Assembly: GCF_000621585.1 (NCBI RefSeq)
Contig: NZ_JHXY01000010.1
Coordinates: 1 to 64,000 of the forward strand
From: [Eubacterium] cellulosolvens LD2006
GTDB taxonomy: Bacteria > Bacillota > Clostridia > Lachnospirales > Lachnospiraceae
Length of the DNA: 64,000 nucleotides
Direction of reading: 5' to 3'
Positions 1 to 64,000 of this stretch are shown piece after piece. The notes under the pieces were generated by a model that ran no database searches, was not told the DNA's origin, and saw only the letters and a program-made list of their open reading frames with translations. Both the position numbers and the translations under genes were made by a program. Every line of letters starts with the position of its first letter. Position 1 is the stretch's first letter.

Positions 1-183
1 GGCCGAGTAGCCAAGTCCGGAAGGGATAAACGCTGAAGGCATCTAAGCGTGAAGCCCCCCTTAAGATGAGAACTCCCATTCGAAAGAAGTAAGACCCCTT
101 GAAGACGACAAGGTTGATAGGGCAGAGGTGGAAGCACCGTAAGGTGTGGAGCTGACTGTTACTAATCGGTCGAGGGTTTGACC
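1..183 (+). rRNA. 23S ribosomal RNA, 3' end (partial)
   Basis: The first 183 bases match the conserved 3' terminus of bacterial 23S rRNA, including the segment with GATGAGAACTCCC and the terminal ACTAATCGGTCGAGGG followed by TTGACC. The gene begins before the window, so only the last part of domain VI is present. The end is placed by homology near 183. No 5S rRNA signature follows in the next 640 bases, which is unusual for a bacterial rRNA operon. Confidence 0.95.
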
Positions 184-460
184 AATAACAAAGAATCGGT
201 CGACTCCGACCAGGCGCAGACCGCAAGTGCGAAGCATTTGCAGGGCTGTGGATGGTTGGAGACGAAAGTTTGCTTTGCAAACTTCATGAAGAAAGCACGA
301 AGTGCTTTCGAATGACCGATTCTGTAAAGAGAATCATCAAAAAAAGTGCGAAGCACTTTTGAATGACTGATTCTGTATAATAAATTCAGAATTGGTTCAT
401 GTTTGTTTTGCAAACTTCACGAAAAAGCATGAAGTGCTTTTGAATGACCGATTCTTTAAA
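184..460. repeat. Palindromic tandem repeats behind 23S rRNA
   Basis: Three imperfect copies of a unit of about 33 bases lie at 293-325, 342-375 and 424-456. Each has a small palindrome such as GCACGAAGTGC followed by TTTTGAATGACYGATTCT. A second motif, TTTGCTTTGCAAACTTCA or a close variant, occurs near 269-286 and 403-420. No protein or 5S gene is visible. The spacing suggests a degenerate duplicated array in the rRNA operon trailer. Confidence 0.7.
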
Positions 461-532
461 GTGAATAAATGCAGAAGAATAAGTTGTGTGTTCAGTTTTG
501 AAGGTATGTACGTACTTCTTAAATGAATCTGT

Positions 533-571
533 GAAGAAGCCGCTGTGTGTATTTCACACAGCGGCTTCTTC
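533..571 (+). terminator. Stem-loop, likely end of the rRNA operon
   Basis: A perfect 17-bp stem (GAAGAAGCCGCTGTGTG against CACACAGCGGCTTCTTC) closes a short loop of about five bases. There is no clean T-run after it, only CTAT, so it may be a processing or termination hairpin rather than a classical intrinsic terminator. Its position fits the end of rRNA operon transcription. Confidence 0.6.
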
Positions 572-599
572 TATACATATGTACATTCAATCACAGACA

Positions 600-790
600 G
601 CCCGCAGGGCAGAGACAATCGCCGCGAACGATAGGAAGCCGGGGGCGGAAGCGCGAGCATAGCGAAGCCGGTGGAGGACTGTTTGAGCGCACTTGTAAAG
701 TGCGCGAGTTTCCGGAGCCGGCTTCAATAGGCGGCGGAGCGCTTCTGCCTCCGGCGACGTGTGAGCGGAGAATGTCTCTGCCCTGTGGGC
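600..790. repeat. Rod-like inverted-repeat element of about 190 bp
   Basis: The ends form an 18-bp inverted repeat (GCCCGCAGGGCAGAGACA at 600-617; complement with one mismatch at 773-790). Pairing continues inward in blocks: GCCGGGGGCGGAAGCGC against GCGCTTCTGCCTCCGGC, then GAAGCCGG against CCGGCTTC, ending in a central hairpin GCGCACTTGTAAAGTGCGC. The whole segment can fold into one long rod. It may be a MITE-like element or a structured RNA. I saw no second copy in the window and no convincing protein in it. Confidence 0.6.
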
Positions 791-824
791 GTCCCTTATC
801 TCATAAAGCGTCCGCTCGAATTTA

Positions 825-1946
825 TTACATTCTTTCGGAATACGATTTAAAGCTGACCAGTCGTCTGGACTTTCCTTCTCTGTACTCAGAGGGCGTGAGA
901 TTGTAGTGGTTGTTGAAGATCTTTCGAAAATTGTTCGGCGAGGCGTAGCCGATCTGTTCGCCGATTTTTGTGATCGGAAGGTCTGTATTTCTGAGAAGAT
1001 AGGCGGCCTCCTTCATTTTTTGCTGCTGAATGTTCTGACTGAAGGACATTCCGGTGGCGGCGCAGATGATCCGCTGAAGCTGACGTTCGCTATATTTGAA
1101 TTTCTCCGATATTTCTTTCAGCGAAACATGGTGAAAATTTGACTGCATGTATCGAAGGATGTAGATCAGACGTGTGTCCCGTTCTTCTACCGGGAGAGCC
1201 GGAATCTCCAGCGTGGTTTCATAATTTTGAACAAGGGTGATAAGAACTTCATGGATGATGGCGTTGACCATCTGGCGTCTGTATCGGGTGTGCGTACGGA
1301 AGTCCTGAAACGCGCGGTGAATATCTGTTGCGATCCTGCAATCTCCGCCGGTATGAAAGAGCAGATACGGAATCTCTGAAGAGGAATGAATCGCGCGACA
1401 GTAGAAGTTTCCAAGAATCGTATCTTTTCCGACTAAATCCATAAAGAATGCCTCGAAGACTGCAGGCCGGATCAGAATATTCACGACCAGGTCATCGTCA
1501 TGAAATGTGGATACCGCGTGCATAGTGTCCGGTGGAAAAATGCAGATGTCACCGGCATGGAGAAGCTCATCGTGATTTTTTAATGTGTTGCGACACTGGC
1601 CGGTCAGGACACACATGATTTCAATCGCGTCGTGTCTGTGCCAGAAGGATGGAAGATACCGCGCATGCTGAAGCATACAGATGTCCATATCTTCCTCGAT
1701 AAAAAGGGAAGAGGCTATATCAAGCGTCATAAGATTGCGGTTCATGGGGATCGGTATCTTCGGAAATTCGGGATCCAGAGCAAATGATTTGAGCGCGAGA
1801 TCGCAGACTTCATCCCAGCGAGCCGGTCTTTGAAGATGCCGCTCGGGATGCTGGTAATAATAGCTTTTTAGATTTTGTTCTGCTGCGCTGAGCGGTAGAT
1901 TGCGAAAGGGATATTCCGGGTTATGGATGAAGCTTCTTTTATCCAT
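825..1946 (-). CDS. AraC-family transcriptional regulator
   Basis: This is a 373-residue DNA-binding regulator. The N-terminal half holds a cupin-like sensor domain with a metal- or ligand-pocket pattern (HRHDAIEIMCVLTG, later FPPDTMHAV). The C-terminal ~100 residues form the two helix-turn-helix AraC domain, with the signature IGYASPNNFRKIFNNHYNLTPSEYR (written here as IGYASPNNF and FNNHYNLTPSEYR). The start at 1946 is chosen because AGGAGAG sits a few bases upstream; an in-frame ATG at 2027 lacks such a site. It is transcribed away from the EAL gene at 2452, so it could control that gene or itself. The inducer is unknown; cupin-type AraC proteins often sense sugars. Confidence 0.9.
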   Translation of the reverse strand: MDKRSFIHNPEYPFRNLPLSAAEQNLKSYYYQHPERHLQRPARWDEVCDLALKSFALDPEFPKIPIPMNRNLMTLDIASSLFIEEDMDICMLQHARYLPSFWHRHDAIEIMCVLTGQCRNTLKNHDELLHAGDICIFPPDTMHAVSTFHDDDLVVNILIRPAVFEAFFMDLVGKDTILGNFYCRAIHSSSEIPYLLFHTGGDCRIATDIHRAFQDFRTHTRYRRQMVNAIIHEVLITLVQNYETTLEIPALPVEERDTRLIYILRYMQSNFHHVSLKEISEKFKYSERQLQRIICAATGMSFSQNIQQQKMKEAAYLLRNTDLPITKIGEQIGYASPNNFRKIFNNHYNLTPSEYREGKSRRLVSFKSYSERM

Positions 1947-2451
1947 TGGCGACTCTCCTCTTGAGATGTGACTGCAAATGCAGAAGGATTCCCGTTCCGT
2001 CGGGAGAAAAACACTGTATTTTGACACAGGTCACATAAATTGACATAATTGCCGGTAAAAAAACAATCTGAGATTTTTCTGCGTAATTGTTATCAAGAAG
2101 TCACATGCTTAGATGCGATACGTGACAGAAATGGAACATGACACAAGCTAATGTCGAATAATACATGGCTAAATACTGAATAGACAGATAAATGTGAAAC
2201 ATAAATACATACTATGTTTTAATCGGTATAATTCACAACATGTTCAGTATATCATATCGTGACGGGCTCGTGTCGCAAAAGTTACCTGCTTTTTTCAAAA
2301 AGTTTTGCTTTGCGTAATCATGGAAATAAAATTCGAGCGAAGTATACTCATTTATGTCTTTTTTTGGTATAGTCGATATAGAGCGTGTGTGCCGTAACCG
2401 TCTGAAGCATGCCACGCAGTAGAAATTAAGGTTGGTTAGAGGATTATCTTT
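1947..2451. other. Divergent regulatory region between AraC and EAL genes
   Basis: No gene is seen. The region is A+T-rich and contains several GTCACAT or TGACACA-like words (near 2016-2032, 2099-2106, 2137-2145), which could be regulator binding sites. A TTGCTT-N16-TAAAAT pair near 2310 could serve the downstream EAL gene. These are visual matches only. Confidence 0.35.
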
Positions 2452-4200
2452 ATGAGTGATCCATTTGAGAATGAAAACAGCAGGGAATACAATTTGCCGC
2501 TCAGCAGACTTGAGAGAGAACTGTTTTACGACTCTCTGACAGGTCTGCTCTCCCAGTATGCCTTCAATCTGAAGATGGAAGACAAGGTGACCGGCATATA
2601 CACAGAATCCAAAAGCCCGGTATTCATTTTTGCCGACATTGTAGGAATGAAACACATCAACAATGAGTACGGTTTCTTTATGGGAAATGAAGTGATTGCA
2701 AGTGTCGGAAAGGCGTTGAGCAGTGTTTTTTCGGAAAGCCTCTGCAGCAGATACGATAATGATCATTTTCTTGTTCTTACAGAGGACGGGGAGATTATCG
2801 AACGACTGAACAGAATTTATACCATATTACAGGAATTTACGATGCCGGTACCCGTGGTTGATCTTAAGTTTGGCGTCTATTATCAGGAAAAACCGGGAGA
2901 GGAGCCCGCGCTGAACTGCGACAAGGCCCGGATCGCCGAGCGCACGATTCACAGTGATCACCGGAGCAGAATTGCCGTTTATACTGAGGATATGTATGTG
3001 AAGTACATGCGTAGAAATCATGTACTCAGTCATATTCAGGACGCAATTGAGAACCGTGAGATACAGATTTATTATCAACCGATCATCCGTGCCGTCTCGG
3101 TCAAGGTGAGTGCGGTTGAGGCGCTGGCGCGGTGGAACAGCCCACAGGAGGGCATGATATCGCCGGATGAGTTCATCTCTTATCTGGAAGAGGAACATAT
3201 GAGCGCACTTCTGGATATGCATGTTGTGGAGACTGTTCTCCGGGAATTTGAGGACAGGGAGAGGCTTGGTCTGCCGATTGTTCCGGTCTCGGTGAATCTG
3301 TCGCAGAGCACGCTGGAAACCATAGATGTCGTTTCTGAGGTGCGGCGTCTGACAGAGAAGTACGATATTCAGCCGGACTACCTCATGATCGAGATTACGG
3401 AGAGCGCCTGTGTGCGAAATCCTGAGAAACTCAGAGAGGTCATCGACGGCTTTCATCAGGCGGGTTTCCATGTGTGGATGGACGATTTCGGAAGCGGATA
3501 TTCATCTCTCAACGTTTTGCAGAAGTTTAATTTTGACCTGATCAAATTCGATATGAAATTCCTCGAAGATTTCACATATGAGGGCAAGGGCGAGAAGATC
3601 TTCCGGCATATGATCCGGATGGCGCACGATCTGCATATCCATACGCTTGCAGAAGGCGTCAAGACGGAAGAAGAATATGTTTTTCTGAAGAGCATCGGCT
3701 GTGAACGGATGCAGGGATATCTGTTTAACCGGCCAATGCCCCTGGATGGTTATTCCGAGGACTTCCGGAGAGACATCCGGGTGGTCACGGAGACGCTGGC
3801 TGACGCCGAGTATTATGAAAAAATCGGCGAGGTGGACATTGAGAAAGAAGACCTTCCGGAGGAATTAAACGGGAAGCTTCACCGGATCCCGGAAGCTCTC
3901 GTTGAGGCAAGAGACGGGAAACTTATATTTATCCGGGCTAATAAGGTTTATCTGGAATATATGACGTGCGCGGGGATGATCGGTGGTCACACGGATCAGA
4001 GTATGCTGCGTCATGAGTGGTGCGTGCCGGCATCGGAGGCGATTTCCCGGTCGATGGAACTCAGCTGGCAAAAAGACAGCTGGGAGTATTTTGAGGAACA
4101 TAATCCGCAGAGTGGAAGCACGCATACGGGGTGGGTTCGGATTATTGCGGAAGAGGAAGAACGCAATGCCAGATGTTTCCACATCATCATGGAGAAATGA
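2452..4200 (+). CDS. Degenerate GGDEF / EAL domain protein (cyclic-di-GMP phosphodiesterase candidate)
   Basis: This 582-residue soluble protein has a GGDEF-type domain at about 20-175 whose signature is replaced by RYDNDHF (100-106), so diguanylate cyclase activity is unlikely. An EAL domain at about 190-430 keeps the expected catalytic residues: EAL at 223-225, Asn282, Glu314, DD at 344-345, Lys365, Glu401 and Gln421. The substrate-loop YYQP is also intact. A C-terminal segment of about 120 residues looks PAS-like. The likely role is hydrolysis of c-di-GMP, with the dead GGDEF domain as a possible GTP sensor. It is closely related to the protein at 19833-21668, sharing the same architecture. 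No membrane segment is visible. Confidence 0.88.
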   Translation: MSDPFENENSREYNLPLSRLERELFYDSLTGLLSQYAFNLKMEDKVTGIYTESKSPVFIFADIVGMKHINNEYGFFMGNEVIASVGKALSSVFSESLCSRYDNDHFLVLTEDGEIIERLNRIYTILQEFTMPVPVVDLKFGVYYQEKPGEEPALNCDKARIAERTIHSDHRSRIAVYTEDMYVKYMRRNHVLSHIQDAIENREIQIYYQPIIRAVSVKVSAVEALARWNSPQEGMISPDEFISYLEEEHMSALLDMHVVETVLREFEDRERLGLPIVPVSVNLSQSTLETIDVVSEVRRLTEKYDIQPDYLMIEITESACVRNPEKLREVIDGFHQAGFHVWMDDFGSGYSSLNVLQKFNFDLIKFDMKFLEDFTYEGKGEKIFRHMIRMAHDLHIHTLAEGVKTEEEYVFLKSIGCERMQGYLFNRPMPLDGYSEDFRRDIRVVTETLADAEYYEKIGEVDIEKEDLPEELNGKLHRIPEALVEARDGKLIFIRANKVYLEYMTCAGMIGGHTDQSMLRHEWCVPASEAISRSMELSWQKDSWEYFEEHNPQSGSTHTGWVRIIAEEEERNARCFHIIMEK

Positions 4201-4244
4201 ACGTTTTTTCACCCCGGAGAAACAGTAGTAAAGGGAGAATGCAG

Positions 4245-4559
4245 ATGAAGAAGACAGGAAAAAAACTGGCTTTCAGCGCGGCCATTGCAGCCGCAGCGCT
4301 GAATATCGGTGCGTGTACAATGTTTCATCCGGCAGAGAATGAGGAGCCGGAAGTATACGGACCGCCGAACGACATCTCCGTCTCGGTGAGCTCGGAGGAT
4401 CAGCCGTCATCGGACAGTGAAGACGCAAAAAGAGAGAAGGACGGCGGCAGTAAAGAAAAAAAACAGAAGAAGGCAGGCAGCTCCTCGGAAGACCCTAAAA
4501 GCTACAGCGCGGATAAGAACATGGAAGTCGTCGTATACGGTCCGCCGGAATCGGAATAA
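4245..4559 (+). CDS. Small lipoprotein with two VYGPP motifs (candidate radical SAM substrate)
   Basis: This is a 104-residue secreted lipoprotein. A lysine-rich start and hydrophobic stretch end in the lipobox LNIGAC, so the mature protein begins with a lipidated cysteine. The rest is hydrophilic, rich in Ser, Asp, Glu and Lys, with VYGPP near the start of the mature chain and again at the C-terminus (VVVYGPPESE). ATG 4245 has AAGGGAG seven bases upstream; ATG 4239 is too close to it. The radical SAM/SPASM gene follows after 6 bases. This pairing recalls the rSAM/lipoprotein systems described in TIGRFAMs, where a small lipoprotein with a YG.P motif accompanies a SPASM enzyme. That VYGPP is modified is inference. 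Confidence 0.75.
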   Translation: MKKTGKKLAFSAAIAAAALNIGACTMFHPAENEEPEVYGPPNDISVSVSSEDQPSSDSEDAKREKDGGSKEKKQKKAGSSSEDPKSYSADKNMEVVVYGPPESE

Positions 4560-4565
4560 AAAGTC

Positions 4566-5663
4566 ATGAATATGGAAGAGATTACTCCGGAGTTCATCCG
4601 GAGACTGAAGGCGGAGCAGATGGACCAGCTTTCCGCCTACAGGCAGGACCTTTACAAAAAGCCGGAACTCCGTCAGCTTTTTTTTGAACTGACCATGCGG
4701 TGCAATCTGGAGTGCTTTCACTGCGGGAGCAGCTGCAGCAGCCGACTGGATGACGGGCTTCCGCTGCAAAAGTATAAGGAAATTCTCGATGAAGTGAAAG
4801 AGAATTTCGATATCTCGAAGCTTCTTCTGTGCATCACCGGAGGAGAACCTCTGCTGCGTCCGGATTTCTTTGAAATCATGGAGTACGCGCACAGCCTGGG
4901 TTATCGATGGGGAATGACGAGCAACGGAACGCTGATTACTCCGGAGGTCGCGAGACGTCTCCGCGAGGCCGGTATGCGGACGATTTCCATCAGTATCGAC
5001 GGTCTGGAGAAGACCCACGATGCGCAGAGAAAACGACCGGGATCCTGGAAGGCGGCGATGCGCGGGATTCAGAATCTGATTGACGAAGGCGGTTTTCATG
5101 CTATTCAGGTCACGACAGTAATGAATCATCAGAGCATGGACGAACTTGACGACCTCTATGAGCTTTTTTGCGAAATGGATATTGATTCCTGGCGTGTGAT
5201 CGGTCTGGAACCGATCGGACGCGCGCTTGAGGCGCCGGAGCTGATGCTTACGCGAAAGGATCAGAGGCGGCTGTTTACTTTTATTAAGGAAAAACGTGAG
5301 GAGGAAATGCCGGTTACCTACGGCTGCAGTCATTTTCTCGGGGTTGACTTTGAGAGGGAAGTCAGACAGTGGTACTTCCTCTGTAATGCGGGACTCTATG
5401 TCGCGAGCATCATGGCGAACGGAGATGTCGGCGCATGTCTGGACATAGAGAGAAGTAAGAAGACGGTTCAGGGGAATATTTACGAGAACAGTTTTACAGA
5501 GATCTGGCAGAAGCGCTTTGCGGATTTCCGCAGGCCTCTTTCCCTTCGGAATGAGGAGTGCCGGAACTGCGAATACGAAAAATGGTGTGCGGGAGGATCC
5601 CGTCACAGTTGGGACTATGAGAATGAAAAACAGAGAATCTGCATGAAGGGGACTCTGTTCTAA
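4566..5663 (+). CDS. Radical SAM/SPASM domain protein next to lipoprotein
   Basis: This 365-residue enzyme has the radical SAM cluster motif CNLECFHC (Cys46, Cys50, Cys53), the GGEP motif at 92-95, and a C-terminal SPASM-type cysteine set (CNAG, GACLD, CRNCEYEKWC, and a last Cys near the end) for auxiliary iron-sulfur clusters. SPASM proteins commonly modify ribosomal peptides or proteins by S-adenosylmethionine radical chemistry. It starts 6 bases behind the lipoprotein with a weak ribosome site, suggesting translational coupling. The likely substrate is the VYGPP lipoprotein or another YGP peptide. The exact reaction cannot be told from sequence; a heme or cofactor maturase is a less likely alternative. 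Confidence 0.85.
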   Translation: MNMEEITPEFIRRLKAEQMDQLSAYRQDLYKKPELRQLFFELTMRCNLECFHCGSSCSSRLDDGLPLQKYKEILDEVKENFDISKLLLCITGGEPLLRPDFFEIMEYAHSLGYRWGMTSNGTLITPEVARRLREAGMRTISISIDGLEKTHDAQRKRPGSWKAAMRGIQNLIDEGGFHAIQVTTVMNHQSMDELDDLYELFCEMDIDSWRVIGLEPIGRALEAPELMLTRKDQRRLFTFIKEKREEEMPVTYGCSHFLGVDFEREVRQWYFLCNAGLYVASIMANGDVGACLDIERSKKTVQGNIYENSFTEIWQKRFADFRRPLSLRNEECRNCEYEKWCAGGSRHSWDYENEKQRICMKGTLF

Positions 5664-5675
5664 GGAGATTAAAAT

Positions 5676-7250
5676 TTGAAATTTCAGGAATTACAATTGA
5701 AACAGGAACTGCAGAACGCTGTCATCAAGGCCGGATATACGGAGGCAACGCCGATTCAGGAGAAAACAATGCCGGTGATTCTCGAGGGAAGAGATCTGAT
5801 CGCCTGCGCGCAGACCGGTACAGGAAAAACGGCGGCTTTCGCTCTGCCGATTCTTGAGAAACTGGACAACGGAGAAGTGCGAAAACTGCGGTCACTGGTT
5901 CTCACGCCGACCCGGGAACTCGCCGTGCAGATTTTTGAGAACTTCAAGAAATACGGCAGATATCTTCCCCTTCGCGCGGCCTGCATTTACGGAGGCGCAA
6001 AACAGAAGCCGCAGATGGAAGCATTGAAAAGAGGCTGTGATATTCTGATCGCAACGCCGGGACGACTGATGGACTATATGAATCTCGGTTTGGTGAGTCT
6101 TCGTGGAATCGAAGTGTTCGTACTCGATGAGGCGGACCGAATGCTGGACATGGGCTTCATCAACGATGTGAGAAAGATTGTCGGCAGTATGAATACGGAC
6201 AGACAGACCTTGATGTTCTCTGCGACCATGCCGAAGGAAATCGAACAGCTCGGAAGAGATCTCCTTAAGAACCCCGCGGATGTGCGGGTGGCGCCGGAGA
6301 GCACGGCGGCCGATACGGTTGAACAGAAGATTTGTTTTGTGAGTCACTCGGATAAACAGAAAGTTCTTGTCGACATCCTGAAACAGGATGAAGTCACGAG
6401 GACGATGGTGTTCACGAGAACGAAACACGGTGCGGACCGTGTGGCCCGAAATCTGACCAGATCCGGGATCGCGGCCAGAGCGATCCACGGAGACAAGACA
6501 CAGGGACAGAGACAGAGCACGCTTGAGGGCTACAAGGCCGGGCATTTCCATGTGCTTGTTGCAACGGACGTCGCTTCCAGAGGACTCGATATTCCGGAGG
6601 TCAGCCATGTCATCAATTTTAATCTTCCGCAGGAGGCGGAGGCTTACATTCACCGTATCGGAAGAACCGGACGGGCAGGGGAGAGCGGCATCGCAATTAC
6701 GCTCTGCGAAGAGGATGAGATGGATCTGCTGAGGGACGTGGAGAAGATTCTGAAGAGAGAGATCCCGGAGATGAAGACGGAGTACTCTGTCGTACTTCGC
6801 GGAAAAAATACCGGTGCAGCTCCGGCGACAGGAGCCGGAAGACGCAAAGGTGGAAAAAGCTCCGGAAAAAACAGCGTGCCTGCCGGTAGAGAAAACCGTG
6901 GAACAGATAAAACGGGAAGACGAAGAGCTGCGGGCAAAGAACCGGAAGATCACAGACGCAGCCGGACGGCGGACTCAAAGAGCGAGCTGAATGTAAAGCG
7001 CGGAACCGGACTTGCAGGCGCAGCAAGCCGCAGGAGAAGAGAATCGAAACCTCCGATGATGCCGGTCAGCAGAAATCTGAGCCGAATCAGCGGCAAGGGC
7101 GGATACACCTCGTTCGGGTTCGGGGATGCGGCAACGGAAAAGAGCGGAAAACGCGGCGGGGAGAATGTGAAAAACAGCGATCACAGGGGAAGAAACAGTT
7201 CTTCCCGGAGAGGCGGCGCGCCGAGGGGAAGAAGGACGACGGCCTCCTGA
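5676..7250 (+). CDS. DEAD-box ATP-dependent RNA helicase
   Basis: This 524-residue protein has the full DEAD-box set: Q motif region near residues 22-28, AQTGTGKT (45-52), PTRELA, DEAD (151-154), SAT near 181, and HRIGRTGRAG. From about residue 380 the chain becomes a basic, low-complexity tail rich in Arg, Gly, Ser and Lys that probably binds RNA. Translation begins at a TTG with AAGGAGA seven bases upstream. It resembles CshA/DeaD-type helicases involved in ribosome assembly and mRNA decay. It follows the radical SAM gene after 12 bases and may be in the same transcript, though the functions seem unrelated. Confidence 0.93.
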   Translation: MKFQELQLKQELQNAVIKAGYTEATPIQEKTMPVILEGRDLIACAQTGTGKTAAFALPILEKLDNGEVRKLRSLVLTPTRELAVQIFENFKKYGRYLPLRAACIYGGAKQKPQMEALKRGCDILIATPGRLMDYMNLGLVSLRGIEVFVLDEADRMLDMGFINDVRKIVGSMNTDRQTLMFSATMPKEIEQLGRDLLKNPADVRVAPESTAADTVEQKICFVSHSDKQKVLVDILKQDEVTRTMVFTRTKHGADRVARNLTRSGIAARAIHGDKTQGQRQSTLEGYKAGHFHVLVATDVASRGLDIPEVSHVINFNLPQEAEAYIHRIGRTGRAGESGIAITLCEEDEMDLLRDVEKILKREIPEMKTEYSVVLRGKNTGAAPATGAGRRKGGKSSGKNSVPAGRENRGTDKTGRRRAAGKEPEDHRRSRTADSKSELNVKRGTGLAGAASRRRRESKPPMMPVSRNLSRISGKGGYTSFGFGDAATEKSGKRGGENVKNSDHRGRNSSSRRGGAPRGRRTTAS

Positions 7251-7334
7251 GAACTAAGGATCGCGAAGAACATCTGTGAAAGACTTCGGAAATGCAATGA
7301 TAGTTTGCGATTGCGCTGCAGGATGTCTCTGTAC

Positions 7335-7363
7335 TTGACGAAAAAGAGATACAGACGTATACT
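7335..7363 (+). promoter_or_regulatory. Sigma-70-type promoter of the queuosine precursor operon
   Basis: TTGACG (7335-7340) and TATACT (7358-7363) are separated by exactly 17 bases, a near-consensus housekeeping promoter. Transcription should begin near 7370, giving a 257-base leader before queD. Confidence 0.75.
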
Positions 7364-7369
7364 AAAAAA

Positions 7370-7626
7370 CGCTGATTAACCGAGATTCTTTGGGGATGAA
7401 TGAATTCCTGCCTTGAGGAATATCACAGACAGCCCGGGGATGATCGCGGGACAAGACAGTTCATTGGTACCTTCCTGTCTATAAATAAAACCAGGACCGC
7501 TTATTTTTCGTTCATATACTATGCGATATTGATATGTAAGATACAGCGGCTCTGCGAAAAAACGCAGAGCCGCTTTTTATGAAAGACAGAGCCGATACAG
7601 GTCTGATGCTGTAAGAGGAGACACAT
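7370..7626 (+). promoter_or_regulatory. Structured leader of the que operon (candidate attenuator)
   Basis: This is the untranslated leader between the promoter and queD. Several hairpins can form (ATTCCT/AGGAAT near 7400-7420; TCCTG/CAGGA near 7475-7495), then the strong terminator at 7545-7578. The 5' CGCTG near 7371 is complementary to CAGCG at the base of the terminator (7544-7548), which could create a competing antiterminator. No match to the preQ1-I, preQ1-II or tetrahydrofolate riboswitch consensus was recognised. Regulation by attenuation is inference from position. Confidence 0.5.
7545..7578 (+). terminator. Intrinsic terminator in the que leader
   Basis: A perfect 12-bp stem AGCGGCTCTGCG / CGCAGAGCCGCT with a six-A loop is followed by TTTT. 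It lies between the promoter at 7335 and queD, so it would stop the que operon unless bypassed. Confidence 0.85.
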
Positions 7627-8049
7627 ATGTATTATCTGAAATCGGAGCACAGTTTTGACGCTGCGCACTTTTTGAAAGATTACTGTGGCAAATGCCACAA
7701 TCTTCATGGACACAGATGGAGAGTGATCGTGGAGCTGAAGGGTGAAAAGCTCAGTGAAGAAAAGCAGACCAGGGGAATGATGATCGACTTTTCGGATTTG
7801 AAGGATGCGATCCGGGGGCTCTGTGATCATCTGGATCACTGTCTGATTTACGAGAAGGGGTCTCTGAAGGAGAAGACGGTCGACGCACTGCAAGACGAGG
7901 ATTTCCGGCTTGTGGAAGTGCCCTTCCGGCCGACAGCGGAGAATTTTTCCCGGTACTTCTATGAGGAGCTGGCGGCTCGAAAGCTGCCGGTTCACCGGGT
8001 GGAAGTGTACGAGACGCCGAATAACTGTGCGGCGTATGAGGGCAGATAA
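7627..8049 (+). CDS. queD: 6-carboxy-5,6,7,8-tetrahydropterin synthase QueD
   Basis: This 140-residue enzyme converts dihydroneopterin triphosphate to 6-carboxy-tetrahydropterin, the second step to queuosine. The PTPS fold signature is clear: zinc histidines His14, His27 and His29 (in HNLHGH), the catalytic cysteine in CGKCH, DHLDHC near the middle, and the C-terminal VEVYETPNNCAAYEG. Length is normal for the family. AAGAGGAG precedes the ATG. It is the first gene of a five-gene operon that carries every enzyme from GTP to preQ1. queE begins at the very next base after its stop codon. Confidence 0.95.
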   Translation: MYYLKSEHSFDAAHFLKDYCGKCHNLHGHRWRVIVELKGEKLSEEKQTRGMMIDFSDLKDAIRGLCDHLDHCLIYEKGSLKEKTVDALQDEDFRLVEVPFRPTAENFSRYFYEELAARKLPVHRVEVYETPNNCAAYEGR

Positions 8050-8706
8050 ATGAAGGTGGTAGAAAAATTTATCAGTATCAACGGAGAGGGAACCCGTGCC
8101 GGCGAGCTGGCGGTTTTTGTCCGATTCCGCGGTTGTAATCTCAACTGCAGCTACTGTGATACGATGTGGGCGAATGAACCGGGCTGTCCCTGTGAGGATG
8201 AGACGCCGGAACAGATCGTTTCTTATATTGAAGAGACGAAGGTGAAAAATGTGACGCTCACGGGAGGCGAACCGTTGCTGCAGAAAGAGATGCCGGAACT
8301 GCTGCACCTGTTGGCAGAGAAGAAAGATTTGCGCGTGGAGATTGAAACAAACGGTGCCGTGGATCTCTCCGGATTCCGGACCGGTGAGCAGAGCGTTTTT
8401 ACAATGGACTACAAGCTTCCGTCCAGCGGCTGCGAAAGCGGAATGCTGACGGAGAACTTCAGATTTCTCGAACAAAAGGATACTGTCAAGTTTGTCGTCG
8501 GCAGTCAGGAGGACCTGGATAGGGCAGGAGAAATCATTCGTGAGTACGGGCTGATCGGGAAATGCCATGTGTATTTTAGCCCGGTCTTCGGCAAAATCGA
8601 GCCGGAGCAGATTGTGAATTATATGATAGAACACAGGCTGAACGGTGCGAGGATTCAGATTCAGATCCACAAAGTGATCTGGGATCCGAACCGCCGCGGT
8701 GTGTGA
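8050..8706 (+). CDS. queE: 7-carboxy-7-deazaguanine synthase QueE (radical SAM)
   Basis: This 218-residue radical SAM enzyme contracts 6-carboxy-tetrahydropterin to 7-carboxy-7-deazaguanine. It has the N-terminal [18 protein letters not shown] region, the cluster motif [19 protein letters not shown], and ETNGAVDL, all typical of QueE. The small size, without a SPASM extension, fits the family. It directly abuts queD, with the ribosome site inside the queD end, so the two are probably translationally coupled. Confidence 0.95.
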
Positions 8707-8722
8707 TTGGAGGAAGGAAATC

Positions 8723-9403
8723 GTGATAGACCAGAAGGCAATTGAGGAGCATATCCGCGGAATTCTTATTGCGCTCGGTGACAACCCTGAGCGGGAGGGG
8801 CTGAAAGATACGCCAAAGCGCGTGGCAAAAATGTACGCGGAGGTTTTTGCGGGAATGAATTACAGCAATCATGAGATTGCGGAGATGTTCGACAAGACAT
8901 TTGAAGAGGGTGTCGCCGACGAGGAAGATCATGTCAGTCTGCATATTCCAGAGAACGATTGCGACAGAGAGGATCTCACGGCAGTAGTCGGAAAAACTGG
9001 ACATTTTCCGGCGGTTGGCACACAGGATGATTCCAAACCGGCCAGAGTCGTCGTCATGAAAGATATCGATTTCTTCTCCTACTGCGAGCACCACATGGCT
9101 CTGATGTACGATATGAAAGCCTGCGTTGCCTACGTGCCGAACGGGAAGGTCATCGGCCTTTCGAAGATCGCGAGGGTCTGCGATATGGTAGGAAGAAGAC
9201 TACAGCTTCAGGAAAAGATCGGAAAGGATATTGCGGATATCATCTCCGAAATTACAGGAAGCAAAGACGTGGCGGTCACCATCGAGGGACACCACAGCTG
9301 TGTCAGTGCCAGAGGAATCAAGAAACAGAATACAAAGACATTTACGGCAGAACTTCGGGGACGATTCCGCACCGATGCGGAGTTGCAGTTTTATCTTCGA
9401 TAA
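8723..9403 (+). CDS. folE: GTP cyclohydrolase I FolE
   Basis: This 226-residue enzyme makes dihydroneopterin triphosphate from GTP, feeding both folate and queuosine synthesis. Signatures include the zinc-site SYCEHHM, the later [10 protein letters not shown] cysteine region, and [14 protein letters not shown] at 8723 is chosen because GGAGGAAGG lies just upstream; a longer frame would overlap queE. Its place between queE and queC suggests this copy is dedicated to deazaguanine synthesis, though it may also supply folate. Confidence 0.95.
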
Positions 9404-9420
9404 GAAAGCTGCACCGTTGA

Positions 9421-9499
9421 ATATACAGGGATGTGAAGCCGTATCATACAGACGGCTGTATATAGAAAATAAGATCTTCGCGTAAATCGCGGGAAGATC
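9421..9499 (+). promoter_or_regulatory. Paired hairpins between folE and queC
   Basis: Two hairpins fill most of the 113-base gap. One is ATATACAG...CTGTATAT enclosing GCCGT/ACGGC (about 9421-9462). The other is GATCTTCGCG / CGCGGGAAGATC (9473-9499), ending just before the queC ribosome site. They may tune queC translation or mRNA stability. There is no T-run after either, so they are not obvious terminators. Confidence 0.45.
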
Positions 9500-9516
9500 A
9501 GGATGAGGTGATTGAT

Positions 9517-10200
9517 ATGAAGGCAATGGTACTCAGCAGCGGCGGCGTGGATTCGACGACCGCCCTCGGACTGGCAATAAAGAAATACGGAAAAGAGAAT
9601 GTAATCGCGCTCTCTGTGTCCTACGGACAGAAGCACGATAAGGAGATCCAGGCAGCCAGAGCGGTGGCGGAATACTACGGGATCGAGCAGCTTTTTCTGG
9701 ATCTGAGCACGATTTTTCAATACAGCAATTGTTCCCTTCTGAAACAGTCCACGGAGGAAATCCCGGAGGAGAGTTACTCCGAGCAGATCAGGGAGACCGG
9801 CGGCGAAAAGCCGGTGAGCACATATGTGCCGTTTCGCAACGGACTTTTCCTTTCCTCTGCGGCAAGTCTTGCGCTTTCGAAGGATTGCGGCGTGATCTAT
9901 TACGGCGCCCATGCGGATGATTCGGCCGGCTTTGCCTATCCGGACTGCTCTCCGGTTTTCAATAAAGCCATGAATGACGCGATCTGGGAGGGCAGCGGAC
10001 ATCAGCTCCGCATCGAAGCGCCCTTTGTAAATATGAACAAGGCAGGCGTCGTGAAGCTGGGGCTGGAACTCGGAGTACCCTACGAGCTGACCTGGTCCTG
10101 TTACGAGGGCGGCGAGAAACCCTGTGGAAAATGCGGAACCTGCATCGACCGGGCTGCTGCGTTTGCGGCAAACGGGGTGAAGGATCCGGCGCTGGTCTGA
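9517..10200 (+). CDS. queC: 7-cyano-7-deazaguanine synthase QueC
   Basis: This 227-residue ATP-dependent enzyme turns 7-carboxy-7-deazaguanine into preQ0. It shows the PP-loop LSSGGVDSTTALGLA at the N-terminus, the conserved YVPFRNGLFLS block, GAHADD, and a C-terminal zinc site CYEGGEKPCGKCGTC. ATG 9517 has GAGGTG at good spacing; a GTG three codons earlier overlaps that site. It is the fourth gene of the que operon. Confidence 0.95.
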   Translation: MKAMVLSSGGVDSTTALGLAIKKYGKENVIALSVSYGQKHDKEIQAARAVAEYYGIEQLFLDLSTIFQYSNCSLLKQSTEEIPEESYSEQIRETGGEKPVSTYVPFRNGLFLSSAASLALSKDCGVIYYGAHADDSAGFAYPDCSPVFNKAMNDAIWEGSGHQLRIEAPFVNMNKAGVVKLGLELGVPYELTWSCYEGGEKPCGKCGTCIDRAAAFAANGVKDPALV

Positions 10201-10319
10201 CAGAGGGAAAATTTGCGGGATCGAAAGGTTTGGCCGGTTCATCTGTAGGAACCGGTGGACAGGAATCCGGCGCATAAAATCCGCTGGGGATTCCTGATTA
10301 CAGGAAGAGAGGATTTGGA

Positions 10320-10811
10320 ATGAGCGACGAAAGAGAAAAAGAAGATTTGACCTTACTTGGAAACCGAAATGTGAAATACGCGATGGACTATGATCCGGGG
10401 GTGCTGGAGACCTTTATCAATAAACATCCGGATCACGATTACTTCGTGAAATTCAACTGTCCGGAGTTCACATCGCTCTGTCCGATTACCGGACAGCCGG
10501 ATTTTGCGACAATTACGATCTCCTATGTGCCGCAGGAGAAGATGGTGGAGAGCAAGAGCCTGAAACTGTATCTTTTTTCTTTCAGAAATCACGGAGATTT
10601 TCACGAGGACTGCGTGAATATCATCATGGAAGATCTGATCCGCCTGATGGATCCGAAGTACATTGAGGTGTGGGGAAAATTCCTTCCCAGAGGAGGTATC
10701 TCGATCGATCCGTACTGCAACTACGGAAAGAAGGGAACGAAGTGGGAAAAGATTGCGGAGGACCGTCTGGCGTGGCATGACATGAATCCGGAGAAGATTG
10801 ATAACCGATGA
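10320..10811 (+). CDS. queF: NADPH-dependent 7-cyano-7-deazaguanine reductase QueF
   Basis: This 163-residue enzyme reduces preQ0 to preQ1 and completes the operon. It has the catalytic [12 protein letters not shown] (Cys54, Asp61) and the QueF motif [20 protein letters not shown]. The short single-domain form is the YkvM type, as in Bacillus. The 119-base gap before it contains two hairpins (CCGGTTC/GAACCGG and AGGAATCC/GGATTCCT). No later queuosine gene (tgt, queA, queG) is next to it. Confidence 0.95.
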
Positions 10812-10958
10812 GAAACGTCGAAACGGGTTTTTGCAGGGGGCTGAGGCCTGCTGCGGGAATGGCTGCCGGTTGTTTTATCAGACATTTTCTCCGGGATGGT
10901 AGACGGATTCCTCTATAACTGTTATGGTATGTAAGAGAACAATTGTGAGGGTATGGAA

Positions 10959-11783
10959 ATGTCTATTTGTCAATTTGTATTGATATTTATGGTCGGATCA
11001 TTTATCGGATGGATCTGGGAATGCTTCTATTACGCAATGAAGTTTAAAAGGTGGATCAACAGCGGTTTTATGTTCGGCCCGGTCTGCCCGATCTACGGTG
11101 TCGGGGTGGCGGTTTCCACCGCTCTCTTCTGCGGGGATGGAAGATTCCGGCCGACGACGACGCTGGGGTTGGTCTATCTCTTTATCTTCTGTGTGATCGG
11201 AAGCGCGGCGCTGGAATGGATTACCTCGATCGCGCTGGAGTACTGGTTTCACGCCGTATGGTGGGATTACTCGGATATGCCGCTCAATGTGGACGGCAGA
11301 ATTTGTCTTCCGGCCTCCATTGCATTCGGAATCGCCGGACTCTTTGTGGCCAAAGTCGGAGGTCCGGGACTTCTTGACTGGTGTCAGGGGATCACAGTGA
11401 ACCGGACAGAGCTGGGAGCACTGATCTGTGTGTCGGTCTTTATCGCGGATCTGACACTCACGGTTACTTCGATGTCGTCTCTTCTTGAGAAGATTTCCAG
11501 GTGGAAGGATGGCTTTGACCGAAAAATGGAGCAGAACGTCATGATTGTGAAGGACGGACCGGCTGCGGTCGCCAAAGCTGTTGTAAAGACGGCATCCGGT
11601 ACGGTTGTCCGTACGGTCGAATTTCCGAGTGAGGTGTACAGTCGCCTGACCAGCGGTGAGAAGAAGCATCTGGAGAGCATTCAGGAGATCTGGCTTCCGG
11701 GACGGAAGGAACACAATTTCGTCTTCGACGGATCCGACCGGAAAACCGAAGCGGAAGAGAAAGGTTCAACGAAAGAATCCTGA
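10959..11783 (+). CDS. CmpB/DUF1113-type integral membrane protein (putative ABC-transporter type IV)
   Basis: This protein of about 274 residues belongs to the putative ABC-transporter type IV (CmpB) family common in Firmicutes. The N-terminal half has about five membrane segments with the family's GWIWECFYY, GFMFGPVCPIYGVG and WWDYSDMPLNVDGRICL motifs. The C-terminal ~100 residues are hydrophilic and probably cytoplasmic. The start at 10959 fits GTGAGGG seven bases upstream; ATG 10953 is nearly on top of it. The true function of the family is unknown despite its name. A terminator follows. Confidence 0.8.
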   Translation: MSICQFVLIFMVGSFIGWIWECFYYAMKFKRWINSGFMFGPVCPIYGVGVAVSTALFCGDGRFRPTTTLGLVYLFIFCVIGSAALEWITSIALEYWFHAVWWDYSDMPLNVDGRICLPASIAFGIAGLFVAKVGGPGLLDWCQGITVNRTELGALICVSVFIADLTLTVTSMSSLLEKISRWKDGFDRKMEQNVMIVKDGPAAVAKAVVKTASGTVVRTVEFPSEVYSRLTSGEKKHLESIQEIWLPGRKEHNFVFDGSDRKTEAEEKGSTKES

Positions 11784-11816
11784 TCGCGGCGCGAGAATGA
11801 TATAGTAAAGTGAACA

Positions 11817-11878
11817 GAAAAGCCGCTGTGCAGAACACGTTTCTTAAAAGAATACGGGTTCTGCACAGCGGCTTTTTT
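11817..11878 (+). terminator. Intrinsic terminator after the CmpB-like gene
   Basis: AAAGCCGCTGTGCAGAAC pairs with GTTCTGCACAGCGGCTTT around a loop of about 21 bases, followed by TTT. The stem is about 18 bp. Confidence 0.85.
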
Positions 11879-11880
11879 GG

Positions 11881-12003
11881 GTTATAAGAAATTCTTCCGA
11901 AATTTCTATAACACAAAACGCTCCGCTTAGATGCGCAGCTCGCGCGATGAGTAGATGGTTCTCATCCAAAGTTCGGCGCGAGAATGTCGCGAGCGACATT
12001 CAT
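11881..12003. repeat. Dispersed hairpin repeat, copy 1
   Basis: A hairpin TTATAAGAAATT / AAATTTCTATAA (11882-11912) is followed by the core ACAAAACGCTCCGC (11913-11926) and then TTAGATGCGCAGCTCGCG and GGCGCGAGAATGTCGCGAG. Related sequence occurs at 47152-47190, 47803-48000 and 61074-61278, always behind the 3' end of a gene or operon. It resembles a REP/BIME-type intergenic family. Confidence 0.6.
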
Positions 12004-12011
12004 TTTTATAT

Positions 12012-12086
12012 ACATATCTACATTTATATAGTACAATATGTTGAAGTAATATCATATTATTTCTCATATAAAACAGGTAGATATGT
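12012..12086 (+). promoter_or_regulatory. Inverted repeat upstream of ABC operon
   Basis: ACATATCTAC (12012-12021) and its exact complement GTAGATATGT (12077-12086) flank an A+T-rich stretch just before the ABC transporter ribosome site. This could be an operator pair or a long stem. A clear promoter could not be fixed. Confidence 0.4.
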
Positions 12087-12104
12087 TGAAGGAGTAGCAC
12101 ACAT

Positions 12105-12905
12105 ATGTTAAAAATCGATCACTTGACAAAAACCTACGGGGAGAAAAAAGCAGTAGATGATCTTTCTCTGCAGATTCAAAAGGGTGAGATTTACGGGTTT
12201 ATCGGTCACAACGGCGCGGGAAAGACAACAACGCTGCGCTCGGTTGTGGGCATTCAGGAATTTGACGCAGGTGAGATCATGATCGCCGGACATTCGATCC
12301 TGAAAGAGCCGCTTGTCTGCAAGAAAAAAATAGCCTATATTCCGGACAACCCGGATCTTTACGAATTCATGTCTGGTATCAAATATCTGAATTTTATCGC
12401 GGATATTTACGGCGTGGACGCCAATACCAGACGGGAGAAGATTCATAAGTATGCGGATCTGTTTGAGATCACGAAGGATCTCGCGCAGCCGATCAGCGCG
12501 TACTCGCATGGAATGAAACAGAAGCTGGCGATCATCTCAGCCTGGATTCACGATCCGGAACTTATCATCATGGATGAGCCCTTTGTCGGCCTGGATCCGA
12601 AGGCCGCACATCTGTTAAAGGGTATGATGCGCGAGATCTGCGATCAGGGAGGAGCGATTTTCTTCTCCACGCACGTGCTTGAGGTCGCGGAAAAACTCTG
12701 CGACAAAGTTGCGATTATCAAGCAGGGAAAACTGATCCGTTCCGGAACGATGGAGGAGGTCAAGGGTGACGAGAGTCTGGAGGACGTATTTCTTGATCTG
12801 GAGGGCGTACCGTCCGGTGACGCGGAAGTCGTTGAGGCAGAAGGATCCGTCGGAATTGCGGATGCAAATGTACATGCCGACGGAGCAAAAGACTGCGTAC
12901 AGTGA
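12105..12905 (+). CDS. ABC transporter ATP-binding protein
   Basis: This 266-residue ATPase has Walker A GHNGAGKTT, the signature region SHGMKQK, Walker B with IIMDEPFVGLD, and the switch histidine in FFSTHVLE. The LSGGQ motif is replaced by YSHGM, as in many CcmA/BcrA-type export ATPases. The C-terminal 40 residues are acidic and variable. AAGGAG precedes the ATG. It pairs with the permease that begins 20 bases after it. The cargo is unknown. Confidence 0.92.
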   Translation: MLKIDHLTKTYGEKKAVDDLSLQIQKGEIYGFIGHNGAGKTTTLRSVVGIQEFDAGEIMIAGHSILKEPLVCKKKIAYIPDNPDLYEFMSGIKYLNFIADIYGVDANTRREKIHKYADLFEITKDLAQPISAYSHGMKQKLAIISAWIHDPELIIMDEPFVGLDPKAAHLLKGMMREICDQGGAIFFSTHVLEVAEKLCDKVAIIKQGKLIRSGTMEEVKGDESLEDVFLDLEGVPSGDAEVVEAEGSVGIADANVHADGAKDCVQ

Positions 12906-12925
12906 TCATCAGGCGGGAGGTTATC

Positions 12926-14524
12926 ATGCTTAGTATTCTGATAAAAAAACAGCTGGCGGAGATTTTTCGCGCCTATCTCTATAATCCGAAAAAGAACAAG
13001 GCGAGATCAAAGTTTTCGATATTCGTGATGTTTACCTTTTTTATTCTTGTGATGGTAGGACTTCTGGGAGGAATGTTTTCCTATCTGTCCTGGAATCTGA
13101 GACCGGTGATTCAGCTGGGCCTGGGATGGTTTTATTTCTCGCTTCTCAGCGGGATCGCGATTTTTCTGGGGGCCTTCGGAAGTGTTTTCAATACTTTTTC
13201 CGGACTGTATCTGGCAAAAGATAACGATCTGCTTCTGTCCATGCCGATCCCGGTGGAGTATGTGATCATTTCCAGGCTTGTCACGGTCTATCTGATGGGA
13301 TTGATGTATTCTGCGACGGTTACGATTCCGGCAATGGTGATTTATTTCATCACAGATGGTTTCGGCCCGCTGAAGCTTGTCGGTTCAATTCTGTGGATAC
13401 TGGCGGTGTCTGTGATTGTCTTCGCACTGTCCTGTCTGCTGGGATATATCGTCGCGTTCTTCAGTACAAAACTGAAGAGGAAGAATATCACGACGGTCTT
13501 CATCTCACTTGTATTCATTACCGTTTATTACATCGTATATTTCAAGGCCTCCGATATTATGAGGGATCTGCTTCTGAACGCGCAGCTCTACGGTGAGAAG
13601 GTGAAAGGAGCCGCATATCCGATCTATCTCTTCGGTGCAGTTGGAACCGGCGATGGAATCGCGATGGCCGTATATGCCGTTGCGGTGGTTCTCCTGATTG
13701 CGGTTGTGTGGGTCGTTCTCTCGAGAAGTTTCCTGAAGATTGTCACATCCACAGGAAAAGAGAACCACGTAACTTACCGTGAGAAAAATGTAAAAAGAAG
13801 GAGCAGTTTCGGAGCACTGTTCGGAAAAGAACTCGGACGATTCACGGGAAGCGCCAGCTACATGCTCAACTGCGGTCTCGGAATCATTATTCTTCCGTTC
13901 ATCGGGGTTCTCTTTGTACTCAAGGGAGATATGGTGCAGGATGTGGCAAGTTTCCTGTTTTCCGGAACTCCCGGGGCGGTCACGATTGCGGTCATTACAG
14001 CGATCTGCGGATGCGCATCGATGAATGATATCGCCACGCCGTCTGTTTCACTCGAAGGAAAGAATCTGTGGATCCTTCAGTCGCTTCCGGTATCGGCAGG
14101 ATCAATTCTTCGCGCAAAGATCTCCCTTCAGTTTCTGCTGACGGAAATACCGGCGCTGGTGCCTGTGATCTGTGCCTGCGCGGTTTTTGATCTTCCGGTC
14201 ATCGAGAAGGTATTTATTTTTGTTCTTCCGACGATCTATATCGGGCTTATGTCATACTTCGGAATGTTCCTTGGACTGCACAATCCGAATCTGAAGTGGA
14301 CGAGTGAGATTTATCCGATCAAGCAGAGCCTCTCTGTGCTGTTTGCGCTGTTCGGAGGCATGCTCTATGCAGTGGCGTTCTTCGTCGGTTTTATTCTCTT
14401 GGATCAGAAGGTGGATGTCATGCTTTATCTCGGAGCAACTACGGCGTTGACAGCAGTTCTTCTTTTGCTCCTCGTTCTCTGGCTTCACAGAGCGGCGGAA
14501 AAACTCTTTGTGAAACTGGCCTGA
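12926..14524 (+). CDS. ABC-2-type exporter permease
   Basis: This 532-residue membrane protein has about ten to twelve hydrophobic segments and a short basic N-terminus (LIKKQLAEIFRAY). It is the partner of the upstream ATPase. Its architecture matches the two-half permeases of Clostridia encoded next to CcmA-like ATPases. ATG 12926 is preceded by GGGAGGT; an in-frame GTG at 12902 overlaps the ATPase stop and lacks a site. Substrate is unknown; roles in antimicrobial resistance, secretion or envelope stress are possible for the family. Confidence 0.85.
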   Translation: MLSILIKKQLAEIFRAYLYNPKKNKARSKFSIFVMFTFFILVMVGLLGGMFSYLSWNLRPVIQLGLGWFYFSLLSGIAIFLGAFGSVFNTFSGLYLAKDNDLLLSMPIPVEYVIISRLVTVYLMGLMYSATVTIPAMVIYFITDGFGPLKLVGSILWILAVSVIVFALSCLLGYIVAFFSTKLKRKNITTVFISLVFITVYYIVYFKASDIMRDLLLNAQLYGEKVKGAAYPIYLFGAVGTGDGIAMAVYAVAVVLLIAVVWVVLSRSFLKIVTSTGKENHVTYREKNVKRRSSFGALFGKELGRFTGSASYMLNCGLGIIILPFIGVLFVLKGDMVQDVASFLFSGTPGAVTIAVITAICGCASMNDIATPSVSLEGKNLWILQSLPVSAGSILRAKISLQFLLTEIPALVPVICACAVFDLPVIEKVFIFVLPTIYIGLMSYFGMFLGLHNPNLKWTSEIYPIKQSLSVLFALFGGMLYAVAFFVGFILLDQKVDVMLYLGATTALTAVLLLLLVLWLHRAAEKLFVKLA

Positions 14525-14628
14525 CATTGCAGTTGAAACAAAACGTCAGAACAAAAAGATGCAAAATAGATTCGAAGTGTATCGAAGCGGGCAGGAAATA
14601 ACAGGAATGTGTACAGGGAGGAGACAGT

Positions 14629-15630
14629 ATGAGCGAACGCGAACCGCTGGTGAGTGTAATTGTTCCGGTCTTCAATGTGGCCGGTTATCTGGACGAGTGC
14701 ATACAAAGCATTACCGGTCAGACATACAGAAATCTGGAAATACTGCTGATTGACGACGGGTCTACGGATGAATCGGGAAGCATCTGCGAAAAATGGCAGA
14801 GAAGGGATTCGAGAATTCAATGTATTCATCAGGAGAATCAGGGGCTGTCGGCGGCAAGAAATCATGGCATGGACAGGAGCAGGGGAGAATATTTCGCTTT
14901 TGTGGACTCGGATGACGTCATCGATGAAAACTTCATACGAATCCTGGTAAAGACAATTATATCCACGGGAACGGATGTGGCGATGTGCGGGTTTCGTATG
15001 TTTACAGAGGATTCCGGCTTCAAAAAAACAGAAAGCTTGAGTGGCGACTGCGCGGAGGAAGGAGCGGAATCTGCCCGCAGGCTCTCGGACGTTGAATTCG
15101 GGAGAGGATTGACGGAACCCTTCAGCGTTCCATACGTGATAGCCTGTAATAAGCTGTATCGAAAAGAAAAAGTGCAATGCAGATTCCGCAGGGGAATCCT
15201 CTGTGAAGATGTGTTTTTTGCGGTGGATCTTTTCTGCTGCGGCTGTACGTACAGTTCGATCGACCTGCCGCTGTATGGATACAGAATCCGAAATACAGGT
15301 ATCACCGGAGCGAAGTCTGATCGTTACTTCGAGAATATGTTTGACGCGATGGATCATCAGTATAAAAAAATGAAAGACAGGTTCGACGGTGCGTTTAGAG
15401 CAAGACTTGTCAATTTTATTCTATGTCTGACGGAAAACGTGGAATGTGATCTTTATTACGCAAAACGCCGGGTGCTTGCAGCGAAACTTCGGGGAAGAGT
15501 GCGTGCGTTTTACAGGGAAAGCCACCGGAATCTGAAGGGCGTGTCCGGACAGGCGAAACACGCGCTTTATTATATGTGCCCGCCGGCATATCATCTGCTG
15601 AAAATCCGGGCAAAGAGAGTTTACGCCTGA
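14629..15630 (+). CDS. Family 2 glycosyltransferase
   Basis: This 333-residue GT-A enzyme begins with VSVIVPVFNVAGYLDECI, the common GT2 N-terminus, then LLIDDGSTDESG and the DXD-type metal site VDSDD. The C-terminal third is basic and variable and probably binds acceptor or membrane. It would transfer a sugar to a cell-surface glycan or teichoic acid. GGGAGGAG precedes the ATG. It stands alone; there is no polysaccharide cluster around it, so the substrate is open. Confidence 0.88.
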   Translation: MSEREPLVSVIVPVFNVAGYLDECIQSITGQTYRNLEILLIDDGSTDESGSICEKWQRRDSRIQCIHQENQGLSAARNHGMDRSRGEYFAFVDSDDVIDENFIRILVKTIISTGTDVAMCGFRMFTEDSGFKKTESLSGDCAEEGAESARRLSDVEFGRGLTEPFSVPYVIACNKLYRKEKVQCRFRRGILCEDVFFAVDLFCCGCTYSSIDLPLYGYRIRNTGITGAKSDRYFENMFDAMDHQYKKMKDRFDGAFRARLVNFILCLTENVECDLYYAKRRVLAAKLRGRVRAFYRESHRNLKGVSGQAKHALYYMCPPAYHLLKIRAKRVYA

Positions 15631-15680
15631 GCCCTATACACCGGAGGGGGCTTTGTGATACAACATAATAGGAAAAACGT

Positions 15681-15715
15681 TTAAGTGGATGAGAAATACG
15701 AATTCATCCACTTAA
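15681..15715 (+). terminator. Stem-loop after glycosyltransferase
   Basis: TTAAGTGGATGA pairs exactly with TCATCCACTTAA around an 11-base loop. The following ATTAT is a poor T-run, so termination is probable but not certain. Confidence 0.5.
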
Positions 15716-15753
15716 ATTATGATCAGAAATAATGTGATTTGAGGGAGAGGTTT

Positions 15754-16482
15754 ATGAAACGAAATAGAAGATTCGGATGGATTCTGACAGGAGTACTGGC
15801 CGCCGGCTGTCTGGGCGGCTGTTCTTTTGCGCTGCCTTTTTTTGGTGTAAACGGCGAAGCGCCGGATTACCGGCACGACACCAGCGAGGAGGCGATGTAT
15901 AACGATGGATCCTATGAAACCGAATCCTATGATGAGTACGATGATTCATCTCTGGATGTCGATGAGCTGCTCGATGATTATCTGAGCGACAGCGGTTCAT
16001 ATTCTACGGACAGCAGCCTGGGCTTTGATGATTTCGGGGAGGGAGACCCGGAGTTTACGAAGGACGGAAGCTATACGGTACCCGCCGGCTGGGAGATAAA
16101 CGAGGAACAATCCACAGAGGCGAAGGTCTTCTATGTGCGCGAAGACGAAACGAACATGAAAAATCCGGACAACATTTCCGTGGAACAGGGAACAAATAAG
16201 TACAAAGCCAACGATCCGATGGGCTTTAAAAATGCGATCATGCGTCAGATCGGTATCATGACGGGAGGAAAAAAGTGTGAAATTCACGGCCGCGGCTACA
16301 CGACAGACAAAAAGATCAATGTGATTATGCTGGAAATCATCGACGATGCTTGTACGACCAGACAGTACTACCTCTGCGGAGACAACCGGTATGTGCTCAT
16401 TCATGCGACGAACTTCAGCGGGGAGACCGATATCGACGAGGCCGCAGAGGAAATGGCAGAGTCATTTGAGTGGATGAATTGA
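15754..16482 (+). CDS. Acidic lipoprotein of unknown function
   Basis: This 242-residue protein has a signal peptide with the lipobox LGGC, so it is probably anchored to the outer face of the membrane. After the cysteine comes a Tyr/Ser/Asp/Glu-rich linker to about residue 95, likely disordered. A compact C-terminal domain of about 140 residues follows (from TVPAGWEI to ESFEWMN), with a pattern seen in many uncharacterised clostridial lipoproteins. The start at 15754 has GGGAGAGG upstream; the upstream in-frame TTG lacks a site. No function can be assigned. Confidence 0.8.
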   Translation: MKRNRRFGWILTGVLAAGCLGGCSFALPFFGVNGEAPDYRHDTSEEAMYNDGSYETESYDEYDDSSLDVDELLDDYLSDSGSYSTDSSLGFDDFGEGDPEFTKDGSYTVPAGWEINEEQSTEAKVFYVREDETNMKNPDNISVEQGTNKYKANDPMGFKNAIMRQIGIMTGGKKCEIHGRGYTTDKKINVIMLEIIDDACTTRQYYLCGDNRYVLIHATNFSGETDIDEAAEEMAESFEWMN

Positions 16483-16630
16483 GAACGGACTTTCATTTTC
16501 TGTCAAGTACGGATTCTACACTTTGGTCACATAGAAACGGTACAGGGAAACTTTTGGAGTTCACGTTATACTATTCTTACATAATTGAAGGATAAAGAAA
16601 GATGGAAGACTCTGAAAAGGAGGAGATCAA

Positions 16631-16807
16631 ATGAAGGATTGGGAGAAACCAAGATTGGAGGCCGTTGATTTTAGCGATACCGGATATGGACCACATAATG
16701 AAAAGGTACCGGATTCTGAATTGACACAAGAATATGATCCGGAGAGAGGATTTGGATGGTATCAGCTGTATGGTGAAGCCTCGGATTCATCCAAAGTAGA
16801 AGCGTGA
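16631..16807 (+). CDS. 58-residue peptide, candidate RiPP precursor
   Basis: A strong AAAGGAGGAG site precedes this 58-residue open frame, which ends at TGA 16805-16807. It starts MKDWEKPRLEAVDF, close to the W..P.L leader pattern of paeninodin-like lasso precursors and related RiPP leaders. It then has TGYGPHNEK and, near the end, FGWYQLYGEAS. The YGP motif echoes the VYGPP of the lipoprotein at 4245. A promoter-like TATACT lies near 16567 and a perfect terminator follows at 16842, so it is probably a monocistronic small gene. No lasso or other RiPP enzyme is adjacent. Function is unknown; a precursor of a modified peptide is my best inference. Confidence 0.6.
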   Translation: MKDWEKPRLEAVDFSDTGYGPHNEKVPDSELTQEYDPERGFGWYQLYGEASDSSKVEA

Positions 16808-16841
16808 CAAGTGTAAAACGAAGAATATTTTCTGCATATAA

Positions 16842-16895
16842 AAAGTTCGGGGAAAAGGATGACGCATTTATGCGAGATCCTTTTCCCCGAACTTT
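16842..16895. terminator. Bidirectional terminator
   Basis: A perfect 19-bp stem AAAGTTCGGGGAAAAGGAT / ATCCTTTTCCCCGAACTTT with a 16-base loop lies between the small peptide gene and the end of the minus-strand Nudix gene. A- and T-runs at the arms make it usable from both sides. Confidence 0.85.
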
Positions 16896-16969
16896 GCTGT
16901 TACAGGGAATGCTACAGGAAAAACCCTTGGTATCTCCGTAATACGAAATACTTTGTCTGTGGACTTTGT

Positions 16970-17509
16970 TTACTTGTTTTTGGCTTTTCTCTCCGCGTCG
17001 AAGGCCTGAAGAATGCGCTCATAGTGAAGAAAATGTCCTTCTTTTCCAAGTCGGTCGATCTCTTCGAAGGGAACGATGTCAAAGCCCTCGGTTTCGTTTT
17101 CCTGCGGATGGACATCGTTCTTATCGAATTCCATGCGGAAATGATAGATATCCACGAAATAATTGTCGCCCCGCTTCAAATCTACGTTGGAATAGGTATA
17201 CACACAGCCGCCCTCGGCATCCCGGACGTCGAGTCCGGTTTCTTCCAGTGTCTCGCGGCACACGGCCTCATAGGAGGATTCGCCGGACTGAACGCCGCCT
17301 CCGGAAACTTCCCAGTCACCGGCTGCCCATTTCTTATTCAGAGAACGGCGGGTGATCAGGAACTTGTGATCCGGACGTTCAAGAATCGCCAGCACGATCA
17401 GCTGATATTCTCCCTCCTGAAGGAAGCTTCCTTTTCGCGGAAGCACTTTTCCGGTTTTTTCTTTCTTCTCATTATATACATCAAAATACTCGATCTGATT
17501 ATCGCTCAT
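16970..17509 (-). CDS. Nudix hydrolase
   Basis: This 179-residue protein carries a full Nudix box, GGGVQSGESSYEAVCRETLEETGL in abbreviated form G-E-RE-EE (GGGVQSGES and CRETLEETGL). The N-terminal YFDVYNEKKEKTG resembles the IDI/YfcD-like Nudix subgroup. It probably hydrolyses a nucleoside diphosphate derivative; the substrate cannot be told. It is transcribed on the minus strand toward the terminator at 16842. Confidence 0.88.
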   Translation of the reverse strand: MSDNQIEYFDVYNEKKEKTGKVLPRKGSFLQEGEYQLIVLAILERPDHKFLITRRSLNKKWAAGDWEVSGGGVQSGESSYEAVCRETLEETGLDVRDAEGGCVYTYSNVDLKRGDNYFVDIYHFRMEFDKNDVHPQENETEGFDIVPFEEIDRLGKEGHFLHYERILQAFDAERKAKNK

Positions 17510-17556
17510 GCTGAAACCTCACTGCAGATGACATGTTTTCCGGTTGTTTTTATTCC

Positions 17557-17580
17557 CAGGGGATAATCTCGAATCCCCTG
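17557..17580 (-). terminator. Palindrome behind the 380-residue protein gene
   Basis: CAGGGGAT ... ATCCCCTG-type pairing gives an 8-bp stem on the minus strand, downstream of the gene ending at 17610 and upstream of the Nudix gene. There is only a weak A/T tail. Confidence 0.4.
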
Positions 17581-17609
17581 TAGATTCTAATATACTATGC
17601 TAAGGAGAA

Positions 17610-18752
17610 TCAGGCAAATGCTTTGAATTTCTGTTCCGCCTCGGTCAGTTGCTCCCGGATGTCGTCAATTTCCAGCTGCAGCATCGGACGAACCTGTGTG
17701 GCGTGTTCAAATGCACGGAAGCCTTCCAGGACAGCGGGATCGGCGGGCTTCAGGAAACCGTTCAGAAGAGCGTCCGGGAAACGGAAGACTTTATCTGACG
17801 TCGGAAAGTGAACTTTTACGCGATCATCGGTACAGCTGATGACGGATCCCGCGCCGTAGCTTTTGTGGTTAACTTCGATACCGGTGAGATCCGGGAGCTG
17901 GCATTCACAGATGTCGTTCATGTGAGCTGTGCTCTGCTGAAGCTTTTGCTTCAGATCGTTAATTCTGGATTCCAGAAGCTGCATGGTCTCCGCCCGTTTC
18001 ATCCAGTCGTTGACGAACGTATAGCTGATACGGATGTTTGCGTAGAAGTCATATTTGTAAGCGCAAATCAGAATGTCGTAAGCCAGAAGATGGAGATCGT
18101 CTTCGAAACCATCCTGCATAGCGGCGACTCTTCCCTGGTGGTCGCGGAGGATCAACGGATAATTCCAAACCTCCTCAAGGATCATATCGCACATTTTGTA
18201 GTAGCCGCGGATCGGCAGTCGTCCGGCACAGAAGTAAGCTCCGAATTCCGACGCCTGCGCAAAAATATCAGCGGCCTCTTTGCGGTAGAGGTAGTTGTGG
18301 GAAGGATCATAGACTGCCATGTAGTTCAGGACATCGGCATCCGTCTGCTGATACTTCTGAGGTTCTGAGAAACACTCCGCGATGCGGACGTTGACGGCCT
18401 CGCGGAACGCGCGGATCGCTTCCAGCCGTTCGTCGAGATCCGTCGCATCAGACTTGTGGAAGAGATCACGGAACTGCTGACGAAGAAAATCTGCCTCACC
18501 TGTTTTTTTCAGCAGTTCTTTGAGTCCGGTGAGAGGTTTGTGCATCCCGGTTTCAAAGAGCGGAAGAATGCTCTCAACGGCAGCAGTAAACATGGCGGGA
18601 AAATCCGGGGCATCGAAATCCCAGTTTTTATGGAAGGCGGACACGGCTCTCCACTTGGAGCCTTCATCCGGTTTGAAACTGCTCTGTTCGTTGAGCTCAT
18701 GAAAACGAAGACGATACTGTGTAAAAATTAGATCGAGATTTTTGGTATTCAA
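17610..18752 (-). CDS. Uncharacterised protein with coiled coil and G.G.V/FP module
   Basis: This protein of about 380 residues is not recognised. Most of it is predicted helical by its heptad-like composition, with a coiled coil near residues 270-300 (ESRINDLKQKLQQ). Near residue 310-350 it has NHKSYGAGSVISC, VKVHFP and FRFPDALLNGFL. This matches a small beta-barrel module seen at the end of many Firmicutes proteins that may bind nucleic acid or partners. No signal peptide or membrane segment is present. A TTG at 18752 with AAGGGGAA upstream is preferred; the frame stays open to an ATG at 18812. Neighbours give no clue. Confidence 0.65.
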   Translation of the reverse strand: MNTKNLDLIFTQYRLRFHELNEQSSFKPDEGSKWRAVSAFHKNWDFDAPDFPAMFTAAVESILPLFETGMHKPLTGLKELLKKTGEADFLRQQFRDLFHKSDATDLDERLEAIRAFREAVNVRIAECFSEPQKYQQTDADVLNYMAVYDPSHNYLYRKEAADIFAQASEFGAYFCAGRLPIRGYYKMCDMILEEVWNYPLILRDHQGRVAAMQDGFEDDLHLLAYDILICAYKYDFYANIRISYTFVNDWMKRAETMQLLESRINDLKQKLQQSTAHMNDICECQLPDLTGIEVNHKSYGAGSVISCTDDRVKVHFPTSDKVFRFPDALLNGFLKPADPAVLEGFRAFEHATQVRPMLQLEIDDIREQLTEAEQKFKAFA

Positions 18753-18928
18753 AACGTAATTCCCCTTTTTGATATTACATGTCGGCGCGCCCGCCGGAGA
18801 TGATAAAAGCACTCGTCTGGCTGGCAGACGAACTTTTCAAGTATATCATAGAAAAAACGTGTTTTGTATATACAGAATGCGAAAGAAAATGGCAGAAAAG
18901 TGCTGTCGCGCGGGAGAAATGCACAGAT

Positions 18929-18957
18929 TTGTCTGTGCCGGGAAAGTGATGTAAAAT
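18929..18957 (+). promoter_or_regulatory. Promoter of the SGNH hydrolase gene
   Basis: TTGTCT (18929-18934) and TAAAAT (18952-18957) are 17 bases apart. The 314-base divergent gap around it also holds the hairpin TCGTCTG/CAGACGA (18813-18831), which lies in the leader of the minus-strand gene. Confidence 0.55.
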
Positions 18958-19066
18958 GAGGATGCTTCAGGTGGAAAACAGACCCGCACAACCTCTTTGC
19001 GAATCCCGTGAGGGAAAGCGGGACTGATGAAAAACAGAAAACGAATAAGGGTTTACGGAGGAGCGT

Positions 19067-19720
19067 ATGGAGATCAGGGGAGCAAGACTGGTTTTTCTCG
19101 GAGACAGTATTGTAGAGGGAGCCGGCGTGAAGGATAAAGAGAAAGTCTTCTGGAGACTTTTGGGAAAAAGAGACGGGGCAATTGTGTACGGAAACGGTGT
19201 GGGAGGTTCGCGGATCGCAAGACAGGTCAAACCGTCTCCGGAGGCACAGTACGACCGGTACCTGCGGAGCCGTCTTCCTGAAATCGGTGAGGAGGCGGAT
19301 GCGGTGGTGATCTGCTCGGGGCTCAATGATTACGGACACGGAGACGCGCCGATCGGCGCCATGGAAGACCGGACGGACGATACCTTTTATGGTGCGCTTC
19401 ATCTTCTTTACAGAGATGTCCGGAGGAAGTGGCCAAAGGCAAAAATCCTGGTGATGACGCCGATCCACATCGAACATGAGCATGACGAGGTGACGATGTA
19501 CGGCCACCGGAAATCGGAGTGTCTGGAAGATTACGTACGGATCATCCGGGAAGTGGCGGCCGACTGTTTTCTTCCGGTTCTTGACATGTACCATCTCTGT
19601 CCACTGGATCCGCGGATTCCCGAACTGAAGGAAAAATACAGTCCCGACGGGGTTCATCCGAATGAAGACGGAAATGAAATTATGTACGGAATGCTCAGGC
19701 AGGCTCTCAAAAAACTCTGA
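19067..19720 (+). CDS. SGNH/GDSL-type hydrolase
   Basis: This 217-residue cytoplasmic enzyme has the four SGNH blocks: FLGDSIVEGAG (catalytic Ser), GNGVGGSRI, SGLNDYG (Asn), and SPDGVHPNEDG (catalytic Asp and His). It probably hydrolyses an ester such as an acetylated sugar or lipid; no signal peptide is present. GGAGGA precedes the ATG. It precedes the second EAL gene by about 110 bases, perhaps in one transcript. Confidence 0.88.
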   Translation: MEIRGARLVFLGDSIVEGAGVKDKEKVFWRLLGKRDGAIVYGNGVGGSRIARQVKPSPEAQYDRYLRSRLPEIGEEADAVVICSGLNDYGHGDAPIGAMEDRTDDTFYGALHLLYRDVRRKWPKAKILVMTPIHIEHEHDEVTMYGHRKSECLEDYVRIIREVAADCFLPVLDMYHLCPLDPRIPELKEKYSPDGVHPNEDGNEIMYGMLRQALKKL

Positions 19721-19832
19721 GGAATACCGATCGGACGGAATCACCGATTCGCATTATAATATAGAATGAATCGCCGAAATATACATGGAAGGCTTTTTTG
19801 ATCGCAACGTTTTATGGACGGGAGATTCAAGT

Positions 19833-21668
19833 ATGCAGCAGGAAATGTATAAGGTTTCAGATGTCAATAGTATCAAAAAACTGGAAAGTGTTTTATTCTA
19901 TGATAATCTGACAGGAGCGCTCACGCCATACGGTTTTTTTCAGCACGTTCAGGACGTTATGAACCGTATTTTCCACGAAGGTCAGGAGCCCGTTTATATT
20001 TTCGTGGATATTGTCGGCATGCATCATATCAATGACGAATATGGATATTATGCCGGAAACGAAGTGGTGTCGAGTGTGGCCAGACTTCTCGGACAGGTTT
20101 TTCCGGATGGAATCTGTTCCAGACAGGAAGCCGATCATTTTATAGTTCTCGTGCAGAATAAAGATGTGAAAGAACGCATCGGTGAGATCACGAATATCTA
20201 TTCTGTGAACAAATATCCCGTTCCGGAAATTCAGATGAAATTCGGCCTCTACGTTCAGCAGGAGATAGATGAAGATCCTTCTGTCTGCTGTGACAAGGCA
20301 AGGCTTGCCGAACATGAGATACACAAGAAAGCAGGAACCTTCATCGGAGAATTCCGCGAGGAGATGTACGAGATTTACCGACGGAAGAATTATATTATCG
20401 CGCATCTGGAAGAATCCCTGAAGGATCATGAAATAGAGATTTATTACCATTCGATTATCCGCTCCGTGACGGAAAAGGTATGCTCGCTGGAAGCTCTCGC
20501 GAGATGGAACAGCAAAGAGAAGGGAACCATCATGCCGAGCGAGTTCATTCCGATTCTGGAGAAAGAACATCTGAGCGCGATTTTCGATCTCTATGTTGTA
20601 GAACAGGTGCTCAAGGAAATCCAGATCCGCAGAGAAGTCGGTCTTGCGCTGGTACCGGTGTCTGTGAATCTTTCGCTCTCAGATCTTGAGACGCTGGATA
20701 TGGTTACGGAGGTCGGGAATCTTCTGGAGAAATACGACGTAGATTCCAAGTATCTGATCATTGAAATTCCGGAGAAAGCCTGCGTCGCCAATCCGGTCAA
20801 AGTGACGTCTGTCATTGAAGGATTTCACGCGAAGGGCGTTCAGGTCTGGATGGATGACTTTGGAAACGGGGTTTCCTCCCTGAATCTGCTCAAGAACTTC
20901 GATTTTGATCTGATCAAGTTTGACAGGGGCTTCCTCAAGGGGTATGACGCCGGCGGAAGAGCAGAGGCAATCTTTCGTTATACGATTATGATGATCCACA
21001 ATCTTCATATTCACACCGTGGCGGAAGGAATCGAGACGAGAGATCAGTATCTTCAGTTAAGGCTCCTTGGCTGTGACAGAATGCAGGGCTTCCTCTTTAC
21101 AAAACCGAAGCCGCTCCGCATGTTTATGGAGGCGGATGATGAGTTCATCAGGAATTCACGGGAACTCACGGAGGATATGCGAAGCAGCGGATACTTCGAG
21201 AAAGTCGGATTTGCGAGGATCACGGATCTGGAGCTTCCGAAAGAACTCGGCGTAGTGCCGGAGGATATCCCGGAAGGACTGGTGGAATTCTGTCAGGGAA
21301 AGGTGATTTGTCTCAGATCAAACCGTGTATTTTTTGACCGTGTAAAGGCGGAATTGAAGCACATAGCGGTCAAACAGTATGATCCCGGCTGGTATCACTT
21401 AGACACGGATGAGAACTCCATATTCAGGGAGAACAGCGAACTCTACAACCATCTTGAGGAAGAGGCGGGAATGAAGGTGGAGATTATGTCCTGGATTTTT
21501 GAACCGACAGAGGAACATCGCAGGGTTCTGGAGGGACTCGACACAAAGGATCAGTGGACCAGGTATTCCGGTACGAACAGAAAAGGACAAGAGTATGTCG
21601 GTTGGATCCGGTTGGTGGCTGTCGATGAAAGCCGCGGCGCGAAATGTTTTGAAATCATCCTCAAGTAA
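19833..21668 (+). CDS. Degenerate GGDEF / EAL domain protein, paralogue 2
   Basis: This 611-residue protein has the same layout as the protein at 2452-4200: a GGDEF-like domain with its signature changed to RQEADHF (97-103), an EAL domain, and a similar C-terminal segment of about 150 residues. EAL residues present are EAL 220-222, Asn279, Glu311, DD 341-342 and Lys362. However, the substrate-contact YYQP is YYHS here, and EITE is EIPE. It may therefore be a weak phosphodiesterase or a c-di-GMP receptor. ATG 19833 has GGGAG eight bases upstream; ATG 19785 has no site. Two such paralogues 17 kb apart suggest an expanded family in this genome. Confidence 0.85.
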   Translation: MQQEMYKVSDVNSIKKLESVLFYDNLTGALTPYGFFQHVQDVMNRIFHEGQEPVYIFVDIVGMHHINDEYGYYAGNEVVSSVARLLGQVFPDGICSRQEADHFIVLVQNKDVKERIGEITNIYSVNKYPVPEIQMKFGLYVQQEIDEDPSVCCDKARLAEHEIHKKAGTFIGEFREEMYEIYRRKNYIIAHLEESLKDHEIEIYYHSIIRSVTEKVCSLEALARWNSKEKGTIMPSEFIPILEKEHLSAIFDLYVVEQVLKEIQIRREVGLALVPVSVNLSLSDLETLDMVTEVGNLLEKYDVDSKYLIIEIPEKACVANPVKVTSVIEGFHAKGVQVWMDDFGNGVSSLNLLKNFDFDLIKFDRGFLKGYDAGGRAEAIFRYTIMMIHNLHIHTVAEGIETRDQYLQLRLLGCDRMQGFLFTKPKPLRMFMEADDEFIRNSRELTEDMRSSGYFEKVGFARITDLELPKELGVVPEDIPEGLVEFCQGKVICLRSNRVFFDRVKAELKHIAVKQYDPGWYHLDTDENSIFRENSELYNHLEEEAGMKVEIMSWIFEPTEEHRRVLEGLDTKDQWTRYSGTNRKGQEYVGWIRLVAVDESRGAKCFEIILK

Positions 21669-21741
21669 CCGCAGGTTCGTAAAGAAATACCGGCAGTGAG
21701 AGAGCGCTGCGCAGGAAGAACGAAAAGATACATAAACAGGC

Positions 21742-21802
21742 GAAGCCGTCTGCAGAAGATTGTTTTCTGTTTTGGACAGAAGGATCTTCCGCAGACGGCT
21801 TC
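21742..21802 (+). terminator. Intrinsic terminator
   Basis: GAAGCCGTCTGCAGAAGAT pairs with ATCTTCCGCAGACGGCTTC (one mismatch) around a loop of about 22 bases, followed by CTTTTGGTTTT. It separates the EAL gene from iorA. Confidence 0.8.
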
Positions 21803-21864
21803 CTTTTGGTTTTACGGCAAAATGGCAAAATAAGTTCGGAAAAACTTTTTGACAAGTAAAATAT

Positions 21865-21893
21865 TTGAATAAGTTTTCGCGGAATGATAAGAT
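21865..21893 (+). promoter_or_regulatory. Promoter of the ior operon
   Basis: TTGAAT (21865-21870) and TAAGAT (21888-21893) are spaced by 17 bases, about 37 bases before the iorA start codon. Confidence 0.5.
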
Positions 21894-21929
21894 GAGTTTG
21901 TGTATTATTTTCTTGAAGGGGGAACTTAG

Positions 21930-23747
21930 ATGAAACAGCTTATGTTGGGAAATATGGCTGTTGCCCGTGGTTTATACGAAGCAGGCGTCTGTTTTGTATC
22001 CAGCTATCCGGGAACACCAAGCACAGAAATCACAGAAGAGGCATCCAGATACGATGAGATCTACTGTGAGTGGGCGCCGAATGAAAAGGTTGCCATGGAG
22101 GCAGCTTTCGGAGCTTCGCTTGCCGGCCGCAGATCGTTCTGCGGAATGAAACATGTGGGTCTGAACGTGGCCGCCGATCCTCTTTTTACCATGTCATATA
22201 TCGGTGTAAATGCAGGTCTTGTTATCGGAGTGGCAGATGATGCAGGTATGCACTCATCACAGAATGAGCAGGACAGTCGTCACCACGCGATCGCGTCCAA
22301 GGTTCCGATGCTGGAGCCGTCGGATTCGCAGGAGGCGCTGGAGTTTACCAGAATCGCTTACGAACTCTCTGAGAAATTCGATACGCCGGTCATGTTGAAG
22401 ATGTGTACCCGTGTGTCGCATTCCCAGTCTGTTGTAGAAGCCGGAAGCAGAACAGAGAAAAGCGGAGCATATAAGAAAGATATTGCAAAGAACGTTATGG
22501 TGCCGGCGAATGCGATCCGCAAACATCCGATTGTAGAAGCGCGTACAGCAGCTCTCACAGAGTATGCGGAGACTACGCCGCTGAACCGTGTGGAGAAGGG
22601 AACGGATTCGAAGATGGGAATCATCGCGGATTCGACTTCTTATCAGTATGTCAAAGAAGTATTCGGCGATACGGTTTCTGTTTTGAAGATTGGCCTTGTT
22701 AATCCGCTTCCGGTAAAATTGATCAGAGATTTTGCCGCAGGGGTGGAGTCGGTTTACGTTGTCGAAGAGCTGGATCCGATCATCGAGAATCACTGCCGCG
22801 TACTTGGCATTGATGTAAAGGGAAAGGAACTGCTTCCGATTGTCGGAGAGTTTTCCCAGAATCTCGTGTCGGAGGCTTTCGGAGGAAAGAAAGCAGAATT
22901 CCGCACACTGGATACACCGATTCCGGTGCGTCCGCCGGCCATGTGTTCCGGTTGTCCGCACCGCGGAATGTTCTATGAGCTCACGAAGAACAAATGTACC
23001 GTTCTGGGGGATATCGGCTGTTATACGCTGGGAGCGGCTGCACCGCTGAATGCCATCGAGACCTGTCTTTGCATGGGCGGTTCGGTAAGCTCGATTCACG
23101 GTTTCAACAAGATGAACGGAGGCAACGGAAACGAGCACACCGTGTGTGTGATCGGTGATTCCACCTTCATGCATTCGGGTATGACGGGGCTTGCGAATAT
23201 TGCCTACAACCGTTCCAATTCTACGGTTATTATTCTCGACAACTCCATCACCGGAATGACGGGACATCAACAGAATCCGACGACCGGATACAGCATCAAG
23301 GGAGATCCGGCGGGAAGAATCAACCTGGAAGCCCTGTGCAGATCGATGGGAATCGAGAGAGTGCGTGTCGTGGATCCGTACGACTTGAAAGCTGTGGATG
23401 AGGCACTGAAAGAAGAGCTGGCAGCGGAGGAGCCGTCGGTGATCATTTCGCGCAGACCCTGCGTACTGCTCAAGTATGTAAAACACGACAAACCGGTGGT
23501 TGTCGATCAGGAGAAATGCAGAGGCTGCAAGTCCTGTATGAAGATCGGCTGTCCGTCTATTTCCTTCCGCGACGGCAAGGCGCATATCGATGAAACACTC
23601 TGCGTGGGCTGCGGTGTATGTCAGCAGATGTGTGCGTTTGAGTCGATCGTAAACGCCGAGGGAAGCGCTAAGGCATGTCTGTCCGCTCCGCTCTCCCAGT
23701 GGGATCTCGATCACAGAAATGAGGAGCAGGGAGGAAGTCGGAAATGA
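21930..23747 (+). CDS. iorA: Indolepyruvate ferredoxin oxidoreductase, alpha subunit
   Basis: This 605-residue thiamine diphosphate enzyme subunit oxidises aryl pyruvates (from Trp, Phe, Tyr) to aryl-acetyl-CoA while reducing ferredoxin. The N-terminal SSYPGTPSTEITE block is the family pyrimidine-binding part. The pyrophosphate-binding region near 395-445 includes CVIGDSTFMHSGM and DNSITGMTGHQ. The C-terminus has two 4Fe-4S sites, CRGCKSCMKIGC and CVGCGVCQQMC. Full length is normal. GGGGGAAC precedes the ATG. The iorB start overlaps its stop by four bases. Confidence 0.95.
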   Translation: MKQLMLGNMAVARGLYEAGVCFVSSYPGTPSTEITEEASRYDEIYCEWAPNEKVAMEAAFGASLAGRRSFCGMKHVGLNVAADPLFTMSYIGVNAGLVIGVADDAGMHSSQNEQDSRHHAIASKVPMLEPSDSQEALEFTRIAYELSEKFDTPVMLKMCTRVSHSQSVVEAGSRTEKSGAYKKDIAKNVMVPANAIRKHPIVEARTAALTEYAETTPLNRVEKGTDSKMGIIADSTSYQYVKEVFGDTVSVLKIGLVNPLPVKLIRDFAAGVESVYVVEELDPIIENHCRVLGIDVKGKELLPIVGEFSQNLVSEAFGGKKAEFRTLDTPIPVRPPAMCSGCPHRGMFYELTKNKCTVLGDIGCYTLGAAAPLNAIETCLCMGGSVSSIHGFNKMNGGNGNEHTVCVIGDSTFMHSGMTGLANIAYNRSNSTVIILDNSITGMTGHQQNPTTGYSIKGDPAGRINLEALCRSMGIERVRVVDPYDLKAVDEALKEELAAEEPSVIISRRPCVLLKYVKHDKPVVVDQEKCRGCKSCMKIGCPSISFRDGKAHIDETLCVGCGVCQQMCAFESIVNAEGSAKACLSAPLSQWDLDHRNEEQGGSRK

Positions 23748-24325
23748 GTACAAAGAATATTATGATTGTCGGCGTCGGAGGACAGGGATCTCTTCTTGCG
23801 AGCAAAATGCTCGGACATGTTCTGCTGGCGGCAGGTTTTGATGTAAAGGTATCTGAAGTTCACGGAATGTCGCAGAGAGGCGGAAGCGTAGTGACTTATG
23901 TCCGCTACGGAGAGAAGGTTCACTCGCCGATCATTGATCTCGGAGAAGCGGATTTCATTGTATCGTTTGAGATGATGGAGGCGGCGCGCTATCTGCCGTA
24001 TCTTCGCATGGATGGACAGATCGTGACGAACACCCAGCAGATCGATCCGATGCCGGTTCTCACCGGGGTGGCAGAGTATCCGGAAGATCTCGCCGGAAAG
24101 CTCAGAGAGACGGGGGCAAAAGTAGACGCCATGGACTGTCTGGCTCTGGCAGAGGAAGCAGGCTCCGCGAAAGCAGTCAATCTGGTTCTTCTCGGAAGAC
24201 TTTCCAAATACTTCGATCTTCCGGAGGCGGCATGGATGAAATCACTGGAGGCGATTGTTCCGGCGAAGTTTGTAGAGATGAACAAAAAGGCATTCGCGTT
24301 CGGTCGCGATTATCAGGAAGCGTAA
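23744..24325 (+). CDS. iorB: Indolepyruvate ferredoxin oxidoreductase, beta subunit
   Basis: This 193-residue gamma/beta-type subunit of the 2-oxoacid oxidoreductase family starts with IMIVGVGGQGSLLASKMLG and has EVHGMSQRGGSV, both typical of IorB. It forms the heterodimer with IorA. Start and IorA stop overlap as ATGA, so expression is coupled. Product: aryl-acetyl-CoA with reduced ferredoxin. Confidence 0.95.
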   Translation: MSTKNIMIVGVGGQGSLLASKMLGHVLLAAGFDVKVSEVHGMSQRGGSVVTYVRYGEKVHSPIIDLGEADFIVSFEMMEAARYLPYLRMDGQIVTNTQQIDPMPVLTGVAEYPEDLAGKLRETGAKVDAMDCLALAEEAGSAKAVNLVLLGRLSKYFDLPEAAWMKSLEAIVPAKFVEMNKKAFAFGRDYQEA

Positions 24326-24356
24326 GAAAGGTTAAGCAATTCAGGAGGTGTAGCAA

Positions 24357-25658
24357 TTGGGGAACTATTTCAATGAGGAGATCGAGTGTGCCTCACTCGA
24401 GAAAATCCGCGAGATTCAGAGCGAGAAGCTTATCAAACAGGTAAAACATGTGTGGGACAATGTTCCATACTACAGGAAAAAGATGGAGAAGAAGGGCGTG
24501 ACACCGGAAGATATAAAGTCTATGGACGATCTTCACAAACTTCCTTTCCTCAGTAAGGCAGATCTCCGTGAGGCTTATCCTTACGGACTTCTCGGAACAC
24601 CGAAGAGCGAGGTGGTGGAGATTCACTCCACATCGGGAACGACGGGCCGCAGAGTTATTGCCTACTACACAAAGAAAGATGTCGAAATGTGGCATCAGTG
24701 CTGTGCCCGTGCCCTTGCGGCAACAGGAGCGACAGAGGAGGATATTGTTCAGGTGGCTTACGGCTATGGTCTTTTCACCGGTGGTGCCGGACTGGACGGT
24801 GGAAGTCATATGCTGGGCAGTATGACGGTACCGATGAGTTCCGGAAGTACGGACAGACAGATCATGTTCCTTCGAGATCTCGGATCCACCGTTCTCTGCT
24901 GTACGCCGAGTTACGCAGCCTACATCGGAGAGGTGATGAAGGAGAAGGGACTCGGACCGGATGAGATCCCGCTGAAAGCCGGAATTTTCGGTGCTGAGGC
25001 CTGGAGCGAAGAGATGCGCCATGATATCGAAAAGACAATGGGTATCAAGGCCTATGACATCTATGGCCTGACCGAGCTTTCCGGACCGGGTGTCGCCTAT
25101 GAGTGCTCCGAGCAGACAGGAATGCACATCAACGAGGATCATTTTATCGCGGAGATCATCGACCCGGACACAGAAGAAGTGCTTCCGGAGGGATCCGAGG
25201 GGGAGCTGGTGTTCACAGCTCTGGATAAAGAGGCATTTCCGCTTCTTCGTTACAGAACAAGAGATATCACGAGACTTGTCAGAGGCAAATGTTCCTGCGG
25301 ACGTACCTTCGTGAAGATGGAGAAGCCGAAGGGACGCTCGGATGATATGCTGATCATCCGAGGCGTGAATGTCTTCCCGTCCCAGATCGAGACGGTACTT
25401 CTCAACAACGGCTATCCGGCAAACTATCAGATCATTGTCGACCGCGTGAACAACACGGATACGCTAGATGTACAGGTTGAGATGACGCCGGAGATGTTCA
25501 CGGATAATATGGGCGAGGTTCAGAAGAGACAGAAAGATCTCGTAGATGGTCTCAAGGCAATGCTCGGAATCAAAGCGAACGTACATCTCGTTTCTCCGAA
25601 GTCGATTGCGAGAAGCGAGGGAAAAGCAGTTCGAGTGATTGATAAGCGTAAAATCTGA
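24357..25658 (+). CDS. paaK: Phenylacetate-CoA ligase
   Basis: This 433-residue AMP-forming ligase has the ATP loop STSGTTGRR, the YGLTE motif, and the C-terminal block DDMLIIRGVNVFPSQIE typical of PaaK. It joins phenylacetate or a related aryl acid to CoA, or in the fermentative direction releases aryl acid and makes ATP. It begins at a TTG with a perfect AGGAGGTG six bases away. It follows iorB by 31 bases, and together they can convert aromatic amino acids to aryl acetates with energy gain. Confidence 0.93.
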   Translation: MGNYFNEEIECASLEKIREIQSEKLIKQVKHVWDNVPYYRKKMEKKGVTPEDIKSMDDLHKLPFLSKADLREAYPYGLLGTPKSEVVEIHSTSGTTGRRVIAYYTKKDVEMWHQCCARALAATGATEEDIVQVAYGYGLFTGGAGLDGGSHMLGSMTVPMSSGSTDRQIMFLRDLGSTVLCCTPSYAAYIGEVMKEKGLGPDEIPLKAGIFGAEAWSEEMRHDIEKTMGIKAYDIYGLTELSGPGVAYECSEQTGMHINEDHFIAEIIDPDTEEVLPEGSEGELVFTALDKEAFPLLRYRTRDITRLVRGKCSCGRTFVKMEKPKGRSDDMLIIRGVNVFPSQIETVLLNNGYPANYQIIVDRVNNTDTLDVQVEMTPEMFTDNMGEVQKRQKDLVDGLKAMLGIKANVHLVSPKSIARSEGKAVRVIDKRKI

Positions 25659-25687
25659 TGATGATAAAAATCCTGGGAGGATAAGCT

Positions 25688-26119
25688 ATGTCAGTAAAAC
25701 AGATTTCAGTATTTTTGGAGAACAGACCGGGGCGTCTGAATGATATGACACAGGTGATGGCGGATCACAACATTGATATGATCGCCCTCTCGCTTGCGGA
25801 GACAAAAGACTTTGGCATCGCGAGACTCATTGTGGACGATGTCTATGAGACAATGACAACGCTCAAGGAAGCGGGTTTTATCTGCAGACTCACACCGGTT
25901 GTGGCAGTCGAGATTCCGGACGAGCCGGGCGGACTCAATAAGATTCTCCGCTACTTTACAGCGGCCGGCGTAAATGTGGAGTATATGTACGCGTTTATGG
26001 ACAAGAGTGTGGACAGCGCGTTCATGATCTTCCGCGTCGAGGACGCTGAGCAGGCAGAGGCGGCTCTGGCAGGTAAGGGGATCCGGGTGGCCGGCCAGGA
26101 TGACCTTTCGGAATTGTAA
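25688..26119 (+). CDS. Tandem ACT-domain protein
   Basis: This 143-residue protein consists of two ACT domains (VFLENRPGRLNDM near the start; VEIPDEPGGLNKI near residue 78). ACT domains bind amino acids and regulate metabolism. Stand-alone ACT proteins of this kind are regularly encoded behind PaaK and Ior in anaerobes, so it probably senses an aromatic amino acid or controls the ligase. CTGGGAGGA precedes the ATG. It closes the operon. Confidence 0.88.
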   Translation: MSVKQISVFLENRPGRLNDMTQVMADHNIDMIALSLAETKDFGIARLIVDDVYETMTTLKEAGFICRLTPVVAVEIPDEPGGLNKILRYFTAAGVNVEYMYAFMDKSVDSAFMIFRVEDAEQAEAALAGKGIRVAGQDDLSEL

Positions 26120-26286
26120 GGAGCAGCGTGTAAAAAACTGTGCCTGGTTCTCGAAAGTGACGGAAATATTGCTTGTTTGAGATCCGGTTACTGAGGAAAA
26201 AGAGGTTTATCAGACTTTTTTCGAACAAGACGTGGAAGTGCTCTGCGGATTAGAAACGAAAAGAAGACAATACGGACAAAATACGG

Positions 26287-26318
26287 TATAATATCCTGGT
26301 GAGAAATCACCGGGATAT
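26287..26318 (+). promoter_or_regulatory. TATAAT box with start-site hairpin
   Basis: TATAAT at 26287-26292 is followed at once by a perfect hairpin ATATCC-TGGTG...CACC-GGGATAT (26291-26318), placed at the expected 5' end of the mRNA of the following gene. The -35 box is weak. Confidence 0.45.
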
Positions 26319-26337
26319 TTTTAATAGGGGGAGTATT

Positions 26338-27156
26338 ATGCTCATTGACCAATTGATAGAAAAACTGAGCACCATGGATGGAGTAGAGGCGATCGCGCTC
26401 GGAGGTTCCAGAGCGGGAGAAAACTTTGATTTCAGCTCAGATTATGATTTGTACGTATACTATACAACTTTGCCGGATACATCATATAGAGAGCAGATTT
26501 TCGGGGAAATTGGTACGTATAGAGAAATGGCAAACCACTTCTGGGAGTTGGAGGATGATCTGATTCTTGCGGACGGTCCCGCGGTGGATATTGTATACCG
26601 GCGCATAGAGGAACTGGACGAGGCCCTCAACAGAGTTGTGATGCTTTATCAGGCCGGAAACGGATATACCACCTGTCTGTGGCATAATCTTCTCAACAGC
26701 AGGGTTTTGTATGATCCGCAAGGGAAATATGAGGCGCTTCGGAAAAAATATGATGTGCCTTATCCGGAGCGGCTCAAGAGGAATATTATCGGCAGAAATA
26801 TGCGGCTGATCCAGGGCAGCCTGTCGTCCTATGGTCACCAGCTTGATAAGGCGGTTGCGAGGAAGGATCTGGTCAGCATCAATCACCGCACGGCAGCGTT
26901 TCTGGAGTCATACTTCGATGTGATTTTTGCGATGAATGAGCTCACGCATCCGGGAGAAAAGAAGCTGATTCCCTACGCGCTGGAGCATGCGAAGTATCTG
27001 CCGGAAAACTTCGAAGAGAACTTGAACCGGCTGTTTGGAGATCTTTATTCAAATCCGGATCGGGTGATGGAAGATTACAAAGAGATTCGCGAACAGCTCG
27101 GTGCCGAGTTGCAGAGATATATCCAGGTGGATGAGAAGTACAGGATGAAATTGTAG
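26338..27156 (+). CDS. DUF4037-like nucleotidyltransferase-fold protein
   Basis: This 272-residue protein has the nucleotidyltransferase signature GGSRAGENFDFSSDYDLYVY near residue 22, with metal-binding Asp pair SDYDLY, followed by a third acidic strand AVDIVY near 80. The helical C-terminal half matches the DUF4037 pattern. It may transfer a nucleotide to a drug, protein or RNA, but the substrate is unknown. ATG 26338 has AGGGGGAG upstream. The AlaX-like gene begins 11 bases later, so the pair may share a job related to tRNA or antibiotics. Confidence 0.7.
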   Translation: MLIDQLIEKLSTMDGVEAIALGGSRAGENFDFSSDYDLYVYYTTLPDTSYREQIFGEIGTYREMANHFWELEDDLILADGPAVDIVYRRIEELDEALNRVVMLYQAGNGYTTCLWHNLLNSRVLYDPQGKYEALRKKYDVPYPERLKRNIIGRNMRLIQGSLSSYGHQLDKAVARKDLVSINHRTAAFLESYFDVIFAMNELTHPGEKKLIPYALEHAKYLPENFEENLNRLFGDLYSNPDRVMEDYKEIREQLGAELQRYIQVDEKYRMKL

Positions 27157-27167
27157 GATCACGGGAT

Positions 27168-28385
27168 ATGGAACAGTTTAACGAAGCGTTTTACGAGGAT
27201 GAAAAACTGTATGAACGTGGAATGACCGCGGTGGTCCGGAACTGTCAGAAGGGAAGGAAGCGACATGAGATACGGCTTGACGAAAGTTGTATCTTTTACC
27301 CGGAAGGCGGAGGGCAGCCCGGAGATCGGGGAGAGCTGATCTTCGGTACAGATATGAAAAGTGTTCGCGTGCTCGATACGAAAAGGGAAGGACAGAATAT
27401 TGTGCTGTATACAGACGGACCGGTAGATGAGGGGACGGAAGTTTTGCAGCAGCTGGACTGGGATTTTCGTTTCTCGAATATGCAGGGGCACTCGGGAGAA
27501 CACATATTTTCCGGAATCGTTCACCGGAAATTCGGCTATAACAATGTCGGCTTTCACATGGGAGATACGATCCGCGTGGATTTCGACGGGACGCTTACAC
27601 CGGAGCAGATCCGGGAGGTCGAGAGTGAGGCGAACCGGTTCATATGGAAAAATGAGCCGATTGAGATTACCGTCGGCTCCGAGGAGGAAGTCGAAGATAT
27701 CGACTACAGGAGCAAGAAGGCGCTCGATGGGAAAATCAGGCTGGTGATGATTCCGGGAGCTGATATCTGTGCCTGCTGCGGCCTGCATGTCCGGAGAACC
27801 GGAGAGATCGGCGTGATCAAGTGCATTTCGGCGCAGAATTATAAGGGCGGCGTCCGGCTCGAACTTCTGTGCGGAGCAAAGGCGCTGAGCTATCTTCAGT
27901 CAGTTGAGGATCAGAATTCGCAGATTGCCAGAGAACTGTCGGTGAAGCCGGAGGAAAGCGCGCTTGCGGTTGTCAGATTGCGAAATGATCTGCTTGAGGA
28001 AAAGCAAAAGGCGGCTGCAAATATGAATCGGTATTTTCGGGCAAGAGCAGCAGGATTTTTGTCGGAAGACGAAGGCGGCCTGCGGATTGATTTCGAGGAT
28101 GAAATGTCTGTGACGGATATTCGAAGATTCTGCGACTGGATCCTGAAGCAGGGATACGCGTCCGTGGCCTGTGTGCTTGCTCCAAGAAATCCGGATGATG
28201 TGGCGGAAGGATGGAATTATACCATCGGCACAAAGGATGCTTCGACATTGGATCTGAGAGCGAAAGCGAAAGAGCTCAACGAGGTGCTGGACGGCCGGGG
28301 AGGCGGTTCACCGGAGATGATTCAGGGATCTTTTGCCGCGGACAAGGACCGGATTGCCGAAGTGTTGAAAAAATGTTTGTTGTAA
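27168..28385 (+). CDS. AlaX-like alanyl-tRNA editing protein with DHHA1 domain
   Basis: This 405-residue protein resembles the editing half of alanyl-tRNA synthetase without the aminoacylation core. The N-terminal beta-barrel has YPEGGGQPGD, the zinc/catalytic pair is GHSGEHIF (about residues 108-115) and CCGLH (about 204-208), and a C-terminal DHHA1-like domain follows a helical linker. It would deacylate mischarged Ser- or Gly-tRNA(Ala). Length fits the long AlaX class (AlaXp-L). It is probably cotranscribed with the upstream nucleotidyltransferase-fold gene. Confidence 0.88.
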   Translation: MEQFNEAFYEDEKLYERGMTAVVRNCQKGRKRHEIRLDESCIFYPEGGGQPGDRGELIFGTDMKSVRVLDTKREGQNIVLYTDGPVDEGTEVLQQLDWDFRFSNMQGHSGEHIFSGIVHRKFGYNNVGFHMGDTIRVDFDGTLTPEQIREVESEANRFIWKNEPIEITVGSEEEVEDIDYRSKKALDGKIRLVMIPGADICACCGLHVRRTGEIGVIKCISAQNYKGGVRLELLCGAKALSYLQSVEDQNSQIARELSVKPEESALAVVRLRNDLLEEKQKAAANMNRYFRARAAGFLSEDEGGLRIDFEDEMSVTDIRRFCDWILKQGYASVACVLAPRNPDDVAEGWNYTIGTKDASTLDLRAKAKELNEVLDGRGGGSPEMIQGSFAADKDRIAEVLKKCLL

Positions 28386-28452
28386 AAGGATATTCCGGAC
28401 AAAGGCTTTTGGGCACAGGTGGCTCGGAGCATATAGCATGCTTTTTGGAGCG

Positions 28453-28461
28453 TGTTATAAT
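28453..28461 (+). promoter_or_regulatory. Extended -10 promoter
   Basis: TGTTATAAT at 28453-28461 is an ideal extended -10 element about 40 bases before the next gene. A good -35 box is not visible. Confidence 0.5.
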
Positions 28462-28499
28462 TAAGTAATAAATAAAGGGGACGGGGGAAGCAAGCGTAT

Positions 28500-30536
28500 A
28501 TGCGAGACAGTCTTGAAGAGGCAAATAAAAACTTAAACCCGGGGGTTCCGCCTGACCGACCGGATCATACCCGGTACGGGATACCGCCGGAGACCTACGG
28601 GGGGATGAATGGAGGATCGGTTGCGGAATTCCCCGGCGGCTTCGTGGGACCTTACGGGGGATACAGGCCGGTGCGCACAGCACTTCCTACGGGGCTTACA
28701 CGGATGCAGTTTCTTGATCTTCCGGATATGGTGAAAATCAGGAAAAATATCCGGAGTTCGGCAGTTCTTTCGTTCGTATGTGCCGCGATTACATTGATTT
28801 TTCTGCTGATGACGCAGAGTTACGCTGCCCTGATTGATGTGGCGGTTATGATCGGCTGCGGCGTTTTTATCCTGAAGATGGCAAGCCGGGCTGCTTCTAT
28901 TGTCCTTCTTGCATATGGCGTGTTCAATTTTTTTTACTCACTGCTTGCGACGGGGACGCCAGGCGGCTGGTTGATTGTAATGTCCGGCGTATACGCCGTG
29001 ATTTACACGGTGAAACTGGATAAAGAATACAAGTCATATAAAAATGAAACTACAGGAGGAGTGTATACGATGAATGGAAATGAAAATGAGAATGGCATGA
29101 ACGGCAGCGGTTCTTTCTATTCTTATGACAGCAAAAAAGAAGACGTGGAAAACACGGCAGAGACTGTCAATGGAAAAGAACTGAATGAGAGTGCCGGTGC
29201 AGATGGGCTCGCCGGTGTCGGCGGAGCTATGGATCCGTCGCAGGCGCAAAATGGAATGGGCGGAGGCTTCGGGACAAACAGCGACGCATTTGGACAGAAT
29301 GGATTTACACAGGGCGGATATGGAAACAATGGAATGAATCAGCTGTATATGCCAAACGGTATGAGTGGTCAGAATGCTTATGAGCAGAATCCGTACGGAC
29401 AGAATCCGTACAGCCAGAACACATACGGGCAGAATGGTTTTGGTCAGAACACATATGGCCAGAATGACTTCGGCCAGAATGGCTATGGTCAGAATAACAA
29501 TGGCCAGAATGGCTTCGGCCCAAACACCTATGGCCAAAATACCTATGGCAAGAACGCTTATGGAACAGAACAGGGAAACAGTCAGAGCTCGAATGATCCG
29601 AACGGTACAACCGGCAATTATGGCACGAGCGGTGATTATGGCGCGAGCGGTAATTATGGAACGACCGGCAATTACGGCGCGAGTGGTAATTATGGCACAA
29701 CCGGAAGTTACGGTACTGGCGGAAGCTACGGACAGGTGCCGGGACGAGGTGGATTCACATCGGACAACAATTACAACCAGCCGGGTCCGGGCGGCTTCAT
29801 TCCGAACGGAAATAATTATCAGCCGGGTCCCGGAGGTTTCAATCCGAACGGAGGACAGAAACCGAAAAAGAATCACGGATTATTGATTGTGCTTATCATA
29901 ATCGGAGTTGCGGCGCTGCTTACGCTGCTTCTTGTCTTCCTTCCGAGTTGTAACGGGGGAGGAACCTCTCAGACAACGTCCAGCTCGTCTTCGGAACTGA
30001 AATCCAAGCGCGGAAAAGTTGTAACAAAAGGCGCTGATCAGAAAGACAGCAAGTCTTCGAAAAAGAAATCGGACATCTCCGGAAAATATTCGAATGGCAG
30101 CAAGAAAGGCGGCAGCACCTCCGGCGCTGATCTTGGTTCCTACGAGAGCCACATGGATGAAATTGTAGCGGCTTGGGAGTGTCGTACAGATGACGGCGGG
30201 AAAGTTGTTTTCTATACAAATGAAGACGGTACATATTGTGGATTCATCGATATCTATTATCCGGAAGGCGAAGGAAAGACATACGCTGCGGAATGGGCGA
30301 TCGGAAACACGGAAAAAGACGACAATGTCTATACCATTACAGATGAAGAAGGCAATGATTATCAGGTAGTTGCTGTCGGTGCGGACACCGGTGACGACGA
30401 GATCACCTTCGCAATTATGGATTTCGACAAAGATAAGGCACTGGCCGATGAGAGCGTTGTCACAATGAAGAGCCTTAAGCTGGACGATTCCTTCCGCAAA
30501 CTTCTTCAGACGATGGACAAAATCGCCGGACACTAA
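28500..30536 (+). CDS. Membrane protein with Q/N/G/Y-rich repeat region
   Basis: This 678-residue protein is not recognised as a whole. A proline/glycine-rich N-terminus is followed by about four hydrophobic segments between residues 80 and 175. Residues about 250-450 are low-complexity, with many YGQN/FGQN units and then NYGTTG/NYGASG units. A single strong membrane segment near 460-485 (LIVLIIIGVAALLTLLLVF) is followed by an outside domain of about 190 residues ending near MDKIAGH. The repeat region is prion-like in composition. ATG 28500 is preceded by GGGGGAAG at rather long spacing. It may act in envelope organisation, but this is a guess. Confidence 0.75.
   Translation: MRDSLEEANKNLNPGVPPDRPDHTRYGIPPETYGGMNGGSVAEFPGGFVGPYGGYRPVRTALPTGLTRMQFLDLPDMVKIRKNIRSSAVLSFVCAAITLIFLLMTQSYAALIDVAVMIGCGVFILKMASRAASIVLLAYGVFNFFYSLLATGTPGGWLIVMSGVYAVIYTVKLDKEYKSYKNETTGGVYTMNGNENENGMNGSGSFYSYDSKKEDVENTAETVNGKELNESAGADGLAGVGGAMDPSQAQNGMGGGFGTNSDAFGQNGFTQGGYGNNGMNQLYMPNGMSGQNAYEQNPYGQNPYSQNTYGQNGFGQNTYGQNDFGQNGYGQNNNGQNGFGPNTYGQNTYGKNAYGTEQGNSQSSNDPNGTTGNYGTSGDYGASGNYGTTGNYGASGNYGTTGSYGTGGSYGQVPGRGGFTSDNNYNQPGPGGFIPNGNNYQPGPGGFNPNGGQKPKKNHGLLIVLIIIGVAALLTLLLVFLPSCNGGGTSQTTSSSSSELKSKRGKVVTKGADQKDSKSSKKKSDISGKYSNGSKKGGSTSGADLGSYESHMDEIVAAWECRTDDGGKVVFYTNEDGTYCGFIDIYYPEGEGKTYAAEWAIGNTEKDDNVYTITDEEGNDYQVVAVGADTGDDEITFAIMDFDKDKALADESVVTMKSLKLDDSFRKLLQTMDKIAGH
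29365..29715 (+). repeat. Coding repeats: YGQN and NYG(T/A)(T/S)G units
   Basis: Short in-frame repeats encode about a dozen YGQN/FGQN hexapeptide-like units (about 29371-29560), then six or so NYGTTG/NYGASG units (about 29612-29712). The nucleotide copies are similar enough to recombine, so the length may vary between strains. Confidence 0.75.
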
Positions 30537-30630
30537 GATAAAAACAGATCGATGTGGATTTTTGAAAAGTGTGCATTTGCCTGCTTTTCGAATAGCGACC
30601 GATCGGTGAACCAGGTGATCAGAGTATAAG

Positions 30631-30672
30631 AAAAAACATCCGGAATGCAATGGGCATTCCGGATGTTTTTTC
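30631..30672. terminator. Bidirectional terminator between convergent operons
   Basis: AAAAAACATCCGGAATGC pairs with GCATTCCGGATGTTTTTT around a short loop. It lies between the plus-strand repeat protein gene and the minus-strand pilus operon and has A- and T-tracts for both directions. Confidence 0.9.
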
Positions 30673-30761
30673 TTATGTCTATGGAAGATTTATGCGCTTA
30701 CCATATTGCCCCCAAATCCATCCCTGAGTATTTCTGACAGGACACCGGACGAGACGGATGT

Positions 30762-31823
30762 TCACATCGAGAGGCGTCGCGCCAGCATATCCTGATTGGT
30801 GGCGTAGGTAATTGCCGTTTCGCGTGTGATCAGGCCCTTCCGGTAAAGCTGCAGAAGACTGGTGTCCATGGATTGCATCGTATCGGAAGACGCGTTTGCA
30901 ATCAGACCGTCGATTTGGTAGACTTTGTTTTCCCGGATCATGTTGCGCACGGCCGGATTAACCATCATGATCTCAAAAGCCGGGATTCGGGTTCCGGATA
31001 CAGATGGAACCAGCTGCTGGCTTATGACGGCTTTTAATACCGTAGAGAGCTGAACCGCGATCTGCCGCTGCTGATTGGCCGGGAACACATCGATGATCCG
31101 GTTGATCGTATTGGCCGCGCCCACCGTGTGAAGTGTTGAGAAGAGAAGGTGGCCGGTTTCGGCTGCTGTCATCGCTACCGCGATTGTCTCGTAGTCGCGC
31201 ATCTCTCCGAGCAGAATGACGTCCGGACTCTGTCTGAGAGCGGCCCGGAGTGCAGTGACGTAACTCTCGGTATCGATGTTAATCTCTCGCTGCGAGATGA
31301 TGGATTTGTTGTGGCGATGAAGATATTCGATGGGATCCTCTAACGTAATGATATGTGAGCTACGCTGATGGTTGATCGCGTCAATGATGCAGGCCAGCGT
31401 CGTGGACTTGCCGTTTCCGGCGGGTCCGGTGATCAGGATCATACCGTTGCTCTCACGGCTCATATTGATGATGGATTCCGGAATACAGATGCTCGCTGGA
31501 TCCGGCATGACGAAGGAAATAACACGTATAACTGCGGATAAAGAGCCACGCTGTTTAAACGCATTGACACGGAAACGGGACAGCCCGGGAATGGCAAATG
31601 AAAAATCGTCATCACCCTTTACCATCAGACGCGTGAGGTCACGATCCTTTGCGAGATGGTAGATCTGCCGGATCAGCTCCTCGGTGTCGGCGGGAACCAG
31701 TCGTGTTCCGTCCTTGATTACGACATTTCCGTTCACTCTGTGTGAGAGCGGAAGATTCGCGACAATAAAAAGATCTGAAGCGTGATTGCTGATGGCTTCT
31801 CTCAGTATATCGGTTATATCCAT
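30762..31823 (-). CDS. pilT: Type IV pilus twitching ATPase PilT
   Basis: This 353-residue ATPase of the secretion superfamily shows Walker A GPAGNGKST (133-141), the Asp box ITLEDPIEY, Walker B-region VILLGEMRD (202-210) and the His box HLLFSTLHT. The C-terminal LLQLYRKGLITRETA is typical of PilT. PilT normally powers pilus retraction. It is the last gene of a minus-strand operon that has no PilB-type assembly ATPase, so in this cluster it may be the only motor, or PilB lies elsewhere. Confidence 0.92.
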   Translation of the reverse strand: MDITDILREAISNHASDLFIVANLPLSHRVNGNVVIKDGTRLVPADTEELIRQIYHLAKDRDLTRLMVKGDDDFSFAIPGLSRFRVNAFKQRGSLSAVIRVISFVMPDPASICIPESIINMSRESNGMILITGPAGNGKSTTLACIIDAINHQRSSHIITLEDPIEYLHRHNKSIISQREINIDTESYVTALRAALRQSPDVILLGEMRDYETIAVAMTAAETGHLLFSTLHTVGAANTINRIIDVFPANQQRQIAVQLSTVLKAVISQQLVPSVSGTRIPAFEIMMVNPAVRNMIRENKVYQIDGLIANASSDTMQSMDTSLLQLYRKGLITRETAITYATNQDMLARRLSM

Positions 31824-31825
31824 GC

Positions 31826-32272
31826 TTACTCTCCATCATCATTCATTTGTAGTACCGGAAGCGAATTATCCTGGTTCATCTCAGCGGTCCAGTCCGTTTC
31901 CGATACTACTTGCCAACGAGTAATTCTATATTTATTATCGTCTAACAGCAATGAAATATGAAGGGTTTGCGTATCGTCAATTTGTTCTTTGAAATGTGCG
32001 GCCAGAGCCGCTGTATCCGGATTGGCTGCCGCGTCCCGGTTCAGAGAGGCAACTTTCTCTTCCGCCCGGTTGCAGGCAGCGTAGTATGCGGTCTGTCTTT
32101 CTGCATATGTCTTGCTTGAATCGAGATCGCTCTTGGCGGTAAGCAGAGTGATTGCGGCAAAGGTGAAGAAACACAGAATCAGGAAGACAACGAACAGCAG
32201 AGAAAAACCGATCGGCCTTGGAAAGGCGACGACGCTGCCGGAACTGTTTTTTTGCGGATTCCACCGAATCAT
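31826..32272 (-). CDS. Pilus-operon membrane protein, unknown
   Basis: This 148-residue protein has one membrane segment at about residues 22-45 (LLFVVFLILCFFTFAAITLL), a coiled-coil-like segment after it (AERQTAYYAACNRAEEKVASL), and a small C-terminal extracellular part. It overlaps the upstream gene by four bases and sits 2 bases before pilT. Position and shape suggest a minor pilin-like component. Confidence 0.72.
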   Translation of the reverse strand: MIRWNPQKNSSGSVVAFPRPIGFSLLFVVFLILCFFTFAAITLLTAKSDLDSSKTYAERQTAYYAACNRAEEKVASLNRDAAANPDTAALAAHFKEQIDDTQTLHISLLLDDNKYRITRWQVVSETDWTAEMNQDNSLPVLQMNDDGE

Positions 32273-32742
32273 GAGGGTTCACTCCTTTCGTCGAGCGCGT
32301 GTTTCACGGTCAGCGTATAGAGAACCGGCGTGGTGACCGGCTCTTTTCTGTCTTTGACGGCTTCGCATATGATATCAGCAATGCAAAAGTTATCCCGGAC
32401 GCTGAACGCAGTTGTCACGGAAAAACTGGCATTTGCGGATGTGGTACAGCTGCCGTCCTGTTTAAAATAGAGGCAGATCTGTGACTGGTCTTCCGATACG
32501 ACAGAATCCGGAAACATCTCCCGGATTCTCTGTATGCAATCGGATGGCGAATTGCTGATCCGGACAATGTCCGCGATGCTTGAGGTTCGCGTCACCGCCT
32601 GCTGGAGCTGGATCGCGTCATTGGTCAGGATGTGTGCCCTCGTAAAAAAAGTTGCGCAGATAGACGCGGTGAGAGCAAACAACGTGATTGACAAAATGAG
32701 TTCCAACAGGAAAAGGTTTGACACAGGAGCACGTCTGTTCAT
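32269..32742 (-). CDS. Prepilin-like protein
   Basis: This 157-residue protein starts MNRRAPVSNLFLLELILSITLFALTA, shortened here as SNLFLLELILSI. This is the class III prepilin layout with Glu at the fifth position, but the residue before the cleavage site is Asn rather than the usual Gly. Four bases overlap each neighbour, so the operon is tightly coupled. It is likely a pseudopilin or minor pilin of the type IV pilus system. Confidence 0.75.
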   Translation of the reverse strand: MNRRAPVSNLFLLELILSITLFALTASICATFFTRAHILTNDAIQLQQAVTRTSSIADIVRISNSPSDCIQRIREMFPDSVVSEDQSQICLYFKQDGSCTTSANASFSVTTAFSVRDNFCIADIICEAVKDRKEPVTTPVLYTLTVKHALDERSEPS

Positions 32743-33254
32743 GAATCCACCTCCTGTGAGAGCAATGCGATACAGGTTTCCGCTTCATTTCCCCAGTTGT
32801 CGACACATTTGAAATGCAAAAGATCATCCGAGAGAAAATCCAGAGATACATCCTTCAGAGGAAGAATGTGTGTACCTGCAGCCGGATGAACGCTGGAGGG
32901 ATCTGTGGTGGTCAGCTCGCACAGATTGTCTTCGTAGAAGTAGATGTAGGTCCTTACAGACGTGTCATCGAGAGCTTCCCGCGGCGTCAAAACAAGGGCT
33001 TTACAGTTCTCAAAATTCCCAAGTTCTACGGATCCACACGTATCATTCTGTCGGATTTTTTCTGTCATATAGGCAATTGCTGTCCGGGCAGAATAATCCA
33101 GTGTTGATTTATGAATGGTAGTCTCATAAACTCTGGCACCGTACATAACGACACTGATTCCGGTAAACGCAAAAAAACAGAACAGGATGATCGGAAAAAC
33201 GGTCACTATGGAAAAACGTCCCGGATTCATCTGCAGATGGCTTTTCATTCGCAA
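32739..33254 (-). CDS. DUF4860-type pilus operon protein
   Basis: This 171-residue protein has an N-terminal membrane segment (about 17-40) and the pattern ARTAIAYMTEKIRQND...GSVELG, characteristic of the DUF4860 family found in clostridial pilus clusters. It is probably a minor pilin. Its function is unknown beyond this association. Confidence 0.75.
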   Translation of the reverse strand: MRMKSHLQMNPGRFSIVTVFPIILFCFFAFTGISVVMYGARVYETTIHKSTLDYSARTAIAYMTEKIRQNDTCGSVELGNFENCKALVLTPREALDDTSVRTYIYFYEDNLCELTTTDPSSVHPAAGTHILPLKDVSLDFLSDDLLHFKCVDNWGNEAETCIALLSQEVDS

Positions 33255-33260
33255 GGCTCC

Positions 33261-33596
33261 TTACGTATCTGAATCATCGAGTTCAATAACAGCGACGTCG
33301 GGGCGGATATTTGCACCCCGCACCTGATAGTCGATGTAGAAAAGCTGGTCATTATAAGTGAGATTATAGTTTTCTTTTAGGTAATTCAGACTGAGCGGAT
33401 AGTAACCTTTGCTGGCATAACAATCCGTTATGTAGTGCTCAAGAGAAGTCAGAAGATATTCCTTCTGCCGATGAATGTTTCCGCTGGCAACCGTACCATA
33501 CGCGTAGCTGAAACCGGTGAGAAGCAGAAGCAGAATAAGCAGAGAGAAGGGCAGTGCTAATTTATTCCGCAGACGGGATTCGGCTGGTTTTTTCAT
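33261..33596 (-). CDS. Small pilin-like membrane protein
   Basis: This 111-residue protein starts at ATG 33596 behind AGAGGTG; the frame remains open to 33737 without a ribosome site. After a basic start comes one hydrophobic segment (LLILLLLLTGFSYAYG) and a small outer domain (YPLSLNYLKENYNLTYND) like the tip domain of short minor pilins. The prepilin Gly-Phe-Thr-Leu-(Ile)-Glu motif is missing. Confidence 0.7.
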   Translation of the reverse strand: MKKPAESRLRNKLALPFSLLILLLLLTGFSYAYGTVASGNIHRQKEYLLTSLEHYITDCYASKGYYPLSLNYLKENYNLTYNDQLFYIDYQVRGANIRPDVAVIELDDSDT

Positions 33597-33720
33597 AGGC
33601 ACCTCTTTTCTGACGAAGCGAATAAACGGATCACTTAGCCGCTGATTCTCTATGACACAGTTCCCTGATCGTTTTCTGTATGAATAGTTTTCAGTTTTGT
33701 ATATTTGCCTGATGGCCAAA

Positions 33721-33743
33721 GAACAAATGCTTTGCATTTGTTC
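33721..33743 (-). repeat. Short perfect palindrome inside pilus operon
   Basis: GAACAAATGC-TTT-GCATTTGTTC forms a 10-bp stem in the 180-base gap between pilC and the first pilin-like gene. It could be a processing site or a partial terminator that lowers expression of the distal genes. Confidence 0.5.
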
Positions 33744-33776
33744 CCCTTCTCGAGAATGTCGCAGGAGGTTTTCTTT

Positions 33777-34832
33777 TTAGAGACTGGACATGATTCCGAG
33801 GAGCGGAAACATAACGGAAAAGAGGATTGCTCCGACGATCAGAGACAACACGATTGCGAGAACCGGTTCAATTGCCGCGAGCCTGTTATTGAGGCGCCGG
33901 TTGACCTGTTCCTGACAGAGATCGGCAATCTGGGCGAGAACCGTCTCCAGCGTACCGGTTTTTGCGCCGACAACAGTCATTTTCGCGTAGAGACCGGAAA
34001 AAATCTCGTTGTTCAGAAGACACTGGGAAAAGGCGGTACCTGCCGACAGTTCTTCGAGAACCTTTTGAAGTTTCTTCTCAAAATCGGGGTCTTCGTTTAA
34101 ATCCATTGCGAGATACAGCCCCTGTTCCGGAGTAAGGCCACTGGCGATTGCCATGCTCATGGCGCTGGCAAACCGGCAGATCGTGATTTCTTCATACCCC
34201 TTGCGAATGCTCCGGAAGTGGCGGCCTACATTGTGCCAGAATTTTTTTCCGCCTTCAAAAGTCGTTGAAAAAAGTCCACCGATCAGGACGATCGCACAGA
34301 TCAAAAGGACGGTGATTCCGTAAGTGCGAAGGAATTTACCGGCGGAGATAAAAAGGAGCGCGGGACCGCTGATAGCGGCTCCGAGTTCACGGAAAACCTG
34401 TTCAAATACAGGCATGACGCGGACGATGAGAACGAGGATAACAGCAAGCATGATCATTGTCATCAACGCAGGATAGACAACAGAGTTGATCGTGTTGCGG
34501 CGAATCTGTTCCTCGCGGTTGTAGTGGAGACTCAGTGACTCCATGACTGTGTCAAGGTTACCGGTCTCCTCGCCGATCCGGGTCATTTGTGTCATATATG
34601 TCGGGAAATGCCCGGACTTCTCCAGGGCTTTATAGAGAGAACCAGACTTCTGCATTTCGTTCTGAATTTCAGTCAGAACAGAATGGTATTTTTTGTCGTC
34701 TGAATCATCTTTGAGAATAGAAATGCCCTCAAGACCGGAGATGCCGGCCTTGAGTATAAGCGCCATCTGTCCGGCAAAAGCGGACAGTTCAGGATTTGAA
34801 AGATAATGAGATATTGCTTTTGATTTTTCCAT
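33777..34832 (-). CDS. pilC: Type II secretion F / PilC-family inner membrane protein
   Basis: This 351-residue protein shows two repeated cytoplasmic T2SSF domains (FAGQMALILKAGISG near residue 15; CRFASAMSMAIASGLTPEQG near 205) and three membrane segments. PilC is the platform for pilus assembly and contacts the ATPase. ATG 34832 has AAAGAGG at good spacing. It is the first gene after the minus-strand promoter at 34916, so the operon runs pilC, four small membrane genes, pilT. Confidence 0.9.
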   Translation of the reverse strand: MEKSKAISHYLSNPELSAFAGQMALILKAGISGLEGISILKDDSDDKKYHSVLTEIQNEMQKSGSLYKALEKSGHFPTYMTQMTRIGEETGNLDTVMESLSLHYNREEQIRRNTINSVVYPALMTMIMLAVILVLIVRVMPVFEQVFRELGAAISGPALLFISAGKFLRTYGITVLLICAIVLIGGLFSTTFEGGKKFWHNVGRHFRSIRKGYEEITICRFASAMSMAIASGLTPEQGLYLAMDLNEDPDFEKKLQKVLEELSAGTAFSQCLLNNEIFSGLYAKMTVVGAKTGTLETVLAQIADLCQEQVNRRLNNRLAAIEPVLAIVLSLIVGAILFSVMFPLLGIMSSL

Positions 34833-34915
34833 TGTTCTGCCTCTTTTTATCAGTTTCGAAAGGGAACAGCTTCGGTTGAAAAACGACAATAAATCAAAAT
34901 ACTTTATGATATATC

Positions 34916-34944
34916 AGTATATCAGCTATTCGGAATGACGGCAA
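34916..34944 (-). promoter_or_regulatory. Promoter of the pilus operon
   Basis: On the minus strand TTGCCG (34944-34939) and TATACT (34921-34916) are exactly 17 bases apart. This sits between the transglutaminase stop and pilC and shows that pilC can begin its own transcript. Confidence 0.6.
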
Positions 34945-34954
34945 CTGCCTGTAA

Positions 34955-35989
34955 TCAATACAGATAACGGGTGACATAGTTGCTTCCGTCACCGGTAAAC
35001 TTCCGAATGGCGGCGTTCGAATTGTTCGCTGCCAGTGTCGGATCCATGAGCGTCCAGTTCTTTCCGTCAAAGTAGATGGTGTTGTTGATCCAACCCTTGT
35101 CCTTGAGGTAGACGCTGATCCACGCATGGTAGACCTTGCCGACGTATCCGACCTCGAGACGGGTTGGAATATTCTGGGAGCGAAGCATTGCTGTCATGAG
35201 GGCTGCGTAGTCAAAGCAGATGCCTTTTCCCGACCGGAGTGTGGCGTCCGCGTCCGGGATGTAGTTGGGCTGAATGGAGGCGGCCTGCGCGTCATCATAT
35301 TTCACGTGGCTGATGATGTAATTGTACACGTTATTTATATAGGAAAGATCTGAGTCGGATTTTGCGGATAACTTTCGTCCGAGCACTACCGCGTTCGAAG
35401 AATCGGTATATTGAATATACTGATTCGGGTAGAGGAACGGACCGTATTCGTTCTTCAAGGTGACGTTAAAGCCTTCCGAGAGACCGACTGCGTAATTGTT
35501 TCCGGAAATCTGTTCCAGAACACTTACTTCGTACCGGCCGTTTCCGCGTGAGAGGGGAAAGGCTGTGTATTCGTGAGATTTGAGCGGAAAAGGATAGGTG
35601 ACGCCATCCGGACCGGTAATCTGGATCTGGGTTGTCGCGTCGTGTGAATCCCGGATCATAATATAGCCGTCCGCGCAGTTGGAATAATCAAGGACAATGC
35701 TGCCGTCGCTGTTGGTCGCGGTCGCTGTTCCGGGAGCTTGCGGCTGCATAATCGATTCAATGGTTTTTCTTTTTGCGAGACCGGACGCAGATACGGTGAG
35801 CGTATTGTGTCCGGGGAATTCATCGCCCGGGAATAGGGAACAAGCGGCCTGGTGCGGAACAAAAAGAGAAAGCAGAAGGAAAAACAAAATCGTACGTACA
35901 GGTACGTGCGGGTTTGAACGACTGCTTTCTTGGTGTAAAATTGGCTGTTTAGACCGTTTGTGTATGCGATTGTTACGGTTTACTGTCAT
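34955..35989 (-). CDS. Secreted transglutaminase-like protein
   Basis: This 344-residue protein has an N-terminal signal or anchor segment (TILFFLLLSLFVPH), followed by a beta-rich region and a C-terminal transglutaminase-like domain. The catalytic triad is visible as Cys in GKGICFDYAALM, His in VYHAWISVY and Asp in LMDPT. The start at 35989 follows GGAGGCAA; an upstream ATG at 36076 has no site. It could process or crosslink cell-surface proteins, and the giant surface protein and pilus genes beside it are plausible partners. Confidence 0.85.
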   Translation of the reverse strand: MTVNRNNRIHKRSKQPILHQESSRSNPHVPVRTILFFLLLSLFVPHQAACSLFPGDEFPGHNTLTVSASGLAKRKTIESIMQPQAPGTATATNSDGSIVLDYSNCADGYIMIRDSHDATTQIQITGPDGVTYPFPLKSHEYTAFPLSRGNGRYEVSVLEQISGNNYAVGLSEGFNVTLKNEYGPFLYPNQYIQYTDSSNAVVLGRKLSAKSDSDLSYINNVYNYIISHVKYDDAQAASIQPNYIPDADATLRSGKGICFDYAALMTAMLRSQNIPTRLEVGYVGKVYHAWISVYLKDKGWINNTIYFDGKNWTLMDPTLAANNSNAAIRKFTGDGSNYVTRYLY

Positions 35990-37333
35990 GAAATTGCCTC
36001 CGTGTTGACTTGTCTGCCGCATTTGGGAGAAGAAGAGAAGCTGTATCGGTGCGATCCCTGCAACAAACAACGTCAATAGCTCAGCGGCTTGTATTACTCA
36101 ATACTATATCATTATCCGTCTGGTATGACTAATAAAAAAAGTCTGAAATAAGGCGGTGAAAGCGTGTCGCAGAGGAAAATCTGGATAAATAAAACAGAAC
36201 AAAACATGTGGTATCACACGATTTTGGCAATCACTGTGATTACGAAAGCGATTTAGTAAACATAAAACACTTAAATGAAACATTTCTGACATGGAAATGG
36301 TGAAAGTTACCAAAATACGAATGGAAAAGTTTCTATCACAGAGATGGAAAAATGACACACATTACTGTCATAAATCAAAAAAGTATGATACAATACGGTT
36401 GTATATGTGAAATCTAACGATTATGTGACCAAATTTCGAAAACTGACCTTAGGGTCAGCACAAAAAAAGATATCAAAATGTTATAGTTGATAAAAGTTAT
36501 TCTCTTACAGGAATGGATTTGGAGAATGCAATAATTTGATAAAATTATCTGGAAAAAAGGTGATTTTATTTACATTATCAATTCTTTTCCGGCTTATTCT
36601 ATTAAAGTGCATCTCGCACTACACTTTAATAGAACGCCGGACAGATAGAAAGTACCTCAGCCTGCCTTGCTATCTGTAAGTAACATCGACAGATGCATGT
36701 TATGTATAACAATCGATAAAATAGGAATATGGCGGAAGATATACATAAGAGTATATGCGCGTCTGGTATTCATCGGTTTGTTTTTCCTCGCAGGCCCTTT
36801 TCAATAATAGGAAGCACTTTTAGATCTTATCTTGTATGACATCATATGAGAGTCAAAACAGCGTAACAGCAATTCATTCGGCAACTGAAAACCATGTTTC
36901 AGAAACTCATAGTTTTGTAACCAGGAAAGTCGGAAATACTTTTGAACTGTTGACGTTCTGTCCAAAGCGGTCGAGTCAGACCGCGACACTGATCCAAGCC
37001 TTAATCTTACATGAAAATCTGTATACAGGTACAGGAATACACGGACACGTATAGAGATACAGGATCTGCAGCGTTTGTTGTGCCGGAAGTTTCGAAAGAA
37101 GACATTTGGGGCGCAGGAAATGCGCGGATGATTATGGATGTCTGAATCAAGGAAGATACCTGCATACAGTGGAACGGGAACGAACGGGATTTTGTGGCAG
37201 AGAAAGGGATCGGAAGCACACACAAAAGGCTCTACGGATGACCCGGATTTTCCGGAGAGGAGAAAACTGTTTGTGTTTGTTCATAAGGGTAGCGTGTCAG
37301 GGACAAGATATCATTCAGGAAAGGAGAGACCAT
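35990..37333. other. Long gene-free region upstream of the giant surface protein
   Basis: About 1.3 kb lies between the divergent transglutaminase and giant adhesin genes. It is A+T-rich and holds a strong stem-loop at 36588-36641 (TCCGG...TTCTATTAAAGTG against CACTTTAATAGAA...CCGGA) and a smaller one AGATAG/CTATCT just after. Open frames here lack ribosome sites and family features. The region may hold several promoters, a long leader RNA or a small RNA. Confidence 0.5.
36588..36641. other. Strong stem-loop in the adhesin upstream region
   Basis: The outer TCCGG/CCGGA and inner TTCTATTAAAGTG/CACTTTAATAGAA arms pair with only a small internal bulge. There is no clear T-run afterwards. It may be a terminator read from the left or an RNA element. 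Confidence 0.5.
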
Positions 37334-40300
37334 ATGAAAAAGACGACACAGAAATTTATGGCGGTACTAGTGTCAATCCTGATGGTTCTAACAAGCGGAG
37401 CCGTTGATCTTCATCTGGATTCGCGAACTGCGAACAGAGGCGGTTATGTGACGGCAGAGGCTGCGGACGATGAATTCGTCGGGAACCAGGATGAGACAGC
37501 GGAGCCGGTTACAGAGCAGATACCGGAAGTGGAACCGCCGGCACAACAGGCGGTGGAAGAACCCGCTCCCGCAGAGCCGGAACCGGCTGTGCAGACTCCG
37601 GAGAACGACGAAGGTAAGAACGATCTTCCGGAGGAAATCGAAAAAGCGGGAACCGACGAGACGAAGGAGAATAGTACTGTTACAGAAGAGACATCCGAAC
37701 TTCCAAAGACAGAAAAGCCGGATAAAGTAGCGGATAAGGTTTCTTCCAAGGACGCACCAAAGAAAGAACAGAAGGAAGAGGAGCCGGAAGAAGAAAAGAT
37801 GCCGGCATTTTCCGATACAGCAACTACGGCAAGCGGGATTACCGTCAGTGTATCTGCTCCGGAAGGAGTCTTCCCGGAGGGAACAAGCCTTCGGGTTGCG
37901 GACGTATCCTCCGCGTACGCAGAAAATGCCTATGACGACATGCTTCCGGACAACCGTCAGGTTGCAGATGCAAGAGCAGTAGATATTACATTCTATGATA
38001 AAGATGGAAATGAAATTGAACCGCTCAACAGCTCAGTACACGTATCGATAAGTCTTCCGACAGCGATCGAGGGAGAGTCTTTCGCAGTTCTTCATCAGAC
38101 AGATGACGGAGCGATTGAGACGGTTTCGAATAATGCGAATGCGAATGGCGCCACCTTTCTGGCTGACTCATTTTCGGTATATGTAATTTCAGGAATTGTT
38201 AGTACAGATCCAATAATTTCTGAAACACCGAAGAAGCGGGTGACTTTCAATTTTTATGATGGTGTGAATCAGAATCCTATTGATACTCAGATTATAAAAG
38301 ATGCTGAGAATCCGAATGAGAGTGATTATCTCCTGGAGCCTGAGCTCCCGAAACGAGATGGATACGAGTTTATCGGCTGGTCGACGAATCCGGATGCTCA
38401 GATTGCAGATTTCCAGTTTGGTCAGCAGTCTTTTGATGGATATACTAATGATCAGGTTGTCGATGTTTATGCGATTTACAAAGCAGGGCCTGTATATCAT
38501 GTCACCTTTATGGATGGAAAAGGTGGAACGGCATGGGTGCAGGATGTGAAAGCGGATGAAGAGATTGATTTTGCAACCGCAGAAGTTCAGGTCAAGTTGT
38601 ATTGGGATTCCGAGTATTCTGTTTACAAGTGGTATACAGACGCCGCATTCACGCAGGAGGCGAATTTTACTACAACAGATAAGGATGTTACGCTATATCC
38701 GGATGTGCGTCAGGGGCATTACATCACGTTTGAAACAGAAGAAGGGGCAAGCTATGTGAAGCCGCAATTTGTAGCGGCAGGTAAAACGCCAAATCGCCCG
38801 ACGGATCCTGAAAGAACGGGATATGATTTCAAAGGATGGTATGAGACGGATCCGTCTGAATTGTATGGATTTAATCAAGTGCTGAATCAGAATATTACGC
38901 TCAAAGCCAAATGGAAAGCAGCTTTGACGGATTACACTATCATTTACTGGAAACAGGCGAAAGATAAGAGCGCGGATGGTAGCTATGAGTATGACTATGC
39001 AAAATCTGTGACTGTGAAGGAAATGGTGAATTCTGAGACTGAGATTTCTCCTAATGATGTACCTTCCTTGCCCGAAGAAGATCGGATCGGATTTCATCTT
39101 AATCAAGACGAGGATAAGAACAAACCCATTAAGATCAAAGGAGATAAAACTTCGATCGTCAATGTGTACTATGACAGAGATCAGATCACGTTTATTTATT
39201 ATACATATCGGACTTGTTATTTAGACAATAATAATAGACTGGTTAAGAGCGGCTTGTTGTCAACAGTGACTCAAACAGGACTCTACGGACAGACTTTAGC
39301 TCAGAATGGTTATACCTGGCCGGCAGTGGGAGAAAGACAACGATGGTACACTGAAAAAGATAAAAAATACCTGACGTTCATGGACAGTTTCATACTGGAT
39401 ACATATTCGGATAAGAAAACGCTTGAATTGTATAAAGTAACGGATAATCATTTTACATATACATTTAAGCATTACAAGCAGAATATCGGTGGTTCCTGGC
39501 CGACAGAGCCAACAAATATAGTATATGGTTGGGGATCAAGCTTTGTTTTTACAAATAAGTATCAGGGATTTAAAGTAGATGAGTATCTATATGACCAAAA
39601 CAGTTGGAGCAAAATTGATAAGCCGGGAACGGATTCGGTGTACTTACACACTGATCATCCGATTCTTGAAATCCGTCATGCACGGCAGTCGTATCAATTG
39701 GAGTTCTATAACCATAATGGTACATGGCTTGAAAAAACGGTAGAGTATGAGAAATCACTGAAAGACTATGAAGAAAAAAATCCTCCGCGTCCGGCCGGAA
39801 TGGATTCGAAATTTAAATTCATAGGCTGGTACAAAGATAAAGAATGTACCGTACCGTTTGATTTTGCAAAGGAGACTATGCCGGTAGATGGTAGAATTGT
39901 CTATGCGAAGTGGTCGGCAGATCCTGTTGATTTGAAAGTACATATTAAGAAAGACGGCAGTGATATACCGATTCAGAAAACGATCGAATACGGCACATGT
40001 ATAGATGAAAGTACGTTGCCACCACACAAGAACGAAGAAGATATACAGCCCGGAGAGCCAACGGATGGAATTGTTGTTGTTCCGAAAGGTTGTACATGGT
40101 GCGGATGGGCGACAAAGCAAAACGGAAGTTATGTAGTTTTTAACTTCAACCAGAAGGTTTATGAAGACGTCGAGCTCTATCCGTTCTACGTCAGCGATAA
40201 ACGCTACCATATCAGCTATAAAGATGCAGATGGAACGGTCTTCACTGACAGCAATTCGTATTGTGAAAATATGGACGTTACAGTTATGCATCCGTCAGAT

Positions 40301-43300
40301 TTTACCGGTTTTAAAGCGCCGAACGATACGAATCAGAATGAAATGGTATTCCTGGGATGGAGTACCACCGAGAATGGAGCGGCGACGTATTATCCGAACG
40401 GAAAGATTCATATTTTTGAGCAGGATATTACGCTGTATTCCGTCTGGGGGAAAAAACAGACAACAACGACGTTGACTTATCACTCCAATTATCCGGCGGA
40501 TGAGAATAAAACTGATACTGATGTACAGCATGGCGCAAAGATCGAAAACAATCACACGGTTTTCTTGAAATCTGAGAAGGATTGTGGATTTGACTGTACG
40601 AATTATTATTTCCTGGGATGGTCGAGAGCTCAAGACGGCAGTGCGGAGTTCAACGCGCATTCCTATGTCGGCGTCGACAACAATGGAAATATTGCGTCCA
40701 AAACGAATGACCTGTATGCGATCTGGGAGAAGAAGATAGCTGTGACGGTTACCATCACAGGCGAACAGTATTCGAAACCGTATGATGGCAAGGAGCATTC
40801 CGTAAGCTTTACAGTTACAGTGGAACCAAAGGACACCACATATGATACGAAATCTGTTAGTTATTATTATAACGGACAGTGGGTTCCATACGAGAGCGGA
40901 AAGACACCTTCGATCTCTGGCAAAGACGCAACATTGTCTACGATTGAAATGGGCCTGAACGCCTCCAACTTCAAGAATACGGATTCAAGATTTAAGGTTG
41001 ATTTCAAAGTAGATCGGGATGCGACAATTGATATCCAGAAAAAAAATATCACCGTGAAGACGGAGTCATGGTCGAAAGAATATGACGGAACGGCGATCGA
41101 ATACCCGCATGGAGAGCTGGTCGGAATCGTGCCGGGTGAGTCCAGCTATTTTAACGTGCAGGATGTAACAGCTAAGCTGATTAATGTCGGAACGAAGAAA
41201 AACGAATATGTGTTGTTATGGAATGAGGATGATCCTCAGTATTCTGCAAAAAAAGCAAACTACGAAGTACATGAAGATTTAGGTGATCTGGAAATTACGA
41301 AAAGAACGATCAAGATCAAAGCGACGATCGCTCCGAAGGAATATGACGGTAATGAGCTTAATGTAGAGAGTGTAAAGCCGGAGATTACCGGTTTGCAGAA
41401 TAATGAGAAAATTACGGTAAAACTCATTGGTCATGCTACGCATGTTTATGAGACGCAGCCTCCGAAGACTCCTGATGAGAAGGGGCTTAAAATCAAATAT
41501 CAGATTACATCATGGGATACGGCGAATGAGAATAATTATACCATCGATGACACCGATCTCGGATATCTGAAAATTATTCCAAAATCTGTCACTGTGAAAT
41601 CAAGAAGTCTTAAGAAAGAATACGACGGAACTGAGCTTACGAATGAGACGGAAGTTGGAAATGGCGTTGAAGAGACAGAAAAAGAGAAGATCGAAGGCTT
41701 TATAGGATCCGAAGGTATTGATATCACAGGAACCGCTGGTCAGACCAAGGCGGGTTCATGCGCGAATGAGTTCACATATAAGGCTAAAGTGGATACCGAT
41801 CTGAGGGACTATAAACTTCCGGATAATTTGGGAAAAGACGGTAGTGGAACAGTTGGTACTCTTTTGGTTGTCAAGAATACTACGGAGATTACGGTAAAAG
41901 CAGCTACTGACAGTAAAACATATGATGGCACCGTGCTTGTTCGTCCTACAGCCGAAAACGATGAAGAGATTCAGAATATTCTTCGGCCGTATGGATTTAA
42001 GTGTGAGTATGAAATCGAAGGATCGGTCACACACGTAGATGACAACAAGCAGCAAGCGAAGAACAATATCGTCAAGTGGGTCAAGATTACAAAAGCAGGG
42101 GAAAATGTAACGGATCAGTTCGCCAATATCAAAGAACCTGAGAACGGAACGCTTACTATTGACCCGGCACCGCTTACGGTTATCACTTTGGGTGACACAT
42201 GGGTGTATGACGGCCAGGTACACAAAAAAGACAATGTCGAAGCCGGAGACGGAAAAGTTGAAGGACTTAAAAACGGAGAAATCGTAAAGCTTGAACTTCG
42301 TGAGTCTGTCAAGACAGTGAAGGAAAGCGGCAGTGATGGTAAAGATAATACACCGACACTGGTTTGGAATGACCCTTCGACAACCGCTGTGGAGTCTGAT
42401 TATGAGATGGATCCGAGCCGGAATACGATTGGAAAGCTGAAGATCACCAAACAACCCGTCACGATCAAATCAAGAAGTCTTACAAAAGAGTACGATGGAT
42501 TTTGGCTCAAGGGAGATACAGAAGCCAAGCCAAATGAAAATGGTGTTATGGAGATGAGGCCTACGACAGCGGAAGGATTTGTCGACGGTGAAGGCTTTGA
42601 AAATGATGTCGTAAATATTGTATACACAGGACAGGGGCTGAAGATGCCGGGTAAAGTAAACAACGAGTTTGAGTATGACGAAGAGGCTCGCAAGAAATGG
42701 AGCCTGAAACCCGGTACAGATCTGAATAATTATAGTTTCAATCCTGACCCTGGATATCTGGAAGTGAAGCCTAAAACGGATCCATATGTAATCAAAGTTT
42801 TGCCGAAAGGGTATACGGTTACATATAACGGTAAACCGCAAACAGCGGAAGGACTGACTGTAAATGGTGATCCGTACAGAATTGGTGAGCAGTTCATACT
42901 TGCTGACAATGGACAGAAATATGAACTCGTAGGTTACAGTGCATCGAGAACAGAGACGGATGCGAATGAGGATGGCTATCCTGTAACTGTTACCGCAAAG
43001 GATGGAAAGGTTCTTGATGCAGAAGGGGACGATGTATCGGATCAGTTCTATGTTGATTCGACAGGGACAGATAAACTGATAATTAATAGGGCTCCGCTCG
43101 AAATTACAACAGAGGGAGGCGAGAAGACTTACGACGGCAATCCGCTGAAGAATCCTAAATATACACTAAAGGGAATCCAAAACAATGAGACATACGACTT
43201 TATTACAAAGGGTGAGCAGACTCATGCCGGATCCAGTTCCAATACTTACGAAATAACGTGGAATGAAGATGATCCTTCGAAGACTGCAAAGAAGTCGAAT

Positions 43301-46300
43301 TATGTCATTAAGCCGGAGAATGAGAAACTCGGAACGCTAACCGTGAAAAAAGCGCAGCTTACCGTCAATACGAAGTCATACGCATGGACTTATGACGGGC
43401 AGAAGCACAATGCAAGTGAGCTCAACGGTAAAGTTGATTCTGACGGAAAGCCTTACGGAGAAATCACAGGATTTGTAGAGAATGAGAGCGCCCCGTTAAA
43501 ACTCTTGGGTCCGGATGTGAAGTCTGTAAAGAATGTTTCGGACGGTGAGAAAAACAATGATGAATATGAGATCCTCTGGAATAATTCAACGACTAATGTA
43601 TCAAAGGATGACTATGATGTGCAGGCTGGAAAAATTGGAACAATCAAAATCACTCCTGCAAATGTCAGCATAAAATCCAGAAGTCTTGAAAAAGAGTTTG
43701 ACGGAGAACCACTTACAAACGATTCAACAGGATCAGGCGTCAAAGAGACAGATCCGTTTGCGATGACGGGCTGGATCAACGGTGAAGGTATCGATAAGAA
43801 GAAACTTCATTACACGGAGAGTGTGACGAGGGTTGACGATGCAAACAATCCTGCGAAAAACAAATTCGAGGATCGCTATGTACCTTTGAACGGTACAGAT
43901 CTGAAGAATTACGACATTAACCGGGAATTTGGAACACTTACAATTAAAAACCGGAGTGTGAAGTATAAACTCACAGTTCAGCCGGAAAACGTTGAATTTG
44001 AGTATGACGGCAAAGAACATCCGGCAGATGCTCAGGAGAAGGCGCAACTGAAACTGAAGCAGACAACGTTCACTCTTAATGGGAAGGAATACACAGTTGA
44101 AGGACTCACCGTAGCTGTGGCTGATACCGGATTCGCAAAAGATTGGAAAGAAGGTGGTTATACTCTTGAGGTTACCGGAACGACGGTAGTGAAAGACGCA
44201 AGCGGTCACCCGGTTACTGATCAGTTTGAAGTTGAAAGGCTGAAGGGTACACTGACGATTAACAAACGGCCGATCACGCTTCGCAGTAAAAGCGCTGAAA
44301 AAGAATATGATGGCACGGCTTTGACGGAGCCGGATGTTACAGTTACAGGAAACTGGGCAGACGGAGAGAATCCTCTGTATGAGGCCAACGGAACGATTAC
44401 TGAAGTTGGAACTGCGAAGAACACGATTGTGTATAGGGCTACAAGAAGAGCTGTCTATAACGAGAATAACTATAACATTACACGTTATGAAGGTACGTTG
44501 GAGATTAAACCGAATACAAAAGCAATCACAGTAACGGCAGCCAGCGACAGCAAGATGTATGATGGCAAGGCACTTACGAAAGATGAATTGGTTGTAACCG
44601 GAGTGCCGGAAGGATTTACGTGGAGTGGTAATGCAGAAGGTAGTGTCACGAACGTCGAGGATAAGCCTAACGACAACACCGTTGCAAGCTTTGAAATCCA
44701 AAAAGACGGTAAAAAAGTGACGGATCAGTTCTCCAATATCACAACGAAGAGCGGTATCCTTACAATCAGCAAACGCAAGGTGATTCTCACCAGTGAAACC
44801 GCAAGAAAACAATATGACGGAACTCCGCTCACTAAACCGAATGTAACTGTAGGAGGTGACGGATTTGTCGAAGGTGAGATTTCTGATCTCAAGGCAACCG
44901 GAAGCGTACTCACAACAGCGGATGGTGAAGTGACCAATGCGATTGCATGGACGAAGCTGCAGAATTACAAGGATTCCAACTATGACATAGTTTCGAATCC
45001 TGGAACGCTGAAGATCGAGCAGAATACATCGGAAATCGTTGTGACAGCAGACACAGGATCCAGACCTTATGATGGAACCGCATACACAAAACCAACGTTT
45101 ACAACAAATGGTCTTCCGGAAGGAATGACCGCGGAAGCACAGATCGACGGAAAAGTTACGAATGTAAGAGATGGCGCGGTTGAAAATGTTGTGGGCGACG
45201 TAACGATCAGGGATGCGAACGGCGCGGATGTTACGACAGAATTTGCAAAAATCCGCAAAGAAAACGGAAGAATCCATGTAACTGCGAGAAACGTAAAACT
45301 GATCAGTAAGAGTGCGAACAAGATGTATGACGGCACAGCACTCACTGAGCCTGACGTAACTGTAGAGGGTGATGGTTTCGTAGACGGTGAAGTAGATAAT
45401 CTCAGAGCAACCGGAACAATTACGGACATTGGAAACACAGCAAATCCGATCGAGTATACAAAGAAAGATTCGTTTGATGAAAACAACTACAATATTGAAC
45501 TCGAAGAAGGAATGCTCGTGGTTACAAGAACGAATGATGAGATTATACTCGTATCCGCATCGGCTACAAAGATGTACGACGGACTTCCGCTCACATCCGC
45601 AGGTGTCACAGCGACTCTGCCGGAGAAATTTGCGGGATTCAGAGTTGAAGCCAATGCAACCGGAACCGTAACCAATGTAAGACAGGGAGCTGTAAGAAAC
45701 GCGATCACAGGTATCAGAATTCTTGATCCGAACGGCAAGGATGTGACAGACAACTTTGAGCAGGATGCAATAACTCTTGCGGAAGGAAATCTGAGCATTA
45801 CGCCGAGAACAATTATTCTTACCAGTGGCAGCGCAACGAAGGGCTTTGACGGAACGCCTATTACAAACTATCAGATTTTTGTAACCGGTGATGGTTTTGT
45901 AGCCGGCGAGGGTCTGTTCTACAATGTGACAGGCGGACGGACAGTAGTCGGAACCGAGGATAATACTTTTGGATACACGGCACAGCCGGGAACAGATCTT
46001 ATGAACTACCTGATCACCGTGGCGCCAGGAACACTGACAATCACCGGAGGAACAATTGTTCCGGATAACCCGGTTCCGCCGGTCAACCCGGTTCCGCCGG
46101 TCAACCCGGTTCCGCCGGTCAACCCGGTTCCGCCGGTCAACCCGGTTAATCCGGTACCACAGCCGAACCCGACAACACCTGAGGTGGTTCCGCTTACGCC
46201 GGCAACACCTACTCCGACACCGGAAGTTGTACAGGCAGATGACATTGAGACACCTCTTGCAAACATCCCGGAGAAGTGTAACGCACTTCCGTTCCTTCTT

Positions 46301-46450
46301 CTTCTGGCAGCGTGGATTGTTCTTATGATCTTCGCAGCAAGTATGAAGAAACAGCAGAAGAAAGTCTTCGAGATGACAGAGGAGCTGAACAACAAAGAGA
46401 TTGATGTTGAGTTACTCAACAGAAAAAAAGCAAACAGCAGTAACAAGTGA
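37334..46450 (+). CDS. Giant repeat surface protein (InlB-type and YDG/MBG repeats)
   Basis: This 3038-residue protein begins with a signal peptide (KFMAVLVSILMVLTSGAV), then a Glu/Pro/Lys-rich spacer to about residue 160. From about 300 to 1130 come InlB B-repeat-like modules (GYEFIGWST, GYDFKGWYE, FKFIGWYKD). From about 1135 to 2900 there are about 19 modules, each marked by KEYDGT or a variant and ending NYNI..GTL, which match YDG/MBG-type adhesin domains. A proline repeat stalk (VPPVNP) from about 2911 leads to one membrane segment (FLLLLAAWIVLMIFAASM) and a charged tail; no LPXTG motif is present. ATG 37334 has AAGGAG seven bases upstream. It is likely an adhesin that reaches far from the cell. 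Confidence 0.9.
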   Translation: MKKTTQKFMAVLVSILMVLTSGAVDLHLDSRTANRGGYVTAEAADDEFVGNQDETAEPVTEQIPEVEPPAQQAVEEPAPAEPEPAVQTPENDEGKNDLPEEIEKAGTDETKENSTVTEETSELPKTEKPDKVADKVSSKDAPKKEQKEEEPEEEKMPAFSDTATTASGITVSVSAPEGVFPEGTSLRVADVSSAYAENAYDDMLPDNRQVADARAVDITFYDKDGNEIEPLNSSVHVSISLPTAIEGESFAVLHQTDDGAIETVSNNANANGATFLADSFSVYVISGIVSTDPIISETPKKRVTFNFYDGVNQNPIDTQIIKDAENPNESDYLLEPELPKRDGYEFIGWSTNPDAQIADFQFGQQSFDGYTNDQVVDVYAIYKAGPVYHVTFMDGKGGTAWVQDVKADEEIDFATAEVQVKLYWDSEYSVYKWYTDAAFTQEANFTTTDKDVTLYPDVRQGHYITFETEEGASYVKPQFVAAGKTPNRPTDPERTGYDFKGWYETDPSELYGFNQVLNQNITLKAKWKAALTDYTIIYWKQAKDKSADGSYEYDYAKSVTVKEMVNSETEISPNDVPSLPEEDRIGFHLNQDEDKNKPIKIKGDKTSIVNVYYDRDQITFIYYTYRTCYLDNNNRLVKSGLLSTVTQTGLYGQTLAQNGYTWPAVGERQRWYTEKDKKYLTFMDSFILDTYSDKKTLELYKVTDNHFTYTFKHYKQNIGGSWPTEPTNIVYGWGSSFVFTNKYQGFKVDEYLYDQNSWSKIDKPGTDSVYLHTDHPILEIRHARQSYQLEFYNHNGTWLEKTVEYEKSLKDYEEKNPPRPAGMDSKFKFIGWYKDKECTVPFDFAKETMPVDGRIVYAKWSADPVDLKVHIKKDGSDIPIQKTIEYGTCIDESTLPPHKNEEDIQPGEPTDGIVVVPKGCTWCGWATKQNGSYVVFNFNQKVYEDVELYPFYVSDKRYHISYKDADGTVFTDSNSYCENMDVTVMHPSDFTGFKAPNDTNQNEMVFLGWSTTENGAATYYPNGKIHIFEQDITLYSVWGKKQTTTTLTYHSNYPADENKTDTDVQHGAKIENNHTVFLKSEKDCGFDCTNYYFLGWSRAQDGSAEFNAHSYVGVDNNGNIASKTNDLYAIWEKKIAVTVTITGEQYSKPYDGKEHSVSFTVTVEPKDTTYDTKSVSYYYNGQWVPYESGKTPSISGKDATLSTIEMGLNASNFKNTDSRFKVDFKVDRDATIDIQKKNITVKTESWSKEYDGTAIEYPHGELVGIVPGESSYFNVQDVTAKLINVGTKKNEYVLLWNEDDPQYSAKKANYEVHEDLGDLEITKRTIKIKATIAPKEYDGNELNVESVKPEITGLQNNEKITVKLIGHATHVYETQPPKTPDEKGLKIKYQITSWDTANENNYTIDDTDLGYLKIIPKSVTVKSRSLKKEYDGTELTNETEVGNGVEETEKEKIEGFIGSEGIDITGTAGQTKAGSCANEFTYKAKVDTDLRDYKLPDNLGKDGSGTVGTLLVVKNTTEITVKAATDSKTYDGTVLVRPTAENDEEIQNILRPYGFKCEYEIEGSVTHVDDNKQQAKNNIVKWVKITKAGENVTDQFANIKEPENGTLTIDPAPLTVITLGDTWVYDGQVHKKDNVEAGDGKVEGLKNGEIVKLELRESVKTVKESGSDGKDNTPTLVWNDPSTTAVESDYEMDPSRNTIGKLKITKQPVTIKSRSLTKEYDGFWLKGDTEAKPNENGVMEMRPTTAEGFVDGEGFENDVVNIVYTGQGLKMPGKVNNEFEYDEEARKKWSLKPGTDLNNYSFNPDPGYLEVKPKTDPYVIKVLPKGYTVTYNGKPQTAEGLTVNGDPYRIGEQFILADNGQKYELVGYSASRTETDANEDGYPVTVTAKDGKVLDAEGDDVSDQFYVDSTGTDKLIINRAPLEITTEGGEKTYDGNPLKNPKYTLKGIQNNETYDFITKGEQTHAGSSSNTYEITWNEDDPSKTAKKSNYVIKPENEKLGTLTVKKAQLTVNTKSYAWTYDGQKHNASELNGKVDSDGKPYGEITGFVENESAPLKLLGPDVKSVKNVSDGEKNNDEYEILWNNSTTNVSKDDYDVQAGKIGTIKITPANVSIKSRSLEKEFDGEPLTNDSTGSGVKETDPFAMTGWINGEGIDKKKLHYTESVTRVDDANNPAKNKFEDRYVPLNGTDLKNYDINREFGTLTIKNRSVKYKLTVQPENVEFEYDGKEHPADAQEKAQLKLKQTTFTLNGKEYTVEGLTVAVADTGFAKDWKEGGYTLEVTGTTVVKDASGHPVTDQFEVERLKGTLTINKRPITLRSKSAEKEYDGTALTEPDVTVTGNWADGENPLYEANGTITEVGTAKNTIVYRATRRAVYNENNYNITRYEGTLEIKPNTKAITVTAASDSKMYDGKALTKDELVVTGVPEGFTWSGNAEGSVTNVEDKPNDNTVASFEIQKDGKKVTDQFSNITTKSGILTISKRKVILTSETARKQYDGTPLTKPNVTVGGDGFVEGEISDLKATGSVLTTADGEVTNAIAWTKLQNYKDSNYDIVSNPGTLKIEQNTSEIVVTADTGSRPYDGTAYTKPTFTTNGLPEGMTAEAQIDGKVTNVRDGAVENVVGDVTIRDANGADVTTEFAKIRKENGRIHVTARNVKLISKSANKMYDGTALTEPDVTVEGDGFVDGEVDNLRATGTITDIGNTANPIEYTKKDSFDENNYNIELEEGMLVVTRTNDEIILVSASATKMYDGLPLTSAGVTATLPEKFAGFRVEANATGTVTNVRQGAVRNAITGIRILDPNGKDVTDNFEQDAITLAEGNLSITPRTIILTSGSATKGFDGTPITNYQIFVTGDGFVAGEGLFYNVTGGRTVVGTEDNTFGYTAQPGTDLMNYLITVAPGTLTITGGTIVPDNPVPPVNPVPPVNPVPPVNPVPPVNPVNPVPQPNPTTPEVVPLTPATPTPTPEVVQADDIETPLANIPEKCNALPFLLLLAAWIVLMIFAASMKKQQKKVFEMTEELNNKEIDVELLNRKKANSSNK
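46067..46138 (+). repeat. Four perfect 18-bp tandem repeats (proline stalk)
   Basis: The unit AACCCGGTTCCGCCGGTC is repeated four times without change and a fifth copy starts but breaks off. It encodes NPVPPV units in the stalk of the giant surface protein. Perfect copies suggest recent expansion and possible length variation. Confidence 0.9.
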
Positions 46451-46474
46451 TGAGCGGAAGGAGGGAACGATACT

Positions 46475-46729
46475 ATGATCGAGAATTATTACAATTATTG
46501 TCATCAGGTACTTGGAATCCACATGTATACCATTCCGCTGATCATCGTCGCTGTCCTTATGATTGTCATGGGACTGATCCACTGGCTCAATCAGCGGAAA
46601 CGACAGGAAGTTTTTGAAGAGAACGCTGAGGAACACAGAAAGGACAGAATGGAGGCAGCCGCTGCGGCGGCTGCAATCTCCCAGACTTCTACCGCCGGCG
46701 CGAAATCAGCAGATGCGGCTAAGGTATAG
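46475..46729 (+). CDS. Small single-pass membrane protein behind the adhesin, 1
   Basis: This 84-residue protein has one membrane segment near residues 18-37 (TIPLIIVAVLMIVMGLIHWL) followed by a charged helix (RKRQEVFEENAEEHRKDRME) and an Ala-rich tail. It starts 25 bases behind the giant protein gene with GGAAGGAGG upstream. It is not recognised. It may assist export, anchoring or oligomerisation of the giant protein. Confidence 0.75.
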   Translation: MIENYYNYCHQVLGIHMYTIPLIIVAVLMIVMGLIHWLNQRKRQEVFEENAEEHRKDRMEAAAAAAAISQTSTAGAKSADAAKV

Positions 46730-46746
46730 GGAAAGGAGAGTGCAAT

Positions 46747-46983
46747 ATGAGTGAACAGTGGCAGTTTTTATTGGATCACAGTGAAATCCGGTTTGACGTG
46801 TGGGCTCTTCTTGCACTGATTGTACTGATCGCGGCTGTTGCGTACTTTATCGTCAGAGCGATTCAGATGTCAGGAAAAAAGAAAGAACTTGAGGAACGGC
46901 TGGAAGAACTCGACAAAGAACTCGGAAATGCAGTTACTGCAGGGGGAGCCGCAGGAGCGGTTCAGAACGGAAACCGGCAGTAA
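46747..46983 (+). CDS. Small single-pass membrane protein behind the adhesin, 2
   Basis: This 78-residue protein has one membrane segment near residues 19-39 (WALLALIVLIAAVAYFIVRAI) and a short coiled coil (KKKELEERLEELDKELG). GGAAAGGAG precedes the ATG. It has the same general shape as the preceding small protein, but no close sequence match to it. The trio probably forms one operon that ends at the terminator 47083-47114. Confidence 0.75.
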   Translation: MSEQWQFLLDHSEIRFDVWALLALIVLIAAVAYFIVRAIQMSGKKKELEERLEELDKELGNAVTAGGAAGAVQNGNRQ

Positions 46984-47082
46984 ACGAACCGGGATGACAG
47001 GCAGAGGCGAACAGATGAACCGGGGAAACCGGGATACATGTATTCGTATTGTGGAATTCTTCCCGCATTTATGAGATAATGA

Positions 47083-47114
47083 GTACCGTGGCAGATTACT
47101 GCCGCGGTACTTTT
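47083..47114 (+). terminator. Intrinsic terminator of the adhesin operon
   Basis: GTACCGTGGCAG pairs with CTGCCGCGGTAC (one wobble) around a short loop, followed by TTTT. Confidence 0.8.
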
Positions 47115-47129
47115 GCGTGTCAGAGGACA

Positions 47130-47200
47130 TTCCTACTTGAATTTCTGCGATACAAAACACTCCGCTTGTGATGTGTAACACGCAAAGAAGGTATGACGCG
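47130..47200. repeat. Dispersed hairpin repeat, copy 2 (degenerate)
   Basis: The core ACAAAACACTCCGC at 47152-47165 differs by one base from the core at 11913 and is followed by TTGTGATGTG. The preceding hairpin is degraded. It lies behind the adhesin operon terminator. Confidence 0.5.
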
Positions 47201-47299
47201 ATTTTTCTGTGCGACTTTCGTTTGCGGGCGATCCTTTCAGGAGTGAGCGAATGAGTTGAAGTTTGATTACGGGGGAGCCGGATGACAGGAGGATTCCGA

Positions 47300-47797
47300 A
47301 TGGAAACGAAACAGCTTGTAGAGGCGGCAAGGATTATATCGAAACTCGCACACAAGGGGCAGATTGACAAACAGGGCTTTCCGTATTACCTTCATCCGCA
47401 GACGGTGGCCTCTCTGGTGGAGACTGATGAAGAGAAAATCACCGCATATCTCCATGATACGTTGGAGGACACGGAGCTTCGCGACGCTGATCTGCGTCCT
47501 GTTTTCGGAGACGAGATTATGGATGCAGTTCGGCTTTTGACACACGATCCAAAGGATTCCTACATGGAATATGTGAAAAAAATCTGCACGAATCGTCTGG
47601 CCGCAGTGGTGAAGATCGCGGATCTGACACATAATCTGGACGAAAACCGATGGAATACGGATGATCTGCCGGATTATCTCCGCAGAAAAAGGAAAGAGTG
47701 TTATATACCGGCGATGAAACTTTTGAAGGAAAGTCTTGGCTGGGAAGATGGAAAAGGTATACAGTTACATCAGGAAGAAGCTGTGGCGGAGAAATGA
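47300..47797 (+). CDS. HD-domain phosphohydrolase, (p)ppGpp hydrolase-like
   Basis: This 165-residue protein has the HD-type pattern of RelA/SpoT hydrolase domains: AHKGQIDKQGFPYYLHP, YLHDTLEDT with the HD pair, and VKIADLTHNL. It is a single domain without synthetase, TGS or ACT parts, like small alarmone hydrolases (MESH1 type). It may degrade (p)ppGpp or another nucleotide. ATG 47300 with AGGAGG seven bases upstream is preferred over ATG 47282. It is a monocistronic gene. Confidence 0.8.
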   Translation: METKQLVEAARIISKLAHKGQIDKQGFPYYLHPQTVASLVETDEEKITAYLHDTLEDTELRDADLRPVFGDEIMDAVRLLTHDPKDSYMEYVKKICTNRLAAVVKIADLTHNLDENRWNTDDLPDYLRRKRKECYIPAMKLLKESLGWEDGKGIQLHQEEAVAEK

Positions 47798-47802
47798 ACC
47801 GT

Positions 47803-48000
47803 TGCAGCTTCTTGTGTTGTGGAATTACCTTCGGATTTTTCATAACACAAGAAGCTGCACTTAGATGCGCGTTCGCGCGATGAGTAGATACGACACATCC
47901 CAAGCTCGACGCGAGAATGGATCGACAGCGAATAGCAACGTACAGGCCGTACATCGCATCCCAGGCTCGGCGCGAGAATGCCGCGAGCAATGTTTTGTTT
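47803..48000. repeat. Dispersed hairpin repeat, copy 3 (extended)
   Basis: A long stem TGCAGCTTCTTGTGTTGTGGAA / TTTTCATAACACAAGAAGCTGCA in short form (outer arms TGCAGCTTCTTGTGTT and AACACAAGAAGCTGCA, 47803-47859) follows the HD gene. Behind it are CTTAGATGCGCGTTCGCGCGATGAG-like sequence (in pieces TTAGATGCGC and GCGCGATGAG) and two copies of the CTCG(A/G)CGCGAGAATG motif. The arrangement matches copy 1 at 11881. Confidence 0.6.
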
Positions 48001-48053
48001 TGGCAAAAATTTACAAAATTAAAATTGAGGACTCGGCCTTGTGAGCAAAAGTG

Positions 48054-48062
48054 TGGTATAAT
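48054..48062 (+). promoter_or_regulatory. Extended -10 promoter of the phage-lysozyme-domain gene
   Basis: TGGTATAAT at 48054-48062 is an extended -10 element. The leader to the start codon would be about 165 bases and contains no riboswitch I recognise. Confidence 0.5.
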
Positions 48063-48232
48063 ATTGACTGTATAAGTGCTTTTGGGCGACAACTTGAACA
48101 TCAGTTTTATATGAGGAATGACGCAATCGACATTCTGTTTAATTAAAACTTCGATGAAGTATGTAGCTGAAAATCAATCGAAAAACTGAAAAGGGGATCG
48201 GTTTTTCAAGACGTTGTTAAGGGGGATCCCAC

Positions 48233-50284
48233 TTGAAATTTAGAAATCATTTAAAAAAAGCTGTCACGTTTTTCGTGGCAGTTACGATCGCTTGTGCCAT
48301 TGAGGTACCGGCCATGCAGCGGAGTGTATCGGCGGAAACTCTTTTGCCAACGCTGTCCGGAAGCAGTTCGTCCGGTTCAGAGGATGTAACGGTCGAAGGA
48401 GGACGGTCCGAAACGCAGTATTTCGCAGGCTCGTCTTACGGAGATTCCGAGATCATCCTCTCCGTTTCGAACGGTGGAGGTCTTTCGAGCTCTGGTTCAT
48501 CCGGAAGCAGCTCCGGGGACTTCATGGTCGGAGGCATCCCGGAGAAATCGGTGACAAGCAGCTGGAGCAGTACGGAAGAAGCGGTAGCGGAAGAGGACAT
48601 TGCGAAGACGCAGAAGGCGGACCGGAAGGCTGTCAGCGAGGGCGTCAAGGTGGATCCGGCCGCAGGAAATGTATATGTGGATGTGCTGACAAACGAGAAG
48701 GAGATCTTTTCCTTCCTGCGAAAGGAGCTTGGACTCAATCACGCGGCGGCGGCAGGTGTTCTTGGAAATATCTATTACGAGTCCGGTTTTAACAATGCCG
48801 CAATCGGCGACTACGGGACGAGTTACGGCATCTGCCAGTGGCATCTCGGGAGATATGAAAACCTGAGAAATTTCTGCAAGGCGAGCGGTCTGGATTATAC
48901 GTCCTGTATCGGCCAGCTGCACTATCTGAAGTATGAGCTTGAGAATTCCTATCCGACGGTACTTGCGCATCTCCGCCAGGTTCCGGATACGGCTGACGGC
49001 GCATATGATGCAGCTGCCTTCTGGTGTATTTATTTCGAAGTTCCCGCGAACCGCGAGCAGAAGGCGGTCGTGCGCGGAAATACGACGAAGACAACGTACT
49101 GGCCGCGGTACGCGAATGCGGAGGCGACGGACGATCTCACGCGGAGCGCGGAGAAGACGGTGGCTGTTGAGAAAGATCCGGAGATCGACTATGTGAAGTG
49201 GATGAAGGAGTTCGCTGACGATGACAGTCACGGTTTCTCCGATATTCTCAGAAGCGGAGAACCGGATGTGGATGCTTTTTCCTTCGTGTATTACGCACTG
49301 CTGAAGAATCACTACCTTGAAGGCGAGAATAAGAAAATTCCGTTCACGGTAAGGGATTTCTCGGGATATCTGACCAAACACGGTTTCATGCTGAAGAGTT
49401 TTGAAAAGATCGATGAGGCGGAACTGACAGAGGGCGATATCATCGTGACGAAGGACATGAAGACGATCGGCGTTTATGACGGCAGCGGCAGGATGTATCT
49501 GGCTCAGAAACCCGAGGATGAAGAGAGTCTCGAAAAGTCCGGGGATCAGGACGGAAAAGAAATCACAGCGGCAGCTCTTCCGGAGAATACGCCGGTGCTG
49601 GTGTTCCATCTGGTGGTCAAGGATGAACCGCTCACGGACTACGCGCAGTGGATGGCGGATTACGCAGATGTGAATGTGCACGGCTTCATCAGGGACGGAG
49701 AGGACCGGGTGCACAGCCTGGATGTAGACGCAGAGTCGTTTCTCTACCGTGCGCTCTATCACAACGGATATCTGAAAAAAGGACAGATTTTCGATGAAGA
49801 GACAGAGGAAAAAGTACTCCGGAAAGCAGGATTTGAAGATGTGACGGGATATGTTACCGACGAGGATGAGACCTTCCGCACCGGCGATATTGTGATGAGC
49901 AGTGAGATCGGAACGGCTGTGTATATCGGCCATAATACCTATGTCCTGGCAGACCGAAGCACCCCGGAGGCTGCCCGCAAAATCAGCGGCGATCAGTCCG
50001 GCAAGGAGGTCCGCAGGCAGATGATCCTCAACCCGACCTGGGAGAGAGTCTTCCGGCTGAAGGATCGTGAGGAGAAAGAGACGGACAGCGGGGAGACGAA
50101 GAGAGATTCCGTCAGAGCAGACGTGAACGGAGCTTCCGCAAAGGAGAAGCGTGAAACGGTTTCCGGCGAGACGGGAAGGACCAGCGGATCTGCACAGAAC
50201 TCTGCGAAGAAGAAGGAAATGATTTCTTCGGGAAGCGGAGATGACAGGTTGCATGATGGTGAGGATGTCTCGGTTGATGCGTGA
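48233..50284 (+). CDS. Secreted cell-wall hydrolase with phage-tail-lysozyme domain and two Cys-less NlpC/Amidase_5-like modules
   Basis: This 683-residue protein has a signal peptide (AVTFFVAVTIACAIEVPAM), a Ser/Gly-rich linker, and a phage-tail-lysozyme (Phage_lysozyme2-like) domain at about 155-300 with GVLGNIYYESGFNNAA (likely catalytic Glu183) and YGICQWHLGRY. Two similar modules follow (about 320-465 and 470-620). Each looks like an NlpC/P60 or Amidase_5 fold, but where the catalytic motif would be VDCSSFVY they read VDAFSFVY and VDAESFLY, so the nucleophile cysteine is Ala in both. They are probably wall-binding pseudoenzymes. The tail is Lys/Glu/Ser-rich. Start is TTG 48233 behind AAGGGGGAT. 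Confidence 0.82.
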   Translation: MKFRNHLKKAVTFFVAVTIACAIEVPAMQRSVSAETLLPTLSGSSSSGSEDVTVEGGRSETQYFAGSSYGDSEIILSVSNGGGLSSSGSSGSSSGDFMVGGIPEKSVTSSWSSTEEAVAEEDIAKTQKADRKAVSEGVKVDPAAGNVYVDVLTNEKEIFSFLRKELGLNHAAAAGVLGNIYYESGFNNAAIGDYGTSYGICQWHLGRYENLRNFCKASGLDYTSCIGQLHYLKYELENSYPTVLAHLRQVPDTADGAYDAAAFWCIYFEVPANREQKAVVRGNTTKTTYWPRYANAEATDDLTRSAEKTVAVEKDPEIDYVKWMKEFADDDSHGFSDILRSGEPDVDAFSFVYYALLKNHYLEGENKKIPFTVRDFSGYLTKHGFMLKSFEKIDEAELTEGDIIVTKDMKTIGVYDGSGRMYLAQKPEDEESLEKSGDQDGKEITAAALPENTPVLVFHLVVKDEPLTDYAQWMADYADVNVHGFIRDGEDRVHSLDVDAESFLYRALYHNGYLKKGQIFDEETEEKVLRKAGFEDVTGYVTDEDETFRTGDIVMSSEIGTAVYIGHNTYVLADRSTPEAARKISGDQSGKEVRRQMILNPTWERVFRLKDREEKETDSGETKRDSVRADVNGASAKEKRETVSGETGRTSGSAQNSAKKKEMISSGSGDDRLHDGEDVSVDA

Positions 50285-50321
50285 ATGGAAACTCTGAAGA
50301 AATATCCACAACATGAAAAGA

Positions 50322-50357
50322 GGGACACACTGATTCATCAGCGTGTCCCGAATCTTT
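50322..50357 (+). terminator. Stem-loop terminator
   Basis: GGGACAC...CTGAT pairs with ATCAG...GTGTCCC, followed by GAATCTTTT. It lies in the 141-base gap after the lysozyme-domain gene and argues against an earlier start for the cupin gene at 50285. Confidence 0.7.
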
Positions 50358-50425
50358 TGAAGAAACTTACCGGTGCAGACAGGCGTGTGAGCCGTAAGCG
50401 GCTGCCGTGGGAAAGGCGGGAACAT

Positions 50426-51226
50426 ATGAAGACCAGATTGCATCTTCTCACACCGTCCGTCTTCAATGTAAAAGACAAGACCGGATGGCTGCGGAAAGAA
50501 GAAAACGGCAGATGCTTTTCCGACAAGCCGATGATTTCCGATCCGTTGAACGGCGCGGTAATCAAATTTTCCCACTACGGAGCGGGATACCGGAAAGAGG
50601 AACATCATCATGCCAGTTCTTTCGGTGTCTATGTGATTGACGGTGAGTATACGGTGGGAGAGCGGACAATTCGTCCGGGATCCCTTATCTGGAATCCTTC
50701 GGGAAATATGATTTTGCACGGGGCGTCGGAGGAGAAGGACTGCAGGCTTCTTTACATTTCCAACCGATCGGAACCGGTGTCCGGAGCCTGTGGGGAAGCG
50801 TTCGGAGCGGCAGGCGGATGGCGGCCGGACAGCGAGCCTCCTGCTCTGAAAAACGGGAGAAGTGACCGGCAGGAAGAAGAGCCGCTTCAGGTATTTAATA
50901 TCTATGATAGTGCCGGCTGGATCGAGAAGGAAGAACCGATCGGCAATGCTTTTTTTGACAAGCAGATGATCGCGGACCGGGAGACCGGTATGGTGGTTAA
51001 TTTCTCGCGGTATCCGGCCGGATTCCGGAAGCCGCGGTATCAGATGAGCTGCGCGCACGGCATGTATATCATCAAGGGCGCGATGGTGACGGATCACGGC
51101 GTATTCGGACCGGGTAATTTTATCTGGTATCCGAAGGGCTGTGCGTGTGAAATGACAGTGACCGCGGATGAAGACTGTTTATTTCTCTTTGTTACAAACA
51201 AAAATTACAGAATTACGTTTCTGTAG
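50426..51226 (+). CDS. Double cupin-domain protein
   Basis: This 266-residue protein has two cupin repeats. Each begins with a similar FNVKDKTGWL/FNIYDSAGWI segment and KPMISDPLNGAVIKFSHYGAGYRK-like block (shortened: KPMISDPLNGAVIKF and KQMIADRETGMVVNF). The first keeps EEHHHASS, a plausible metal site; the second has PRYQMSCAHG in its place and has probably lost the metal. It is a soluble protein, perhaps a ChrR-like sensor or an isomerase or dioxygenase relative. ATG 50426 is chosen because the longer frame would cover the terminator hairpin. Function is unknown. Confidence 0.75.
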   Translation: MKTRLHLLTPSVFNVKDKTGWLRKEENGRCFSDKPMISDPLNGAVIKFSHYGAGYRKEEHHHASSFGVYVIDGEYTVGERTIRPGSLIWNPSGNMILHGASEEKDCRLLYISNRSEPVSGACGEAFGAAGGWRPDSEPPALKNGRSDRQEEEPLQVFNIYDSAGWIEKEEPIGNAFFDKQMIADRETGMVVNFSRYPAGFRKPRYQMSCAHGMYIIKGAMVTDHGVFGPGNFIWYPKGCACEMTVTADEDCLFLFVTNKNYRITFL

Positions 51227-51227
51227 A

Positions 51228-51263
51228 AACAGGTATCGGCTTTCCGGTACCTGTTATTTTTTT
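51228..51263 (+). terminator. Intrinsic terminator after cupin gene
   Basis: AACAGGTA pairs with TACCTGTT around a 12-base loop, followed by ATTTTTTT. Confidence 0.85.
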
Positions 51264-51352
51264 GTTCCGGAATGTCGATATTTTAACAATGACATTCGGT
51301 CATGGTTCGTAGGATGAACGGCTAAGCGAACATCAATTGAAGGAGAACAAAG

Positions 51353-53527
51353 ATGAAAGCGAAAAGAGTGAAAAAACTGCGGGAACCCAGCTTGAGCAAA
51401 CGACTGGCGGCCATTGTCGCGGCCGTTTTGCTGTGTGTATTTGCAATCATGACGGTCTCAATCATTATTTTTGTCGGTGGTTCTATGCTGCGGTCGACGG
51501 ACAAAACCATGTATTCCGCGGCCGAGAAAGCCGCCTCCAAGATGAAGGGGATGCTGGATGTCGTGGAAGATATCGACAAAAATATCCAGACGGCCGTTAT
51601 GCAGATGTATAAGGAAGCGGACTCGGATGACGCCGGGATCACAGCGGCCTGGAAGGTTGACGGTGCGGTCAAAGGTCAGCCGAAGGCAACGGCAGGAACG
51701 TTCATCAGCCGCGTGACGGGAGAAAAGATGAGCGGAAGCAGATTCGCGGTCGAGACTGCAGTGGTCAACACGCTTTATCACGCGGTTGCCACTTATGATT
51801 ATATCGCGTCGGCAGGACTGCTCATGGAGCCCGACGCTTTCTCCAAAGATATTGAACAGTACGCGCCGTTTGTCAGCAAGGCGAATATCAAGAACGGCGT
51901 TCTGGAGAATCTGGCATACGACGCATACAAGAACGCGGAGTACTATGCGCCCGTGAAAGCCTCGATGCAGGAGGGCAGCAGCAATGCGTTTGAATCGGAC
52001 GGTGAGAAGCTCGTTGCTATTAATTATCCGATTGTTGTCGATGGTTCATTTAAAGGAACGGCTGTGGTCTGTATCAAGACATCTTCCTTCAATGTCATGC
52101 TGGAGAAGTATCCTCCGTTCAACAACATGATCTACAATATTCTCAACGGAAACGATACGATTGTCTACAGTGCGAACGCAGACATGATCGGACGAGAATA
52201 CAGTGAAATTGTCGGAGAGGAAGCTTACAAGAAGCATACGGCAGGTGTTCAGACGGGAGAGCGCTTTACCTATTCCAGTATTTCCGAGAAACACGGAAAA
52301 GTAATCCGCTACTTTGCTCCGGTTCAGATCGGAAACGATACCTGGTGGACACAGTGCGCGCTCAGTCAGACGGACTATTACGAATCCAATGTTCAGATGG
52401 TCATCTTTATCATCGTGTTTATGGTGATCGCGCTTGTCGTGCTCAGCGTAGTGGTGATCATGCTTCTGACAAAATCGCTTGCGCCTCTTCACCGGATCGG
52501 AAATGCGGCGCATAAGGTTGCGGAAGGAGACTTCGATGTGGATGTCACTTATAACGGAAAAGACGAGATCGGAGTTCTGGCGGACTCCATTCATATGTTC
52601 ATCGAGAGACTTCGGAAGATCATCGAGGATCTGTCGGAGAACCTGACCCAGCTCGCGGACGGGAATTTCAATACGGACAGTGAGAGTCACAAAGAACTTT
52701 ATGTGGGCGCATACGCCCCGCTGAAGGAAGCTGTGAACAGTATCAGCACAGAGCTCTCCGCGACGATGCGTGAGATCAAGAGCTCCGCGAATCAGGTTTC
52801 CGGCGAGGCGGAGCAGGTGGCGTCCGGTTCGCAGGCACTGGCCCAGGGCTCCACAGAGCAGGCCTCTTCGGTAGAGGAGCTCTCCCAGACGATGGTCGAT
52901 ATCTCCAAAAAGGTACTCGGCACGACAGACCTCACAAAAGAGGCGGCTGATATCAGCCAGGGATCCAATGAGGCCGTCCGGACATCCAACGACAAGATGC
53001 AGGAGATGTCCGATTCCATGACAGAGATTACCGAGAAGGCGAACGAGATCAGCAAGATTATCAAGACGATTGACGACATTGCCTTCCAGACGAATATTCT
53101 CGCGCTGAACGCGTCGATCGAGGCAGCGAGAGCCGGAGCCGCAGGTAAAGGCTTCGCGGTTGTTGCCGATGAGGTTGGAAATCTTGCGAAGAAATCGCAG
53201 GAAGCCGCCCGCGATACGGCACAGCTCATTGAAGATACCATCAATGCGGTTCACAAGGGCGCCGGTATCACAGACGAGACTGCAACCGCGCTCGACAAGG
53301 TTTCCGATAGCTTCAATCGGATTGATGAACTTGTCGGGAAGATTTCGGAGGCTTCCGAGCAGCAGAGCGTCGGCATTCAGCAGGTGACAGAGGGGATCGA
53401 TCAGATTTCTTCTGTTGTCCAGACGAACTCTGCGACGGCAGAGGAGAGCGCAGCGGCCAGCCAGGAGCTTTCTTCTCAGGCAGAGAGGCTCCACGAGCTT
53501 GTGAGCAAATTTCAACTCAGGGAGTGA
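51353..53527 (+). CDS. Methyl-accepting chemotaxis protein
   Basis: This 724-residue receptor has membrane segments near residues 20-47 and 348-372, and between them an extracellular sensor of about 300 residues with dCache-like features (VAINYPIVVDGSFKGTAVV). A HAMP domain follows and then the signalling domain with the conserved hairpin tip FQTNILALNASIEAARAG near residue 578. It senses an unknown ligand and signals to CheA/CheW. No other chemotaxis gene is near. GGAG precedes the ATG. Its presence suggests a motile organism. Confidence 0.95.
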   Translation: MKAKRVKKLREPSLSKRLAAIVAAVLLCVFAIMTVSIIIFVGGSMLRSTDKTMYSAAEKAASKMKGMLDVVEDIDKNIQTAVMQMYKEADSDDAGITAAWKVDGAVKGQPKATAGTFISRVTGEKMSGSRFAVETAVVNTLYHAVATYDYIASAGLLMEPDAFSKDIEQYAPFVSKANIKNGVLENLAYDAYKNAEYYAPVKASMQEGSSNAFESDGEKLVAINYPIVVDGSFKGTAVVCIKTSSFNVMLEKYPPFNNMIYNILNGNDTIVYSANADMIGREYSEIVGEEAYKKHTAGVQTGERFTYSSISEKHGKVIRYFAPVQIGNDTWWTQCALSQTDYYESNVQMVIFIIVFMVIALVVLSVVVIMLLTKSLAPLHRIGNAAHKVAEGDFDVDVTYNGKDEIGVLADSIHMFIERLRKIIEDLSENLTQLADGNFNTDSESHKELYVGAYAPLKEAVNSISTELSATMREIKSSANQVSGEAEQVASGSQALAQGSTEQASSVEELSQTMVDISKKVLGTTDLTKEAADISQGSNEAVRTSNDKMQEMSDSMTEITEKANEISKIIKTIDDIAFQTNILALNASIEAARAGAAGKGFAVVADEVGNLAKKSQEAARDTAQLIEDTINAVHKGAGITDETATALDKVSDSFNRIDELVGKISEASEQQSVGIQQVTEGIDQISSVVQTNSATAEESAAASQELSSQAERLHELVSKFQLRE

Positions 53528-53585
53528 TTGAGAGACCCCGGATGAAGAACTTCCGGAGTGCGCGGTAGGCGAATATACGGAAATG

Positions 53586-53626
53586 AAGGAACGGACCTTT
53601 GGGAAGGAAAGGTTCGTTCCTTTTTT
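53586..53626 (+). terminator. Intrinsic terminator after chemoreceptor gene
   Basis: AAGGAACG...ACCTTT pairs with AAAGGT...CGTTCCTT, followed by TTTT. Confidence 0.85.
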
Positions 53627-53640
53627 CTGTTGTGTATCTG

Positions 53641-53649
53641 TGATATGAT
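53641..53649 (+). promoter_or_regulatory. Extended -10 promoter for the thioesterase operon
   Basis: TGATATGAT is an extended -10 element about 85 bases before the thioesterase start. The -35 is not clear. Confidence 0.4.
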
Positions 53650-53732
53650 ACAAAAATAAAAGTGCACACGAGCCAGAGGGGCACGGGAGCGCTTGAACGG
53701 AAGATGAAAAGATGACAGGGAGGTAGCCGGAA

Positions 53733-54119
53733 ATGTTGGAAGCGGGAATAAAGGGATGCGTTGAGAGGGTTGTGACAGAAGAGATGAGCGCTTTCCGGAT
53801 GGGGAGCGGGGAGCTGCAGGTGCTTGCGACTCCGTGTATGATCGCGATGATTGAGGAGGCGGCGTGGAAGAGTATTGCCGGCGAGCTGGAGGATGGGCAG
53901 GGCTCCGTCGGGACGCTGATGAATGTCAAGCACATGGCACCGACTCCCATCGGCATGAAGGTGACCTGCGAGACAATCCTCAAGGAAGTGGACCGCAGAC
54001 GTCTGGTCTTCGAGGTAAAAGCATACGATGCGACGGGGCTGATCGGCGAGGGGGTTCATGAGAGATTTCTGATAGATAACGAAAAGTTTCAGGTAAAGGC
54101 AGACAGTAAAAAGACCTGA
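53733..54119 (+). CDS. Hotdog-fold thioesterase, FlK-like
   Basis: This 128-residue protein matches the fluoroacetyl-CoA thioesterase-like (FlK) family: VLATPCMIAMIEEAAW near residue 30, then VGTLMNVKHMAPTPIGMKVTCE in short form (VGTLMNVKHMAPTPIG), and GEGVHERFLID near the end. It probably hydrolyses a small acyl-CoA; such proteins are common in Clostridia without fluoroacetate. GGGAGGTAG precedes the ATG. The Y-family polymerase follows at short distance. Confidence 0.88.
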   Translation: MLEAGIKGCVERVVTEEMSAFRMGSGELQVLATPCMIAMIEEAAWKSIAGELEDGQGSVGTLMNVKHMAPTPIGMKVTCETILKEVDRRRLVFEVKAYDATGLIGEGVHERFLIDNEKFQVKADSKKT

Positions 54120-54187
54120 GGAAATACGGATGCATGGCCGTTTCCTTAAGGAGATCTGCCGGACGAAATGCGACGGAGGAGACGGCG

Positions 54188-55684
54188 ATGCGTACGTATA
54201 TAGCGATTGATCTGAAGAGTTTTTACGCTTCCGTGGAGTGTGTGGAGCAGAACCTGAATCCGTTGACGACGAATCTGGTGGTCGCGGATGCGTCGAGAAC
54301 GGAGAAGACAATCTGCCTTGCGGTGTCTCCCTCACTGAAGGCGTATGGCATTCCGGGGCGGGCGAGGTTGTTTGAAGTTATCCAGAAGGTGAGGCAGATC
54401 AATGCCCTCAGACGAAGCCGGATTCCGGAAGGGGAATTTCGCGGCGCGTCCAGCGACGCAGAAGTGTTGAATGCTCATCCGGAATATGAACTCACCTATA
54501 TTGCCGCCAGACCGAGAATGGCACTCTATATCGAATACAGTACAAGGATTTACCAGATCTATTTGAAGTATGTGGCGCCGGAAGACATTCATGTCTACTC
54601 GATTGACGAAGTATTTATGGATGTCACGGCTTATCTGAAGATCTATGACATGACGCCGCGGGAGCTTGCGTCAAAGATGGTGAGGGAAGTGCTGACGGAG
54701 ACCGGAATCACCGCTACTGCCGGGATCGGGACGAATCTCTATCTTGCGAAGATTGCGATGGATATCGTGGCCAAGCATATACCGGCGGATGAGCACAATG
54801 TTAGGATTGCGGAGCTGGATGAGGAACAGTACCGAAGGCAGCTGTGGACACACCGGCCGATCACGGATTTCTGGCGTGTGGGGAGAGGTTTTTCCAGAAA
54901 GCTGGAGGCGAACGGTATGTATACCATGGGGGATGTCGCGCGCTGTGCCGTCAACAATGAGGAACTGCTCTTTCATCTTTTCGGAGTGAACGCGGAACTG
55001 TTGATGGATCATGCCTTCGGCTACGAGCCCTGCCGGATCGAGGATATCCGGAAGTACAAACCGGAGAACAACAGTCTCGGTTCCGGACAGGTTCTGCAGC
55101 ATCCGTATCCTTTCGAAAAGGGAAAGCTCGTTGTCAGGGAGATGACGGATCTACTGGTGCTTGATCTGGTTGAAAAGAAAATGGTGACGGATCAGATGGT
55201 ACTCACGATCGGTTATGACAGGACAAATCTGGAAAACAAGAGGATTGCGGAAACCTACATCGGCGAGGTGACGACGGATCACTATGGACGCCGGGTGCCG
55301 AAACCCGCGCACGGTTCGATCAACCTCGGAGGCTGGACGTCCTCGACGAGAAAAATAACGGAGGCGGTGACAGAGCTGTTCGACCGGATTGCGGATCCGG
55401 CGCTGCTGATCCGGAGGATCAATCTCACGGCGGCTCACGTCGTCGATGAGCGGCGGGCGGAAGAAAAAACGGCGTTTGAACAGATGAATCTCTTCTCGGA
55501 TTTTGGGCAGGATGAGGAGAAGAAGAAAGAAGACGCTGCGCTGGAAAAAGAGAGGAAAGCCCAGGGGGCGATCCTGGAAATTCGAAGAAAATTTGGCAAA
55601 AACGCGGTACTTAGGGGGATGAACCTCGAGGAAGGAGCTACCGCTGCCATGAGAAATCAACAGATCGGAGGACATAAGGCCTAG
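54188..55684 (+). CDS. Y-family DNA polymerase (UmuC/DinB-like)
   Basis: This 498-residue polymerase starts MRTYIAIDLKSFYASVECV, with catalytic Asp in AIDLKSFYAS and the YSIDEVFMDVT block near residue 138. A little-finger domain follows and a C-terminal extension of about 100 residues is charged. It is of the UmuC type seen in Firmicutes mobile and SOS-linked loci and would copy past DNA damage with low fidelity. ATG 54188 has GGAGGA upstream. The YolD-like gene 84 bases downstream is its usual partner. Confidence 0.93.
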   Translation: MRTYIAIDLKSFYASVECVEQNLNPLTTNLVVADASRTEKTICLAVSPSLKAYGIPGRARLFEVIQKVRQINALRRSRIPEGEFRGASSDAEVLNAHPEYELTYIAARPRMALYIEYSTRIYQIYLKYVAPEDIHVYSIDEVFMDVTAYLKIYDMTPRELASKMVREVLTETGITATAGIGTNLYLAKIAMDIVAKHIPADEHNVRIAELDEEQYRRQLWTHRPITDFWRVGRGFSRKLEANGMYTMGDVARCAVNNEELLFHLFGVNAELLMDHAFGYEPCRIEDIRKYKPENNSLGSGQVLQHPYPFEKGKLVVREMTDLLVLDLVEKKMVTDQMVLTIGYDRTNLENKRIAETYIGEVTTDHYGRRVPKPAHGSINLGGWTSSTRKITEAVTELFDRIADPALLIRRINLTAAHVVDERRAEEKTAFEQMNLFSDFGQDEEKKKEDAALEKERKAQGAILEIRRKFGKNAVLRGMNLEEGATAAMRNQQIGGHKA

Positions 55685-55768
55685 CCTCAGCGCGGCCGGA
55701 ACTACAGATAATAAAACGATGCATTTATACTGCTGCAGCCGTATGAACGGAAAGAGGTGCGACAGCGA

Positions 55769-56254
55769 ATGGAACCGAAGATAGAGAACGCTTTGCTTCG
55801 TGCGGAGCGGGAGGCGGAACAAAAATACGGAGATCTTCTCCGGTATACATATGACGGACCGAAGACGCATCCGCGCATGTCCGCGGAGGCGCGGGCGGCA
55901 CAGTTCTCTCCGTTTGCGGCACTGACCGGATATGAGGAGGCTGTCAGTGAGACCGGTCGTCTCACGGAGGAAAAGCCGGAGCTCGATGAGGAGAGAAAAG
56001 CGGAAATCGACCGGGTGCTTCAATTTCTTGCGGAAAAAAGCAGGCGTGGATCCCGGGAAAAGGAAGAGATTCACATCCGCCTCACCTATTTCCGGAAGGA
56101 TGAGCGAAAAGAGGGCGGAGCACTGCTTGAGGAGGCCGGCGTGTTCCGGAAAATTGATGCGTACAGGAAACGGATCTTCCTCAGGGATGCGATTCCGGAA
56201 GGGATTGCGCTGGAAGATATCATGGATCTCGTGGTGGAGGAGGCAGAATTGTAG
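55769..56254 (+). CDS. YolD-like protein, partner of Y-family polymerase
   Basis: This 161-residue protein has the core RMSAEARAAQFSPFAALTGYE typical in short form (AARAAQFSPFAALTGY-like; here AQFSPFAALTGYEEAV), followed by acidic helices. YolD-like proteins are encoded with UmuC-type polymerases in Firmicutes and are thought to play the role of UmuD. ATG 55769 lies behind AAAGAGGTG. No LexA box was recognised. Confidence 0.8.
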   Translation: MEPKIENALLRAEREAEQKYGDLLRYTYDGPKTHPRMSAEARAAQFSPFAALTGYEEAVSETGRLTEEKPELDEERKAEIDRVLQFLAEKSRRGSREKEEIHIRLTYFRKDERKEGGALLEEAGVFRKIDAYRKRIFLRDAIPEGIALEDIMDLVVEEAEL

Positions 56255-56417
56255 CCGGTAACACATAATTGAACAAGAAATTGCAATTACATATTGCAAA
56301 TTACAAATATATTACTAGAACTTGTTAAAATCTTTTGTAATTCGGAGACTGTCTTCGAGTGCAAAAGATTTCTTTTTGTGGAAAAAGGCAGTTGGATAGA
56401 TCAAGGGGGATATGGTG

Positions 56418-57845
56418 ATGAAAAAACGGATGTATACAGGAATGCTGATTGGGGCGCTGGCATTTTCTGTTCCTCTGACGTTATATACACCGGCTCCGGT
56501 GCAGGCGGCTGTGAAGCAGGAGGCGGACACGGACGCGGTGAGCGGAGAGCAGGAGGATTTTTACCGGCACGGAGATATCGCGGAGATGTGGTCGGTCGGT
56601 GTGTCCGGAGAGATCGCAAGTCAGCTCAGGGGGATCGAAGATAACGGACGGGGGCCGGTTGTCTATCTCACCGGAAACGCGACGATGCAACAGAAAGTTT
56701 CTTTTATGCCCGGGGAGGATCTCATCATTGATCTCAACGGACATGATTTGAGAATCTGTGAGGATTACACGTTTCACCGCATCAATGTGGCCTTTGACGA
56801 TACGGTTGGCGGAGGAACGGTATATGGGCTGGACCGACTGCATTTCGCAAACGGTGCGCAGCTGGTAACCTGCTGCAAGACGGCCGACGGACCGGCTGAC
56901 AAGGCGGCGCCGACGGTTGTTCCGGATTCGCGAAAGGCAGAGGCAAATCTCGAAGGAAGGACGCTGATCCTCAAAGGAAAAATCGGCGCGACGCAGTATT
57001 TTACCCTCTCGGAACGCGTGGCGGAGGATCCGGACGCCTACGCAGCCTTTACGGTGAACGGAAAGACAACCAAAGTAAAAGTCTCCGAAGCGGAGAAAGC
57101 GGTGAGCCGGAGCGGGGATACCAGTTACGGCTTCAGTTATTACGCGGCGCCGAAGGAAATGCACGATGTGATCCGGGTGTGTCTGTATTGCGGAGACGGG
57201 ACGCCGGTTGAAATCTACAGCGGCGATCATTCGAAGGTTTATGAAAACGGGCTGACTTACAGCGTGGCACAGGTGGCAGAAGTTTACGCGAATTCGTCTT
57301 CCGGTTTCAACACTTATCTTCAGGAGCTCGCGCAGAATATGCTCAACTACAGTATGTATGCACAGAGATTTCTCAGTTACAAGGCGGATGAGGTAGATCC
57401 GGAGGATCCGATGGATGAGATCGACGCGGAAACTGTCGTGGGATATGAGCCGGAAATCGACGGGGAGATCGAAGGCGTGCAGATGAAGGGGCTGAATCTG
57501 GCGCTTCGCACAGACACAGATCTCTATATCTATCTCAGTCTTCCGGGCGGTGCTTCTGCGTATCGGATTACGCTTGACGGAAAAAAAATACAGCCTGCGA
57601 AAGACGGAAAGCTTTATCAGGTCGGGATTTCGTCGATCGCTGCGTCAAAGATGTACGAGAGGCACAAGGTGGCCGTTGAAAAAAACGGGGAAACAATGAC
57701 GATCAGCGTGAATGTCATGTCCTGGGTGAACCTCACATTGAATAACACGGATAAGTGTGATCAGAAGACGGTGGATATGGCGAAGGCGGTTTTTAAATAC
57801 GGGGACAGCGCGCACAGATATTTTGATGAATGTGAGTTTGAATGA
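56418..57845 (+). CDS. Secreted protein of unknown function
   Basis: This 475-residue protein has a signal peptide (MLIGALAFSVPLTLY, cleavage likely after VQA). The N-terminal half contains VVYLTGNATMQQKVSFMPGEDLIIDLNGHDL-like beta-helix text (shortened: DLIIDLNGHDLRICEDY), which in other proteins marks a right-handed beta-helix carbohydrate-binding or surface domain. The C-terminal half has QELAQNMLNYSMYAQRFLSY and ends with AVFKYGDSAHRYF, repeating a pattern seen in clostridial surface proteins. ATG 56418 fits GGGGGA seven bases upstream. It lies next to the LytTR/GHKL pair, which may regulate it. Function is unknown. Confidence 0.75.
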   Translation: MKKRMYTGMLIGALAFSVPLTLYTPAPVQAAVKQEADTDAVSGEQEDFYRHGDIAEMWSVGVSGEIASQLRGIEDNGRGPVVYLTGNATMQQKVSFMPGEDLIIDLNGHDLRICEDYTFHRINVAFDDTVGGGTVYGLDRLHFANGAQLVTCCKTADGPADKAAPTVVPDSRKAEANLEGRTLILKGKIGATQYFTLSERVAEDPDAYAAFTVNGKTTKVKVSEAEKAVSRSGDTSYGFSYYAAPKEMHDVIRVCLYCGDGTPVEIYSGDHSKVYENGLTYSVAQVAEVYANSSSGFNTYLQELAQNMLNYSMYAQRFLSYKADEVDPEDPMDEIDAETVVGYEPEIDGEIEGVQMKGLNLALRTDTDLYIYLSLPGGASAYRITLDGKKIQPAKDGKLYQVGISSIAASKMYERHKVAVEKNGETMTISVNVMSWVNLTLNNTDKCDQKTVDMAKAVFKYGDSAHRYFDECEFE

Positions 57846-58193
57846 GACGGACAGAAGTTATGTGCGTGTTTGCCTGAAAACCGGCGATCGGACATATTGT
57901 CCACGTTTTGAGAGACATGAAAAAAATATGATAAAAATACATGAACGAATATATGCATGAAATATAAAGTTGGTGTAGAATGATAGTCACATCGGTGCCC
58001 AGATGGGCGTAAAGGTGAATAACGGTTGTCCTGCGGGCGCATGGCGCGAACGGGCAGCGGGACCCGGCCGGCCGTCAGAGAGTTGACACCGGCGGGAATG
58101 CGGAAGTGATTCCGGAAGAAATACAGGCAATAAGGGAAAGACGGAAAGTAGAGGGCAGGAAAAACAAGAGAGCAGCGGAACAGGGGAATAAAT
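57846..58193 (+). other. Gap before the LytTR regulator
   Basis: The 348 bases hold no gene. A TTGACA near 58083 has no good -10 partner. A G+C-rich section at 58000-58090 can form small hairpins (GCCC/GGGC; TCCTGC/GCGGGA), perhaps part of the leader. The G+C content rises sharply from 58000 on. Confidence 0.35.
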
Positions 58194-58913
58194 ATGGAAC
58201 AGCTGAATGTCTGTATATGTGAGGACAACGAGAAGGATTATGAGAATCTGAGGTCGCTGATCAGCAGAGAAGGGGCGAATACGGTCTGCGAACATTACGG
58301 TTCTGCCGAGGATTTTTTAAATGAATACTATCCGGGAAAATTCGATCTTCTTTTTCTGGATATCTATATGCAGTCGATGACAGGAATCGAGGCGCTGGAG
58401 AGAATCCGCAAAGTGGATCAGAATCTCTCGGTGGTGCTGGTTACGACGAGTACGGACTTCGCGCTCGAGAGTTACCGGCTTCATGCGATGCGCTATGTGG
58501 AGAAGCCGGTACGGAGGGAAGACGTCTCCGAAACCATTCAGTTGTGTATGCTGAAGAAGGAGTCGCAGCCTCATCTTGAGGTGAAGTCCGGGTACAACAA
58601 ACTCAGAATCCCGTTTGACCAGATTCTGTACGTGGAACAGCAGGGGAGGAATATGACCATCTGTCAGGCGGACGAGCAGAAGATCACGGTTTCCGGAAAG
58701 CTGGACGATATTCAGGATCAGTTTGAAGGGGAGACGTTTTTCCGGTGTCACAAGAGTTACATCGTGAATCTGTCGCACATACGGTCCGTGGATCACGAGC
58801 TTCAGACGTTCGTGATGACGAACGAGGACTGTGTACACATACGACGCGAGAGTTTTTACAAGGCAAAGCACGCCTATGAGGATTTTCTTTTTGATATAGC
58901 GAGAAGAGTCTGA
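58194..58913 (+). CDS. LytTR-family response regulator
   Basis: This 239-residue regulator has a receiver domain with acidic pocket Glu10/Asp11, phospho-acceptor Asp56 in LFLDIYM, and Lys104 in VEKPV. The C-terminal half is a LytTR DNA-binding domain (RIPFDQILYVEQQGRNM; FFRCHKSYIVNLSHI). It pairs with the GHKL kinase that follows 55 bases later. LytTR systems usually control bacteriocins, competence or surface and wall functions; the secreted protein just upstream is a candidate target. Confidence 0.93.
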   Translation: MEQLNVCICEDNEKDYENLRSLISREGANTVCEHYGSAEDFLNEYYPGKFDLLFLDIYMQSMTGIEALERIRKVDQNLSVVLVTTSTDFALESYRLHAMRYVEKPVRREDVSETIQLCMLKKESQPHLEVKSGYNKLRIPFDQILYVEQQGRNMTICQADEQKITVSGKLDDIQDQFEGETFFRCHKSYIVNLSHIRSVDHELQTFVMTNEDCVHIRRESFYKAKHAYEDFLFDIARRV

Positions 58914-58968
58914 GGTATTTGAATGGAAGCCGCAAAGATACGCTGCAATCTCCGGGGGGTTATGACGT

Positions 58969-60894
58969 ATGTTGAGTAATGCTAAAGTTCTGCTGAAAAA
59001 AATGCCTGTGATCATCTTCGTTGTATTGCTGATGATCATACTGTTTTCTGTCGTTCCGTACGCCAAATATTCGCTGCCGCTCCGTGCGGGAGGGGCGTCA
59101 CCTGCCCAGAGCATCACGCAGGTGAGGGCGACGATCGACGGAAGGGAGCAGAGGGTTGTTCTTCCGTATATTGTGCGGGGGCTCGCGCCGCGCACAGAGG
59201 TAAAAATACAGTTTGAGATCAACACGAAATCCGACGACTATATGCAGGTCAAGACCGCCTATGCGCCGCTTCGCGTGAAGGTGAACGACAAAATGATCTA
59301 CGCGTACGGGAAAAGCGAGACCCGGCCGTCCTTTCTGCATGATCCGCCGACGAATATCAAGATGCTTCCCGTCGGGGCACTCGGGAAACACGCGGTTGTT
59401 GAGCTGATTTACCGGTCTCCGGAAAGTATGAAGGAACTGGTGATCACACAGCCGGTCATCTCGAATCAGTCGGGGCTGATCCGGTGGGATATACTGCACG
59501 GAGGCGTGATGCTGGCGCTCGGAGTTTTTTTTGTTCTGATCGGACTGGTTCTTTTGCTGATCTCCGCATTTGTGATCCGGATGGAGAGGAAGGGCTCGCT
59601 CTTTCTGTGGCTCGCTCTGTTTGCGATTGATACCGGCATCTGGAATATCGGCGAGTCGGATATCTCGATGTTTTATCTTAACGATCCGAATCTTCTGTAC
59701 ATGATGCGGCATATCAGTTTCATGACGATCCTGCTGCCGATCGGCATGATCATCTACCGTGGACTTGAGTTTCACAATCCCTGGCTGATGCGGGGCACCA
59801 TCCTTCTGCTGCTTGCCGCGAATACGCTGGTCGTTGTTCTTCAGCTTTTCGGCGTGAGGATGTTTACGCAGAGCAGCTATAACTTCCGGGTTCTGACACC
59901 GGTGATTTTTCTGGTGTTCCTGAGCGCGATTTTCTGGGAGATTTTCCGGTACAGAAAGACGATTTCGATCTGTTACCTGCTGCCGTTCGGGTCGCTGGTT
60001 ATCTTCGGAACGCTGGAACTCGCGGCGTACCGAAGGAACATCATTTATACGCCGTCGTCTTTTTTTCAGATCGGCGTGCTCCTTTTCTTCATCCTGATGT
60101 GCATCAACGCGGCGCTTCAGGTGCGCAGGGCGATCCGGCACCGCAGACGGGAAAACGAGCAGGAGTACGAGATACAGCTTCTGGAATACCAGATCAGCGA
60201 GCAGAGAAAACATCAGCAGGTGCTGCTCGAGAAACAGAATGAACTGCGGAGACAGAGGCACGATCTCAGACATCAGCTGACGGTCATTCGGGACTACAAT
60301 CTCGAGAACCGCAGAGATGAGCTGAATGCTTTTATCGAGTCTCTGATCGCGGATATTCCGACAAATAACGAGACAAGATACTGTGAAAATGACGCGGTGA
60401 ACGCCGTGATCACATATTATGTGTCGGCCTGCGCCGAATACAGGCTGAAGCCGGATGTGCAGATCGCGGTGCCGCGGACGGTTTCCGGCATTTCCGACAA
60501 AGCGCTCTGTATTATTTTCGGAAATCTTCTGGAGAATGCGATGGAAGCCTGCAACCGCATGAAGGCCGGGAGTGAGAAGTATATCCGGCTGAAGAGCGTG
60601 GTTCACATGGACATGCTTGTGATCACAATGGAAAACACGTACAATGGACAGGTGCGCAAGTGGGGGAATCAGTTCATCTCCAGCAAGCGGGAGGAGATCG
60701 GCATTGGGCTGTCGTCGATCGAATCGATCGTGAGAGCTGCCGGCGGGGAAGCCAGATTTGATCCGGATAAAAGTGTTTTCCGGTCGCTGGTGTATCTGAA
60801 AAAAACTTCCGTCGAGAAAAAGCGGAGGCCGTCGGAACGGAAAGAAACGGACCGGGTACCGGCGCTGTCGGTCGGAGGAGCGGAACTGCGCTGA
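58969..60894 (+). CDS. GHKL-family sensor histidine kinase
   Basis: This 641-residue kinase has a first membrane segment near 12-30, an extracellular part of about 140 residues, a block of about seven membrane segments between 170 and 390 (7TMR-DISM-like), a coiled coil, and a cytoplasmic kinase. The phospho-acceptor is probably His431 in RQRHDLRHQL, and the ATPase N-box is GNLLENAMEA. This is the AgrC/LytS-type HATPase_c_5 class. Its ligand is unknown. It forms a two-component system with the LytTR regulator. Confidence 0.9.
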   Translation: MLSNAKVLLKKMPVIIFVVLLMIILFSVVPYAKYSLPLRAGGASPAQSITQVRATIDGREQRVVLPYIVRGLAPRTEVKIQFEINTKSDDYMQVKTAYAPLRVKVNDKMIYAYGKSETRPSFLHDPPTNIKMLPVGALGKHAVVELIYRSPESMKELVITQPVISNQSGLIRWDILHGGVMLALGVFFVLIGLVLLLISAFVIRMERKGSLFLWLALFAIDTGIWNIGESDISMFYLNDPNLLYMMRHISFMTILLPIGMIIYRGLEFHNPWLMRGTILLLLAANTLVVVLQLFGVRMFTQSSYNFRVLTPVIFLVFLSAIFWEIFRYRKTISICYLLPFGSLVIFGTLELAAYRRNIIYTPSSFFQIGVLLFFILMCINAALQVRRAIRHRRRENEQEYEIQLLEYQISEQRKHQQVLLEKQNELRRQRHDLRHQLTVIRDYNLENRRDELNAFIESLIADIPTNNETRYCENDAVNAVITYYVSACAEYRLKPDVQIAVPRTVSGISDKALCIIFGNLLENAMEACNRMKAGSEKYIRLKSVVHMDMLVITMENTYNGQVRKWGNQFISSKREEIGIGLSSIESIVRAAGGEARFDPDKSVFRSLVYLKKTSVEKKRRPSERKETDRVPALSVGGAELR

Positions 60895-61045
60895 GGGAGC
60901 CGCAGCAAAAAAGCTCTTCCAAAAGACGCAGGCGCGTCTGCTTACAAGAAATACTATATGGGAAAAGATGGTTTTGGTTGAGGGCTGAAATGCCGGATGC
61001 TGCAAGAAAATCCGTACTTGACAAATTTGATAGAATGGTAAGACT

Positions 61046-61074
61046 GGAGTTGCCGTTCCGGCAGCTCCTTTTTT
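61046..61074 (+). terminator. Intrinsic terminator
   Basis: GGAGTTGCC pairs with GGCAGCTCC (one wobble) around GTTCC and is followed by six T. Confidence 0.9.
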
Positions 61075-61278
61075 GTCTCATAGGAAATTGCTTCGCATTC
61101 CCTATGAGACAAAACGCTCCGCGGGATGCGCAGCTCGCAGATGGGAAGATCGCTGCGCGATTCTGCTCGCGCGCCAAAGTCCTGCGGCGCTCCCCTCAGG
61201 AGTGAGGGGCTGGGGGAGCCGAAGTTCGCTTGCGGACTTTGTTCTGTGACAACAGGCTTGTTACACAAAACGCTCCGC
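61074..61278. repeat. Dispersed hairpin repeat, copies 4 and 5
   Basis: The hairpin TGTCTCATAGG...CCTATGAGACA (61074-61111) is followed by the core ACAAAACGCTCCGC (61109-61122) and GGGATGCGCAGCTCGCAGATG. A second core with the same sequence follows at 61265-61278 behind the small hairpin TGTGACAA/TTGTTACA. Between the two is a G+C-rich segment with CCCCTCAGGAGTGAGGGG. It occupies most of the 517-base gap before potA. Confidence 0.65.
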
Positions 61279-61320
61279 GGGATGAATGTTACGAAAATAT
61301 CTGATAAGAAACGACAAGAA

Positions 61321-61348
61321 TTGACACGAAGTTTAGCACAGGTATAAT
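61321..61348 (+). promoter_or_regulatory. Promoter of the pot operon
   Basis: TTGACA (61321-61326) and TATAAT (61343-61348), both perfect consensus, are 16 bases apart. This is the strongest promoter seen in the window. Confidence 0.8.
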
Positions 61349-61411
61349 TAAATTTGGAAGAAGAATTTTAAGATGCAGGACATCCTTTTTTTATAATGGG
61401 AGAATGAATAG

Positions 61412-62854
61412 ATGGAGAATACAAATATTATCGAGCTTCGGCATGTGACCAGATCCTTTGAGGATGGCTTCAGCGCCGTTCAGGATTTCAATCTGGAGGT
61501 GAAGCGGGGGGAGTTTGTGACGTTCCTCGGACCCTCGGGATGCGGAAAAACGACGACGCTCCGCATGATTGCCGGCTTTGATCTTCCGACCTCCGGGGAG
61601 ATTCTTCTGAACGGAGAGCCCATTACGAGTCTGCCGCCCTATAAGCGCCCGATCAATACGGTGTTTCAGCGGTATGCTCTTTTTCCGCATATGAATATTT
61701 TTGACAATATCGCCTACGGCCTGAAGCAGAAGAAGACGCCGAAGGACGAGATCGCGAAGAGGGTGTCGAAGGTGCTCTCGCTGGTTGATCTGGAGGGCTT
61801 CGAGAAGAGAAAGGTCTCCACGCTTTCCGGAGGTCAGCAGCAGCGGATCGCGATCGCCAGAGCACTTGTAAATGAACCGGAGATTCTTCTTCTGGATGAG
61901 CCCCTCGGCGCGCTCGATCTGAAGATGCGTCAGGAGATGCAGCTGGAACTCAAGGAGATGCACGACAAGCTCGGCATCACGTTCATCTATGTGACTCATG
62001 ATCAGGAAGAGGCGCTCACCATGTCGGACAAGATTGTCGTCATGAGCGGCGGAAAAGTACAGCAGATCGGAACGCCGGAGGATATCTACAATGAGCCTGC
62101 GAATGCTTTTGTGGCGGATTTTATCGGCGAGTCGAATATTTTTAACGGTATCATGACCGGCAAGCTGAGGGCGAGGTTCGGCGGCGGAGAGTACGAGTGC
62201 GTCGACGATGTGGCACAGGGAACCCACATCACGGCTGTCGTGCGCCCGGAGGATATTGAGATCACAAGACCGGATCAGGGAATCGTTCGCGGTCTGGTTA
62301 TCTCCGTGATCTTCAAGGGCATGCACTATGAGATTACCGTGCAGGCAGGAAAAAACGAGTATGTCATCCGGGATGTCCGGAATGCGGTCGTGGGAAGTCT
62401 GGTCGGTCTTCGCGTGGATCCTGACAACATTCACATCATGGTGTCCGAAGACGCCCTGAATATTTTTCCGGTGGACATCAACCGCAATTTCCGGCTGGAG
62501 TACAACGGCGTGGTCATCGATACCAGTGTCACAAGTATTATCCGTGGAAGCCGCCGTCTGGAGGATGGCACATTGGTGGATATGCACGGAGACGCGATCA
62601 ATCCGGAGCGCATGCATGTGACGGCGGCGATCCGGCCGGAGGAGATCGAGATGACGGACGAGCAGGATGTCGGCCTTGCGCAGGGAAATATCACGAATCT
62701 GATCTATCTGGGAGATCACTACAGCTACGTCGTGCACACAGATCACGATCAGGATTTCGTGGTCAACGATGAGGATCTCTGGAATATGGGAGACCGAGTC
62801 AGCCTGCTGATGCCGGTGGATAAGATATCTTTTACATACAGCAGAAAGAAATAA
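61412..62854 (+). CDS. potA: Spermidine/putrescine ABC transporter ATPase PotA, long form
   Basis: This 480-residue ATPase has Walker A GPSGCGKTT, signature LSGGQQQR, Walker B LLLDEPLGALD and switch His THDQEEA. It energises polyamine import with PotB and PotC. PotA is usually about 370 residues; the extra ~110 come from a second TOBE-like region. VVRPEDIEIT near residue 276 and AIRPEEIEMT near 406 are clearly duplicated, each followed by a G...I..G.HY pattern. The extra domain may bind a regulator or polyamine. The start is the ATG behind GGGAGAATGAA-like sequence; potB follows 15 bases later. Confidence 0.92.
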   Translation: MENTNIIELRHVTRSFEDGFSAVQDFNLEVKRGEFVTFLGPSGCGKTTTLRMIAGFDLPTSGEILLNGEPITSLPPYKRPINTVFQRYALFPHMNIFDNIAYGLKQKKTPKDEIAKRVSKVLSLVDLEGFEKRKVSTLSGGQQQRIAIARALVNEPEILLLDEPLGALDLKMRQEMQLELKEMHDKLGITFIYVTHDQEEALTMSDKIVVMSGGKVQQIGTPEDIYNEPANAFVADFIGESNIFNGIMTGKLRARFGGGEYECVDDVAQGTHITAVVRPEDIEITRPDQGIVRGLVISVIFKGMHYEITVQAGKNEYVIRDVRNAVVGSLVGLRVDPDNIHIMVSEDALNIFPVDINRNFRLEYNGVVIDTSVTSIIRGSRRLEDGTLVDMHGDAINPERMHVTAAIRPEEIEMTDEQDVGLAQGNITNLIYLGDHYSYVVHTDHDQDFVVNDEDLWNMGDRVSLLMPVDKISFTYSRKK

Positions 62855-62869
62855 GACCGGGAGGATGGT

Positions 62870-63652
62870 ATGAGTTTTTCGAGAAAAAGCCTCGGGATGA
62901 TCTACGCTATATTTCTGATTCTCTTTGTGGTCGCGCCGTTGCTTGTGCTTTTCTACTACGCATTCACAAACGGACAGGGGCAGTTCACACTGGGGAACTT
63001 TGTAGGGTTCTTTACGGATCCGAATACGCTGGGAACGCTGTTCTACAGTTTTGCGGTGGCAATCGTGACGACGATCGTCTGTCTGTTGCTGGCCTATCCG
63101 ACCGCTTATTTTCTTGCGACAAGCAAAATCAAGGCGAAGACCGTGACGATCATGATCTTTGTCATGCCGATGTGGATCAATTTTTCTCTCCGGATTACGG
63201 CACTCAAGGAAATCCTGACGTTGATCGAGAAGAATCTGGCACTGTATCCGTTTCTCAACGCGGTCATCGGAATGACCTATGACTTTCTGCCGTTCATGAT
63301 TCTTCCGATCTATACCGTGATCGCAAGGCTGGACGGCGCGCTCCGGGAGGCCGCCATGGATCTCGGCGCGGATGAGTGGAGAACGTTTCTGACCGTGACA
63401 TTGCCGCTTTCCGTCCCGGGAATTGTATCCGGCGTATCGATGGTTTTTCTGCCGGCCATGACCAACTATGTGGTTCTGGACATGTTGTACAACAGTACCT
63501 ACATCATGGGCAGTCTGATCAGCAGCTACTTCGCTGCGTACGACTGGCACGGGGGCTCGATGATCGCCCTCATCCTTCTGTTCATCATCTGTCTGTTTAC
63601 GCTTCTGACCGGTGATGACGAAGAGAAAAACAGAGGAGGTGCGCTTCTTTGA
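62870..63652 (+). CDS. potB: Spermidine/putrescine ABC transporter permease PotB
   Basis: This 260-residue permease has six membrane segments and the EAA loop EAAMDLGADEWRTFLTVTLP near residue 163. It pairs with PotC to form the membrane channel for polyamine uptake. GGGAGGA precedes the ATG. Its stop overlaps the next start by four bases (TTGA). Confidence 0.92.
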   Translation: MSFSRKSLGMIYAIFLILFVVAPLLVLFYYAFTNGQGQFTLGNFVGFFTDPNTLGTLFYSFAVAIVTTIVCLLLAYPTAYFLATSKIKAKTVTIMIFVMPMWINFSLRITALKEILTLIEKNLALYPFLNAVIGMTYDFLPFMILPIYTVIARLDGALREAAMDLGADEWRTFLTVTLPLSVPGIVSGVSMVFLPAMTNYVVLDMLYNSTYIMGSLISSYFAAYDWHGGSMIALILLFIICLFTLLTGDDEEKNRGGALL

Positions 63653-64000
63653 TCAGAGAAAGTGGAAAAAGAGTTTTCCTGGGTGTCATGCTGATTCTGA
63701 TGTATCTGCCGATCGTGATCCTGGCGGTGTACAGCTTTACGGACACGGCGAATATCGGGGCGATCCGGGGTTTTTCGATTCAGAATTATGTGACGCTGTT
63801 CACGCTTCCGGAGCTTCGGAATATGATCTTCGGAACGTTTGCGCTGGCACTCGGCTCGGCTGCGATCGCGACATTTTTTGGAACGCTCGGAGCCATCGGC
63901 GCGTTTTACTCCAAAAGAAAAGCCAAGACAGCCATCGGGACGCTGAATCAGATTCCGGTTGTCAACGCGGATGTCGTCACCGGCTTTTCGCTCTGTATTC
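63649..64000 (+). CDS. potC: Spermidine/putrescine ABC transporter permease PotC (partial)
   Basis: The gene begins with TTG 63649 behind GAGGAGGTG and runs off the window after about 117 codons. The translation reads VMLILMYLPIVILAVYSF, then GFSIQNYVTLF and a second membrane segment, typical of the PotC N-terminus. A substrate-binding protein PotD is expected beyond the end. Confidence 0.88.
   Translation, partial: MIRESGKRVFLGVMLILMYLPIVILAVYSFTDTANIGAIRGFSIQNYVTLFTLPELRNMIFGTFALALGSAAIATFFGTLGAIGAFYSKRKAKTAIGTLNQIPVVNADVVTGFSLCI

Follow-up and report, generated by a model that had tools for sequence, protein, structure and literature searches.

The 64,000-nucleotide stretch of [Eubacterium] cellulosolvens LD2006 DNA analysed here (the window) carries two adjoining genes, one for a putative substrate lipoprotein and one for a radical SAM/SPASM enzyme (Table 1). 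A preliminary description of this DNA had reported a lipoprotein of 104 residues with two VYGPP motifs beside a SPASM enzyme, and both the open reading frames and Pfam bear this out. The two genes are separated by 6 bases, and 12 bases separate the enzyme gene from a downstream gene named by eye as a DEAD-box helicase. A GGDEF/EAL-like gene, also named by eye, lies upstream of the lipoprotein gene. The signal peptide of the lipoprotein, with its lipobox-like I-G-A-C, was recognized by eye on a loose pattern. This protein has no Pfam match at E<=1, and against NCBIfam it gives two matches of chance level (E 0.021 and 0.082), far under the cut-offs. The gene order EAL, lipoprotein, enzyme, helicase is common to the window and to a related locus, L015, whose enzyme is 88% identical to that of the window. 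Both VYGPP copies are the same in the two loci, with codons changed synonymously, and the linker between the copies differs in length and sequence. Weak matches to the EAL gene came up at two of the other loci and the helicase gene at none of them, most of these loci spanning only about 1.5 kb per side. Beyond the helicase gene, at 7627-10811 of the window, a run of queD, queE, folE, queC and queF-like genes (queuosine precursor synthesis) was identified by eye.

Table 1. Features of the lipoprotein and radical SAM/SPASM gene pair (positions in the window)
Feature	Position	Strand	Evidence
Putative substrate lipoprotein, 104 aa, two VYGPP	4245-4559	+	ORF calling, lipobox-like I-G-A-C
VYGPP copy 1 (EPEVYGPPNDIS)	4353-4367	+	Same residues in L015
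VYGPP copy 2 (VVVYGPPESE, C-terminus)	4533-4547	+	Same residues in L015
Radical SAM/SPASM enzyme, TIGR04133 clade, 365 aa	4566-5663	+	NCBIfam, tree, AF2 model

The enzyme is recognized by the Pfam models Radical_SAM (1.4e-26) and SPASM (2.1e-10). Its cluster motif is C46-X3-C50-X2-C53, and its SPASM cysteines are C254, C273, C291, C332, C335, C341 and C359; the CX3CX2C motif and these seven cysteines are invariant in 19 aligned sequences. The cluster motifs had previously been called full, which holds for these positions but not for the CX2CX5CX3C box: its fourth Cys is absent (CAGGS, residues 341-345) and the upstream C254 (YGC) is present instead. In the AF2 model (pLDDT 90.1), a single long helix (8-31) is all that comes before the first barrel strand (37-41), and no N-terminal RRE is found, unlike in the RRE-bearing RiPP maturases. 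The closest solved folds to this model are SuiB, ChlB, anSME and SkfB, with Z of 25.8, 25.0, 24.7 and 24.3, rmsd of 3.3, 3.2, 3.1 and 6.2 and 313, 312, 310 and 296 aligned residues, respectively; matches within 1 Z were treated as ties, and a common fold is no proof of function. Among family models, the enzyme scores 169 bits with heme b synthase, 165 with NirJ2, 155 with MftC, 142 with TIGR04053 and 135.1 with TIGR04103.

Its best NCBIfam model is TIGR04133 (rSAM_w_lipo), at 288.5 bits and thus below the cut-off of 425. Three plasmid-borne enzymes from Bacteroidota and Treponema pass this model (617.5, 607.9 and 451.4 bits), and their partners pass TIGR04134 (207.1, 43.7 and 138.8 bits). The window enzyme forms one clade with them, with a support of 100/99 in a tree of 19 rows that holds these three passing members. 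Far outgroups had been added to this tree; an earlier one without a far outgroup could not test sister clades. The lipoprotein has no match to TIGR04134 (lipo_with_rSAM, cut-off 39.8 bits) at E<=1, and the whole genome none at E<=10. The kinship with TIGR04133/TIGR04134 proposed earlier therefore stands at the level of the clade and not at that of the HMM search, in which the window proteins fail both models. The TIGR04134 lipoproteins carry CEYGSP (Parabacteroides), CYGMP (Treponema) and CEYGTP (Phocaeicola), so that in these three pairs an xYGxP lies at the lipobox or no more than a dozen residues away. The enzyme clade, an adjoining secreted partner and this motif are shared with the window pair, whereas the window lipoprotein differs by carrying VYGPP twice. 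That YGxP marks the TIGR04133/TIGR04134 pair is a reading suggested by the three pairs and is not part of the models' text. A distant relative from the Clostridia, L043, has a lipoprotein with GCGMYGPPP that passes TIGR04134 (52.3 against 39.8 bits) and is, judging by its sequence, a link between the Clostridia kind and the TIGR04134 kind. Because the window pair fails both models, it is best described as a divergent Clostridia branch.

The recurrence of the motif beside related enzymes was counted at 45 loci: the window, 12 Clostridia relatives (L015-L026), 29 loci from class and family searches (L029-L057) and the three plasmid-borne TIGR04133 loci (L058-L060). The search for relatives had given 14, of which L027 and L028 were left out (radical SAM enzymes 28% and 24% identical), as were L004 (same protein as L015) and L001-L002 and L005-L014 (own locus, G007 again, distant radical SAM enzymes). 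Motifs were counted in sense ORFs of at least 30 residues lying no more than 900 bases upstream or 500 bases downstream of the enzyme. YGPP occurs in a neighbouring ORF in the sense direction at 31 of the 45 loci, against none in antisense. With the wider pattern YG.P or YGP.P, these figures become 39 and 4. The 31 positive loci contain 88 copies in 34 ORFs, with one to seven copies per locus. The residue before Tyr is V in 66 copies, L in nine, I in five, G in three, M and A in two each and D in one; it is mostly Val in Clostridia, and Glu in the two Bacteroidota pairs examined. YGPP is followed by E (38 copies) or P (27), and F is the most frequent residue at +6 (26). Among the relatives, L021 comes from an isolate, Butyrivibrio sp. 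XPD2002, and its motif region reads ACGYGPPEGM. Conservation beside related enzymes, the lack of which would have told against the earlier proposal of a radical enzyme that modifies an exported lipoprotein, was thus found as VYGPP or a variant across Clostridia and as xYGxP in Bacteroidota and Treponema, and that proposal is supported. Three loci without the wider motif show LYAPP downstream (L052), EYAPP and further on MYGSP (L041), or AYGID (L042). At L017, L048 and L056, nothing convincing resembles the motif; a scan for YG.P, YGP.P and YAPP in the surrounding 17 kb (L048) and 14 kb (L056) gave nothing related, and a secreted ORF downstream at L056 has NQPRSGPPEM, in which Tyr is absent. 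The enzyme itself is patchy in distribution: at a threshold of E <= 1e-60, and with the source genome counted in, 2 of 16 genomes in the genus, 17 of 250 in the family and 16 of 391 in the class have it.

A chance recurrence of VYGPP was rejected. In the 3.33 Mb genome, the degenerate DNA pattern for VYGPP (GTNTAYGGNCCNCC) occurs twice on the forward and never on the reverse strand, both occurrences being the window copies, and the same pattern read backwards, used as a control, occurs three and two times. Among 2951 distinct ORFs of at least 60 aa from the window and the loci, YGPP is present in 32, and the carrier ORFs of such length also number 32. Finally, the contrast between sense and antisense YGPP is itself a reason to hold that VYGPP is not due to chance.

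The kind of carrier varies while the motif remains constant: lipoproteins, DUF805 membrane proteins and zinc-ribbon proteins are all found. A loose lipobox pattern is matched by 24 of the 34 YGPP ORFs, one of which (L057) is actually a zinc-ribbon protein. In about ten lipoproteins, seen by eye, x-YGPP directly follows the lipobox Cys, as in VEGC-VYGPP and FNAC-AYGPP. The carriers of L026 and L049 are DUF805 membrane proteins (Pfam 4.9e-16 and 4.5e-16) in which YGPP lies in the tail, and at L041 and L042 the variant has, by eye, a signal peptide on one side and a membrane helix on the other. The motif is located between two zinc ribbons in L053 and L057 (Pfam) and in L024 and L054 (by eye), in the form IYGSP, IYGPMP, IYGPKP or IYGPP, and a signal peptide was not seen by eye in these four proteins. 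The carrier of the motif need not, in short, be a lipoprotein.

That VYGPP, or more generally xYGxP, is what the enzyme acts on is strongly supported by these sequences; that it is modified, and by which chemistry, is a prediction for which the PlpX spliceases offer a point of comparison. TIGR04103 is taken here to be the splicease model, and presumably equals IPR026482. PlpX has been placed in IPR026482 (PMC11002830). Passages of PMC10533398 give XYG as the splicease target motif and MYG and LYG as the natural sites of PlpXY, with a loss of 135.0757 Da and no need for the RiPP leader; for a splicease, this loss corresponds to C8H9NO at YG. The PlpA2-derived splice tags described in them have the form PIRP(L/G)YGLPI and depend on context: FtsZ constructs were accepted in 2 of 16 cases, those with LYG in 0 of 2 (Table 1 of PMC10533398), and a GYG tag succeeded on an Affibody. 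The window lipoprotein has such an XYG, as VYG, twice.

L063, an enzyme from a plasmid of Nostoc, passes TIGR04103 (853 against 725 bits). The Nif11 precursor beside it ends GGRGSIALYGLPPELF, including ALYGLPPELF, and a 71-residue ORF that follows the enzyme is PlpY-like by position and size only. In relatives of the window, the motif reads VYGPPEDF, VYGPPEWF or IYGPPEMF. At the residue level ALYGLPPELF is a close match to these, as are the published (L/G)YGLP tags to VYGPPE(D/W/M)F-type motifs, the link to a precursor being drawn from one genome and those tags. The carrier in the window is a lipoprotein, in which NCBIfam finds no Nif11 leader, and the spacers on either side of the enzyme gene are too short to hold a PlpY-like gene. 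The window enzyme lies far under the TIGR04103 cut-off of 725 bits and is not a member of that family. TIGR04103-type enzymes have the fourth Cys of CX2CX5CX3C, whereas the window family has C254 upstream and no GGC cysteine; four of the five splicease-clade sequences (L062, L063, L064, L069) have a GGC or AGC cysteine and no C254, and L061 has both. The best tree places the window family and the splicease clade as sisters, with a support of only 65/49 and five plasmid sequences on the splicease side, and among the four enzymes of that side that were scanned (L061, L062, L063, L069) only L063 passes TIGR04103. With cores that are alike, but with a different cysteine set and a weak sister position, the window enzyme probably works like a splicease while standing outside TIGR04103.

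Several neighbours of the splicease-clade enzymes were recorded in passing. L061, from a plasmid of Agathobacter rectalis (human gut isolate), carries at 3016-4170 a radical SAM enzyme whose nearest model is TIGR04103 (234.9 bits, short of the cut-off), and a tiny ORF upstream of it ends VMYGTGVRM, a possible XYG precursor. DUF1843 peptides adjoin GDL-type enzymes at L064 (1534-2234) and L062 (2192-2905), the former being GDL-type by record name and the latter scoring 534.9 bits, short of the TIGR03913 cut-off; each of the two enzymes shares 47-48% identity with the TIGR04103 enzyme of Nostoc. Near the N-terminus, three of six DUF1843 peptides have LYGG, PYGV or PYGA and the others MYMA, LYAA or MYAA, and these DUF1843/GDL-type systems may share XYG chemistry. 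At L069 (2174-5865, Tropicibacter oceani plasmid), the splicease-clade enzyme is followed by genes for a trypsin-like peptidase and an M23 metallopeptidase, according to the record names.

The resemblance of the tag to a splicease site suggests that, in the lipoproteins, it probably marks surface proteins for tyramine-excision chemistry. The complete explanation favoured here, held to be somewhat likelier true than false, is that the SPASM enzyme splices tyramine from VYG and so gives rise to a lipoprotein that traps proteases by means of surface ketoamides. The enzyme would recognize xYGxP, present here as VYGPP, in a partner whose gene adjoins that of the enzyme, with neither an RRE domain in the enzyme nor a RiPP-type leader. 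In the cytosol, presumably before export, tyramine would be cut from each V-Y-G and the chain rejoined as by PlpX, leaving alpha-keto-beta-valine followed by Gly-Pro-Pro. The lipoprotein would then be exported and lipid-anchored, so that the cell surface would display two electrophilic ketoamides, which could plausibly act as a tethered, reversible trap for serine or cysteine proteases. Elastase-type proteases like Val before the cut, and Val-ketoamides could trap such enzymes. Spliceotide products are called protease inhibitors in passages of PMC11117315 and in section 10 of PMC10373908, both citing Scott et al. 2022. The 88 copies have seven different residues at X, which therefore varies as it does in XYG splicing. 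A broader and doubtful version would have the anchored surface proteins of gut and rumen Clostridia, Bacteroidota and Treponema backbone-spliced at xYGxP, once to seven times per locus, into surface ketoamide warheads, X setting the protease trapped and the zinc-ribbon proteins forming a side branch with the same chemistry. These zinc-ribbon carriers, with no visible signal peptide, are ill-suited to a surface protease trap.

Motif conservation marks a target and not a reaction, the family-model scores do not pick out spliceases, and the fold matches include the cross-linker SuiB. A less likely reading, though one of appreciable probability, is that xYGxP undergoes another reaction, such as a cross-link of the Tyr ring to backbone or side chain (cyclophane-like), an oxidation or an unknown change at Gly. 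Gly, however, is followed by P, S, T, M or V, and Tyr can be preceded by Gly, so that no fixed cross-link partner is evident; moreover, the TIGR04103-associated precursor has a very similar x-Y-G-x-P-P as its core. One particular cross-link, between Val and Tyr with loss of CO2 as in mycofactocin, appears highly improbable. In its favour, MftC too is a SPASM enzyme whose target is a Val-Tyr pair, the residue before Tyr is V in 66 of the 88 copies, and the MftC model gives the window enzyme 155 bits. The Tyr of the MftC substrate is nevertheless C-terminal (DGMCGVY), whereas that of VYGPP is internal and therefore has no free carboxyl. In addition, X can be G, A, L, I, M or D, and E or C in TIGR04134, and a clade of the window family with MftC was rejected (p-AU 0.0246, long branches being present).

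The location of the motifs in acidic, proline-containing linkers, noted by eye, would also suit a motif for docking or localization, to which the enzyme or some other partner binds without the motif being changed. This reading is considered improbable: up to seven copies per locus, unrelated carriers and the likeness to the splicease core fit a reaction site better. A sactipeptide-like thioether from a Cys two residues before Tyr was rejected, such a Cys being found in 17 of the 88 copies but not in the two of the window; in roughly ten carriers, this residue was seen by eye to be the Cys of the lipobox.

By analogy, the motif would thus point to tyramine excision, a chemistry that the preliminary description did not name. 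In the literature searched, no paper turned up that assigns TIGR04133/TIGR04134 a reaction or joins such lipoproteins with one. Splicing is called widespread in bacteria in reviews (PMC10373908, section 10; passages of PMC11002830), and the chemistry itself would therefore not be new. Novelty is provisional, as part of this may already be covered by Scott et al. 2022 in Chem, the most relevant paper, and by Richter et al. 2024 in Chem Sci, on leader-independent tyramine splicing. If xYGxP is a splice site, a function would be at hand for a family present in at least three phyla, backbone splicing would extend to lipoproteins and membrane proteins, and short leader-free tags would become available for putting ketoamides in proteins.
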